NCBI GenBank assembly: GCA_950295325.1
Contig: OX485803.1
Coordinates: 35,539,554 to 35,603,553, forward strand
Origin: Polytrichum commune
Taxonomy: Eukaryota > Streptophyta > Polytrichopsida > Polytrichales > Polytrichaceae
Direction: 5' to 3'
DNA length: 64,000 nucleotides
Shown here: in pieces, positions 1 to 64,000 of the stretch
Layout of the letters: every line of letters starts with the position of its first letter
Numbering within the stretch: position 1 is the first letter of the stretch
Notes under the pieces: generated by a model
Told to the model about the DNA's origin: nothing
Seen by the model: only the letters and a program-made list of their open reading frames with translations
The model's database searches: none
Program-made: the position numbers and the translations under genes

Positions 1-199
1 GATATTTAGTGTGACTTACTATTTGGATTTACAGAGTGCTATATCTTTCTACTATTGAAATAATTTTTTACCAAGTAAAGTTGTCAATATTCTACAATGT
101 CCAAACTACCAATTTAACTTGTTTTGATAAAATATGAGATGTACAGTAAATAGATATAGCATTGCGTAATTCCAAATAGTAAGTCACACTAAATATCAT
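1..199. mobile_element. MITE with about 46-bp terminal inverted repeats
   Basis: The first 27 bases reappear as a perfect inverted copy at 173-199, and the match extends to about 46 bp with a few mismatches. The interior is AT-rich and non-coding. This is the architecture of a miniature inverted-repeat element of about 200 bp. The left end coincides with the window edge, so the target duplication cannot be checked. Related ends occur at 23430-23480 and 40679-40871. The superfamily is not identified. Confidence 0.75.
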
Positions 200-960
200 A
201 TTTAGTTTAGTGTAACTATGTAACGGCAGTTCTCCCCGTCCATTGCTGTAGACTCTCACTCTTACTTATCCTTAGCTTTTGCCCGGAACACAGAAGTGGG
301 GCTCACTATTATTTTTGATCTTCTCTTAAGATAGGAGGACCCAAATGAACGGATGTCACTGACAGCTACACGGAAAATTCCAGTTAGTGCCTTTTACTAT
401 TTAAAGTTACACAGTGCAATAAGATCTTAGTCATGGAGTGCATTTTGTACTAGCGAAAGTTCAACAAGTTGCTCATACATTATAGAACATAAATGACTTT
501 GCATGGTAATTTATTACATTCTCGTTAAATAGTTATAGCACTGTGTAATGACAATTTATTAGGTTCTCGTTAAATAGTTATAGCAGTGTGGATTTCTGAG
601 TATGTAACACGCACTAATTCGAATGATTAATGTTGTTGCCGATGAATCAGTTGAGTTTGAGAAATAACTAGTTGAAGTTCAAGACTTTAGGAGACGTACC
701 CATCATTCTTTGACGAATCCATGAAATATACCTCAAATCAGTGTACAAATACCAAAAGGTGTCGGCATGTAAGCGGTTGGACTTGGAAAATACTACAACG
801 ATTATCCCAATTAGTGCATGTTAGTATTTGGATTTATGCACTGCATAATGTCTTGCTCAGGAGCTTAATGTCTACTACAAAAGTTCAAGTGGTTTTTCGG
901 ACACTAAATTTCTTCTGAGTTTGTTTGGTATAAAATTATATTCTCATTTACTACACTAAT
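200..960. repeat. MITE-derived intergenic DNA with a 45-bp direct repeat
   Basis: No supported gene. A 45-bp unit is tandemly repeated at 508-552 and 553-590, each copy carrying a 'gttaaatagttatagca' core. Similar words in inverted orientation around 396-423 suggest fragments of the same MITE family as 1-199. The 65-codon open frame at 721-918 has no recognisable content. Confidence 0.5.
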
Positions 961-966
961 TGTCAT

Positions 967-1108
967 ATTTAGTGTCACATGGTATTTTATGTCACTATGG
1001 TAACTTTTTGGATGACGCTACTTATGAATAAGTGAACAAATGTTGTCATGGATGATGGATAAGTTCATCTATTGGCCAAAAATCCTACCTTTCTCTTGTC
1101 AGCAACTT
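967..1108 (+). repeat. Dispersed repeat family R2, copy A
   Basis: About 140 bp that reappear in inverted orientation at 6327-6470 with high similarity, including a shared block around 'aataagtgaacaaat' and 'gtcatggatgatg'. A more diverged third copy lies near 27735-27840. No coding content. Copies A and B face each other across the methyltransferase gene. Confidence 0.75.
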
Positions 1109-1572
1109 CTCACTTAGCAATCCAACTTCAATAAACCCCCCTAGTTGACTGTAAAAGGTTCTTTCCTTAAGATGACTTTGAGAATTTCTGTAGATTGCAT
1201 ATAATTTTTTTTGTACTTGGTCGGCTCTTCATAGATTCGCTAATCTATGGAATTGTTTTGAAAAATTTCCAAGCTACTTAACCTTCTTGAAATAGGAAAA
1301 AGTTTATAAAAAGTGTCACTCTAAAGCCACATTATCTTATGACCAATTATGCCCAAAAATCTATGTAGACGTTGCAACCAAAGCTACAATAACTCACCAT
1401 TAAGATCATAAAATGCACGACCCCAAAGATTTTGATTGCATCTCACTAGACTAAGTTGGGGTCTTTATTGCTAATTCCTTGAGAAGAAACTTTTTGACTG
1501 CATTTTCCCTTTACGAGGTGAGATACAATGTGGCGACCTAGTCCAAAAAAAAAGAGTAAGCTTGACATGATA
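1109..1572. other. Intergenic, nothing recognised
   Basis: AT-rich DNA with no open frame of note, no RNA gene and no repeat partner that I could see within the window. Confidence 0.5.
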
Positions 1573-1612
1573 CATCCATCCATCTATCCATCTACCTACC
1601 TACCTACCTACA
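1573..1612 (+). repeat. Tetranucleotide microsatellite (atcc/tacc)
   Basis: A run of 'atcc' and 'tacc' units with a few interruptions, immediately before repeat R1 copy A. Confidence 0.9.
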
Positions 1613-1615
1613 TTA

Positions 1616-1768
1616 GAGGCGTCTATTCTTGATCGAGACCCCATCGGCAATCTACAGGGTGCTGGAAATTTGATTAGGCTGGGATTGAATTCTAATCATG
1701 CCAGAACCAATAGTGCCATGACACATGTCATGATCATGAGTGTTGAAGTGAAGAGGAATGAGCAATCA
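1616..1768 (+). repeat. Dispersed repeat family R1, copy A
   Basis: About 150 bp that recur in the same orientation at 5811-5960. The shared core is 'gaccccatcggcaatct', followed by 'gctgggattgaatt' and 'ccatgacacatgtc'. It is non-coding. It may be a SINE or MITE fragment, but I found no clear termini or RNA polymerase III boxes. Confidence 0.7.
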
Positions 1769-1989
1769 TGACAAACTCTAAACATTGGCAATGATGATGT
1801 TGGCGTCAACTTTTGACCTCCAAAATTAACATTTTATTTTTTATTTTTTTTGAGACAGAAGGCCGACAAGCCAACGCCAAAGCACAGTTCACAATACTTT
1901 CAACTTACGGAATAAAATTACCAACTTTTTAAATTTGCAATTCTTTTTCCGATGTCTATGTTCCCTACATGGGGAAATTTGCACCGTCA

Positions 1990-3894
1990 TCTAACTTAAC
2001 TTACTTCTTCTTCTCCAGATCTAGAGGAGGAGAATCTGGCGCCTCTAAGTTACTCTATCTTCCTCGCTCGCCGTGGAGCAGCTCTATTATGTAGGCCTGG
2101 GCCCATCACTGATTAGTTTGGCTGCCCTGCCACGCCAGGAGTTGTGACCTGCCCAGCCGGCACCCCGGCCTCATCTCTCGCTCGCAACAACAATAATCAT
2201 CTCCTCGTCGCTTCTCGCCTAGCTCACCGCTGATCAGGCAAGGCAAGGCATTGCCAAGCCAACCGGAACCTTCCCCACTTGTAGCACATAAAAAGTGCTA
2301 AAAGCTTGCCACTTCCATACACTTCGTCTGTGCACTTGCGACTTGGACATAACTGAAACTTCATAGGTCCAGTTTCAAAGTTCCGGAGCTGGAGTACTTG
2401 TCTGGCTCAGGTGCAGGCTTTTGTCAGTATTGCAGCGCCGGGACTCTTCTGTGCAGGTGAAGGCTCTGTTAGAGTGGGTGGGATGGATGGATGTGGTGTC
2501 TGTCTGTTTTGGTTTTGGTGATATGGTGAGAGTAGGAATGGTATGGTGTTGAGGAGATTTGGGCTGATCAGGAGTGTGTGTTGTAGATGTTATAGCAATT
2601 GTTGGGTAGATTGGGCTATGTGAGGTTTATGTGCTCTGAAGGGGGGTCTAGGTGAGGTTTCTCTCTCTATTGTAAAGGATACCGAGTCTTAGGTTATGTT
2701 GCAGGTGCTTTTTGCAAAAAGAGAAAATTGTGTGTGTGTGTAACTTAGTCACGTTGGGTGTGATGATGTGAACATTGAGGCTGACATGGTCGGTTTGCTG
2801 GTTTCTTCTTATGCTTGCTGCGCTTCCGCAGGTGCTCCTCTGTGAGGGAGTTGGTCTGGTCTGCGTGTGAGCGGCCTTTGAAACGTACCGAAGACGGAGA
2901 GGCTCTGTCAGTCTGTGGCGAGGAAGGTACAAAGCCAATCTATATCGCATGTGCTTTGTACGATGCTACTTAGGGTTATGTTGAATGCTGTCTTTGCGTA
3001 GAGGGTGTGGTTAGGGTAGCCTTCCTTTTTGTGGAGAAAAATCTCGGTGGACAGAGGTCGTTTGCTCCGAGGTTAGCATTGCGTCCGACGTCAAACCTTC
3101 CAGAACTGTTCCTACGGATACGGCCTTGCAATGGAGCAATGACTATCTGTATCAATTAAGGAGTGATCCCCGGATCATTGCGGACTGCAGTATTTGTTTT
3201 TGCCATGGCATCGTCATATGCCAGAGGGATGTGTTATGAAATGATATTTCTAAGGGGTTCTTGAGAATTTTCACAAATAGAAGCTGTGAGCTGGCACCAT
3301 CAAAGGATCGGATCCTCACATCCTTCTCAGTTTAAAATAGCATAAAATATGTTTGGTCTGACAAACATAATGTCGAAGATTGGAAGGAAGAGCTTTTAAA
3401 ATTGATCATTACACTAAAAAAATCTTATTGTTTTGATGATGATTGGTTGAGACTACGGATACTGTAGGTTGGCAAGCATGATATGATCTTGAAATAAGGA
3501 ATCTGAAATGCTCAAGGACAACCCAAGAAACTTGATTGCTGTTAAACCTTTCACAAACAATCAGAACCTGAATAAACAACTTCATTCAAATAACAGAGAA
3601 CTACCTCTGTAGCAAAACCCACAAATTAATCTACAGATGCCCATGATGCTTTGTTCTTGTGCAGGAATTTGCAGGCTGTTGAACCCCTCCTGATTGTAAT
3701 GTATCAACAAAAGTTGGTGAAGGACAACTCAGGATTTCTTCAATTTTTTCAAACACGAACATCATCATTTCAAGGGTAAATACTGTGTCTCAAGCAGGAT
3801 TTATTAGTGGCGAGCAAGTGACCTATGTTGGAGTCAACTAAAAATATATTTTGCAAAACTATCATTGAGAGAGGATTACTTTTCTGCGACCAAG
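1990..3894 (+). promoter_or_regulatory. Probable promoter and 5' leader region of the FkbM-like gene
   Basis: From about 2030 to 2260 the DNA is markedly more GC-rich than its surroundings, and 'cataaaaagt' at about 2287 is a possible TATA-like box. There is no credible coding exon between here and the start codon at 3895. A 5' UTR intron (for example a donor near 2458 and an acceptor near 3664) is possible but is only inference. The open frame on the minus strand at 2648-2950 has no recognisable content. Confidence 0.35.
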
Positions 3895-4923
3895 ATGACC
3901 TACCTCAATGAGTTGCAGTCTGTGAGCCGCAACATCTCGCCTCGAGTACTCTATTTTGTGATTGCAGTTCTCCTCAGTTACATTCTCATTGACTTTTCGC
4001 TCCACCATTCAGGGAACTCCCAGTGTGCCGAATTAGTGTTTGATGCTGCAAGAGCAAAATCCGAGAAAGCTAAAGTGGACACTGAGGCAGAGAATGCTGC
4101 AAAAGAAGATGCCATTTGTGGCTCCGTGCTTGGCCACCTCACGGCCGTGCCTCGTGACCTGGAGATGGATGCATGGAGCCAAATGAAATGGATTGGTTCA
4201 CCCGCGCGGTGCAAGGTGAAAGGCCAATTAATTGAAAGCTTAGATGTGCCCAACAACTTCCGGCGAGGTTTTGCGCTACGATTTGTGCACGACGTTGAAG
4301 ACAAGACGCACGTGCTTCCGTGGCTCTATGGGAGTAAAGTCGACCTAAATGTGCCGAAACGGCGTGTTTACCTTGACCTTGGTGCCAACAATTTGCACAC
4401 GAGTGTTGAGTGGTTTTTGCGCATGTACCCGTGCGATTTCACTGAAGTGCATGCATTCGAGGTGAACGTCGGATGGTTTGTCATCCCGGAACAAGGGTTT
4501 AATGAGAGCGGGAATTGGCGCCCTGAAAACCCACATGCTGTGCGTGTGAATGCGGTCCCGGGCATCCCAGACTGGATGCTCAAACGCATCAAACTCTACA
4601 ACAAGTTTGTGAATGACTTTGACGATGAGAATACAAACTCGGTGAACATCACGCGGTTCATGACGGAAACATTGAATTTGAAGGCAAGCGATACGGTTGT
4701 GGTGAAAATGGACATCGAGGGCGCCGAATGGCCGATTTTGAAGCGATGGTTGGAGGAGCCGGGGATGGCGGACATTATCGATGAGTTGTTTGTGGAGATT
4801 CATTATCACCATCCCTCCATGCTTGCTTACCATTGGGGTAAATTTGAACACACTCGAGACGAGGCAACCAACTTGATTGCTGGCCTCCGGTCGAAAGGCT
4901 ACTTCATCCATGCGTGGCCTTGA
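3895..4923 (+). CDS. FkbM-like SAM-dependent methyltransferase, single-pass membrane protein
   Basis: An intronless 342-residue protein. I start it at the first ATG (3895); the open frame extends ten codons further upstream but has no ATG there. Residues 18-32 form one hydrophobic segment after a short N-terminus, so it is probably a type II membrane (signal-anchor) protein with its catalytic domain in the Golgi/ER lumen (inference). Residues 40-75 are rich in Ala, Lys and Glu, like a stem. The segment YLDLGANN near residue 159 resembles the SAM-binding glycine loop, EVHAFE follows as the acidic motif, and VVVKMDIEGAEW near 267-281 is the typical FkbM-family signature. FkbM-type enzymes usually O-methylate small molecules or glycans; the substrate here is unknown. 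The stop is TGA. Flanking copies of repeat R2 lie in opposite orientations about 3 kb upstream and 1.4 kb downstream. Confidence 0.85.
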   Translation: MTYLNELQSVSRNISPRVLYFVIAVLLSYILIDFSLHHSGNSQCAELVFDAARAKSEKAKVDTEAENAAKEDAICGSVLGHLTAVPRDLEMDAWSQMKWIGSPARCKVKGQLIESLDVPNNFRRGFALRFVHDVEDKTHVLPWLYGSKVDLNVPKRRVYLDLGANNLHTSVEWFLRMYPCDFTEVHAFEVNVGWFVIPEQGFNESGNWRPENPHAVRVNAVPGIPDWMLKRIKLYNKFVNDFDDENTNSVNITRFMTETLNLKASDTVVVKMDIEGAEWPILKRWLEEPGMADIIDELFVEIHYHHPSMLAYHWGKFEHTRDEATNLIAGLRSKGYFIHAWP

Positions 4924-4928
4924 TTTTT

Positions 4929-5338
4929 CATCTGCTTTTTAATGAGTTCCAAAGAGTTTAGGGTTTTTTGCGAAAAAAACTAGGAGAGAAAGAAATTCAT
5001 TCCCATTGAAGAGAGTTGTTGTGAGTTTTGGAGGTGCACTGGATCATTGCTCACCCAGTGCAAATGTTGTATTGGCACCTTGAGCTTCTCAACAGTCACA
5101 GAACTCCTCCATGTGTAATATATTTGTGATAGCATTCTGTCATATTTGTGGGCTGTGGCCCACTTGTTCAGAAGTTGATTTGCTTTTTGAGTTTGCTAGA
5201 GTTCAGCTTCTTGGAAAGCCAGTAGAGAAAGCTCATTCCCATTGAAGAGGGCTGCTGTATATGAGTTTGAGGATGCACTGTGGGAACTTCCTTCACCCAG
5301 TGCAACCTTGTACTTACACTTGAGCTATTGAATGGTCT
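4929..5338 (+). repeat. Imperfect tandem duplication in the 3' flank of the methyltransferase gene
   Basis: Two copies (about 4930-5097 and 5178-5338, offset about 245 bp) share 'cattcccattgaagag', 'cacccagtgcaa' and 'ttgagct' blocks in the same order. It begins six bases after the stop codon, so at least the first copy is probably 3' UTR. No coding content. Confidence 0.7.
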
Positions 5339-5810
5339 AAAAACAGTCAAGTTTTAGGCTTTGCTCTTTGCAGGCTAGAGTCATGTATCGAATAACCATG
5401 TAGAGGATGTGAAGATGGAACTGCTGTGCTGGAATTTATTGTCCATCTCGTACCATGCACGTATTCAAGATTGAGTATAATGTTTTTTGAAAGACTTCCT
5501 CCTTTTTGCTGCCTAATGATTTGTTAATTTTCAAGAGAACATGAGGTGGAGGGTGCTAAAACCAACATTCCACCCAAAAGCAGCACCTATAAACCTCCCC
5601 ATCACCAACACTTTGCTACCTTGCACTATTCCCCATGGGAAAGGAGTGCTTGGGCCATGGAATGATGGGTTAGGTGCCATTAGTGGTGCCATCATGTACC
5701 AGCCTCCACTACTTCCATAAAAGATAGGTAGCATGCTCCTCTCTATCTCGGATCAATTCAGGGTAGATTTGGGATGGTTTGTCAATGCCTATTCTAGCCA
5801 TTCTATAGTA
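5339..5810. other. Intergenic, nothing recognised
   Basis: No gene or repeat partner recognised. Short open frames here lack any family signature. Confidence 0.45.
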
Positions 5811-5960
5811 GAGGTGTGTTTTCCCAATCGGGACCCCATCGGCAATCTATAGGATACCAAAATTTCAATCAAGCTGGGATTGAATTTCGAATTGGTTGGA
5901 ACCAATAATGCCATGACACATGTCTTGGTTTTGAGTGCTATAGTGAGGAGCAATGAGCGG
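5811..5960 (+). repeat. Dispersed repeat family R1, copy B
   Basis: Direct-orientation relative of 1616-1768, sharing the 'gaccccatcggcaatct' core and the following blocks with scattered substitutions. Non-coding. Confidence 0.7.
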
Positions 5961-6326
5961 TTAAAATGAGTGGGTAGGGCAATGAAGTGTTCAACCCACA
6001 AAGTCAAGGGGGTTGGTTTAAGCACCCTCTACCTTAGCTTACAGTGCCATTCGAGAGAAAAGCAATAAGCAAAGTGTTTGATGGAAGACTAGGAGTTGAA
6101 AACCATGTGCATGTGTTGTAACTACACCAATTATGATTAATATTAAATGCAAACCGCGGTATAGTGTCACCAACACTAAATGTTAACCCAACATTATTTG
6201 TCATTCCTTGTAATTTCTTTTTCTTTAGGGGGGGGGGGATTATAGATTTACATTGTTGTAACTATTGTCACTTACCAAGTGATTTTTCATCCAAATTTCA
6301 ATCACCCATGATAATATTTTATCACA

Positions 6327-6470
6327 AAGTTGCTGACAAGAGAAGATAGGGTTTTGGCCAATGGGTGAACTCATTCATCATCCATGACAATATTTGTTCA
6401 CTTATTCATAAGAAGTGTCATCCGAAAAGTTACCATAGTGACATAAAATACCATATGACACTAAATATTA
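6327..6470 (-). repeat. Dispersed repeat family R2, copy B (inverted relative to copy A)
   Basis: The reverse complement aligns along its whole length with 967-1108, with only scattered mismatches. A G11 homopolymer lies about 90 bp to its left, at 6228-6238. Confidence 0.75.
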
Positions 6471-6636
6471 TATTTAGTGCCGTATGCCACTACAAGTACT
6501 CATCACTAGTAGACCATCAATTGGACGACAAATACCTTGCAAATGACCACTAAAATTCATTGATGGTTCCCTCCCCCCAAATTCCAACACTCAAACCTTG
6601 AAACTCCTCAAGTTTCAACAAATGTGGAAGCAAATA

Positions 6637-6674
6637 GGGGGGGGGGGGGGGGGGGGTAGGGCCCCCCCCCCCCC
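6637..6674. repeat. G20 / C13 homopolymer inverted repeat
   Basis: Twenty G, a TAGGG spacer, then thirteen C. The two tracts could pair as a G:C hairpin, or the G run could form a quadruplex. Such tracts are also common sites of sequencing or assembly error. Confidence 0.85.
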
Positions 6675-8640
6675 ACATCACTAGTAGAAAAGTATGCCAA
6701 AGAAATTATAAATATAATTTATTTTTATTTTTTTGCAACTGCAATGTTAGAAATTTTGGGACGTGTGATATGCCGTTGGAAAGGCTTTTTCAAAACCTTT
6801 TCAACAGTATATTACAAGCCCCCAAATTTCTAATATTTCAGTTGGTAAAATCAAAAAAATATATGCACTTGTTTAGTGACTGCAAAGCATACTAGTCAAA
6901 AGAACCACAATGGGAAAACGACATCGGTTCTTTTTCGCAATGTTTTCTACGAGTACATTGAAGGAAAGTTTGGCATCTGCTTACTATTGGCGATTTTTAT
7001 TGGCAATGATTGGATGGTCGATCTGATGATCATCTGTATCAAAAAGATCATTTCCAAAGCTTTGGATATTAACAACATTATCAAAAAAAAATTATGGGGA
7101 TGTCAGCTCGATGAGTCCAAATCTCTCAATATATAATCAAATTCAACCACCTGTTGAAATTTGAACTAGGTCGAAATCTTGGCTCCGCCCCTCGAAGCAA
7201 AAGTCAACACACATGCAATTTTGACATGGTGGGGTTCAATAGAGTTGGTTAGTTGTAACAGTCTTTTGTGTGCCATAATAGAAGATTCTCATTGATGTTT
7301 TTGTTCATATAATTTTATCACAATCATTGTCACCTGTTTGAAAAGAATCATGATTGTTTAATATGTCTGGATTCTGGAGTCTGAAAGCATGTGAACTCAC
7401 AAGATATAGATTTCTTGATCTAGATATAAATTTCGGCTCAGTATCTGATCCTAAATGGACATCTGAAGCAATTGTGATTCAGAAATTCTAAACTTAAACT
7501 AATTCCCCCCCACTTGATTTAGTGGATAAGGGCAGAACGTAGGAGAATATCAACTTGAAATTGTAACTGGTCTTCATCACAAACATGAGGCCTTGAAATG
7601 TGGATATGGCATCATAATTATGTCCTATCTTCACAAAGTCCCGAGATTCCAACTCAGGGAAGATTGTGTACACAAGAACTTTTTCTTTCCACAAGTACTT
7701 TCAACTTTTGTAACTCCCTGAAGTGAACCTTTTCCTGATGCAAAAGTAGGATGAAACTGGAAGGTAGAAATAAAAAAGAATATTTCATAGCCACAAATAC
7801 AAAGGGTTCTGTGCCCAACCTTTGCATCCAAGAATAATCGTCTTCAAATAAAGTTTTGAACATGATACACTTTCTCCTGGACCGTTTCTACGAGTACATT
7901 CTTCCACTGCAGCTGTTGAGATAAACAATGTCCCCTCCAGGTGTTACTAATACTTCAAAGCATCCAATCAAGCTATCTATGTGTGTCTGTAAAACTTGCA
8001 CTAGAGAACTTTATCACTGAAAGGTATCCTTCAACCTGCAGGAGCTGATTGACGCCTGCAGTTCCGTAATCATCAAAACTACATGAATTCTCTGTAAAGA
8101 ACTTGTAAGTACAGTATTCTGAATGAAGAAATCATTGACTTATGTGAATAAATTAACTCCACCATATCTCTTGAGAGAAGGTAGCAGATCTTAAGTAAGC
8201 CGAAGTGCAAAACTGGTCACCAGAGGTAAAAACAAGTCAGCTCTGGATTGTCGAATTCTGAAGAAATCTTCAGGATTCCCAATTGATGCCTCCATTCTTG
8301 TGTATATTGATCAGGGTATGCTTGTGAGGGGGTTGAAGGAGCCTCTGCAACTTTCCACCTTCACCTCCTACAGTGTCTCTCCCTTTCAGCTCTGACTCTG
8401 ATTCCAGCAATATTGAAATCCAAAGTGCTCAAGCCAGTCAACAAGTATTAGATATTTGTTTGAGTCTTCAGAATATGCTGTTAAGAACTTGCACGCATGA
8501 AGCCTTCCAGACTTGGTCACTGAAAAATAGAAACACGCCAGGTTCTCAGCCCGTGCAGCAGCTCCCCGCCATCAAGCTCCTCATAAAATGTTGGTCACAT
8601 CTGGATGTGAGATGATTTCACTGTCTGAAACATCATCCCA
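6675..8640. other. Intergenic / downstream of the helicase gene
   Basis: No gene recognised on either strand. The overlapping minus-strand frames at 7494-7863 and the plus-strand frame at 8373-8615 have no family signature. The last few hundred bases before 8757 are probably the 3' UTR of the minus-strand helicase gene. Confidence 0.4.
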
Positions 8641-8756
8641 AAGGTTACAATGTAACTCAAACATGACTGGATAAAATGAAGCTTTGTCTTAGGCCTCTCC
8701 AATATTGTACAGACTAAGTTGCTCTTCCAGCATGATCCATGCTGATTTGCTTGGTC

Positions 8757-11700
8757 CTAAGCCAACCGCTCTTTCTTAGATTTGGAGAGGCCTGTTATCC
8801 ATTCAAGGGCCATGGTACTGACATTCTTCTCAGCTGCTTTTTTACTAGATGCAGGCTCCCCAGTAAAACCCCTGCCTTTCACTTCTATAGATGACTGGTA
8901 CTGATGACCCTTTACCATCCTTGTCTTGTACACAGGAGGCTTCTTCCCAGCTCGCAATAATACAGTCTGGAGTAGACCCTTCACATCTGTCACATCCACT
9001 TGTGTTGTTGTCTTCTGGTTTTTGGCCTTTCTGCCAAATGTAAAAGACCCTCGACATCTATCAGCTTGTAGAACCTCAAATACAGCCCTCATGAGAGGCA
9101 TTCCTTCTTCGTAAACATCCATTTCAGGATTTGCCAGCTTCTTGGAGAGTAGCTCATCCAACTCTTTTCTTAATCTCAGATACATTGAAGCAACTTCTCG
9201 CTCCATAAAGAACTCCAAGTAACCACCATGCATGGCCAAGTGGCCCTCCTCCCCTCCTTGATTTACCTGTTGTGCCAAAACCCAGTGATCAATGACAGAA
9301 TGCAGAAAATGTAATGCTGGAGGGCAAGAATATAAGGGCCTTGTGACATTGATTTTTTGCTCATAATATTACAGAGTCTTAACTTTAACCAACCAAATAT
9401 CTTTTAGTTATGCTCGAGTGAGAAATATAGAAACTGTGGGTTCCACGGCAGAAAAAGGCCGAGTGGACATAAGACACACAATAATGAAGGATGACTGAAC
9501 CAAGCATTGGCAAAGTGAATGAACTAAGCCTAGGCCGACAGCACTGGCATTGATAATCTACTGTAGTGGCTCAAAACTAATGTAGAGACATCCATACAAA
9601 ATTAAATTTTTACCTGACCACCAAATAAGAGCAGCATGGAATCTGAGACGCCAGTAGTGTCCCGAATCATCACACTGGACGTTTTCACCTTTTCATTATA
9701 GACAAGCCAGGGATATGGGAGCTGCTGATCTTTTGAATTTATTGAGTTCTGGTTTAGCATTACTTGCCCATCTTCAATTGTCTTGAATGTTGTTGACCTG
9801 GAAAACAAATAAGACAGGTCCAGCAGTTAGCCATCTACTGAACAACATCACAAATACAATTACAGAGAAATAAGGATGAGGAGCTCAACATTCACTAATA
9901 CATAGCATTTAGCTGTACTTGTGGAAAGAAACATCGGAGTGATGAGTAGTGTAGCTTGGGTGAAACAAGTTACATACCCTAAGAGGAGGCACAAAAGGAT
10001 TGCTGCACAGTTGAAATTCAAAAGCCATACATGCTGGCAGCATTGCTTGTTGTGCAAACAGAGAGTTTCAAAAAACAATGTAGTGAAAGCAACTAGGAAA
10101 GATCACTCACTTTGTTTTCTGATAGACAGAGATAACTCCTGGGTACATGCCTGCACAAATGACACCTCTCACTAGATCACGGTCACCACTGTACTCATTA
10201 ACCTTTGATGTGTCTGTATCCAGAAACCCTGCATCTGTGAGTAGGCTGGAGAACTGCCGCCTGAGGGAGTGCATTCCCTGCAAGGTTTGAAAAGACAAAA
10301 AATTCTTCCAGCAGTAATCAAAAGCAGATCCCTCCGCCATGGATTCTTGCCACCCTTCATAAGCCCGAATCAAAGCAATATGGTCACTTGAGTCAGTCCC
10401 TGCAAATCCCGCCCTTGCCTCTTCAGCCAGCTCCTTCTTATCCATTGGCATGAGGAAGGGATCTCGCACAGCAAGACCTGCTGCAATAGTAAGGACAGGA
10501 TCCAGGCAACCGTAAACACAACCCATGATGAGCATCTTTCCAATCTTAGGTTCAACTGGAAGAAGTGATAAGTGTTTGCCAAGATTTGTGAGGTTCTCAT
10601 TCTCATCTAGAGCTCCTATGGTCTTCAACAAGTCCACAGAATTCTGAACTGCCAGTGGCTCAGGAGGCTGCAATGCTCGAGATAGAAACTGCCCAATGCT
10701 TCCTAGTCTCAAGCTCTTAATCTGAAGGCAGAGAGAATGAAGGGGAGTGCGGAGTAGCTCAGGCTGTTGGTACTCAGCAAATGCATCATAAACAGCCCTT
10801 GGATACAAATGGTAACACTTTCCAGGCTGCACCCTGCCAGCCCTACCTCGCCGTTGCCTGGCTGATGCTTGTGAAATCCAAGAAGGCAAGAGACAAGGGG
10901 TGTTGTTCAAAGCATCATAAGAGGTCTCCTTGGCTTTGCCACAATCTATGACAAAGACTACATCATTGATGGTGATACTAGTCTCTGCCATGTTGGTTGC
11001 CAGGACAATTTTTCTCACTCCAGGAGGTGGATGTCCAAAAATGAGTTTCTGCTCTGCAGTAGCCATGGACCCATGGCAAGCTAAAACCTGAACTTGGTCA
11101 GAACCCAATAATGGATGATTTCTTAGTTGCTCCTTTAATGCTACAATGTCTTCCCACCCTGTCATGAATACAAGAACTGCACCATCCCTCTCGTGATTTG
11201 TTACATGACATAGAACCTTCTCTATAAGATTGAACCCTGCACTGTCAGGACTCCAGCAAGCTAGTGAGTCCTGAGTACGGGGGTTGAGATCGCTGTAGTC
11301 CTGGTCAGTCATTGCGTCATCGGCAAGAGTATTGAGACGATTCTTCTTACGAATGCTCACATATTGCTTCCTTGTTTTCCACAGTTTATCCTGGCCATAA
11401 TCATCAATCTGATTCATTGATGTAAGTCGCAGACCAGTAGTTTCCAAAATGTCCTCAAGAAAGAGTGCTTCAACGGGATGAGTAAAACCTGGGATATGCA
11501 CTGAGGGTGCTTTATTGAAGAAGGAAGAAAAAAGTTCAGCATTCAGAGTTGCACTCATGAGAATCAAGCGAAGGTCAGGTCTTCGGGGAAGAAGGTCTTT
11601 CAGCACAATCAACAGAAAATCTTCATTCATTCCTCGCTCATGAATCTCATCTACCACTACATGGCTCACCCCCTTCAATTCTGAATCATTCATCAATCGC

Positions 11701-13785
11701 CGTAACAGTATCCCTGTTGTGCAAAACAGTAGTTGGGTTTGTCGACCCCTCATACCCTCCAGTCGCACTTTATAGCCAACAGATTCACCAATATCCTCCC
11801 CCCTCTCTGAGGCCACCCTTTCTGCCACAGAGACAGCTGAGATTCGACGGGGTTGCGTACATATAATATTACATGTAGCACCACGCCCCATTTCAATTTC
11901 TGATTCCAGAATATACTGAGGCAACTGGGTCGTTTTCCCACAGCCAGTCTCACCTGAAACCACTACTACCTGCATGACAATAAATTTCCTTCAGTAATAA
12001 AAAGGAGAGGAGTCAATGGCACAACATACAACAAGAATCCAATTAAACAATACTTTTGAAAGTCTCACTAAGACCTCGTTCTAATGTTCACCTGATTTCT
12101 TGCAATTGCTGCCAATAAAGCATCTCTCTCTTTGTATGCAGGTAAAGTCTTCCGAAAATCAAGCATTTTCTTTCCTTCCTCAGACTCCTGCCAGCCCCTC
12201 TGCTTATTCCGTATCTGTCTATTGCGCCTAATCAACAACTCCTCTGCCGCCATTGCCATCCCTGGCCTTGTCACTGCATTAACGTCACCACCTACTTCAT
12301 CGACTACTGAATCGCCACCCGAGTCCATATCAAAATTGCCATTTTCTGGCGAGGCCAGTGACCTTTGCCTCTTGCGATACACATACTCCTTTAGCAAGGC
12401 ATCAACCTTTCTCTGTACTTGGTTAGGAAAAGAAACCTGGATACAGCCATCCACTTGGGTATGTCATGACCAGACAACGAATTGATACATAAAGACGTTC
12501 CATGTTAAGAAACTGTATCATTAATGATGCAAATCCTATAATCAACTCGTATCAACTGGATTGTCAACATACTTGAGGTCCACAGCTTTACGAAGTGACA
12601 TAAGTGTAAAGAATCAGCCCTGGCGAATTCAAAGCTATAACTCAACCCTTGGAAGATGCATACTGCAATCAAAGCGACTACAATAAGTCCACAACCTGCT
12701 CATCAGGACAACCGAAATCCTTGGAAGATACATAATAGATCGACAGCAGTTTCTGCGTCCATGATAGTCGTGTACTATTTCAACGAACCCCAATCAATTC
12801 TAGGTAAATATGAGCCTAATTGCGTCGGGGTCCCTGAACCGGGTAATGTTGTTGCAACAGATTCTCCGCACTTTCAGTTCGGACCAGAGCATAATCTGAA
12901 TCAAACTAATGTGTTATTTAGTGCTTTAAAAAATGCAAGGAAGAGAATGGTGCCAATTACCTGCCGTTGTGGCCGCCGGTCATCCAAATCGGGCCTGTAA
13001 TTAGGCAGAGGAATCTTACTGATAACTAAAACCTTGGAATAGAGCTGACAGTGGAGGCCCATTTGCTTAATCAGAGGCTTAATATGCTCATAATCTCTTC
13101 GATCTTTCTTCTCCTTCGTTACGATCTCTTGCTCACTGTCTCTCTGCAGAAACCGGTTCAGCCGCCACCTCCACCCATCCATATCAACAAAGTGAGGCGT
13201 CTCATCATCATCATAATACCCCAGCTCATCATCCGAGAATTGCTCACTCGTGTGGTATGAAAGCTCCCGGACCTGCGTTGAAGTCCCCACGGGAGCATCT
13301 CCAATAATCCTTTTCTTGCTATTCAAGTTCACCATTCTCAAACGGCTCCTCCTCCCCAAAGCCTCCTGCTCCTTCTTAAACCTCCGAAAAGGCGCATCGG
13401 CCAAAGAAGCATGAGTGGCAGGGAAGTAGCTGCGAAATGAATGTAACCCTGTTGCCTTCCTCTCCTTCAATGTGGGCCCTGCCTCCATCCGCGTTGGCAA
13501 GCCCTCCACTCGTGGCAAATCGTGCGGTATGCAGGGCTCATATGTCTGCGTCGGGTAGTCCGGAATCTGAGCCGAAAGCTCCATCTGCTTGAAGAAACGT
13601 TGATCATGGCGAATGTCTGGCCTGCGCAGGAGGCGCCGGTGCGCTTGGAAGCGTATAACCCTAAGCATTGTGTCCGAGCGCCAAGTCGATGAGAACAATG
13701 CCCTGGATAGCGAGCTCGTGGCAATTGCTTGTACTCGTGCGACAGGGGAAGCTGTGGCCGCTGTTGCTACCCAGCTTTCTAACAT
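8757..13785 (-). CDS. DExH-box ATP-dependent RNA helicase (DHX36/DExH3-like), 5 exons
   Basis: Exons on the minus strand: 13785-12961, 12436-12092, 11969-10111, 9797-9614 and 9266-8757. All junctions are GT-AG and in phase, giving 1240 residues and a TAG stop. Exon 3 holds the helicase core: Walker [10 protein letters not shown] (about 396-404), DEIH box (497-500), an SAT motif, and motif [10 protein letters not shown] (about 760), followed by the winged-helix, HA2 and OB-fold part. The C-terminus (about 1167-1229) looks like the double-stranded-RNA-binding domain that ends plant DExH3/DExH5 proteins. Family members unwind RNA duplexes or G-quadruplexes in RNA turnover and translation. The first 55 residues are rich in Ala, Ser and Arg and poor in acids, which resembles an organellar transit peptide; a second Met near residue 42 could give a shorter form. 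Its length is close to that of Arabidopsis DExH3-type helicases. Confidence 0.95.
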
Positions 13786-14366
13786 GGATCCCGAACACAC
13801 TCTGGCCTCGAACCTCACCCTTCATGCGACTCTAGTCTCTCTCTCTCTCTCTCTCACTCTCCTCACAAACCCTAAACCTTGTTCGCCGATTTGGCAGTCT
13901 TAAACCCTGTGTATGAATGAATTCCGAGGCAACGAGTGCAATTTCCAAGGCTGCAGATGTTGCAAGAAGCGTATTAAATTTGGCAGTGCGAATACATGAA
14001 TGAATGGAAAGAAATGGAAGAAGTGACAGCGAAACCCCTGCCTGCCTGCCTGCCTGGTCGAGCTGGTCGACTGCAATGAGGCTGTCGTGGGCGGAGCAGA
14101 GCCCTGCTGAGTTAGGGCAAAAAGCGCACCGCTCCTCCGCTTTCTCTTTCTCTGGTTCTCTCTGTCTCACCTTAAAGGCCACTTTACACTCTCACCATTC
14201 AGTTTCCAGAGTATAAACATCCGCACTCGGTATGAGCCCCGGCAACGGAAACGGCAACGGCAACTGAGGAATAAAACTGATGTTGGGCGGGTATCAGTAG
14301 CATAACAGGGTAACGGGTATGGCATAAAATATCTGACCCGGCTGGTATCATATTCTTCAATACTAA
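13786..14366. promoter_or_regulatory. Probable promoter/5' UTR of the helicase gene
   Basis: Upstream of the minus-strand start at 13785. It holds a short CT-repeat run at about 13836-13854 and a plant telomere-like 'aaccctaaacc' word just beyond, both common near plant promoters. No coding exon recognised; the open frames here are short and featureless. Confidence 0.35.
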
Positions 14367-14882
14367 GGACCGCTTTACACCTAGAGGCCAGGCCAATTCG
14401 TTGTGTAAGAGGCTTGAAATCTTCGCTTGTGCTTGGTCAAAAGGTTGAAATCAGCCCTAATCCTTTTACACCTAGAGGTTGGGTCGATTTGGTGGTATGA
14501 ATTTTTTATTCAAAAAATGTATGGTCTAACACGGTCCGAGCTCGTTGAATTGGGTGCACCCAAAATGAAGGGCCAATGTCACATTTCAATTAAAAAAAAC
14601 TTTTTAAAATAAAATATGCTTCTTTTAGCGTATTATATCCATTGGATTATGTGGAAATATAAACGGCTCTACGCTAGATTATGCTAGATCCGTTGGATTA
14701 TGCTAGATTTATTAAATTGGACTAGCTTCTTGGCCCTAAAACCTTTACAATTAAAAATTTGGCCCCCATTATAATCTTATTATGATGTGTAGTTGAGGCC
14801 GGCCTCCAACCCAAAAGGGGCTAAAATTTCATGCAATCAGCCTCAAGGGGGATTGGCCTGGGCTCTAGGTGTAAAGCGGCCC
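14367..14882. mobile_element. Tourist/PIF-Harbinger-type MITE, 516 bp, with TAA target duplication
   Basis: The first 28 bases (GGACCGCTTTACACC...) and the last 28 are inverted copies differing at two positions. The element is flanked on both sides by TAA (14364-14366 and 14883-14885). A 3-bp TWA target duplication and GG-starting termini are the hallmarks of PIF/Harbinger (Tourist) elements. A partial extra copy of the terminal word lies inside, near 14462. No transposase is encoded. Confidence 0.8.
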
Positions 14883-14885
14883 TAA

Positions 14886-17800
14886 GGCCCACTTTATCTT
14901 GGGGGTAGATTGAAGGTCAGCTCGAATACTAAAAATTTGAGCCAATGGAATTGTTCGGTTTCATCAAATCTAATCAAAGGGTTTTATATTAGGGTTGGGC
15001 ATGAACATTTACTTGTCTTATGTGGCGTCTTAGGTGACAAAATTTTGGAGGCAAATCTTCAAGCCAGCTTGAACAAATTGGGAGGAGGAAATTCCTTTGC
15101 TCAAACTCTCTCAACATTGGGTTCATTTGTTAGATAATGAACATCTCTATCGTTGACCCATGTAATGCTCAAGATTGAAGGCCTCGTATGAGTTTCATTT
15201 TGAAGGGCTCTCAAATTTCAACTCTTCAGTTGAAGGGTTGGTTCAAATCCAAGACGTTAATTTAAGAATATAGAAATGAAATACAAAACTCATATTAAAC
15301 TTGTGCATGAACTATATGGTGCATGTTTCTAGTACAATGTGAAAAAATCAAAATCAACCATCTAACTCCCCTTCTTGTAGCGACAATGCCCCACGTTTGT
15401 TGGTTCTTGTGGTGGGCATATTATATTGAGGACTTCAAGTGACGTCTTCATTTTCAATTTGGGGTTGTGATTTGAAAGGTTGTTTTGAGAGAGGTATATT
15501 TTGAAGGGCCAAATCGCATTTGAAGGGCATTGAAGACTTCAATCTCAAACACTACGACTCATTGAAGGTAGATTCTCTTCACTAAAAGGACATTGAGACC
15601 TAAAATTGGGTATCATCATTTTATATGTAGGAAGGTTGGCCCCCCAAAAAGTGGATAAAGTTGAACTTGATCGAGAGCTTAATGCTTGAGCCCTCCATCT
15701 AGCCCCATGTTGTGTATAAAGTCGCCCTAATATCGGTTCACACTTGATGTTTGCACACATACTTAAATCATAAAGAATTATCTTGGTTGCTATGCAACAT
15801 TATTGACAAAGCTCATATGGTATGTTGTACATTTATCAAGAGTATAGTCGAGAAGGTGTGAAAAACATTGACTTCAACTTTGTATGTTTGTAGTGATTGC
15901 ATGTATTGAAGACATGGCTACACTTTATGATAGGGTAAAAAAAACAATATTGTCATCATTCAATGTTAAAGCTTTTCATAAGCCCTTTTGTAAACATGTG
16001 ATTCAACCTTCCCATGAGTAAAAGATTGATACTTTGCCATTCAATTACCCACATAATCAAACAAACATTCACCAACTATATACTTGTAGTTTTTCATTCT
16101 TTTCATACCCGCTATGTTTGATATCGATTCACACTTGGAGTTTGCATATATATAGAAAAGTATATTGACAAACTAGAAACCAAAGTTTTATCATATATTG
16201 GTAAGTATGGAATAATGTAATTTCCATGGGAGTCACCTAGGTAGGATGGTATGGGCATGTGTTGTCCCAACCCTATGCACCTATGCATGATTAATGAAAG
16301 TCCCAACCAACCTCACATTGTATGCTCAACATGCCACCATTAACAACTAACAATTTTTTTAATGTTGGGCGATAGTAAATAGTGACAACCTTACAGTCAC
16401 AAAACATGCTCTATTGCACATTAGATTACAATATTTCAGGTTATCACTTGTGTATCCTTGGTTTGGTTTATGAGTATTTTAAAACCACAACATGTAAGGA
16501 CCCCTTACCCATCACAGAGTAGTCTAATTCTTTTCCTTCCAAGATTGGGTCCTCTATCTAAACTCAGTTCATCGGCACTCCCCTCATACTATTTTTTTTT
16601 TAATAAACTTACATGGGAGTTGGTTTTCCTACTTGTTGTGGGCAACTATGTGTCCACATAGGCATTCAAGTTTGCTTACAAGCATTGTTTCCTCCATGTG
16701 ACTCAAATGGTTAAATGAATCGACAATCATTACATAAGTTTGGACTTTTCTCTGTTTATAGTGCCCCATTTTTTTTAAACCTCCCTCGTGTTGGAATATC
16801 ATTTAAGGTGAATCATCAATGTTTTCAACCTCATCTTAGTCTATTTGATTCTCTAGGGTTAATGCTTTGGAAAAATACGTCGTGAGGGTTTACACTCTTG
16901 TTATCGGAAGTTTTCGAAGCGGAAGATGTTGTGCTCGTGTGTGGTACTAATTGGGGTTGAAGAGGTATGAGAAGGAAAACCATTTTGATGAAGTGCCCTT
17001 ACATAGAAGCCATTGCTTCAATGCTCCATTTTCATACATTATATCATATATCTTATATACAAACTTTTTGAGTGTGAGATGATGCCTTTGAGTTGTGATG
17101 CACTATCAAATGATTGACCATGTGTTCAAATAATTTCAACAAAAGGAAACAAGTTATGCTCTTCCCATCATCTTGATCCCAAATTTCGATGCATTGATAA
17201 GAGATTTCGTATGATTGGATATTATGATATACACTCTAGATTGGTGGAAAGTTGCAAGCATGATACGATTTCAAGTGATAAAGTTGATTAAATGGCTTCT
17301 TTTGAGAAACAAGTACTTTATGACTAAATCTATAGAGGACAGAGGATATTTGTTTATGATATTTTATGATTGGCTTTTAGGAATTCAAAGAAAAGTTCAA
17401 GAATTACAATTTGGGGGGGGGGGTGCTAAAAATACATATTTCCCTTCTTCTAACAATTCCTTTGTTCTTTGAAATCCTATTAAAGGTCAAGTAAGCAACA
17501 ACACTAAGAGTTAACCCTTAAACACCACACAGGGGGCATGCGGTGGGGGGGGGGGGAAATTCAAACCTTTCAAATTTTCATTAAAAGTTATATTTGTAGA
17601 TCCAAGGGGAACGTTTATTCATTCCCAACAACACTTATTTTTAGAGAATAGCTTTGGAGTTAGTCAAACCTTCCATCTCATGTAATCTTACTTGTCAAAA
17701 CAACACCTCAATCCTTCAAGGGTTTTGTCAAAGTTATGAAAGCTCACTCTATCCTACTTACATTCACAAACATATGAGCAAACAAACAAGCGGCTAGTTG

Positions 17801-18575
17801 CAAGAGTACTGTGCCCTTATCATTATCCCACACATGTGGACAATTCGAGTTAGATATATAACCAAACCCAAACTTTGGCTCATTTTTAGACACCACTTTT
17901 TTTTATCAACACTCACTTATAACTGAACTCCAACTGAAGAACTAGCTACTACACCATAGATTCACAACACATATTATTGAACGATTCCGGTTAGCTACCA
18001 AACTGTGACCCAATTTAGAAACCACTCCTAGGTCTCTCCCTCATAACAAACAAACAAACAAACAAACCTTTACCTAAGCTCACCGAACACAGTCCATGCA
18101 ACTCTTGTGTGTGGGAGCTTAAGTCCCAATGTTCAAAACATGCGATGAAGGTGAAGGGCAAGAATGGTAGATCCCAGGAGGAGAAGTGGTAGATGTAGGG
18201 AGAAATAAGGTAGATCTGGGGCAGGGCAGGGCAGGGCAGGGCAAGGCGAGGGGGGCCTGGCGACGTGCAGAGAGTCTCACCGGGTCGTCGTCGCTCCTCG
18301 TTCGCTAGCTCGCTCTTGCGGAGCCTGCTCAGGGCAGCCTTCGTTACACTCGCCCTAGCCCACTCGTCTGCTACTTGCGCTCCTCAAGAGCTCACCGATC
18401 GGAGAGCAGGGGAATCACAGCAGGTGTAGAATCACTGGTGGCCCCATTTTACCCATGTTTGGTTTCGTGTGAGGCACGGCGGATTGAGGGAACAGGAGGG
18501 GGAGGGGGGGAGGGGTAGCGAGAGGGGCGAGAAGGAAAGGGTAAGGGGAAGAGGCAAAAGGAACGAGAGGTCACG
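14886..18575. other. Intergenic DNA and upstream region of ARL1
   Basis: No gene recognised. It holds G runs at 17413-17423 and 17545-17556, a CAAA microsatellite near 18046-18067 and a 'gggca' repeat near 18217-18242. From about 18200 the DNA becomes GC-rich up to the ARL1 start codon, which fits a promoter/5' UTR. Short open frames have no family signature. Confidence 0.45.
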
Positions 18576-21500
18576 ATGGGCATATTTATGTCCAGGTTGC
18601 TTGCGACGTTGTTTGGCGACAAGGAGGCAAGGATTTTGGTGCTTGGCCTGGATAACGCGGGGAAGACGACCATTCTTTGTATCCATTTTCATAGGGTTTA
18701 GGGTGAATTGGGAGGAGCTCATCTGGGGACATTTCTGTCTTGTTTTGTATTTCGTATTATGTGTTATGTGTTTTGGCCACTGTGCAATGCCATAGGCCCA
18801 TAGGGTTAACCTTAGGTTGGGGTAAGCTACACCCGGGGCAGTTTAGTCTAAGTTTCTGGCGATTGAAGGTAGCACAGGTACCTGCAGCTTGATGCTGTCT
18901 GCACTGAACGCAGAGATCTGCCTCTGTAGATTTTTATTTTATTTTGAGGTTTTTTTGGTTGTATTGTGTATGTATATATATTTTGTATTTTGTTGCCATG
19001 TTGTTCTCTGGATCTTCATGGAAGAATAAGTTTTCTCCTTAATCGAAGCAATCAGATCGATTGCAAGTCGGGGAGGTCGTGTCAACTATTCCAAGTAAGC
19101 TCCCATTCCGTGTGCTGAGGGGTCATTTTTTCTAAAAGTGATTTTTGAAGATTTTTATACTCTTGTTGTTCTTGTTGTTCTTGTTGTGTATGTGTAAATG
19201 CAATTCAAAGCTCTGGAACCTGCCAGAGATCTGAACAGCATTGAGATCCACGAATGTGAACCTTCTATAATGTGCATTAATTACAAAGACGCTCTCACCA
19301 ACTTGAAGCAATTTTTGTGTTTGGTCATTAGAGTGGTGTTGGTGGGATCAAGTCTTTGTGAACATTTGAACATTTTGTCTCTAAATTCACCCTGGTTATA
19401 TTGAAGGCTAGCAAAGTTCTAGTGAACATTTTAGAACCTGATACTGCATATGCTGAGCTTGTCCCAGGTTTAAGTGGGATTTCTCAGCGGTCAGGTGTTT
19501 TGCTAAAGTTGACATAGTTCAGGAATGTAGTTGCGTAGCAGCTCACTACTTTTATTGCATCTGTCACTGATATTTTTGAAAGTGAATATTGTGCCTTAAG
19601 ATAAGGATAAGTTCAGAGATGCAAACGATGAAGGATATTCTTGCAAGTATTTTACTGGTGCTCATGACACAATATCTGCTGGACTACTCATTCTGGTACC
19701 TCTTATGGTATGGGTACAGCAATTGGATTCAATGTGGAGACTGTGCAATACAACAACATCAAGTTCCAAGTATGGGATTTAGGTTAGTATTGAGATCTTT
19801 AACCTTTGATCCAAGTCCCTGTTACTTTCTTGCCAAGAAGTCCCTATGTTCACCAGCTTCTTGGTATGAACTAGTTTACATACAAATTAATTCCATAATC
19901 TGTTCTCAAGTTTCAGAGATTTTGAAGTCAGACATTGCAATTGTTGTGGGTTCTCGCTCTGCTGCGGCATTTAATTTGCACTTTTTCCTACTCTCCGTGT
20001 GTAAGATGGTATAGCATCTGAAAAGCATATCTGTGATGATGGCAGGTGGCCAAACAAGCATCAGGTATTTGAATCTTGTTACCCTTGTCTGTTTATTTAG
20101 ATATGTTCTTAGATGGCAGAGATAATGTCTATCTTGCTGAACTTCTGAAACTTGTAGATGGTAATCTACTTCAAGAGTTTGATATTGAATTAGTAGCTTT
20201 TGGGGTGAAGTTAACTGGATGACTCTTAGTGTGTAAATAGCTCAGAAGATAAGATGTGAATAGTAGAAGTGGATGATTGCTCCCTGTTTCTTCTGCAAAG
20301 CATTGAGTAATAACCTCTGACAGGATAAATCATCTACTTTCTATCTAGGTAAAAGCCTTTGAAGGTTTGGTGAACTTTTGGAAGTCCTTTGGAGACACTA
20401 TTTACTCGGTTTGCAAGTGCTTCCAATTTGGATTCAATCTTTTATTTACCTACATTTATTTGTGCAAAGGTCAGATGCTGGATCCAAGACAAACTTAGTG
20501 TAACCAGTCACCTTGATTTAAAAACGTGTGCAGACCGTACTGGCGATGCTATTTTCCAAACACCCAGGCAGTGATTTATGTTGTAGATTCAAGTGACACT
20601 GAACGAATGTCCACAGCTCAAGAAGAGTTTCATGCTATTCTTCAGGTATGTATTTGTGTTCCAGGTGGATAAGTGGATTCTAGTTTTCTGTCAAGAAAGT
20701 AATGAGCAGATAAGGTTGTTTGACTGAGTTTTGTATAGAGCTGATTGAGGTCACTGTACACAATCATAAAGGCCTATACACAATTCGCTCACAACTAAGT
20801 ATTGAATAGATACTTAGCAGAACCAAGTAATTGAGGGTCATCAAACATTAGGAAGCCTTAACCTCGTATTACTTGTATGATCATAAAACCAATTCACAAT
20901 TTGGAATCTCCAGTGCTTGATGGCACTTGATTATTTTCTTTAGGTATGCCCTCAAATAGTTGATTTCTGTGGATAGAAACTACGACTATGTCAGATGGGT
21001 CCAGGTTCCAGATTTTCAAATTTTGTTTGGATTGTTTGCCTGATCTTCACAGGAAGAGGAGTTGAAAGATGCGGTGATACTCATCTATGCAAATAAGCAG
21101 GTATGACTGCTTCTGGTGTTTACATACTCACCATGCAACAAATTTGTACAATTGCAATGTTTTGTCCTTCTCTGTCTAAGTACCAGTTTTTCTCGGTTCA
21201 AATAAGGCCTTGAAAAGACATCTTCCGAAATTTTGTTTTTGTTTGCTTCAAGGTTTAATTGTGGACTAATAATAGAACTATGGTGGTATTGCAGGATTTA
21301 CCTGGTGCCCTTGATGCAGCTGCTGTCACAGAAGCACTGAACTTACATACAATCAAGAACAGGCAATGGTCTATATTCAAGACATCAGCAATCAAGGGTG
21401 ATGGACTTTTTGAGGGTTTGGATTGGTATTATCCCGAACCACTCTTGATGATGCCTCCTTTTAACCCAAATTCTGGTCTCTCAGCACACTTAGTAGGTAT

Positions 21501-21600
21501 TTACCTTTCCAAGGCCTGCTTATTGCAGATTAAATTGATGGCTGTACTACTGTGGTGGTTTTTCAGGCTCAGCAATACTTTGAAGACTGGCAGGAAATAA
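18576..21600 (+). CDS. ARL1: ARL1 (ADP-ribosylation factor-like 1) small GTPase, 8 exons
   Basis: Exons 18576-18678, 19056-19094, 19720-19782, 20046-20064, 20534-20645, 21053-21100, 21295-21425 and 21567-21600 join in phase to 182 residues, the usual ARL1 length, ending in TAA. Met-Gly at the start gives the N-myristoylation site. The P-loop GLDNAGKT, the WDLGGQ switch II motif, the NKQD guanine-specificity motif and the TSA motif are all intact. ARL1 recruits GRIP-domain golgins and other effectors to the trans-Golgi network. Exon 4 is only 19 nt and codes the GGQTSI part of switch II, so correct splicing of this microexon is essential for function. Introns are about 190-640 bp. I am sure of the family; the exon ends rest on in-phase GT-AG sites and conservation. 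Confidence 0.97.
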
Positions 21601-21984
21601 GCTGAAGGAAGAAATATTTCATAAGCATGTGAGTGCAGTCCTTTCAAATCTCCATGCTCTTGAAGTGAGATATTTTATAATCTGCAATGAGTAGTACTTG
21701 CTTCTGGAGTTTTTTTTTGGTTGGGTGGAGGTAACTAGTTGGTACGCAAGTTGAGTGGATGGAGGGCCAATTTACGCTATGGCCAAATGCCATGACCAAG
21801 AAATTGAGGGCCCTTGAAACTTATCCAAATGTATACCATGGAGAATTGGAATTGAACCTTGTGTGATCACCGACCTTCATGTGTAGTGTAAAGACATGCG
21901 ACTGAGATCTCAACTGCATGCTATTTCATTACCATCCTATTTATTTGGGCCCTTCTACCCAACAAGTTACAATGAATTCAGGGG
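21601..21984 (+). other. ARL1 3' flank
   Basis: Probably includes the ARL1 3' UTR. No further gene or repeat recognised. Confidence 0.35.
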
Positions 21985-22130
21985 TGTGAGATTTTGAAGT
22001 GTCATGGTCTCACGGTGTTGTGTTAGACCCACCTCTTTGAGTGGCCTTGACGCAAAATCCGGTAGACCATGAATCATTATCTATTGCATGTCGTGTAGGA
22101 CTCCATGTAGGTATGTCATTGATTTAAATC
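21985..22130 (+). repeat. Dispersed repeat family R3, copy A
   Basis: Shares an ordered series of words with 50431-50575, including 'gagtgtcatggt'-type and 'gaccatgaa' blocks, and with the reverse complement of 50826-50890. Non-coding and diverged. Confidence 0.5.
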
Positions 22131-24701
22131 GTCCTCAAGCCCCTCAAGCTCTGTAAAGTGAGGTGTGGAAAATTTTCACCAATGAGATATTGTAGATTCT
22201 AATGGTTGTGGGTCCTCAAGCTCTATTGTAAAATGCCCCTGAGGCACATGATACCTTTATGAAAGTGACTCTAATTTCTGTCGTCATATTATATAGAAAT
22301 ACATGTATTATGCAATCAGTTATCCTCATACTGTTGTTTCATGCTGTGCAGTTCATACCTGTTTGTTATAGGAGAGTGCGGTGTCTTGGAAATTCCATGG
22401 CACAGGGGGGTCCTATTTGTCAGAGGAGTTCCAAATCTTTTATGAAGCAAGGATGCTAACCATACTTTCAGTGAGATCCTGGCACACACGCACACCTTTA
22501 GCATAGCCAGAATACAGAAGGATGCTGCTACTGCTGCGGCCTGTATTGATAGATTAGAAACATTGCCATGCTGTGATTACTTTCGTGTGGGTTAAATTAA
22601 CCTTGTTAATAGCACGACCTAGTAGGGACACTTCTTCAGGCTGTGAATTTGTGATCCTTGAGAGGGACGGACATCAAAAACGTTTTATGCGGCCCATCTT
22701 CTGGTGATTTGTCCTGACACCAATTTGTCTGACTGACAACAAGAGGTCGCACCCTAACAAAAGCAAACTTAGTTTGGTGGCTGTTTGAATTGTGCTTATA
22801 AGAGATTTTTCAGAAAATCTTACTTTTCGATGCATTGCTGGCAAATACAGAATTTGTTGTTGTCCTTGTAGATAAGGCTGCCCACATGACAACAAGATAC
22901 CTTGTGCTACAGGACTGGCATGTCCCACTGAATGCACATTGAAGTTGCACATGGTGACTTTGGAGCACACCATCATACTTCATGGTAGCTATTATACAGA
23001 ACATGAGTTACCACGGATGGGTTATCAAGTATACAATACACTGCTTAGTGGAGTTCAGTTGTGTCATTGGGAACATGCAGGTAACTGAACCTAAATCTTT
23101 CACGAGTCAATTTCAAAAGTCAAGAGAAACTTAAGGTAACTGGGTCCTAAACTATTTGCTGTTTGCTGCGCTCCACTCATCATGTCGATTCTTTGGGTGC
23201 CGTGTGACGAGAATTCTGCAACATGAAATTGAAGCTCCCCTGATTCTTCAGTGAATTTTTGAAACACCTGAAACAAAGAACCACAAGTCACTCACTATTT
23301 GGAAGTACGCAATGCTATAACTGTGTACTGTACATCTCAATTTTTTGTGAACAGAGGTCGAACTGATTGTTTGGACATTGTAGGACATTTCCATCTTTAC
23401 TTAGTAATTTTTTTGCATTAATAATAAAAATATAGCATTGCATAACTCGTCTTAGTAAGTGAGACTAAATATTTAGTGTATGTGAGCCTAGGAATATAAC
23501 AATGCTCGGGTAAATTGGCTGTTGCTAGGTGTGGATCATGTTGAGGCTGGTCAATGCTCTTGTTCCATACCACTTCACATATCGAAACATGCCACCGTTC
23601 TAAAAGATGAACTGTGTTCCACATATAGTCAGGATAATTGAGTGGGATTTGTCATCAACCATCTGGCTCGATTTGAATTCAAGTTGGATATGTTTTCAAT
23701 TGAATTGGGTGGCTCTTGACGTCAAATAGATCATGAATATAACTTTCATGTGAGAGATCATTGCTGTTTGAGGGTTTGACTTGCCTTGTATGTCTAGGGG
23801 GCAAGGGTTTTGTCTGTTGTTGATTATTATATCATGATTTTAAAAGTGATTTGGTGTTCTTAGGTGAATTTTGCACCTTTTGGTGGGAAAATCCACATTA
23901 TGTGAGTGAGTGAGTGTGAGTGTGATTGTGTGAGTGGGTTTGTGTGCGAGTGTTTGTGTTTGACTATGTGAGTGTGAGTCTTTGAAGATGCCACGATGGG
24001 ATAGTTTATCAAGTGCACAAGGTCCATTTCTCTGACTCAACTTGACTTCATTTTTATTTTTTTATCTTGTTGAATGCCAGTAATTTTTTATACAAGCCCA
24101 ATACATTGCTTATTCGTTCATCTTCATTTGCAATTACCACTGCTAATACGGTCTAGAAAATCGAAGAAGTGTGTGCATATTATCACCTCAACCCTCCTAT
24201 AAACAGAACATGCCCTCAATGAGAAGGGAAAATTCATTCCCTCAAACAAAGGTCATGATATTTCAATGGTTTCAAAAACCAAACAAGAAGAATCTTAGAA
24301 TAAAAGTAGTTTGTGTGGATTTGTTGTAAAATGGTTGTACATGAATGTTGAAGTTGCTCAAATTTTGTTTTCAAAAGCCAATCATGTCAACATATCATGA
24401 TGGCTTATCCACACCTCAAGCATTGAAAATCATATGGCTTTTGTTGCTAGCCTCTCGCAGGGGATGTTGAATTATATGATAGAGCAACGATGTTTGGGCT
24501 TATCTACAAGCCAAATCATGGTTGTGCATTGCAGAAAATTGAAACACATTATGAAAACAACAAGGAAGATGACTAGAGACATGTTCATTGTGGAACAAGA
24601 CACTTGATATATGGCAGGGAAGCTTACCAAGGAGACATATAAGCGTCATGTAAACAATGTGAAAAATGTTCACATATGTGCATATGAAAATTAGAATATA
24701 G
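22131..24701. other. Intergenic, MITE end at 23430-23480
   Basis: No gene recognised. At 23430-23480 the words 'atatagcattgc' and 'agtaagtgagactaaatattt' match the right end of the MITE at 1-199, so this is probably a solo fragment of that family. A diverged TG/AG-rich simple repeat lies at about 23900-23980. Confidence 0.45.
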
Positions 24702-24735
24702 TTTTTTTTTTTTTTTTTTTTTTTTTCCCCCCCCT
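24702..24735. repeat. T25-C9 homopolymer tract
   Basis: Twenty-five T followed by nine C. The T run could be the poly(A) tail of an old retrotransposed copy on the minus strand, but I see no paired target duplication. A second G15 run follows at 24881-24895. Confidence 0.7.
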
Positions 24736-27734
24736 TATGCCAAAACTACTTTGTTCAAGTCAAGGGCAAACCAACTAACACTAATATAACTTTTGCCTTT
24801 GGTATATAGATCCCTCGGCAAAGGGAGATAATTATTAAAACATGGACACAAGAAGGGTGTTGCTAACTTGGGGGGCGCGTGGGGGGGGGGGGGGGTTGCA
24901 CTAGCAAAAAATGTTGAAATTACGTGCAATAGAATATAGGGTCTCATATATTGATTATGAGTAAAATTTGTAAAATTTGTAAAATAATTACATATAATAT
25001 AAGGTGCTCTAAGTGTGTAAAACATGATTATATGTAACTTATCATTTGACATAATATCGTAAAACTACTTAAGTGGTACTTGTATAATACCATGCACATA
25101 AAGGGGCATGAAATCCATATACCTTGCACTTCAATTATGAAGAATGCATAAATAATTGTGTATTCTTTGCAAAGAATCAAGGATGCATGAAATCACTTGT
25201 GAAATGTCTCCTAAGATTTCAAGAGGGTTGGAGCGTGAGAAAGCTAGGAACTCTATGAGGAGTAGGGTTAGGGTTAGGGCATCGCACTGGACTCATCACT
25301 TGCCTCTATTGTCCTCTTCTCTATTATGTTTTATCATGTATTTGGTAAAGTTCATTTGTCATTGATCTAGTTAATCACCGACATGGCTCTATTATGTAAA
25401 TCTCTTATGTTTGCAATCGGGTAGTGTCAGGATCACAATATTATGAGTGAGTTTCTCTAGTTCTCTCTAGATACATGGTCTTGAACTCTAATGAGAAAAA
25501 ATGAGAGTTGAAGATGTGTGGGAAGTAGGAGGCTTATGTTCAGGAAAACAAATGGTAAGACATAACCATTATAGACATGACATTACTCAATGACGTCTAG
25601 GATCATGCTATGTTCCAAGAGAATGGATATTAAGATTTCTTGATGGGTACTAAGGTGAGGTCCAAAGTGAGTATAAATGTGTTATTGTAGTTGGTCTTAG
25701 GTAAATCAATCCAAGTTTGGAACGTAACTTATTAGTAGCTGGATTTTGACAAGAGCACGTTGATGTTAGTGTTTGTAATATGAGATTCAAACAAATCGAA
25801 TAATCTTGTGTTTGTTGATTCTTATTTGTATCAGGAAAACAATGGAGCATCCTTAATCTTTGACTGTCCCTGCGCAACACTAGTTAAATCAAATAATAAG
25901 CCTCGTTGGTGGATTTTTGAAATGTTAGCAAACCATTTCATGGTAGAATTCAAACTAAATCAAGGTACACAATGGTGATTAGATTTGGTGTTATATTTGT
26001 GGATTGGAAGCAAGTCATTGTTGAAAACCATAAGAAAGTTCCAAGCATCATCAATTTCCTCGAGAATGGTGCTACAACCTTGGACTTAAAGCTCCAGCAA
26101 GCCGAGTGTTTCCAAGTCTGACCAATTACACGTCGTGATCTTCCAGTTTTTATTGATAGATTGAGGTATATTCCACATATTCCTCTGAATTAATGAGCTT
26201 AGGTGCTCCTATTCTAACCAAACCACTGCTTGTAAACCTTTTCCCTCACCACAAGGACTTCACTTCTTGGAAGCTCCTTACTAGCTATAACCTCTTGTCT
26301 TGCCATAACCTGCTGGCAAGTTGTAACTTCTCGAGCAACCATAATTTCATGCCTCTCTGCAACCTCCTGGCTTGTTTCTATGGCTATGGAGTTCCCGTCT
26401 TCAAACGCACATGTGTCTATAAGTCCTTCAACATTGTTTCGACGTGGTGGAACCAAATTCGGCATGGCAGCTCCCATTTCTTTGATAGTGGGCATTCAAG
26501 ATAAAGGGCTCCTCGAGGAAGAGGCATGTGGTGTGTTGGATTCTTCACACTGATCCTTAAGGTAGAAATACCATAACCCGTGAAAATAAGGTGATTCGCA
26601 TTGAAGATCAGGTCTGACAATCATGAGATAATTTCCCAAGACAGACGAGAAGGATTCATGAAGAATGCAAGTTGTTTCGTATTTTTTTTGTCTTATACAA
26701 AAAATGCTATAATTTTTCAAAGTGGAAAGTTGTCCAAACCCCTACTCGTTCACTAGATTCTCCCTACACCAAACACAGTAATATGCATTTCCATACAAAA
26801 CGTCGCCTAAATCGGTTACCTCATGAGTACATTAACACTTGACTCCCATTGGCTACACTAAGTGTACACGCATTGAAGTTGCCGCCGAGTCATGATTGGT
26901 TTTAGAAATGGCACTTCACCATTATGACGGCAGTCTCGTGCACGGCTAGAGGGTGGTTAACGGGTTATGTTATTTCTACCTTACGTGTAGAGGGTGGGGT
27001 GTTAAGTTGAGATGACATGACATGCGAGGAGAACTCTAGCTGATCGGGGAACTCCTCTAATGACTGCATCTATTTCAATGGAATGTGGAAGGATGGGCCA
27101 AACTAGGACTCTACGTGTGAGGAGGGCGACCACGAGGGCATAACGTGGACCTCACTAGGTGGACCTCATTGGTGGCCCTCGGAAGTGGATGAAGATGTGG
27201 TCTCCACTACAATAGCCTTCATGCGGTGACTCCAACTATGTGTTGTTAGCAAAGGTGTTAGTTGTGCTGCTCGTGGCATCATCTTGTTGACCTGCAACAA
27301 TGCTCTCAACATCGGCAATATGTGGATAGTGGGGAGCAACATGAACACAACCCGCTTCACCTGCATTATTGTTTGAGAGGTTGATGATAATGAAACTCCT
27401 TTGTACCAACCAATCCATGATCATCTCCATTTTTTTATTGACTCACTTAGTAAGTAAGATCTCAACAAACGCATATTTCAAAGGCATTCACCTTGACATC
27501 AATGTGAAATAGTCCACAATTTAGCAAGTGTAGAATCTAACATGTTAAATTACGTGCACAAATACTCTCCCCTTATGTTTGTACGGAAGTATGAGAGTTT
27601 GCTTTTTGTTTACCTCCCAATTAATGCTTGAAAAGGTCCAATGTTTCATTCTCAGTTGCTAAATAGTTAGTTAAAGAACTGAAGAACCTCAGGATGAATC
27701 ATCAATGAATGTTACACTCAATTTGATATATAAT
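24736..27734. other. Intergenic, nothing firmly recognised
   Basis: No supported gene. A plant telomere-like triplet 'agggttagggttaggg' sits at about 25263. The minus-strand frame at 26214-26495 would encode a charged helical peptide with repeated (V/M)AR-type words; it has no recognisable family. Confidence 0.4.
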
Positions 27735-27840
27735 GTCATAATAAGTGTGCAATTATTGCCATGGATGATGGATGATTAATTTATGTACATCCATTGCCCA
27801 AAACACTATTTGTGTTTGTTTGCCACTATTCTCTAGGTTG
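27735..27840 (+). repeat. Dispersed repeat family R2, diverged copy C
   Basis: Shares 'gccatggatgatgga' and a following 'catccattgcccaaaa'-type block with R2 copies A and B, but with more substitutions. Confidence 0.45.
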
Positions 27841-28905
27841 CGTTGTCTCATCCCTAACAACTCCTTTCACAATTTGTTTGAGAATTTGCTTGTAGGGTTT
27901 GCTTGAGAGTTTGCTTGTAGGTTTGAAAAGTATCTACAAAAATGAAAGGTTCTATTGATGACACTTTAGTTTAATGTTATGTGTTCATTCGGAAATGTTA
28001 TTCATTATAGATTTGTGAGCTTCATCTAGATAAACTTCACCTCCTTCTCACCTAAACTAATTGGAGAGTTTTGTGCAAATTTGGTGCAGATTGAGAGCTC
28101 TCTATCAAGAATCCTAATTTTCAAAGGCAAATGTCATACTTGAAAGTTGGGCTAATAGCATTACTCTACCTAATTGAGTGCCATGTGGACCTTGCATTTT
28201 GGATAGAAGGGGAAAACAATAAGCTTACCATCAACTTAATATAAACTCTATCATTCTTTTGTTTGTGTATTTATGGGATCAAGGATATTGAAGAACATCA
28301 GCAGTTTTGAGGTCAACAATGTTGCCATACCTATTGTTGACCCCATTTTTCTCTACCTAGAATGAATCATTCATAAAATTTGCAATTTGAACACTCTCAA
28401 CATTTTTGGTGAAGGGTTAGCTCTTGGACTCTTTCCTATTCGAAAAAGAGTAATGCATGCATGGTTTCTTCTTCAACCCTATAAAGGTCGCATTTTTTTC
28501 AAGAGTAGGTGTCTAAACCACCTCTATCTTCAACAATATTGCCCTTGCCATTTCATGCATCGAATGAGCTTGAGCTCATGTGGCGCTCTTCAAATGCTTT
28601 GAAGTTTCAACATTTCCTTTGTGGGCATTATATCTCCTGAATTTTTCTATGTTGGAGTTGTTGCATGTGACAGTGAGTCAATCTAGAGTATATAGACCCA
28701 TTTCTGATAACCATCCTAACTTAATACATAGAGTCCCTTAAAGTGATGAAGTTCCACACATGTAGCCATCACATTCAATGTGATGGAAAAAGTAAGTTAA
28801 AATGGCAAGGATTTGTCTTCCATGAAGAGGGCACTTCTTGTCCTTAAATTTTTGTTTCCCAGTCATTGGATGTAGGTCGACCTATGTTGGGAGAGAACCT
28901 TGCCT

Positions 28906-29181
28906 TTAAGATTTTACAAAAAATTCTAGAACTTGAAAATAAGACGAGAGTTTCTGCTTTAGCGTTGTGATGTTAATTTTGCTTAAGTTAATGGACATGA
29001 GTTCGTCTAATCTATGCTGGCGGTAGGAGCTAGAAGAAGCTAGGTATTGCCACTTGGGACATTCTTTTAGATTTATCCAACAATGCCTATAGACAGGGCT
29101 CAATCCTTCCACATGCTTTCGAAGTAACTTGAGTGCCTTCAACATTATCTCTGCAGCATTTGTTCCAATATTAAGGGCCAT
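28906..29181 (-). pseudogene. Possible fragment of a NAM-associated / Harbinger-linked transposon protein
   Basis: The 91-codon frame contains YRHCWINLKECPKW, which resembles the HCW...L...PKW core of the plant 'no apical meristem-associated' C-terminal domain found in MYB/SANT-type proteins derived from PIF/Harbinger transposons. After that it runs into a Ser-rich linker and a helical tail. No start context, splice partner or full domain is visible, so if the match is real this is a relic. The similarity is short and judged by eye. Confidence 0.35.
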
Positions 29182-30033
29182 TAGAGTTATCCTTTAATTC
29201 AAAGGAGTTTGGTAGGGAGTTTCTTACAAAACCTTCCATGTTTGGCAAGCTTGAGGTGCATGCGTCGGAGGTCGTGTGGAGATTTGAACCAATAACATTC
29301 TATATCAAGGAATTGAGGGTCAAACTCATTTTGGCAACGCATGGGGGGTCCAATACAGAAACTTTAATTGAGAAAGTCCAACTAGTAATCATTTAAGCCT
29401 TCCATGCACTTTGACATATTACTCAACCCAAGATGCAGCTATTAACAAGAGAATATCTTGAAATTAAAGAAAACATTCAAGAAACAAAAACCTAACCAGA
29501 AAACACAAGCCATAACACAAGTAGAGGACAAACTCGACCACCTAGCAATAGTGGTCTTCATAGTAACTTTTCAATTGAATGATAGATTTTAAACACAGAC
29601 TCTATCAATGACTTACAAAAGTGGGGACCTTAAGTCCACAGTTGCTTTGAGATAATCTAGATGGGAGCACAAATAATATGAGCTCGAAGCTCATGCAGAA
29701 CTGAAACACATCAAGTGAACCTACTAATGCAAGAGGATTAAGGAAAATTGACTCATAATCTCCATGGGATTGGACCCATTACCACTTTGTGGACTACAGA
29801 AAGATTAGATGAGGTGGAACCACGGGCTGTGGACTTGTGACATATAAACTCTCGAGGAGTTCAACCCTAATTGTTTCATTATAAATTGCTTCTAAGAACC
29901 TAATACTCATTATTAACCAACGGTTTCAAAATAATGTAATTTTGAAGGGAACTTTCTCACTTGCTTACTAACTAGTTGACCGCAATACAACGCCCCCAAA
30001 CAAACTCTATCTCAGGAGAGTACGTTTCCGATG
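29182..30033. other. Intergenic / importin 3' flank
   Basis: No gene recognised. The last bases before 30034 are probably the 3' UTR of the minus-strand importin gene. Confidence 0.4.
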
Positions 30034-33000
30034 TTATTGATGCACAGCAGCCACACCACCAGCTGCAGCTTTCTCCATGGCCTCTTTCTCGATCTCCTTT
30101 CGCCTCTCTTCAGCATGTTGGGCTAAGCCATGAGCAAGAGCTTGATGTTCAAAGTCCAAAGAGCCAGATAGTGCATGAAATCTTGTTGGGTCTGACAAAG
30201 AGATAGCTGTTTCGTATCAAACAGAATGAGAGGTCAGCAAGAATCTTAGCATCATAAAGGGCAGCATGAAAGCTGAAAAACCTAAATTATCTTCAAGGTC
30301 TGCCTCCATGCAGAAAACCAAGGTTTCCTATTTAAAGACAGAAAGTATCCTAGTTCAAGTGAGTTCAGACCTTTCATAACATCAGAGAAGAAGATGAATG
30401 GATCAATGTTATCAATAGGAGCTTGGAACTCTTCATCGTCGGTGAAGTCCTCATAGTCAGAATCGGAGTCTTCAGCATGTGAAGAAAACACCTTTGCCTG
30501 CACATTCGCAGTGAAATTAGAACAAAGCAGAATCTAAACTATTCACATCATAGAAGGAAGCTCAAACAAAGCAAATCACAGCAACCTAAGAAAGTACTGT
30601 ACCTGAGCAGCCAATTTTTGCAACTTCTGTGTATCTGCTTCATCATCACCTTCATCGTCGTCATCAAGTTCCTTGTCCCAGTCCCCATCATCATTTCTCC
30701 AAGAATCCAACTCTTCATCATCATCCTCTATTTCCTCAACCTTTGCTGCCTCTGGAATGTCAGCACATTAAGAAAAAGACAAATTCAGCTTTTCAGCACA
30801 TGCTTGAAATATTGTGGGAAGGGGGAAACACTCAAAACTTGACAAATAATAGGTGCCACATTTACACCAGTATTACTCATCGACTATATATACTATGATA
30901 TTGAACCATGAGAGATTATCAGATGGAAACTGAAGTGGTGAGCAAGATGTGCATGTTATCCAGGAAAAACAAACCTGCACGCTGATCTTTATATGCTTTT
31001 AGAAGCTTGAGAAGGGCCCGGAACACCTGGTCTAAACCTGCTTGTAATTCAGGTGGCATGGCTGCTGTTGGCACTGTCAATAAGGATGCCAAACCTAATA
31101 TACACACCTTCTTGTCATGCTCCCTGTAACCAAAAAAAATTTGATCAGTTTCCTAAAAGGGGATTGCTAATAAGTGCCACCTCAAACCCATCCATTAATA
31201 AGAACTCGTCCCAAAGGCCTGTATACATAAAAATTCAAAATCTTTGACACATGAATCTGGAGGCAAATGAGGTCAACAACTATGCCGGACTTCATCGCTG
31301 GATAAAACGTACCTGACAAAGTGTACTGGTTTGCCGGTTTTCTTCACTTCGTACAGCATCTGGAACCATGCTTGGAATATCTCACCAGTGACACCTAACT
31401 GCTGCAAGATGGTCAAGCAGTGGCCTGCATTGTAGTAAAGTCCATTTGCAACCTGCAAATCACAGATATCACAAATAAGATATCAGATATAAGCAATGAA
31501 TCTTCTAGCAGGCATAGAATCTTGTAAAGTTACTGTGTTAAGTCACCTGCACACATATGTCCTTAATTTATTTTGTGTATTGTGCACTGGAGCTATTTTG
31601 GTCCGAACTTTTTAAATGGTGCATTTTGAATGGCTTTAAATTCTGATTCTGCCTGTTCTATCAATAGAATTCCTATAATATATCAAAATACATCCAGAAT
31701 ATATCTAATTGGCTTTTCATGAAGCTGTCTTGGTGCTCTTGACAAAGTATAAAATTCTTAACAACCAATGAAAGACAAAGCCATCCAACTTGTCAGAGAG
31801 TTGTACCACTTCCATAAGCAAGTCCTTCAAATAGTTCTTCTGCGTTCGTCTAAGTCTTTCCACACTGATTCGGAGATAAGGTTCCAACCATTGATCCACT
31901 CTCCCTCGGCAATTCTGCAAAACGGCTTCAATCAATTTTGGCGCAGACTCGATGTCGCTATCCTCAAGTTTCTCATCTGCCAGCACCTGAGATCCACTTC
32001 ATTCTGTAAGAATATGATTATTCACAAATCAACTCAAACTAGATCTAGGTGAAAAATTTGCAAAAGGTAATAAAAGGTATGGTACGAGTCTCACAGTGGA
32101 CAGCATCTTGAACAGACTTTGTTGATAATCTGGCTCTTTACAGGTCAAAAAGTGTTCAGTGCTTCGTGAAACATAGTTGTCCAGGGGCACCAAAATGTCT
32201 GCAAAATAATCCAACAGAATCAGATGGAGATAAAAAACCCCTCATTCCAACTTTGACAGTGCATACTGACATTCAAATATACAATATTTCCCATTGTAAC
32301 TCATTTATATTATACAGCAACTTTGACTAGGGGAAAATGGAATTCTAAAGCAAATATGTTTGTCCTCCAAAAAACAGTAATCAACACTCACTCTCAAAAT
32401 AATCGATTGCCCATTCCTGGACTGCATCAACCATGAGTGGCCAAAGGCTCCACATGTTGAGAGAGATTACAGGAGAGAAATATGTCATATACGAGACAAT
32501 CTCGAGCACCTCCTCAAACACATCTGGAAAGACATTAAAAATCCTGTCAGTTTGGTGAGCAGCTGCTCGTTGCTGTGTAGTTCACAACCTCATCAAAATA
32601 ACCTAGTCAGAATCACTGTCTCTTTTAAATCATCCCTAACCAGAATTTCAGCCTTTTGTGCACCTCAGTACAAAAACGTCACGTGCAAATTATACGCAAA
32701 AGAGATCCAGTTAACTGAGCACTGAGAAAACTCAGAAAGCCAACCTTGCCCATCTGTGGTCAACATCCTCTGCATGATAGGTAGAAGTGTTGGCTCCATC
32801 AAAGGGAACAAATCAGGCAATCGGCTGACAGACTCCAAAATAGTGCCAATGGCACGTAGGCAACCAACTGCTGCCAAAGCCCCTGAATCATCCTCATCAT
32901 CAACTGTCTCTGATGACTCCAAACACTTCCAAAATGCAGCTGCCTGCAACAGCAAACAACCATGAATTTAGTAAAATAGAAGACCAGTATAAACAAAGGT

Positions 33001-36000
33001 GGTCAAAGCTGACAGCACAATGGGTATTATGCCCAAAAGAGACTGGCCACAAATTATCAAATCGCATTAGAGACACCACAGCATTAAACAACACACCAGG
33101 TGTAAAACATACCAGGTTCTGGCATAGACCAAGTGCATAGGGAGCCATTTCCTCCCCAAATTTATCCACAATTGTCTCCAATGTAAACACCAAGTCTTCA
33201 TTCTCCACTTCATTCATCAACTTGAAGAACTCTGTAATTTTGAATCAGACAAGACAAAACTATCAGTTTGGATACTAACGAACAGGTAATGACCTGCTTA
33301 GAAAGCCTTTTAAATCCCTCATTTTAAAGGTAGAGGTATATAAGTGAACAATAAAATCAAACTGACAATAGCATACCATCCAGTAGTTGAGGTAAAATTG
33401 GTCGAATTTCACTTAGATCTGGAGACACCAGAAAGAAAGAATGTTAGACAACCATTGCAAATATGGTGACTGATCAGAGATGCGTTCACATTTGAATTCG
33501 GACATAGTAGAGTATCATATTCAGATGCAAGTATCATTACAAAGCATTGAATATGGAATAACAGTGGAATCAAGATGGAACACCGTTTCTAGGAAAAAGA
33601 GTAACAGTACCTTTACAGGCTTCTACAAAAGTGCGGAGGGCAACCACAGAATCAACACGAACTGGAAGCTCAGAGTCCGTCAGGGCTGCTACAACACAAT
33701 GCAGAGCAGTTGTGAAGTGGCGCTGGTCTGAAAACACAATGTCCGCATACTGACCTGCAACCCATGCAGCCTGCAAATTCAAAATAAGTGAGAACATCTG
33801 CAACATTGGCTTTAGAAATCTGTGGCTTGATGTGAGTCGTAATGTATCGAATCATCCCTTAACTTCAGTCTCTACCAAATATCTTAGTCACCAACACCTA
33901 GAATCTGCAAGGTGTGAGCACTAGAGGAATCTTAATTAGTATCACACATTTAATAGTACACAAACAATATTACATATTTAATGGAACTCACAAACTCACA
34001 GGATACACAAGCACAAAATAACAGCATACCTTGGCTCTCAGATGACCAGCAGGGCTAGTGAACTCAGGATAAACATGGGTTACTAACATATGTTCCAGTT
34101 GGGATTTGTAAGGTTCAGTCTGCTTCAACTTGTCATTCAAAGCTCCAACAGCCAGCAAGCCTCCATCCTTTTGTCGATAAGGTTTTTGATCCAATGGTGC
34201 TTCATCATACCTATGAACAGGAATGTAAATAACTGATGCTAAGCATATCATGATTTTACCAGTATCAATCCTTAGCAAAGACTCCTTATCCCTTGATGCA
34301 AAGTTGGGTGATGCAACAGTATAGTAGTGCAGTCAACCAGTAACTTCAACAAACAGTGAATCTCTCTCTATCTTGATGACATACAAAATGCAAAGCTGCC
34401 TATTTCTAACTAATCTTGAGCTAAATTACAATAAATGCTTCTAAACCCCTTTGTGGTCCTGCTGCAATGATAAAGAATTAGGAACCTAAAACTGCAATCA
34501 ATAATCTGACAAATGAGTAGTTGCTATATCATTTCAACAATAACAATAAACGGAAGTAACCCTAAACCAGAAACTGATAGAGCAAGCTCTGTATCTGCAT
34601 ATCATCCATTCTGTGCAGACATATGATCCAACTCCCAGACATGAGATTCAAGTATTGGTACCTTCGAAAAACTTCTACTATGAAGCCTAAGAACTTCTGC
34701 AAGTTCTCTTTCCCTCGTTTTCTGACAAGCTCAGATATGAAGTTGATAGCTGCTGTACGAGGGCTGTACATATCCTCAATAATGTCTGCATAGAGAGAAG
34801 GTTAGCAGGAAATGAACTGGAAAACCATCACAAACATCACACAATTGGTCATTTTGACATACTACCAAGCACATTCAGCAAACTACATTAAGAGTACCTG
34901 TCATAGTCTTGAAGTGAAAAAACACTGGTTAAACTACATACCATATCCTTTACGGACATATTCATGAGGGTCCTCTCGCCATAGTTGGTCATCGGCATCA
35001 TTGAAACACATTAATGGAAATATGATCTCAAACAACACCACATCTAACTGAGGCTTCAAGAGCTGGTACGTCACAGACTTGGAGACACTGCAAACAAAAT
35101 GTCTCCATAAGCACGACACCTTGAATTCCAAAAAAATCCCTTTCTTCCACAAGAACGCCCATTTATACAGTTCTTGCATGCCAACTCAGGAATCATAAGC
35201 CAGTGACAGACACTGGAGGATATAACTGGTTAATCACTAACAAAGATTGATATCCAGGGGAAAGGCACAACTCCTATTCACTTTGCTGGTCAATCCTACT
35301 ATTGACTTCAAACAGCATGGTGCTGTATTGATAACTTTGCAAAAGAGTCCAAATCGTGTATATTGAGACAAGAATCAGTATATTCAGAAACAAATTCCAT
35401 CACTCACAGCATTTAGGTTGTTGTTAATTTAGACCTTAAGAAGGAACATTTAGCAAAAACATACAGCCAGAATGATTGTGCAATGTGGAATACCTGGTGC
35501 TGAGATATTGCAGGGCCAGATTTATGACCCGATCAGGCAAGTATCCATTTTCACGCACCACACTCAAAAGTTTCATGTACAATTCCAAGAACTTCCCAGA
35601 AAACTGCTTCTGAAACATCTGAGCAAAAGCCTTGTTCTCTGGTTTTGACATCCTTGGATCTCCAAACCTATGACAATATCAAAACAATCAAATAATGATG
35701 AGGAAAGATATGCCTGGATATTCAGTGATACTAGACTATTTCACAATTTCTCCACTATAATTTACAACTGGTTTGCACAGCAAATCATTGAGACTTCAAA
35801 CCTGCAAAAGACATTTATGGGCTCAATAAGAGTCGGAGATTGAACCTGTTGTAAAGCCGATTCATAATGTGAAGAGTCCACTTTTTAACCTTCCACCAAC
35901 CCCAGACTTTCCGCAACTCTGGATCAGTTGGCTGGCCCTCTGCTGGTACAGGCCTCTCAAGTAGGTTATGGAAACTGGCCATCCATGCAGTGAAGGTGTT

Positions 36001-39000
36001 GACATCGTGAAGAACCTTAGGAATCTCCAGCTTTAATTTTTAATAAGGTCACATGAAACAAACAGTCATGAATTAAATACTGTCTCCAATTTGCATAGGG
36101 TGAAGGGTATAAAGCATCCACATGAATAATCTCAAAAGCAGGCAACTTAGTGTGTGTAAATTGGCAAGACCTTACAGTTCTCTAATTTTAGCTTTTACAG
36201 AGAAGTGAAGAAAGAAGGTAAGGATTGTCAAGAATTCACCAAGCAATCACTCACTGAAGATTGTTCAAAATTTGCAATGTAAATGGGAAAGTGTACATAC
36301 ATAGGCTGATGACCAGAAAATCTTCAAGATGAGCTTTATCAAGTCAGCAATTTCAATGGCAGGATTTGGAAGAGCTAGGAGGTAGTTCAATATTTCCAGC
36401 AAAACTGGAAATGTAGTATTAATGATGTGGTACACTGGCATTCGCTCTTCCTCATCCTTGAACCTGAAACCCCGCACATCCTAGGCATGAGTTATTGTCT
36501 AGGAGAATAACCAGAGGCTAATCAAGTGTAACTGCTGTTAACATTAGTTTTCTGCAATATATATAAAGTTCACATATTCTGCATATTTTGCAGGGAATTT
36601 AGTGATTCCATACAGGCAAAGTACATCTCGAAGGTTTTTTTCAACTGTCTATCCATTTCTCTGATCCTATTTAAATCCATTCATTGATGAAATTGCTAGG
36701 TGTGTTATTGTTGTTTATATATATATATATATATATATACATATGTATGTTTCACCTGCTTTGGAGGTCTTCAACTCCCAGACCAACTTGGAGGCTCGTT
36801 ATTCACAAGAACCCACTCACCTATCAATTTATAACCACCTAAACAATATGGTCACTGAAGACTTACTTAATTCGCCATTTATAGACAGGCCGACAGAGTA
36901 GGATCAGGATAAGGTCATTTTGGAGGAGAATCAGTAATAATATTGTTTTGATACACACCCACGTCATATGTCCTCAAGTAGCTTATTTATATAATACAAG
37001 CCACTACCCAACGTCCATGTATTTTTCACGTGAAAGATGTTCAACATTGGCAGATAAGCTATAATCTCTACGAGGAGCAAGAATGGTTAAGTGTCCACAA
37101 TAGGCATCAAATTCTTACTTCTATCTCCTAATCCCAACGTAAAACTTAGATTCTTCAGCCATCCGAGATAGACTCTGCAGACACTTCACCCATCCAAGAT
37201 AGACATATGACAGACACTTACTCATATTTGCGGGTCAAAATGCGCAAAGCATAGAGAGCACCAAAAACTCTTTGCTGCTCAGAGGACTTCAAATTGGCAA
37301 AAATTGATGGAAGAAGAGCTGGCCACTGTTCAGGATAATCCGCATGGATTACTGTCTTCAAGCATTCACCAAGTTGAACCCTATGACGAGTTACACACAT
37401 AAGTATTACATGAAACATGGTATTGAAACAGTGGCCAACTTATACAGAGTTCGACATAAAACCAAGAAAAAGCAAACGATCAGTGATGTGAATAACTTAG
37501 AAAAGAACAAACATCCAACAATGGCCAAACCTCAAAGTATGCCTCAGTAAGTCTGATATTTGCATATGTTACCTAAATTGGACATATGTATATTGAGCTT
37601 CCCACAATGCTCAAAACTCCAATCAACAATGAAAGCATCACTTACTGAGTTCATTAGGTCCTGGAGGACTAACACGACGAACAGCTAGTCACTGTAAGGA
37701 GATCTACCTTATTATGGGAGGAGCGTGCACAATGGCTTCCATGAGATTCTCCCTCACGGTCACTTTATCAGTGTCCGAAATCTTTGGTTGATCAACCACT
37801 GCAGAACATTGCAGAAGTGAGGCCCCCTCCATATAATCAATGCTGACTACAAATGACTACATAACCAGTGTAGTTATACTGACAATTTGGAACCCAGTTT
37901 AGTGCCTTGAGCAAGCCATCAAAATGAAGAGAACCTACTGAGGACATAACTCTTATTCAAAAATCAACTCTTAGAGTGCATTTTATGTGTAAGGTCTAAT
38001 GAGAGATACACCGTGCTCAAAGATGTCATAAGTTAAAATCCCAAGCTTTTAGTCCGACGTCTGCTTTAATTGAATGTTACTTCTTTAAGAACATAAAATG
38101 ATAGTAAGGCAGTCTGCAGACTTGATAGATAGAATACCCGGATCCCGTGGCAGCCAGTCCCTGGCAGTGACATTCTTGAAATAGATACTGGCCACTTGTC
38201 GAATAGGCAAATCCACATTTTGTGTCACAATGATTTGTAGTAGACCCACAAGATGGCCCCTGACATGTTGATACTGTAGACAAACATAAGAAACTCATCA
38301 CTCTCGACTCGCCAAGAGTACAGAACTTTCTATTGAAATCTTATCAAATAAAATTCAGCTGACAGCTTCAACTGTAATGTAGTTCCTGGACTTCCAGAAT
38401 CCCTTAAGGAATCGAATCACCAGGAAGTGCAAAAAACTTACAAGCACAGTCCTGTTCGCTTAAAAGAAACATCAAATAAAATTAATGGACAAGCCCACAT
38501 ACGATCATGACCCATTTACCACAAGATATCAAGGTGGTTAGGTCTAGCGCTGGCATGCTAGCCTATTACCAACCACAAAAATATTACTGAGCAAAAAGCT
38601 TCATGATACCATGAAGCCTATCAGCCCAGTGCCAACTTGTTGAATTCCCCAAGCAGTGTAATCACTCGCAGAAGGTAGACATCTCATTCCTTTATGTATT
38701 AGAGAAAACCATCGTTTGCGGTTGTCCAGGACAATCGAGAGTACACAGTCATTATGGACGACTATTAAAAACCCGAGAGCAATAATCAGGTCGATAGCAC
38801 GGAAATAATATCCATCAATCCTCCATATTTTATTGAACGCCTTATCCAGTCCTGGATGCCTTGATTGCAAAGATCTATTAAACTCACCAATATATACATA
38901 TACTATGGGGTCTTTCAGAGGTGAAGTTTAACGTAACCCTAAATTACTAAAAGGGGAGTCTTGATAATGTGCGGTAGGTGACGTTCTTTTACATCTACTT

Positions 39001-39236
39001 CGTGCGCATTCGAACAAGAATTTGGTCGCATAAACTGCAACTTAGTTACTACCAGACACAGAAATATGAATATAGGCACATGCCTGCGAAGCTATGCTAC
39101 AATTTTGGGAAAAACGGCCAGAGAAGCATGTTGAAGGAAACTATACCTGGTTAAGCCGCTCCTCCCCGGCTTTACGCTCCTCAGGGTTAGTGCTGAGAGC
39201 AGACTGTAATACGGACGCTAACGTCGCCAAATCCAT
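30034..39236 (-). CDS. SAD2: Importin-beta family nuclear transport receptor (SAD2 / importin-7/8-like), 22 exons
   Basis: Minus-strand exons: 39236-39147, 38273-38138, 37798-37708, 37380-37222, 36463-36301, 36030-35846, 35667-35494, 35087-34942, 34785-34662, 34210-34030, 33770-33611, 33418-33377, 33231-33113, 32943-32745, 32523-32392, 32198-32095, 31986-31807, 31452-31313, 31123-30975, 30751-30603, 30497-30371, 30191-30034. Together they make 3108 nt, or 1035 residues, against about 1040 in Arabidopsis SAD2, ending in TAA. The N-terminus carries the importin-beta N-terminal (Ran-binding) domain, with the YPEQWP and [14 protein letters not shown] blocks further on; HEAT repeats fill the rest. 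Exons 20-21 (about residues 892-983) are the Asp/Glu-rich tract seen in importin-7/8 proteins. SAD2 imports transcription factors and AGO/miRNA-linked cargo in Arabidopsis; the cargo here is unknown. All junctions are GT-AG and in phase, so the gene looks intact. Intron 4 holds an AT dinucleotide repeat near 36717-36739. Confidence 0.97.
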
Positions 39237-40400
39237 GTTGGCTGGCGTTAACTACTACGCCTCGTGCTTAAGCCCTCCGGCAAGAACGCATTGGGCGATC
39301 ACTTGAACCTCTCCACCACTCCAACGTCCTACAAATTCAGCTTCCCACTTCAGTCACAAACCCCATAGAAAAACATCCAACTAATCCAAAATGAGCAGAT
39401 AAGAACGACAGCTGGATTAGGGTGATGGATGAATGCCCAAATGACAGATCCACAAGGCAATTCAACAAGTTCATATACAGAACTAACAGAAAGACGACAC
39501 CGTCCGTCAAAGAAAAAAACCCAAACAAAACAGAGAGAAAACTACCAAAACAATAATACAAATCCCTCCGAAAAAGCCACTCCGTCAACCACTACACTTC
39601 TCCCAGCTGCCCGAACATCGAAGCTGAAAGAATATGGACGACATCACTAGCCCCTACACAGTCGGATAACTAAACCCCCAGACTCTCACTCTTCCAATCA
39701 CACGATCAGATTCCTCATGCATCCAATACCGACTCCAAACACTTCAAAAACATCCACCACCACCACTCCCCTCGAAACCCTTCCCCTCATTCCCAGCGCA
39801 CCCAAAACCCCTCTCTCTCTCTCTATCCTCTGGACCTCTCCCCCGTCATCCCCCTTCGCATTCACTATCCCACACCCCCCAAAAAAACCGACAAAGGCCG
39901 AAACTCCACAACAACCACTCCCTGAGCCGGATCACAAATACTCATGCATCCCACGAGCTCCCTGCGGCGGACTCCTCCCCGGTACGCTTACCCTGATGCA
40001 GATTGCGGCTCCCTGCGGTCGAACGCGCGGCCGCGGCTAGACTCCTGCGTGCGAGTAGCGACCCTTGGTGCAACCAGGGACGTAGCTGGGACGAAAGAGC
40101 GAAGGAGCGATGCGAAACGCGAGAGAAGGAGAGCAGGGAGAGCAGGGAGAGTGGCTATGGCGGTGAGAAGCTCGCCTCGTTGCGCTTCTTGTTGTTTGGA
40201 GAGCAGGGGAAGCGAAGGGAAGGGAAGGGAAGGAAGGCAGCTAACCCTAACTTAATATTCCCTTCTTTAACCCTGCTTTGCTTTGCTTGCCCTCAAAGCT
40301 CTCTCTCTTTCTCTCTCTCTCTCTCTAGGTTTCCGTAACAGGAAATTCACCCCTGCTGCTCTGGTTAGTACTAGGTATATATATGTACCCATTGTACCCT
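39237..40400 (-). promoter_or_regulatory. Importin promoter / 5' region
   Basis: Upstream of the start at 39236. The DNA is GC-rich from about 39900 to 40200, has GA-rich stretches near 40085-40240, and a CT-rich run at about 40303-40328. The open frames across here are low-complexity Pro/Arg/Ser products of that composition and are not supported as genes. Part of the segment (about 40240-40380) is duplicated at 41345-41460. Confidence 0.4.
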
Positions 40401-40678
40401 TGTGGGGGGGTCCTATGAAATGATGAGGGTTTTTTTGAATGGGGGCTACTAGAAGCGGAGGAAAAGTAATCCCTTATTGCTCATCCGTTCACACGGAGGA
40501 AACGCCACTTGCAAGTGAATTTGGACCGACACGTGGATAGTTGCGTGTATGATAGTGAGCTAGAAAAATTGGGTTCCGAGCAACTTGGTTTTCACACTAT
40601 TTAGAAACTTGAGAATGTTGAGGGCAGGGGATTGAAGTTATGAAGGGATGGATGGGAAGGAAGGTGCGTTGCTTTGTC

Positions 40679-40871
40679 TAATTAGTGTGGGTTATCATGT
40701 GGAGTTACAAATTGCGATAACGTTCTAATGAGAGTATCATATTTTACCCAAATTACATAAGCACTTAGTATGCAAACTGAAGAACGTGATACAACTTAGT
40801 TGGCAAAAAATGATGATGTCTGTAAAAAGTTATAGCAACACGTGACTCCGAATAGTAACCCACAATAATTA
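40679..40871. mobile_element. MITE related to the element at 1-199
   Basis: The ends (40679-40721 and 40829-40871) are inverted repeats about 43 bp long with roughly ten mismatches, and share the 'ttagtgtg...tta' and 'gctataac'-type words with the MITE at 1-199. About 193 bp long and non-coding. It lies between duplicated promoter-like segments. Confidence 0.6.
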
Positions 40872-40892
40872 GACAAAACCATGTAGCTAGGG

Positions 40893-40894
<2 letters not shown>

Positions 40895-40958
<64 letters not shown>
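40895..40958. repeat. (TC)n microsatellite, about 64 bp
   Basis: Uninterrupted TC dinucleotide repeat. It explains the artificial Glu-Arg repeat frames on the minus strand. Confidence 0.98.
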
Positions 40959-40961
<3 letters not shown>

Positions 40962-41138
40962 AAAGGATATCCACCCCTCCTCATGCTAATTGTAATGTAC
41001 ATCTACTCATGCAATGTTTACAGTCACAATTATCTACATTCAACTTATCACATAATAAACAAGCATTTATTGATCTAAGGCTCACCCTTCAACCTCTAGA
41101 CACACACAAAACGTAACATATGTCCTTCTTCCCCAAAA

Positions 41139-41460
41139 CGCCACTTGCAAGTGAATTTCAACCAACACGTGGTAGGTTTCATGTAGTGAGTGGGGAAAAT
41201 GACTTCCAACTAAGTTACTAATTGCAATACTTGGATGAGAATGAAAGGCACCGGTCAAGTAACAATGGTGGTGCTAAGCTTGCTTTCATCCACTTCTTGT
41301 TGGTGTGGATGGAGGTTTGGTAGGGGATGGAAGGCATCATAAATGAATGAAATCCTTACCTAATATCCCCTACTTTACCATGTCTTGCTTCTCTCTCTTT
41401 CTCTCTCTCTAACATGAATTTCACCACATGCTCCGGTCACTTGATACTAGGTACTACGTG
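41139..41460 (-). repeat. Duplicated copy of importin upstream segments
   Basis: 41139-41215 matches 40500-40580 (shared 'cgccacttgcaagtgaattt' and 'acacgtgg' words). 41345-41460 matches 40240-40380 (a 'ccttacctaatatcccctac'-type start, then a CT run, then 'gaatttcacc' and 'tactaggta'). A third, weaker relative of the CT-rich part lies at about 44445-44540. No coding sequence accompanies the copies. Confidence 0.65.
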
Positions 41461-41499
41461 CATGTCATATTATGGATAAACATGTTCAGATGTATACAT

Positions 41500-41650
41500 T
41501 TATTGGCTCTGTCTATAGGATAGAGACTATGCATCAAGTTTTATGTTTCAATTTGAGCAAATTTCCTAACTACTTTGCGTTCACACTTGAACATTACTTG
41601 TTCTTACTCTATTTGGTTCATTCTATTTTAATGTGGATGTTAATTATAGT
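41500..41650 (+). repeat. Dispersed repeat R4, copy A
   Basis: Aligns in the same orientation with 43056-43200: both have 'gtctatagga', 'gactatgcatcaa', 'atttcctaac' and 'aatgtggatgttaa' in order. Non-coding. Confidence 0.75.
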
Positions 41651-41792
41651 TATTATAGTTATACATATATAGTTAATTATATTATTATATGTATCTAGTT
41701 AAGTATATTTGTTTCTTAAAACAAACTACATATAAAACAAATAAAATATATCATATAGTAGCTCTCTACTAGCTTGGACATAAAGTAACTAA

Positions 41793-41957
41793 TTTTAAAA
41801 GTGCCTAAATTCATGGAAAATTAATTTTGTTGGGTGTCCAAAAACAATAACATTTAAAAAATTCATGGAAAATTAATTTTGTTGGGTGTCTACAAACAAT
41901 AATATTCAAGTAATGTCAAAATATTTTAAAAGTGCCTAAATTCATGGAAAATTAATT
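41793..41957 (+). repeat. Overlapping tandem repeat, about 50-65 bp units
   Basis: The word 'attcatggaaaattaatt' occurs three times (near 41809, 41860 and 41940); the first two copies continue with 'ttgttgggtgtc'. This looks like a local duplication series. Confidence 0.8.
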
Positions 41958-42100
41958 AAAGAATGTTAGTTATAGAAAATATTTAGGTTAATTAAAGCCT
42001 CCAAAGATGAAATTAGGAAAACCATTCATAATTCATAAAAATGAATTGGATGAATGTCTATATTATTTTAAATGATTTTTGTAATCTACTTTTAAATAAT

Positions 42101-42237
42101 TGTACATTCAACTTTTATGCATTCAACTTTTATGATTATGCATTCAACTTTTATAATTATGCATTTGACTTTTATAATTATGCATTTGACTTTTATAATT
42201 ATGCATTCAACTTTTATAAGTATACATTCAACTTTTA
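42101..42237 (+). repeat. 21-bp tandem repeat, about 6 units
   Basis: Units of the form 'attcaacttttataattatgc' with small changes. The open frame across it encodes a simple Asn/Phe/Tyr repeat and I do not regard it as a gene. Confidence 0.85.
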
Positions 42238-42974
42238 GATAATTATTATTAATTATTATTAATTGTATATTTTAGAGGACCAAATTTAAAACCACTATAG
42301 TTAAGATATTTGAACTACTAGTTGAAAGAGAGCCTCAACTCATAGTAGTTTATAGTATATAAGCTCTAAGGTTTGGTGGAATATGCCTATCAAATTTCAT
42401 TATTGTAAAAACCACTTTCACATCTTCTATCCCTGTGTCTACAACATTTTTATTTCTTGATTTTGTTCCATGTTGTAAGTCTCTCTCTCCTATCCATAGT
42501 TTAAGGACTGTCATGGCGACGATTAGCAGCAGTAGGGTTTGTAAGCCTGTTATCTCTATCACTGATATCAACGAGAATTCCAGGGATGTGTGGTTTGAGG
42601 GGAGGGTTTTAAATCGATATGGTACTTTTAATTTTGTTCGTTCAGGAGATTTAAAGAGAGCATCAGGATCAAGTCCATTTCCATACCTGCAATGTGATTT
42701 GGTTGATTTTTTGTATCTTATTGAACTTTATTGTATTATAATATAGATGATTATATTTAAATTTGTTTTTTATTATAAACTATATCATATTATTATATTA
42801 TATTATATATTACATATATAATATATTCAATTGCATTATATCATACGCTTTGTAAGCTAATTCTATATTCATTTTTAATTATAGTATATTTTGTAAAATT
42901 AATATATTTTAACATAATGTTGAAGTTAGATTATGTACTAAAACAATATAATCTTCAACGAAATACAACATTCT

Positions 42975-43200
42975 TCTATAATTGTAGTCTTTCATAGCAA
43001 AGGACAGAGCCTCACAGTTCTACCGTTTTCTTGTTTACAAATGTCATGTTTCGTTTGTTGGCTTTGTCTATAGGACAAAGACTATGCATCAACATCTCCG
43101 TTTCAAGAGAAAATTTCCTAACCACTTTGTGTTCACACTTGGACGTTACTTGTTCTTGTTATTTTTGGTCCACTTTATGTAATGTGGATGTTAACTATAG
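42975..43200 (+). repeat. Repeat R5 copy A (42975-43036) joined to R4 copy B (43056-43200)
   Basis: The first 62 bp recur at 43431-43492 (shared 'attgtagtctt', 'agcaaaggacagag' and 'ttctaccgttttcttgttt'). The second part is the relative of 41500-41650. A GATA microsatellite follows at about 43205-43232. Confidence 0.75.
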
Positions 43201-43430
43201 TTTTATAGATAGATAGATAGATAGATAGATATAAGTGCTCCCTAAAATCCATTGAAAGAAATCTAGTTAACTATAGTTATTTCGGCAGTTCCTGATTATT
43301 TATTTTAAAAATTTTGGGTGATAAATGAGTAGCTTCAATCCTTTACCCATATTTGAGAAGAAGGTGCACAAAATCCAAGAAAGATTTGGTATAGTGAATA
43401 GCCATGGATTGGCATGAGCAAAGTGGACAT

Positions 43431-43492
43431 CTACAATTGTAGTCTTTTATAGCAAAGGACAGAGTCTCATGGTTCTACCGTTTTCTTGTTTC
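43431..43492 (+). repeat. Repeat R5, copy B
   Basis: Direct copy of 42975-43036 with a few substitutions. Non-coding. Confidence 0.75.
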
Positions 43493-46054
43493 CTATAAAA
43501 AAAAATGAATATTGGGAAATGTTTGTAGATAAACGGATTTCCATAATATACATGTAAAATAATATACATGCATCAAGTAGTGCATGGCATTTAAGTAGAT
43601 GTGAATTATCACTAAACATTACGAAATGATGACCAAACAAGGAAAAATATGCATTAGCAATATTAACGAGGGTATACCACCCATTCCATCGTGCGAAGAA
43701 CTCATAGTTGCATTCTTACCCTATTTCAATTTTGTACATTGTTTCCACATTGTCATTCATTTAAAAAAGATGACACTATATTCATAACACGAAGAAAGTA
43801 TGTTTAGAAGAGTTACCATGGATTGCAACTAAAAGTGTGTACTTGCACATTGTGCAACGCCATCTTTTGTCTTCTCATGGGATCCCAATCCAAAAGGTTG
43901 AATGGTGACGATGAAGTTGGAGTGGGTGGATCTACCGCACGGTGAGAGTCCAATCATCATCACTTCAATATAGTCAATGTAGGTGCAACTATAGAAGTGG
44001 CTTGAGAGCATAATGACTAACTCAGTTAGAGAGAGAATAGAAGAAACAATGACCTCATTTGGATCAGCGTGATTGAAATGCTACGACCCACCCTTGGTAT
44101 TATGCTCGGGGGGGGGGGGGGGGGTCACCGGCCGAATAGTAGAAACCACATGAGAACAACTATAAGGTGCTTTTTATTCATTGGAAGGAAAATTTCTATA
44201 AACTTTGAATCTACCATAGCCTCCTTAAATTGTAAAATATGTGATTATATATAATTTAGTGTAAGAGGAAAACCCCCACTTTAGGTTTGAGGTAGAAGGA
44301 AATTAGGGTGACAAAAAAATAAAAAAATAAAAAGAGGATATTCACATATAATACATGAATGAAAGAAAATTCGAATGAATATCAATGGATGGGTCAAACT
44401 ATGAATGAAGACTTAGTATTGATTGGGGTTTAGAGTAGGGTTTAGCCTTTGCGCCTCCACGCCTCGCATTCCCTTCTTTGCTTAGCTTTGCTTTCTCTTT
44501 CTCTTTTTCTTTCTTTTGCTCTTAGCATTTCGCAAGTCACTATGGAGTTGCATGATACTTACGTGGGTTGCACCGTGTGATATTCTTAAGCTCTAGCAAC
44601 AACTCTTCGACTCTTCTATTAGCTTCCTCAACCCTCTCCTCGGCTCGAGGCGCCTGATCTTTGGCTTCATCCGTTGCCTTCATGAATACTTCTCAATCAT
44701 TGTGATAAAGGTTGCACTCCTTCTCCAAATGGATGCATTATTGTGTTAGTCTTCCATCTTCGTTTATAGTTCTATGGTGTCCTAGGGATTGCACAAATTC
44801 TCTATGGAGATTTGTGTTTGTGGTTTGCTAAAAATTTAGTGGATTTTCTTTGTGTTTTTTAACACTTTAGTTTTGCAATTGAACTTCTAGCTCGGTTTTC
44901 TTGGTGTGTGTTGTCTTTGTGCCACATTCATTGATTACAAATTCCCAAACCAACATTTAACTTAGATGCGTGACATGCTCTAGTTATGATGTGTACACTC
45001 TTCTTTCACCAATATATAACAATGTGAATTTACACCATGCCATATTGGAGTTCTAAGTTTGCCTTCGTATGGAACGAGTAAATCAAAATTTTATAAATAA
45101 TTTACCATCACTTGAACGAGAGGCCAGAACCCTGGTTTGCCTCCCATAGACTTCTTCTCGAATAGTATGGGTTTTCTTTTATAATCACCTATAGGGTGCC
45201 GAATATTTAGTGAAGTAGATTTTTTTCTACTTAAAGGGTTCCCTAAAATCCAAATGAGGAGGTAAATAGCCCCCTTAAAAATACCCTTTGTACGCATGTG
45301 GTTACATAACACAAGGCAGAGTGACCCCCCGAGGTATTATGTCCATTGGACATAATATCAACTAACTCAATTACACTAAGCTTATGGGCATCCCCACCCA
45401 CCCACCCACACACAATGAGCAAGAAGTTACACAAATGCATGGGGTGGTGGCTGAGTGGTGGCCTTGATTTGTCTTTTGAGGTGTTGAAAGCCAAGATGAT
45501 GGCACATGGTCACAATAAATATAGATGTTCCACCCTCCAATGCCACATAAAATGCTTTTGCAACAATATATTAAACATGACTAACACCGTATATCTAGTA
45601 TGACATAACTAGAATGTCATTTGTATACGATAAATGTTTCAATTGACTTGCAACCCCTCCCCCTATGCCAAAAGCAATAGTTCTCAATCTCCCTCACTGC
45701 CATGCATATCAAACCACTCTTATATACCCACAAATTGCTATGGATAAAAATATGATTGTTCAAATATAGTTTGCCAACCCACCACCAAAGGGCATGATTA
45801 CTATCACCACCACCTTGCACTAAAAATGTCATTAGTGCATGAACGGACATGCCTCACCAATAATAATATTATTATTACTTGATGTTGGTATTATATATGT
45901 TTCCTTCACCTTCTTCAACTCCCTTGACCCCCCCCCCCCCCCCTCAAAGTGTGATGAACGTTGTTGGAGACATGAGCCCAATTGTGAATGTGACAAGAGA
46001 TACAAATAATCACATCATCATAAAGCACCAGGAGATCATTGCCACCAAGCTAGT

Positions 46055-46085
<31 letters not shown>

Positions 46086-47368
46086 GTCAATGTTTGTATT
46101 CTACAATATGGAGAGCAAAATTGTTTGTATTTGTTCATGACAACTAACTTACCTTGGGTGGTGGGCAAGTGTAAATGACATCTATGAATACACAACATCC
46201 TAGAGATTTTAGATCTATAGGGAGAGGAAAAAAGAAAACCCCTTAATATTTGGTGAGGAGCTAGAGTAGCATGTTATGTGGTCAATAGAGGTGGTATTAG
46301 CACACACATCTCATATTAGGTTACAAACCCGACTCCAACATAGTGACAACATTGCTTAAAAGGTGTATGTAAATCATAAGGTTTTGAAAACACATTTATT
46401 GTGTCAATACATATAACATTTATTTAGCATCAGAAACTTCCAATTAGTTTTGTGATAATTACTCCTTGAGTTATACATTGTATGCCATACTATACTCCAA
46501 TTCTACTTAGCAAAGTTTGATATAAAAATACTGTAGGTGATAATTGGGCACTCTGGTGCCAAAATGCTAAGTTTTGAGGTAAGACATGTGATTTTTTTAG
46601 AGGTTCTGACTAACAGAAAACTAACACATGGCCCTTTGCTCAAATTTGGAGTTAATTTGTGTTGAACCTGACTATCACCTACAGTAGTAGATTTCTTTCA
46701 TCAAAATTACATTATATTTACCGCTCAATTATTATTCTCTACAATAATCACATTATACACCACCATGTGAAGAAACGTGATGCGAGCTTCTCATGGTGTC
46801 AGTACTCTACAAGAATCAATGTCCCTTCACCAATACAGTCAATCACAAGTGCAGAAACAGCCAAAAAGTGACTAAGATTTGGCATAACTTAAAATTTTGT
46901 GAGCAAGATTTTTTTGCACAGGCTCAAGGGCATGAACCTTGAACATCCAACTCAAGACAACGAGCAGCAAATGAGGATTTGCGAGCTTCACAACTTTGCT
47001 TCTAATCTGTAGACAGTAGACAGACAATTGCTACAACCTAATAACACAATTTCATAGAAAGAATAATGAATTCATCTGAGTCTTGTGCAGGCTGATGAGA
47101 GCACCATGTTATGTGCATGAAAGTGGTGGAAGTGGAGGATTGTAGGGGCACCTTAGCCTGTGGAAACCCTACCTTATCATGTGCATTATCAACAAGTACA
47201 TAGGCCCTGTCTCTTGTAAACAAGGCCTTTTGACTAACTATGTGTAACTGCCGAGCCTTACTTTCGGCGTTCAATTACCTGTGTTGATGTCCTTTTAATG
47301 GCAATAACGTATAAACAGAGTGGATGTGTAACACCTAAAGTAAAAGAATCATCTATACAGGGAGACAG
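43493..47368. other. Intergenic, simple repeats only
   Basis: No supported gene. Visible simple sequences are G17 at 44108-44124, C16 at 45928-45943 and (AT)n at about 46058-46085. The last few hundred bases are probably the RAB21 3' UTR. Several 60-90 codon frames here carry no family signature. Confidence 0.45.
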
Positions 47369-49830
47369 TTAAGAGCAACATCTTGAAGGAGGCGGCGTTG
47401 CTGCTAATTGATTGTCCATGATCACCACACTCTTTCTTCTTGAGCCAGTTGTGAGGTTGTCACCACCCTCTGTCTCCCTGTGTTGTAAAACACCTGTACA
47501 ATGAAACATAAAGCAACATATAAAAATCTAAAATATCCACAAAGGGGTCCAGACTTCTAAATAGTAGTTACCTAAGTACTTGACTTGCAGTAACACGTAG
47601 TATTTCAAGTAGATTAGGCCCTTCTGCAAGCTCGCTGACAATTCAAGATTAAGAAATGAATATACATGGATAAAGCTAGAACCTCTCTATACTCAACTCA
47701 ACCTGCCTCTGATGATACAGGTCACAGTCCTTTTTTTGACACTTGCAAATCTTATCCACTTTCATATTTTGGCTTCTACATGTGTGAACTCCCGTAACCT
47801 CTGAGCACTGGCTACATGAGCAATCTGCAAAGTAATGTAATTGAGAAATAGGAGATCTACCATGCAAAGAACATCGGCAAACTCTATAAGTAACTTGAAT
47901 ATAAGACAAGTTACAGGAGCCTAAATAGACTTTGATGTTCAAAGCTATTCACAGAAGAGAGGGAGCTTACGATGAGCAATATCAACAAAAGTCTCCTCAA
48001 TGCCGGTATTGAGCTTTGCTGATGTTACAGAATGAGTTGCTCCTATGGACTCTGCATACCTGTGTGAAGAATATATGATTGGTAAGCACACACATAAGCC
48101 AAACCTTTACTCTTAAATTGAATGCTCCTCGCAATAATGAATGAAGTACGTGCTGGGAACATAGAACATGCAAACAATAAAGAGTTTGTGCACTTGTGTA
48201 CCCGATAACACCAGTAAAGCTTCCCCAATATCACTAAGGGCAAAGTGACCATCCCATAGAAATCTATTACTGATGACTGCAGGAAGAAGCCAGAACCATA
48301 ACAAAACTAGAGTGAATCATCCAAAATAATTGAGAGGATCACCTACACGGTATCAAATAAAGAATGTCATGGTCTCAAAATGGCCTATGCCGAAAAATGG
48401 GCTTGATGTAAACTATGGACCAAACAGAAAACCTCACAACCAGTAACATTGAATAACTTATTCACTTGTTAATACGAATCATCCGCATGGTCCACTTCTA
48501 CCTACGCTAAGCTATCCCTACGTGATTAACCCAGCTGTTGCTGAGCGTGAATCTCCTCTGGGATTAAGAGAAGACCGACGGCAAAAGCTGTGTAAGGAGA
48601 ACCTGAGACTATAAAATCGTGCAGCACATGATCTAGCAGAAATGAGTACCAACCTTTCGGACTCCTTCAAATCCACTTGCCGTAACTTATCCATATCAGA
48701 CTTATTGCCTGCAATTGCTAACACAATGTTTTTGGATGCCATCTTCCTTAGCTCTTTCACCCAGCTCTGAACACGGTCAAAACTGTCCTTGTCCAGTAGA
48801 TCATAAACCAACAGCGCTGCTGCAAGACCTCACCAACGTAGTACACTATTTAATACCATGAATCTGAATTGCTATATGCACCAGACATTTTAGCACTAGA
48901 AGGTAAGTGGACAAGATATAGAACCTCATTAGGTCTAGATGGCCATATTGTGTTCAAACCCAATAGAGCCTAGACATGGGTGTTCAAATAGGATGCATGA
49001 AAAAGCTCTGAAATAAACAAGAGGTCATGATAAAGCTGCCACTAACCATCAGCATCACGGTAGTAAATGGGACCAAGCGCATGAAACCGCTCCTGACCAG
49101 CAGTGTCCTGCAGAAAAGCACCAGAAAGGTACTCAATGATGAAAGCGGTTCAAGTCTTCCTAGCTACATCCAAAGATTACTCTAAAAAAAACTGACCAGA
49201 TTGCACAGGTGATCCCCACCCTCACTGACATCTGGAGAGTGTCTCCAAATGCTTATTATTATTCCACTGCCGGTGATCATACGAAAAGCCCAAGCTCGCC
49301 CTTTCTCTCTCTCCCCTCTTCCATTTAATACACCCATAACAAGGCGAGGTTAAGATGACCTACCCAGATACAAAGATTTACAGTCTGGTCATCCACCGTT
49401 ACTCGCTTCGACAAATATGAGGCTTGAATTGTCGCCATCTGCTTCTCAGAGAATACATTATTGACATAGCGGAGCACAAGAGACGTTTTCCCTACACGCC
49501 CTGCACACAGTGCCACAAGCTCACGTCAATCCCAAGGCCCACTCTCAAACTTCCATTAACTCACAGAACTCTTCACCATTGAGAATCCAGCCCTAAGTTC
49601 AGGCCGAGCTAGAATTTCGGCAATTGAACGCTACAGATTCTCTTTGTTATCGAATCCCCCCCTGTTGCGGATCCCTTACAAACCCTAACAGAGCAATTTC
49701 ACCAAAACAGAGCACTCTGCGCACGATGGAACAACAGAGCACTTGCGGTTCGCTTCGGTTGGGTTCGGTTCGTCTGCGTACCATCGCCTAGAAGCACAAG
49801 CTTAATCTGCGGAGTAGCGGTGGACCTCAT
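47369..49830 (-). CDS. RAB21: RAB21-type small GTPase
   Basis: Clear minus-strand exons: 49830-49782, 49500-49364, 49107-49047, 48819-48654, 48059-47971, then 47634-47572 and 47477-47369 (stop TAA). The P-loop GDGRVGKTS, WDTAGQERF, NKSD and TSAK motifs are intact. RFHALGPIYYRD, WVKELRKM and TIQASYLSK are characteristic of RAB21 rather than RAB5 or RAB7. The C-terminus ends in RCCS, giving a prenylatable Cys pair. The join between 47971 and 47634 is unresolved: the phases require a small exon of length 3n+1 that I could not place, so residues just after TSAK...VDIAH are uncertain. In animals RAB21 works on early endosomes and integrin traffic; a similar endosomal role here is inference. RAB21 is reported in bryophytes and green algae but not in Arabidopsis. 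Confidence 0.92.
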
Positions 49831-50424
49831 CGTCCTCCCCTCCTCGCTCCTCCCTCCCCCGAATCCCGTGTCTTCCCGTGGCTATTGTTGTTCGTGAGAC
49901 CTGTTGTTGCTGTTTGGATTCCCTGGGCGGAGCCCTGTTTAGATTTGAGTATGTCGCGATGACTGTTCCACGCTGGTGTGGCCCTGCCCTTGGGCTCCTC
50001 TGTGGTAAGAGAGGCTAATTTAGTCCAATTCTGTGGCCATGGCGCCGGGGTGTGGCGAAGAGCAGCGAAGCGAAGAGCGCGAGCGAGCGAGTGCGTTGCA
50101 TGCGGGGAAATTGGTATAACACACTCCACGGTTACCGGGCCCTCTCTTGGCCAACGCCCTGCCGAAGGAGGAGGTAGCTTCCGGGTACCAACACATTCTT
50201 TATTTTCCCCTTCACACACGAGGCTGAGGACCCGTGACCATCAAATTGTGAGAGCCCACAAGTTAGTGTCCAAAGGCCGTCCCAAGACACTTTCCAAAAT
50301 CATGTAGTGGGGTCACGGGTCCTCAAAGTGTAGCGTGAAGTCATACTTCACCGGGGCCTAACCAAATTTTATTTCAATGAATTTCTATTCAATCGGGGTC
50401 CTCGCACATGATAAGATATAATAA
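49831..50424. promoter_or_regulatory. RAB21 upstream region
   Basis: GC-rich up to about 50200, consistent with a promoter on the minus strand. The open frames at 49827-50219 (-) and 49978-50307 (+) overlap on opposite strands, are compositional, and have no family signature. Confidence 0.35.
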
Positions 50425-50905
50425 ACCAATGGATCTGTGAGATTTCGGAGTGTCATGGTTTCCCACTTTTTTGTTAGGCCTACTTCTAAGAGGTGATCTT
50501 TAAGAATAATCCAAGTGACCATGAAACATGATCCACTTGATGCCATGTAGGAATCGTGTAAGCTTTACATCCATCTTGGGTTCACTTTCTTTGTTGGTCC
50601 CTCGCGCGTAGTGGGAAGCAAACTTGGACCAGCTATACCTTTTCCACCGACAAGAGTGTTGGAAGTGCAACGGTCAAATGCCCTCAATCTCGTGAACACT
50701 TCATTCAAAGATCTTTCATTGGTCAAAAAGGTTGAGTCCATTCGAGTTCAATTCAAACCAACAAGTGAAGGCCTATGGGCCCAAAGAAATTGTCATGGAT
50801 GCAAAGTCTACATGGATTCCTACATGGTATACTGTAAGTAGTGTTTCATGGTCTACCGGAATTTGCATCAAGCCCACCTCTTGAACATCGGTGTCGGTGG
50901 TACAA
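50425..50905. repeat. Repeat R3, copy B, with internal inverted arms
   Basis: 50488-50533 and 50826-50872 are inverted relatives (shared 'aagaggtg' and 'gaccatgaaac' blocks), about 340 bp apart, and both match R3 copy A at 21985-22130. This could be a decayed foldback element. Non-coding. Confidence 0.5.
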
Positions 50906-51010
50906 CCTTTGGATGAGAATCAAGGGCCCTCACAATTACATGGTGACGGCCTTTGGCTCATGTGTGAAATAGCCCTTAGTTCGCCTCTACTTGATTTAGC
51001 TTAACCCTTT

Positions 51011-51518
51011 AGGGACAAAGGATTAAATCAAGTATAGGGTTGCTCCTTGGCCCTTAACAATACACAGCTTGCATAACAATACACAACTCCTTGGTTGCAT
51101 TATGTGGGACTAGATAACATGTCAACATAATTGTCCTTGGATTTTGGAATTTCCCATTCATGAGGAGCACTTAAGTTGTGTATTTCTTGACATGCAACTG
51201 CAAATTATCATAGTCTTTCTAATCACAAACTCTTTCTTTGGAAAGACACCATCATGTAGTTGCTTGATAATGTTATCTATACTTACATGTATACTATAGA
51301 TAGTTTGAGAGTGATGGTGGAACGGACCAAGTATTAAATCTAGTATAGAGTTGCGCCTTGACCTCTAGGTATTTAACGATTTTTAAAGCCTTGGTCGACT
51401 TGTTCGTCGCCGTGAAGTTAGTGTGTTTTCCGATTGGGCTTATCTTTATACTTAAAGCCCAAGGCAAGGTCGTGAGGGACCAAGGATTAAATCAAATATA
51501 GGGTTGGGCCTTGGCCTG
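51011..51518 (+). repeat. Threefold direct repeat of about 40 bp
   Basis: Copies at 51011-51055, 51325-51362 and 51474-51518 share 'attaaatcaagtatagggtt' and 'ccttgg' with a few changes. The spacing is irregular and nothing coding accompanies them. Confidence 0.65.
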
Positions 51519-54500
51519 AGGGCTTTCGTGTATATTACAACGCGAGAGTGAAGGCAGGCTCCCAAGCCTAAGGGATGTAATATACTTGTAGGTTAGGGCT
51601 TAGGGGGTGCACCTTCCATTAAAACTAAGAATCACATGCTTTTGCAACATGCTCTAAAACCCCCCTATATATATTTTTATTATTTGTTTATTTTTGGGTT
51701 GTTGTTGTTGAAACTAAGCAATACACATACAATTTCAACGAGAAAAATGCAAGTGACAATATGTATACCTAAAAATACTACATTCATATATGGTCATTAA
51801 CATAAGTATGCAATCTTTAAAATAATAAGTAATCAACCTCTATCAAATGTACAATTCAAACCCCATTAATGAAGTTGAAGAAATTTTCATCCCTCGTTTT
51901 AAAATCACAAGCATATGAGTTTGCAATATATGTCATAGTAGCTTATGCAAATATTGCTTCTAAGTCTACCGTTAAACGATTTGTAAGATTATATGTCTGC
52001 TTGTTGTTGGTTCCATTCTAATACCATCATAAGCCAATGTCTATGTTTCGTAAATGGCCCATCGTGTCAATTGGATCCCTATTCTCCACCCCATGATTAT
52101 AAAACTCACTATGCATCTTTCAACCTCCAACAAACCAAACTGTGTAGTATGGCAAAGTTCAAAGTTATGCCCCTTTTGTGCACTCATATATAGTCGTACA
52201 TGTTTAGTATAGTGCGCCCTCTAGGGACTAGGGTGCAACCCAAAGTAAGGCACTAGCCTTAGTAATCATCTAATTAATAGTGATACACATTGTTACATGA
52301 CATGTGCCCTGATGGGGGGTGAAAATTTTATATAAAACAACCTCATTTATAAAGGAAAAAGATAGGCTAGTGCTTTACATAGAGGTATGGTAGATAGTCC
52401 TATTATTGTGGGCCACAATAATTCTCTAGAGTCCACGCTAATTCTCATAATGATAATTGATGCGGGGCCACATTAATCATTTTTCTAGAAATTTAATGAA
52501 TGTGATAATTTTATTTTGTGGAACTTTTGTCCTTTAACTAATATTCAGCGTGTTGATCGCATTTGTTCATGAAGACTTTGGGGAAGACCAATGGTCTTGA
52601 ACCCACATTAATGTCACATTGACTTCAGAATTAGTGTGGCACGCGCTTAATATTTGCATGTTGACTTTCCACATACACTAATAGGATTATTTAGTGTAGC
52701 TTCCATGAAACAACCCCACAACAAAACATTATGTATTTTCTCCAATACTTCATTCGCATCTACTTGATTTAACTTTTCAGGGACCACATGTGAGCAATGA
52801 GCAGTATTATACAGGTCGACCATCATTTTTAATAAATCTTGGCAAAGTTTTAATTTAAGTTTCATATATAATGAATCCTTGTTGACATGACAAGAAAGCA
52901 TTGGACTTTTTACCATGGATTTCATGCATTGCATACATGGTTATAGGTTCTTTATTCACATGTGAACATACATTATAGAATCACACCATTATTCATTGCC
53001 ACCTCTAATGCTCATTAAGCCTAATACCTAACCATCATCCATCCCCTTGTGCTAATGCGTGCTCCACCACACTAGGAAGCTCATTGTAGACACGTGACCT
53101 CATTGTGATTGAAAGTTGGGGCATGAATGAACTTATATGTGGCAAGTCAACCTTGCAAAGATATCTAAAAATGTATTACAAGGGGCCATTCACGATTGGG
53201 GTGCCAAGAATGAGTTTCTAACAAAAACGGACTAAAGTAGATAGCTTTACATAGTTGGTGTGCTTAGATTTGTATTGTGGAGCATATTTTGGATCATACT
53301 TATATTTAATATTTCATAATCAATACATTAACAAAGTTAATTTACAAGGATTAAGGTTATCTAAGATATCATTTTGATTCCTTAATTGTTATCTACGCTT
53401 GTTGTCATAGTTGTTGACCTTAGGCTTAAGAAATGAAAAGGACAACAAAAATTAATTGAAATGGTATCAATTTTATTCCTCACACTTATCATCCAATTGT
53501 GTACCAATAAAACTAAATATGCATTGCATACCAATAGTATAGCTTTACGTATGAAACCAAACATGGCCCACAATAACGTGGCTACATGAAAAAAGAATAT
53601 TTAGAAATAGAATTGGACATAATAAAATACATGTATGGACACATGACACTTACACCAAGGTACCAGGATGGAAAACAAGAAATAATTCACCTCCGATGTA
53701 CACTTCAATAATGAAATTACTATTGATGTGGCCCAAACATGTCCTATGACCTATCTACTCATTTCATAGAGGATTTGTCTATTATTGGTTATTAATGAAT
53801 AATAAACAATGTTTTTTATAAATCTACTTATCTATTTTTTAAATAAAATAAAATAAAATAAATCATAATAAAACGTCAAGATCCAATGCGCCATAGACCT
53901 TGGTTCCTTTGTCCCAAAAGTAGTACCCCAATCGTGAATGGACCCACAAATGCATAAAATCCACCGAAACCTATTCCCCCTCGCCAAAGAGGGTATTCTT
54001 GTGAAGTTTGGGCAACTATGCTATGGAATATCAACTATGCACCCAAGGTATGTTTTTTTTGCTCCTCGGAGACAATCATTATAATGCATTTGTATTCAAC
54101 ATATGGAATGGTTGTTACTCCTCTCCCATTTATTCATGTGATTTGGTGTAGGTGCAAATGGGTTGCATCACATTGTCTTAGAGAAACTTGGTGTTGGGGG
54201 TGCGATTCTATATTCAAAGGCACACATAAATGCACCCCGTGAGATGGACATGTTCGGCATAGTACTCAAATGAGACTAGGAGACAGTGCCTTACGTTGTT
54301 GTAATTGGAATTCTACATCATCCAATGCAAAGACCTCCTCTCATGAAAAGTTGGTGCCAACCTTCATTGGCCACATGGACAAAATGTTGGGCTAGTCAAA
54401 CACTTATTTCTTCTTGCTACCTTACATGCAACGATTGATGTCATCACTACAAAATCAAAAGTCACACAAAATGTGGTTGTTGGACTGAAACTCCTTCTTC

Positions 54501-54534
54501 ATTCTAGTGTAAGTTGGTGGATTGGTCCAAGATG
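51519..54534. other. Intergenic, nothing recognised
   Basis: AT-rich DNA with no gene on either strand that I can support. A short AAAAT-type repeat lies near 53838-53862. Confidence 0.45.
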
Positions 54535-55016
54535 ACCCACAACACGGGGAGGATGGAGGAATGAACTCCGCAGGAGACGGTGAAGGTGTAGATCTGTGTG
54601 TGCTTATGCATTAGCGCTTGTGTGTATGTTGCGACTAGATGACGCTAGGACTGTCGCACGCATTTTGTGAGGTGGTATGTGTGCAGATCTGGTGGAAGTA
54701 GCGCCGTAGTGTGGGCTAAGTAACAGATAAGCTATCGGAGGAATCGTCGCAGATCAAGCTCCGGTGTTGGACTGAGAGCCGGATCTGAGCATGTTGGGCA
54801 GCTCTCAGAAGGGAGTGACGATCTGCGAGCTTCCTTGCTACTGATTTGTTGCGTGGGTAACGAGATATGTGCGAATAAGAAGAATATGCTCTTGCAGAGC
54901 GTGTTGGCAACGAGATATGGTACCTGAGCGAGCTGCAGATCCCTGCTGCTTGTACCGAGGACTCTGCACCACCACAATCAACGCTACCCTAAGCCCACAC
55001 TACAAGCGCTACAGAT

Positions 55017-57606
55017 TTGCGACCACACCAGCTCGAACGCCAAGACAAACACCAAAGCCACCAGATCTACATCCCGACCCGTCACCCCCTAGCCAACGAC
55101 ATTGAAGAGCAGCAACAGCAGACGGAAACTCCGCCAAATCAGCTAACCTCCCCCTCACCCTCCTCTCATTTCACTGTTTGCAATCACATTTTTTTCCTAG
55201 AATTATGCATTTCTAGCACTCATCACCCATGTTGTAGAGTGCACAAGTACATTTCTTGCACCTGCACTTGCTTTGTCTCTTGCACCTGCATTTGCCCTGT
55301 CTGTTGCACAGGACACATAGATTTGTGCCTACACAACATCTGGACCCACGCACCCACAACTCGTCAACCGAGCGCTAAAAGACATCACCGGACTCACCAC
55401 TCAGGTAAGCCCACTAACCCTCCAACTCGGTCATTCAATCCTGTTTTCATAGATAGGCAATCTCCTTGCGAAAAAACGATAAATAAAAAACCAAAACACA
55501 CAAACCTAAGTCAAAAGTCCCCCTATACAGCCCCACAGCAAGAGCTTGTGGAAAGGGAGACTAAGACATCAGAAATTAACAAATTAAGAACTACCAAACT
55601 TCCCTACAGAAACCATCCTTTGCCTCCTTTGAAACTGCAGGGAACACTAAGCAATATGACTTCAACACACACACGCTCGGCTAGCCGCTCACACAGCAGC
55701 GACGTTGATCACATGGAAATGGACACATCACCACAAGGCCAGAAGCGACCGCAATCTGATAAGAACAGATAAGGGGATGAGCCTACACCAAAGGGACACA
55801 AAAGGGCACAAACCACAAGGAGCAGGGAAGAAGTGGAAAAAATGCCACAATCGCAGAAGAGGGCCCAGAAATCAAGAAGTAGCAGCGACGAGGACACATC
55901 ACCACGGTCACTGAAGAAACAACACTCCAACAAGCACAAGGCGGGTGACTCGAGCAGCAGCCAAAAGAGCAAACAACATAAGAGCTCCAAGGAAGGCGGG
56001 AGCGGCACCAAAGAAGGAAAAAACTTGAAAGATGGAAGCGGCTCTAAAGGAGGGAGCAGCTCCAAGGATCCCACAACAGACAACTCGGAGGAACAATACA
56101 CCACACCGAAGTACTAGAACTGGTGGCTCGGATTCGACACTATGGAGAAAAAGGCGCTAGCAAACAAAATCCCTGAATGCTTCATCCCAGAGCCCATCTC
56201 CAAAGTCACGAAGAAGGGATTCTTAGAAATCGAAGTTGAAGAGCTACTCAAATCGGTACATTCGTACCCCCATGTCCCTCAAATTCTATACCCTACAGCT
56301 AGACCCGATGGTCTTGACGGTCAACATTATAACCTTACACAACTTCCCTTTGACATAGCAACAGACCCAGAAACAAAATTATCCTTAGACTACCACGTGG
56401 CCATACATTTCAACCGTCCAACCAAACAGTTCACCCATGGAGAAATTTTAGGGTTGACCCAAGAACGCCTTAGAGAAATGAAAATTCCTCTAGGTACAAA
56501 AATCGCAGAACCTATCACCATACTATGCATGAACGGCTCCGCAAGACACTGGTCCGGCACCATCAAACTACACCTCAAACATCCAGATATAGACGGTATC
56601 ACCTTGCTATCAGGGATACGGCCTTTCATCCTCAAATTAGACAACGACACACCAATGTTGGGAAAAGTTTGCAAAGGGTACAATGCGGTAGCTAGAAACA
56701 ATATGTTATCAGTCAAAATTGCCAGCCCCTCACTAGCAAACGTAGAAGGACACGAACTACACCTTGAGGTTCTCATAGATGGCTTCAAAAGAAAACATGA
56801 CTACGAAATAACCAATGTCCAAAAGAATTCTACAGATACTTGGGCCTGGCTACTCGCACCAACCCTGCAACAGGTTGAGAAGCTCGTCAAGTATTACGTT
56901 CCGTTTCGCAACGAGCTGATCCACACCATTGTCAAAAAAGGTGAGAAACTTAGTGTGACACAACTCGCAAAAAAGAATTGTCTTATGCTTATTCTTCACA
57001 ACCTGCAGCTTACGAAGAACGCAGATGAGACACTACATGAAATCAAGGAGCTGATGGGAGACAAGAACATCGCCTCCTATTACTTCAGCAAGTTGAAGGG
57101 CAAGCTGCACACCGGCTCCGTGAACATAGAATGCCTAAACCCGACGGTGTACCACCAATACGTCAACAAGACCTTCAAATTTTTTGACCAACATGTGTCT
57201 TTCACACCGCACCCACGTAGCCTGGTAGGAAGTCTGCCACCTTCGAAGGAGGAGAAGGAAAAACTCGGGTTTTGCGACATCAACACCGCCATGGCCAACA
57301 CTCTAGCGGCAATTCAGAACGCACCACCGAGCAAAGACAGTCTAGGAAAGGAGGAGATCATCGCAAGGTAACCGGAAACTAAAAACAGAAATCCAAGGTG
57401 AAATGAAGACCATGAAGAACGCCATAATCAAGGAAAGCAGTGAGTATGCACTCACCCTCAATGAAAACATGTAGGCTGTCGTAGCCCAACAGATGCATGA
57501 ATTCTCTATCGGCATTACTAAAGCCTTGACCACACACCCGCGGCCACCAGTCCTCGCACTGCCACCTCCTCCGGGAAAAGACCAGGGCAAAAAGACCCCA
57601 CAATGA
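55017..57606 (+). pseudogene. Retrotransposon ORF1-like protein, interrupted
   Basis: One reading frame runs from 55017 to 57371, broken by TAA at 55770-55772 and TAG at 56115-56117. After a shift near 57370 a helical tail continues in the next frame to 57606, with another TAG near 57472. The N-terminal part is Pro/Thr/His-rich and includes a Cys-rich stretch around 55230-55330. The middle (55833-56117) is Ser/Lys-rich and probably disordered, as in nucleic-acid-binding ORF1 proteins. The 409-codon block at 56142-57371 is undamaged and has mixed, folded-looking composition. I do not recognise its domain; there is no CCHC knuckle. Its position before the endonuclease/reverse-transcriptase unit makes it the ORF1 equivalent. 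Confidence 0.7.
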
Positions 57607-58052
57607 CACTGTAGCCTCCTAAAAATCACCACAAACCATCGCAAAGCATATCCAGGGAGAATTATAAAATAAAAAAGTATCTAGTGATGCTCATGCCCCC
57701 AAAAGTATCCATAGATACACACAAAAGAAAGAAAGAAAAAAGAAAAAAGATAAAACGAAAGAAAATAAAACATAATAAAATTACAAAAAAGATCAAGAAA
57801 ATCAGTATTAACTTAACAACAAAATCCCCAAAAACAAACCAAAAAAATCTCAAACCACAAAAACCGCAAAAAAACATCAAATCAAACAACAAATCCCCAC
57901 CAAATAACCTAACAAGGGCTCGGCCTACCGGCCTCGCCCAAGAAAAACCCTCAAAGGTAAATACACACCAAGAAACCAAAAAAGAAGCCAAACACAACAA
58001 ACATAATAAGAAAACACAATCATTACAAATAATATGTTGGGATATTGACAAA

Positions 58053-58199
58053 TTTGGGAACCCCAAGAACCCCAAGTTCAAACTGGGGTTATTTGGGAAC
58101 CCCAAGAACCCCAAAATCAAACTGGGGTTATTTGGGAACCCCAAGAACCCCAAAATCAAACTGGGGTTATTTGGGAACCCCAAGAACCCCAAGTTCAAA
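58053..58199 (+). repeat. 39-bp in-frame tandem repeat, about 3.8 units
   Basis: Units of 39 bp encode the 13-residue repeat FGNPKNPKIKLGL (or KFKLGL) within the 57684-58502 frame. Because 39 is a multiple of three, the frame survives changes in copy number. Each unit contains 'aacccca' and 'tggggtt' arms that can pair, so the RNA could form a row of hairpins. Confidence 0.95.
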
Positions 58200-58349
58200 A
58201 CAAACAAATACCAACAAACATACAGAAAAAACACACACCATAATAAAAATAAAACAAAACTCAATATTAATAGCACAAAGTACAAAGTAAAATCCAATAT
58301 TTTTAAAAATAGAATATTTCTTCTACACCTTTTACTTTTACATAATGGA

Positions 58350-58373
58350 GATAATGAAACTAACCCGGGACCC
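58350..58373 (+). other. 2A-like motif, degenerate (DNETNPGP)
   Basis: Reads LLLLHNG-DNETNPGP in the 57684-58502 frame. The NPGP core and the Asp and Glu positions fit the 2A consensus D(V/I)ExNPGP, but Asn replaces Val/Ile. In 2A peptides the ribosome skips the bond before the last Pro. Activity of this variant is doubtful. Confidence 0.7.
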
Positions 58374-58617
58374 ATACCCAATAACCTTCAAATATTCTAC
58401 TATACCTACATTCTACGAATACTCGCCAAAACTTATACCAAACAAAATACCTATATACAAATACTATATTGTATTATTATATCAAAAAATGCAATAAAAT
58501 AAAATTTAAACACAAACAAAAGCTCCTCAAAATAAAAAAACATACCACACAACATCAATAAATATCATACAACTACACCTCAAAAGAAAACTAAACAAAA
58601 CACCTCAAGGAAACTAA

Positions 58618-60569
58618 AACATAAAAAGCTATTCAAAAAGAATATTAGGAGAAATAAGCACCAACAATGGACTCGGCCTACCGGCCTCGCCCAAAACAAA
58701 CAAAAAAGTAAAAGGAAATATATCCCAAAAAACTCTCCAAAATAATAATAAATTCTTACATAAAATATTATTATTATGCGGGGATATTGAAACCAACCCT
58801 GGACCCATGCCCGACTTACTAAAAACACATCCACCCACACACAAAAGAAGATGCAAAACATACTTTATACCAAGCACGATTAAATTACAACCAGAATACC
58901 AACATCTAGCAAAACAATTCTCACCTATCCTAAACATAACACACCCCAATCATACGGAAGCTAGTAACAACTATCCACATATATCAAAATATATATACCA
59001 AAACCAACATCACCCATCACCAAGAATACTATATGCACTTATCACCACTATCAGCCCATCAAAAGAAACATGTAACCAACTTCTAATACAAATCCCAGAC
59101 CATGACTGGACAACAATACTACTAGAAAAAATGGCCATACTACAAAACCCACCTGAAAGACATATCCCAATTATACATCCATACATAGAATTCACAAATA
59201 AAAATCAAAACTTAATAAATCCACCTAATACCATACACAAAGAAATATATAATTTTATACATCACCACAACGAACCAATAACTCTCCAAACCATGATTAA
59301 TAAATTTCCATTTCTCCCTACAAACCTATTAGAAGAAACCCTAAAAATACATGAACCACTACATGAATATACACATCCTCCACCACTCCCAAATGTACCC
59401 CCAATACAACCACAAGTAATAAATACAACAAACCATAATACAAGATTTATAACATGGAATGCTTCATCACTAAATACAGCCCTTCCAAATTTACACGAAC
59501 TAATCTCCAATACACCCGTCGAACCCGCTATCATCACAATACAAGAAACTAAATTAACCGCAACAAAATCCACCAAATACATACAAAATCTATTCCCAAA
59601 ATACAAATTAATTTTTAACAACACACATGCCCTAACCAGATGTATGCAACAAAGAATGCCATACATACCCGCTAGAGGAGGTCTCCTCACACTCATAAAT
59701 AAAATATACGCATATCCCGGCAATATCCCGGCAATATCACCAAAATCCCAACCCCCAAAGAAATATCACCCTACCTACAAATACTAAAAATTGACAATAA
59801 ACCACTACAAACTTGGCTAATTATCCACATGTATATGCCGTCACATGCAAATGACATAAAATATATACCAATGATCCAACTAAACATAACACAACAAATC
59901 AATGCACACCCAAATAGTACACATATACTATGTGGTGACTTTAATAGAGATATAGCACTTATAGGACAACAAAATGAAACCGACACAACCCCACCACAAA
60001 CAGAAGACATAGAATGGAGAACATTCACAAATAATCTCCAACTAGAATACATCCCAACAAATTGCCCATTCACCAGACAAGGGGGACAAAACTTTAACCA
60101 AACCAGTCTAATAGATGGATACTACATTAAAACACCAGATAATACTTTAGACACATCAACTACAAATAATGACCATAACCTTAATTCGGACCACTTGCCA
60201 GTAACCCTACACATACCACCAAACTCCTTACTAGCAAGACCCATACCAATAACAAATACAACAACGAGAATTCTAAACCCCATACCACAAGAAAATATTG
60301 AAAAATTCAAAATAAAATATTTTGAAGAAAATGCTCTGCAAATAAATGAACTCACCACAATACTATCAAACGATCAACTAACAAACGACCAATGGCAAAT
60401 ATCTTGCTCAAAACTAGAGCACATGATACAAAAAATAACAGATAAAATTCAAGATACTTGTAGTGCACCACCGCTCCCAACATTAACAAACCGTACTTCG
60501 CAACAAGGGGGTTTCCTACCAAGAAAACTACAAAAAACATGGAAAAACATGTATCTACCTACCATTTAA
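58618..60569 (+). pseudogene. Retrotransposon ORF2 N-terminal part with APE-type endonuclease, frameshifted
   Basis: The open frame runs from 58618, through the 2A-like motif, to a stop at 59787; the product after 2A would begin at the Pro before Met 58807. About 200 residues of unassigned sequence precede the endonuclease. Endonuclease motifs: ITWNASSL (about 59449-59472), IQETKL (about 59539-59556) and ARGGLLTL in the first frame, then GDFNRD, SLIDGYY and NSDHLPV in the next frame from about 59736 to 60200. A tandem 11-bp duplication (59714-59724/59725-59735) accounts exactly for the frame change. The domain nicks target DNA for target-primed reverse transcription. A further frame change lies near 60570-60600, before the reverse transcriptase. 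Confidence 0.85.
58783..58806 (+). other. Canonical 2A-like ribosome-skipping motif (DIETNPGP)
   Basis: Reads LLLCG-DIETNPGP, an exact match to the D(V/I)ExNPGP consensus, with the Leu-rich, helix-forming run upstream that active 2A sequences have. The next codon is ATG (58807). 2A-like sequences are known at the N-terminus of ORF2 in APE-type non-LTR retrotransposons of trypanosomes and several animals. Here it would release the endonuclease/reverse-transcriptase protein from a leader. Confidence 0.85.
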
Positions 60570-60595
60570 TTAAAAAAACAAAAATATAACAAAAA

Positions 60596-63500
60596 ATATA
60601 CAAAATTGGCAACACACATCCAATAATTGAAGAATTAAAAACCCACACAAATGTCACCATCCCACCACTTCCAACCCAAGAAAATAATCAACAAGAATGG
60701 ATCCAATCATTAGCAGAAATAGCCAAAACAACAAAAATACAAGTACGTAAAATCACCACAAAATATACCCAAAGTTGTATAAAAAAGGCAATAACAAAAT
60801 ACAGACAATTATACGAAAAAAGCCCAAAGAAAATAAACAAAAAAGTTTTCAAAAATCAAGAAACGCCACCATTAGACTGCATTTTGGATAGAAACAACAA
60901 CATACTAACCAGCCCAGAAGACATAGCAAATGAAATCCACATACAACAATCAATCAGCAATAGGCCTACAGTACCAACATACTACTACCAACCCGAATAC
61001 CCATCACAATGTACTTGCGGAGTTAGACAATACCCATGGCACGACCTTGATGGATTTGTAATAAAAAGAAGAGGAAACCCACAAATCCCACTCTATAAAT
61101 ATTTTGATAAAAAAACATATGATATGTGTCTCAAACACCTATCTAACAACAAAACACCAGGCCCAGACAAAATTCCCAATTCAATACTAAAAAATATGCC
61201 CGAAAGCTTCCATAAACTACTCTTTTTATTTTTCACTCATTGTTACAAACAAAAACAAATCCCAGCCTCATGGAAAATAAGTCTAGCTATATTATTTTAC
61301 AAAAAAGAAGATCCCGCACAACTGCCGAACCATAGACCAATTGCACTTGCAAATACAATATACAAATTCTTCACCAGTACATTAACATACATATTATCAG
61401 CATACGGTGAAAATCACCAAATTCTACACGATAGTCAAGAAAGATTCACAGCAGAAAGAAGTACAACAAGACAACTACAACTCCTCATCGCAGCACTAGA
61501 GGATGCAAAATTTACAAATCAAAACATGTATCTACTATATATAGACTTCAAAAATGCATTTGGCTCATTAGATCACGCAAGACTCTTAGCTATAATAAAA
61601 GACCTTGGATACCCGGAAGATGCAATAATACTAGTAGAAAATATATACTCCCATTCAAACACCATATTTATTGGAGAACACTTTGGCAAAACACAACCAA
61701 TACCGATTCAAAGAGGAACCATATAAGGAGACACACTTAGTCCATATATATTTTTAATTTTTCTATAACCACTCTTGAGATGGTTACAAAGAGGAGAAAA
61801 TGGATACACATTTGGTACATCAAAAAGAAAAATCAACTCTGCAGCATACGCAGACGACCTAGCAGCTATATCAAATAATACAAAATCACTACAAATACAA
61901 CTAAACAAAATTGACAAATTTTGTGAATGGGCAGACATGGACTTGAGAGTCACAAAATGTGTTGTCACCGGTTGCCCAAATAAAACCAAAATGCAACCAA
62001 ACAAATTTAAATCCTACATGACAACCCAAAAAATCAGTTACAAATAATAAACACTACCAGTACTCCATCAAAATGAACCTTATATTTACTTAGGCATACA
62101 ATTGGTCCCATCACTACAATGGAAGCTCCAAACACATATCACCACAACTAAAATAATCGACCAATGTAAACAACTTTCAAAATGTCCTGCCACTATCAAA
62201 CAAAAAATCAGTATGATTGACACAGTAATCAGAGCAAGCATAGCCTACAGCTTTTTTGCAGTCCCATATTCCCTACCAACTATTAAAAAACTTGACAAAA
62301 AAATTATTGCAATCCATAAAACAATATGCGGACTCCCTAAAAGCACTGCAAACATAATAACTCAACTCCCGCATAATTTATTTGGATTAGAAGCCTTCTC
62401 TCTAAAAAATGCTTACCTTAGATGCATTGGTGAACAACTCCGAAATGCACTTAACGACAAAGGACGATTAGGAAAAATATATAAAGGATTAATACAACAC
62501 ATACTTGCTAAAGCCGGTGGTGCCGAAGACATCCCAAGAATTAAACACCAAGACTGCATTAGATCACCGACAACACGAACATTATTTCTTATGAAGACAG
62601 CCGGTGGTGTACACCTAAAAAACACAGAAGAAAACTTTCAACTTCACACAACCGAACTAGAACAAGAATGGAGATCTACAGCCATAACTGAACTTCCACA
62701 CTTAGACCCACAACTCTCTATTAAACTATTGTACAAACTATTGGCACACAATATCTACAAAATAAAACATATCACCCTCCCCAACGGTACAAACCTAATG
62801 TCACCAGAAGAATTTAAAATATACTGCCAAAACCCAACTAAATTAGAAAAAAATGCACTAAACATAGCAGAACAACTTTTCTGTAAACCAAAATGCGCCC
62901 AAGAGTGCCCAAACACATGCCAGATACACTCACCACCCCGTACACTAAAAGAAAAATATAAAATATACAACCACATAATACTACCAAGAAAACCAATAAA
63001 CCCCCTACAACTCCCTCAACCACTACAACCACAACAACCAACCCCACCACAAACTATAAAAAACGATCCTATGAGATTTCCTATCCGCACAATATTAAAC
63101 CACAAAACAATTACAACAAAAGACAAATATAAAATATCAAAAAAATATAACACCTATTTATGCCAATGGATAGACTCAAACCACATAGCATACAACAAAT
63201 GGATGGCACAACGTGAATTATTTCCACCAAACCTACCAACCATAATGCACCACAATCTAAACCTACTTACAACATACTACACAGACTATCAGAATAGACA
63301 TTATCAAAATATCATAAACACACATTTTACACCCGAACAAAATAGAGACACAAGATACATCCCACCTCCAACAATAATCCCCTGCGTTAAAACATCCACA
63401 ACTGAATGTAACCCAGAAAAAGATATAAACACAAACAAATGCACCATTCAAACACAAAATGACAAAACCCACATATATAACGACACATGTAAATATATCA

Positions 63501-63604
63501 CCACCATTCCGACTACAAGAATAAAATGGCTATGGCAACAATATAACAACAACAAATACAACATCCATAGATTAATACCTGCTATACAAACATTTGAAAC
63601 ATAA
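60596..63604 (+). pseudogene. Retrotransposon reverse transcriptase with four TAA codons
   Basis: One frame throughout, interrupted by TAA at 61724-61726, 61766-61768, 62045-62047 and 62048-62050. Motifs in order: NNKTPGPDKIPN (about 61147-61182), the SWK...NHRPIAL block, LYIDFKNAF (catalytic Asp, near 61540), RGTI-stop-GDTLSP (the usual Gln/Glu position is the stop), and the catalytic YADD at 61847-61858. The thumb/connection region follows, and then a Cys-containing stretch (CKPKCAQECPNTCQIH, about 62881-62928) that could be a small metal-binding site. The enzyme would copy element RNA at the nicked target. The nonsense codons make this copy inactive. Confidence 0.9.
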
Positions 63605-64000
63605 GTAGTTTGGTTATACCAAAGATACGAACACAAAACCACAAAAAGAACTCAATAAAAACACCACATCATACCATTCCATCCAACATTTTAGACACAC
63701 TAATTACAACATTTAATATAACACACTCATACTTTTCCTCACCAATAACATGCTCCACAAAAATCACACAATTCTACTCAACCTTCACTAGAGACAAGAT
63801 TTTTGGCTCACTTGGAACAGCCTTTCAACATAAATGGAAAGGTATTGGATATGCCCACCCAAACGACGCTGAAACATCACAACAAGCAATACATTGGGCT
63901 CGGCTAGCAGCAAAACAAGACCCAGAAACTATCACCATTCTGGCAATACCAGACACCAACTGGTACCAAAATTTATCACCATTCAATGGGCCCTTTCCAG
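63605..64000 (+). pseudogene. Downstream module resembling a PCIF1-type methyltransferase domain (partial)
   Basis: In the frame shifted relative to the reverse transcriptase, open from 63601 to the window end, the sequence contains SYFSSPITC, then FGSLGTAF, WKGIGYAHPND, AIHWARLAAK and ILAIPDTNWY. Order and spacing resemble the C-terminal domain of PCIF1/CAPAM (FASPLNC...FGSRGP...GSFEANPPF...FIPEW), the cap-adjacent adenosine N6-methyltransferase. The NPPF catalytic motif is replaced by HPND here, so a methyltransferase activity is not supported. The rest of the domain is beyond the window. The similarity was judged by eye. Confidence 0.45.

Follow-up and report, generated by a model that had tools for sequence, protein, structure and literature searches.

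A 2A (StopGo) motif at a fixed place in ORF2 is likely to separate a leader from the endonuclease/reverse transcriptase (RT) polyprotein in LINEs of the Dualen/RandI type in a plant-lineage genome. The presence and position of the motif, a frame that is open through it, constraint on its amino acids and the order of the domains were observed directly in the sequences. The motif was encountered in the window, the 64 000 nucleotide stretch analysed here (contig OX485803.1:35539554-35603553), and genome searches were run over the 408 Mb assembly of seven large contigs.

The 2A motif of the window copy

The open frame 58618-59787 (+), the translation of which contains NKFLHKILLLCGDIETNPGPMPDLL, carries FLHKILLLCG-DIETNPGP (58753-58806, +) followed by ATG at the head of the APE endonuclease/RT frame. 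The motif stretch of this frame is FLHKILLLCGDIETNPGPMPDLL, in which the core octapeptide occupies 58783-58806; the codons run from GGG (58780-58782) and GAT (58783-58785) to CCC (58804-58806) and ATG (58807-58809). The first-pass annotation had described a Leu run, Cys-Gly, DIETNPGP and Met at 58750-58830, and all of these lie within that interval with the letters given. Its view that a canonical 2A core heads the endonuclease/RT polyprotein of a plant-lineage LINE is likewise supported. Features of the window copy are given below, where clade A is the clade of the window copy and clade B is a divergent second clade.

56118-57371 (+): ORF1 remnant, an open frame with no Pfam match, placed like the separate ORF1 of loci L083-L085
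57920-57938 (+): 19-base GC-rich motif TCGGCCTACCGGCCTCGCC, copy 1, a possible hairpin with flanking GGGC/GCCC (57916-57939)
58350-58373 (+): second, degenerate 2A-like octapeptide, DNETNPGP, in a different frame (57615-58502)
58618-58782 (+): in-frame leader remnant ahead of the 2A, with no Met; a stop just before 58618 closes the frame
58673-58691 (+): the same 19-base motif, copy 2
58753-58782 (+): upstream 2A context FLHKILLLCG, of an L-rich type ending in CG, likened to the L-rich viral class in the passages of PMC12846837
58783-58806 (+): 2A/StopGo core octapeptide DIETNPGP, with the predicted skipped bond between Gly (58801-58803) and Pro (58804-58806)
58807-58809 (+): ATG directly after NPGP; Met is found here in 79 of 80 clade-A and 1 of 39 clade-B copies
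58807-59445 (+): conserved region between the 2A and the endonuclease, with no Pfam match and a poor structure model (pLDDT 47)
59817-60203 (+): part of the APE-type endonuclease (PF14529, Exo_endo_phos_2); the domain begins earlier, in frame 58618-59787
61304-61669 (+): first part of the reverse transcriptase (PF00078), which resumes at 61829-61972 in another frame
63649-63852 (+): PCIF1_WW-like domain (PF12237, Pfam)

The window copy is a decayed, dead relic. Its ORF2 is split into 58618-59787, 59703-60569, 60590-61726, 61769-62047, 62051-63604 and 63598 onward, and continues beyond the end of the window (locus L086); its ORF1 probably extends to about 57606 in another frame. The frame carrying the 2A opens 54 codons ahead of the Gly, with no Met between the preceding stop and the 2A, therefore the motif is not translatable in this copy from an in-frame AUG.

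Chance occurrence of the motif was ruled out by genome-wide counts. The DIETNPGP pattern has 66 exact matches and the GDIExNPGP pattern (GGNGAYATHGARNNNAAYCCNGGNCC) has 255 (135 + 120), versus 0 for the reversed control in both cases; the 2A motif at the window site is far above chance.

Other sequences resembling 2A were seen upstream. The degenerate motif (GDNETNPGP, 58347-58373) sits 433 bases ahead of the window 2A in a different frame. The leader also holds a 39-base tandem repeat of 3.8 copies (58052-58199), the units of which resemble GLFGNPKNPKIK, and a WDID-FGNP stretch that precedes the first unit resembles a third, decayed 2A.

Constraint on the motif and on the leader

A search with the 389-residue frame gave 1107 first-look candidates and, from these, 106 scored homologues, including the window. 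The window and 80 other copies out of the 106 were inspected at the expected place as the clade-A sample. A motif was taken as recognisable with at least 7 of 10 residues; all frames were considered up to 120 bases from the expected place, and the best score was used. By this measure it was present in 80 of the 81 copies. The first-pass annotation had asked whether other copies keep the motif at this place or lack it; within the window clade they keep it. The one exception (L042, motif score 3/10), which was excluded from all counts with n=80, has an exact DIETNPGP 969 bases before the expected place on the same strand.

The core known from the literature, (D/G/C/N)(V/I)ExNPGP, is exact in the window copy and intact in 65 of the 80 clade-A copies, and NPGP is kept in 70. 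A stricter core, which gives the different figure of 64/81 because D is demanded at p12, is intact in 45 of the 53 copies whose flanks lack stops and in 19 of the remaining 27. Among the 80 copies there are three with p16 = H, five with p14 = K and one with a stop at p14; L052 and L075 carry the p16 = H variant as GDIEPHPGP. The 2A contexts include LLLLCGDIETNPGP and CGDIEPNPGP, and the commonest hexapeptides, compared by eye with the L-rich class, are ALLQCG, ELLKCG, LLLLSG and LLLLCG. This L-rich hexapeptide at the end of the leader, ending in (S/C/G)G before the D, resembles the L-rich viral class by analogy. A further 38 DIETNPGP sites lie away from the expected place in the homologues; 11 were inspected and 10 stand in a recognisable ORF2 context, L097 being the one without a clear ORF2 context.

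The motif is under constraint at the amino-acid level at its fixed place in ORF2. Its Gly, Asp, Ile, Asn and Pro codons vary synonymously (codon table of 69 distinct sequences). Over a motif stretch of 15 codons from -6, pN/pS is 0.28, 0.22 and 0.28 in three divergence classes, versus 1.29-3.61 in the other two frames, based on stop-free copies alone (53 or 52 of 80) and on pairs that are not independent. For the youngest pairs (pS <0.05) the motif ratio is 0.62 and the other frames have 2.71 and 0.74, thus recent copies show little selection. In the region behind the motif pN/pS is 0.22-0.41, and the constraint on the motif is equal or stronger.

The frame is also kept open upstream. In the last 300 nt before the motif, the 80 copies together have 70 in-frame stops versus 501 and 563 in the other frames, and 55 of the 80 are stop-free in frame, compared with none in either other frame. 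The stretch before those 300 nt has 262 in-frame stops versus 572 and 595, and the 39 clade-B copies have 17 before the motif versus 220 and 175. Three long-open copies (L083-L085) have 582, 580 and 281 codons ahead of NPGP, after a separate ORF1. Across copies, the motif is therefore in frame between translated parts, as it is not in the window copy. Leader pN/pS, calculated over the last 94 codons before the 15-codon motif stretch, is near neutral at 0.69-0.75 in frame and is 0.81-1.26 in the other frames (diverged pairs). Taken together, the open frame and the near-neutral ratio indicate that the leader appears to be translated, with a weakly constrained protein.

The depth of the motif within this frame bears on a reading in which a signal-like peptide at the N terminus precedes the 2A, and the 2A sends the two parts of the product to different cell compartments. 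Such a 2A-dependent split is described for sea urchin NLR proteins in the passages of PMC4981915, and there too a Leu-rich stretch adjoins the N-terminal 2As, as it does here. In the long-open copies, however, the motif is 281-582 codons inside the frame. The Leu run would be N-terminal only with a translation start shortly ahead of it, and this reading is considered highly improbable.

The first in-frame ORF2 ATG is approximately 105 nt after the ORF1 stop in L083 and approximately 123 nt after it in L085. In L084 (1372-1379) it precedes the ORF1 stop by 2 nt (ATGACTAG), which is reminiscent of termination-reinitiation. Fusion of ORF1 and ORF2 by frameshifting was considered and dropped, since the length of the overlap and the frame relation differ among these three copies and no common frameshift is supported.

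The 19-mer noted in the window (TCGGCCTACCGGCCTCGCC) has 287 exact places in the genome versus 0 for the control, in surroundings of A/C-rich leader. With up to 3 mismatches, it is found ahead of the 2A in 73 of 83 sequences. Relative to the 2A, its 96 sites are divided 57/25/14 by frame, where 3 sites are doubled because two copies are counted twice among the 83 sequences (L083/L027 and L085/L071); in addition, L050 contributes one overlapping site pair. According to frame, it is translated as SAYRPR, RPTGLA or GLPAS. Its occurrence in all three frames, with differing peptides, suggests selection on the nucleic acid, and it is possible that the 19-mer is an RNA hairpin or a DNA site. Hairpin folding of four sequences gave z -3.0 for one and about -1.8 for three. 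The outer pairs of the hairpin form in 49, 41, 34 and 21 of 56 distinct sites; the inner stem is nearly invariant, therefore support from covariation is absent. A looser core pattern of the 19-mer had no match in the clade-B 9 kb loci (L098, L099 and L100) or in the clade-B 600-base loci, and Rfam gave one sub-threshold match to a bacterial sRNA on L083-L085 (E 0.72).

Type of element and host

The first-pass annotation had assigned the element to plant L1. This identity is rejected, based on the RT scores and an R2-like C-terminal region. With RT alone as the phmmer query against PDB sequences, R2 scored 112.6 bits and human L1 64.4 bits (E 7.6e-17); the whole-ORF2 query at E 0.01 gave R2 and no L1, and the RT-alone figure is preferred. 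A control reversed this order, a 127-residue fragment of the plant L1 into which copy L101 is inserted, in the same genome, scoring 52.9 bits with L1 and at most 36.5 with R2.

The order of Pfam domains in ORF2 is APE endonuclease, RVT_1, PCIF1_WW and RNase_H. An APE match (PF03372/PF14529) precedes PF00078 in L083 and, below the cut-off, in L085, whereas L084 has none listed at E 0.1; the APE residues WN, QE, GDFN and SDH are conserved in three copies. RNase H (PF00075) is found in L083, L084 and L085. Within the C-terminal 320 residues, five copies share an invariant Cys/His cluster, which is followed by PD and, further downstream, by an E. For the predicted fold of this region (pLDDT 60), R2 proteins take the first six places among the Foldseek matches in the PDB at E 3.7e-5 to 2.5e-3, but their TM-scores are only 0.37-0.44, and a sequence profile search of the PDB with the domain gave 0 matches. 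A match to the restriction-like endonuclease (RLE) region of R2 is thus suggested by a model of modest quality.

Dualen/RandI elements combine APE, RLE and RNase H in the descriptions compared (PMC4640811, PMC3636483), and the three together point to the Dualen/RandI set; an RT nearer to R2 than to L1 is, on sequence grounds, compatible with Dualen membership. This group differs from those descriptions in having the 2A and the PCIF1_WW-like domain, neither of which is mentioned in them. With plant L1 LINEs this group has in common a plant host and the presence of APE, RT and RNase H, whereas its RT is nearer to R2 and its C-terminal region is R2-like.

In animals and trypanosomes, a further group of APE-type non-LTR elements, L1Tc among them, reportedly has a 2A. 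The likeness to these is a 2A in a LINE polyprotein with an APE endonuclease; unlike them, the elements described here have an R2-like C-terminal endonuclease, an R2-nearer RT and a long leader before the 2A.

The PCIF1_WW-like domain lies between RT and RNase H in the window (63649-63852), L083, L084 and L085, and no report of PCIF1_WW capture by a LINE was found in the literature searched. One copy (L101, 467-8308) lies within a plant L1 and has a 12-base target-site duplication and a 3′ end in TTC repeats, consistent with target-primed insertion.

A scan of IMG/VR for related RTs gave none that was confirmed. In the host genome, the LEAFY SAM domain is present at 4 places, indicating a streptophyte. 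There are also 13 dynein heavy-chain matches, 12 of them above the family cut-off, which suggests flagellated, motile sperm and hence no flowering plant; to our knowledge, flowering plants are without dyneins. The seven large contigs would be compatible with the chromosome number of a moss of the Polytrichales.

Divergent copies and the proposed mechanism

Loci L098 and L099, with 34% and 32% identity to L085 behind the motif, both have the motif and were first found through it. As choosing copies by motif was to be avoided, clade B was then searched with the region behind the L098 2A, and the best 39 of 151 matches were taken as the sample. NPGP is kept in 34 of these 39 copies. The canonical core is present in 13, or in 21 when p14 = H and p16 = H are also accepted, and p14 is E in 14, Q in 12, H in 10 and K in 3, which argues against the canonical 2A being uniform in clade B. 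The series is also in keeping with what is known of StopGo: in the passages of PMC12846837, activity in native contexts is >95% for p14 = H and for p16 = H and 26-56% for E14Q, and no activity value for p14 = K appears in them. Clade-B copies with p14 = Q or p14 = K may therefore skip poorly.

That only 14 of 39 clade-B copies have E at p14 would also be expected if the motif were a conserved protein segment that does not skip, or a leftover of an ancestral 2A that now has a different role. This is unlikely, given that the constraint on the motif is no weaker than in the coding region that follows and falls on the StopGo core codons, and that the variants in both clades include some reported as active in those passages of PMC12846837.

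It was also considered whether the Met that follows NPGP is the start of ORF2, with the upstream letters as start context. The near-constant Met of clade A (79/80) and the lack of an upstream in-frame Met in the window copy agree with such a start, but clade B keeps NPGP in 34 copies and has the Met in one, the upstream frame is kept open and the constraint is on amino acids rather than bases. A role as start-codon context is thus judged very unlikely.

The reading in which the 2A separates the leader from the polyprotein is preferred, and its steps can be proposed as follows. Ribosomes would start near the end of ORF1 and translate the long leader (281-582 codons in the three long-open copies). 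At LLLL(S/C)GDIExNPG/P, the nascent peptide would make the ribosome skip one peptide bond. The leader would be released, and the same ribosome would go on to the APE-RT-PCIF1_WW-RNaseH-RLE polyprotein, made separately and starting with Pro. The leader protein is weakly constrained, and in the clade of the window copy the leader RNA bears the conserved GC-rich motif. We infer the start site, the skipping and the function of the leader from the patterns described above.

A wider proposal is put forward tentatively, as one that may well not hold: that Dualen-type LINEs of the plant lineage shed a translated RNA leader by StopGo, the leader frame being open mainly for passage of ribosomes through the nucleic-acid motif region and the 2A removing a useless peptide, and that p14 has been exchanged among E, Q, H and K in related lineages, leading to differing strengths of skipping.

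According to the passages of PMC12846837, StopGo is common in RNA viruses and rare in cellular genomes, and has no natural use by plant viruses yet works in plant cells. The L-rich viral motifs there are classes 2/6, with motif 6 active in vitro. The elements described here share with these classes the D(V/I)ExNPGP core, the L-rich hexapeptide with (A/S/C)G before D, the position in frame between two coding parts and the tolerance of p14 = H and p16 = H. They differ in that the motif is in a plant-lineage LINE and that clade B adds p14 = Q and K.

StopGo in non-LTR elements is already known, and it is the host lineage, the type of element and the p14 series that look new. No report of 2A in plant-lineage or Dualen LINEs was found in a limited literature search, and these are not claimed to be unpublished. 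If the proposed separation of leader and polyprotein is correct, the 255 exact GDIExNPGP sites would represent natural use of StopGo in the plant lineage, and the trait would extend to LINEs with two endonucleases. The variants (p14 = H/Q/K and p16 = H) would then provide a natural series for testing the nascent-chain trigger of skipping, and native plant-lineage 2A sequences would be available for plant biotechnology.

One locus has two such motifs in a single open frame. In L121 (C2:36079000-36083499), the frame at 1456-4500 contains GDIELNPGP and GDIEINPGP 267 codons apart, an arrangement that resembles the 5′ module of one family placed before another.
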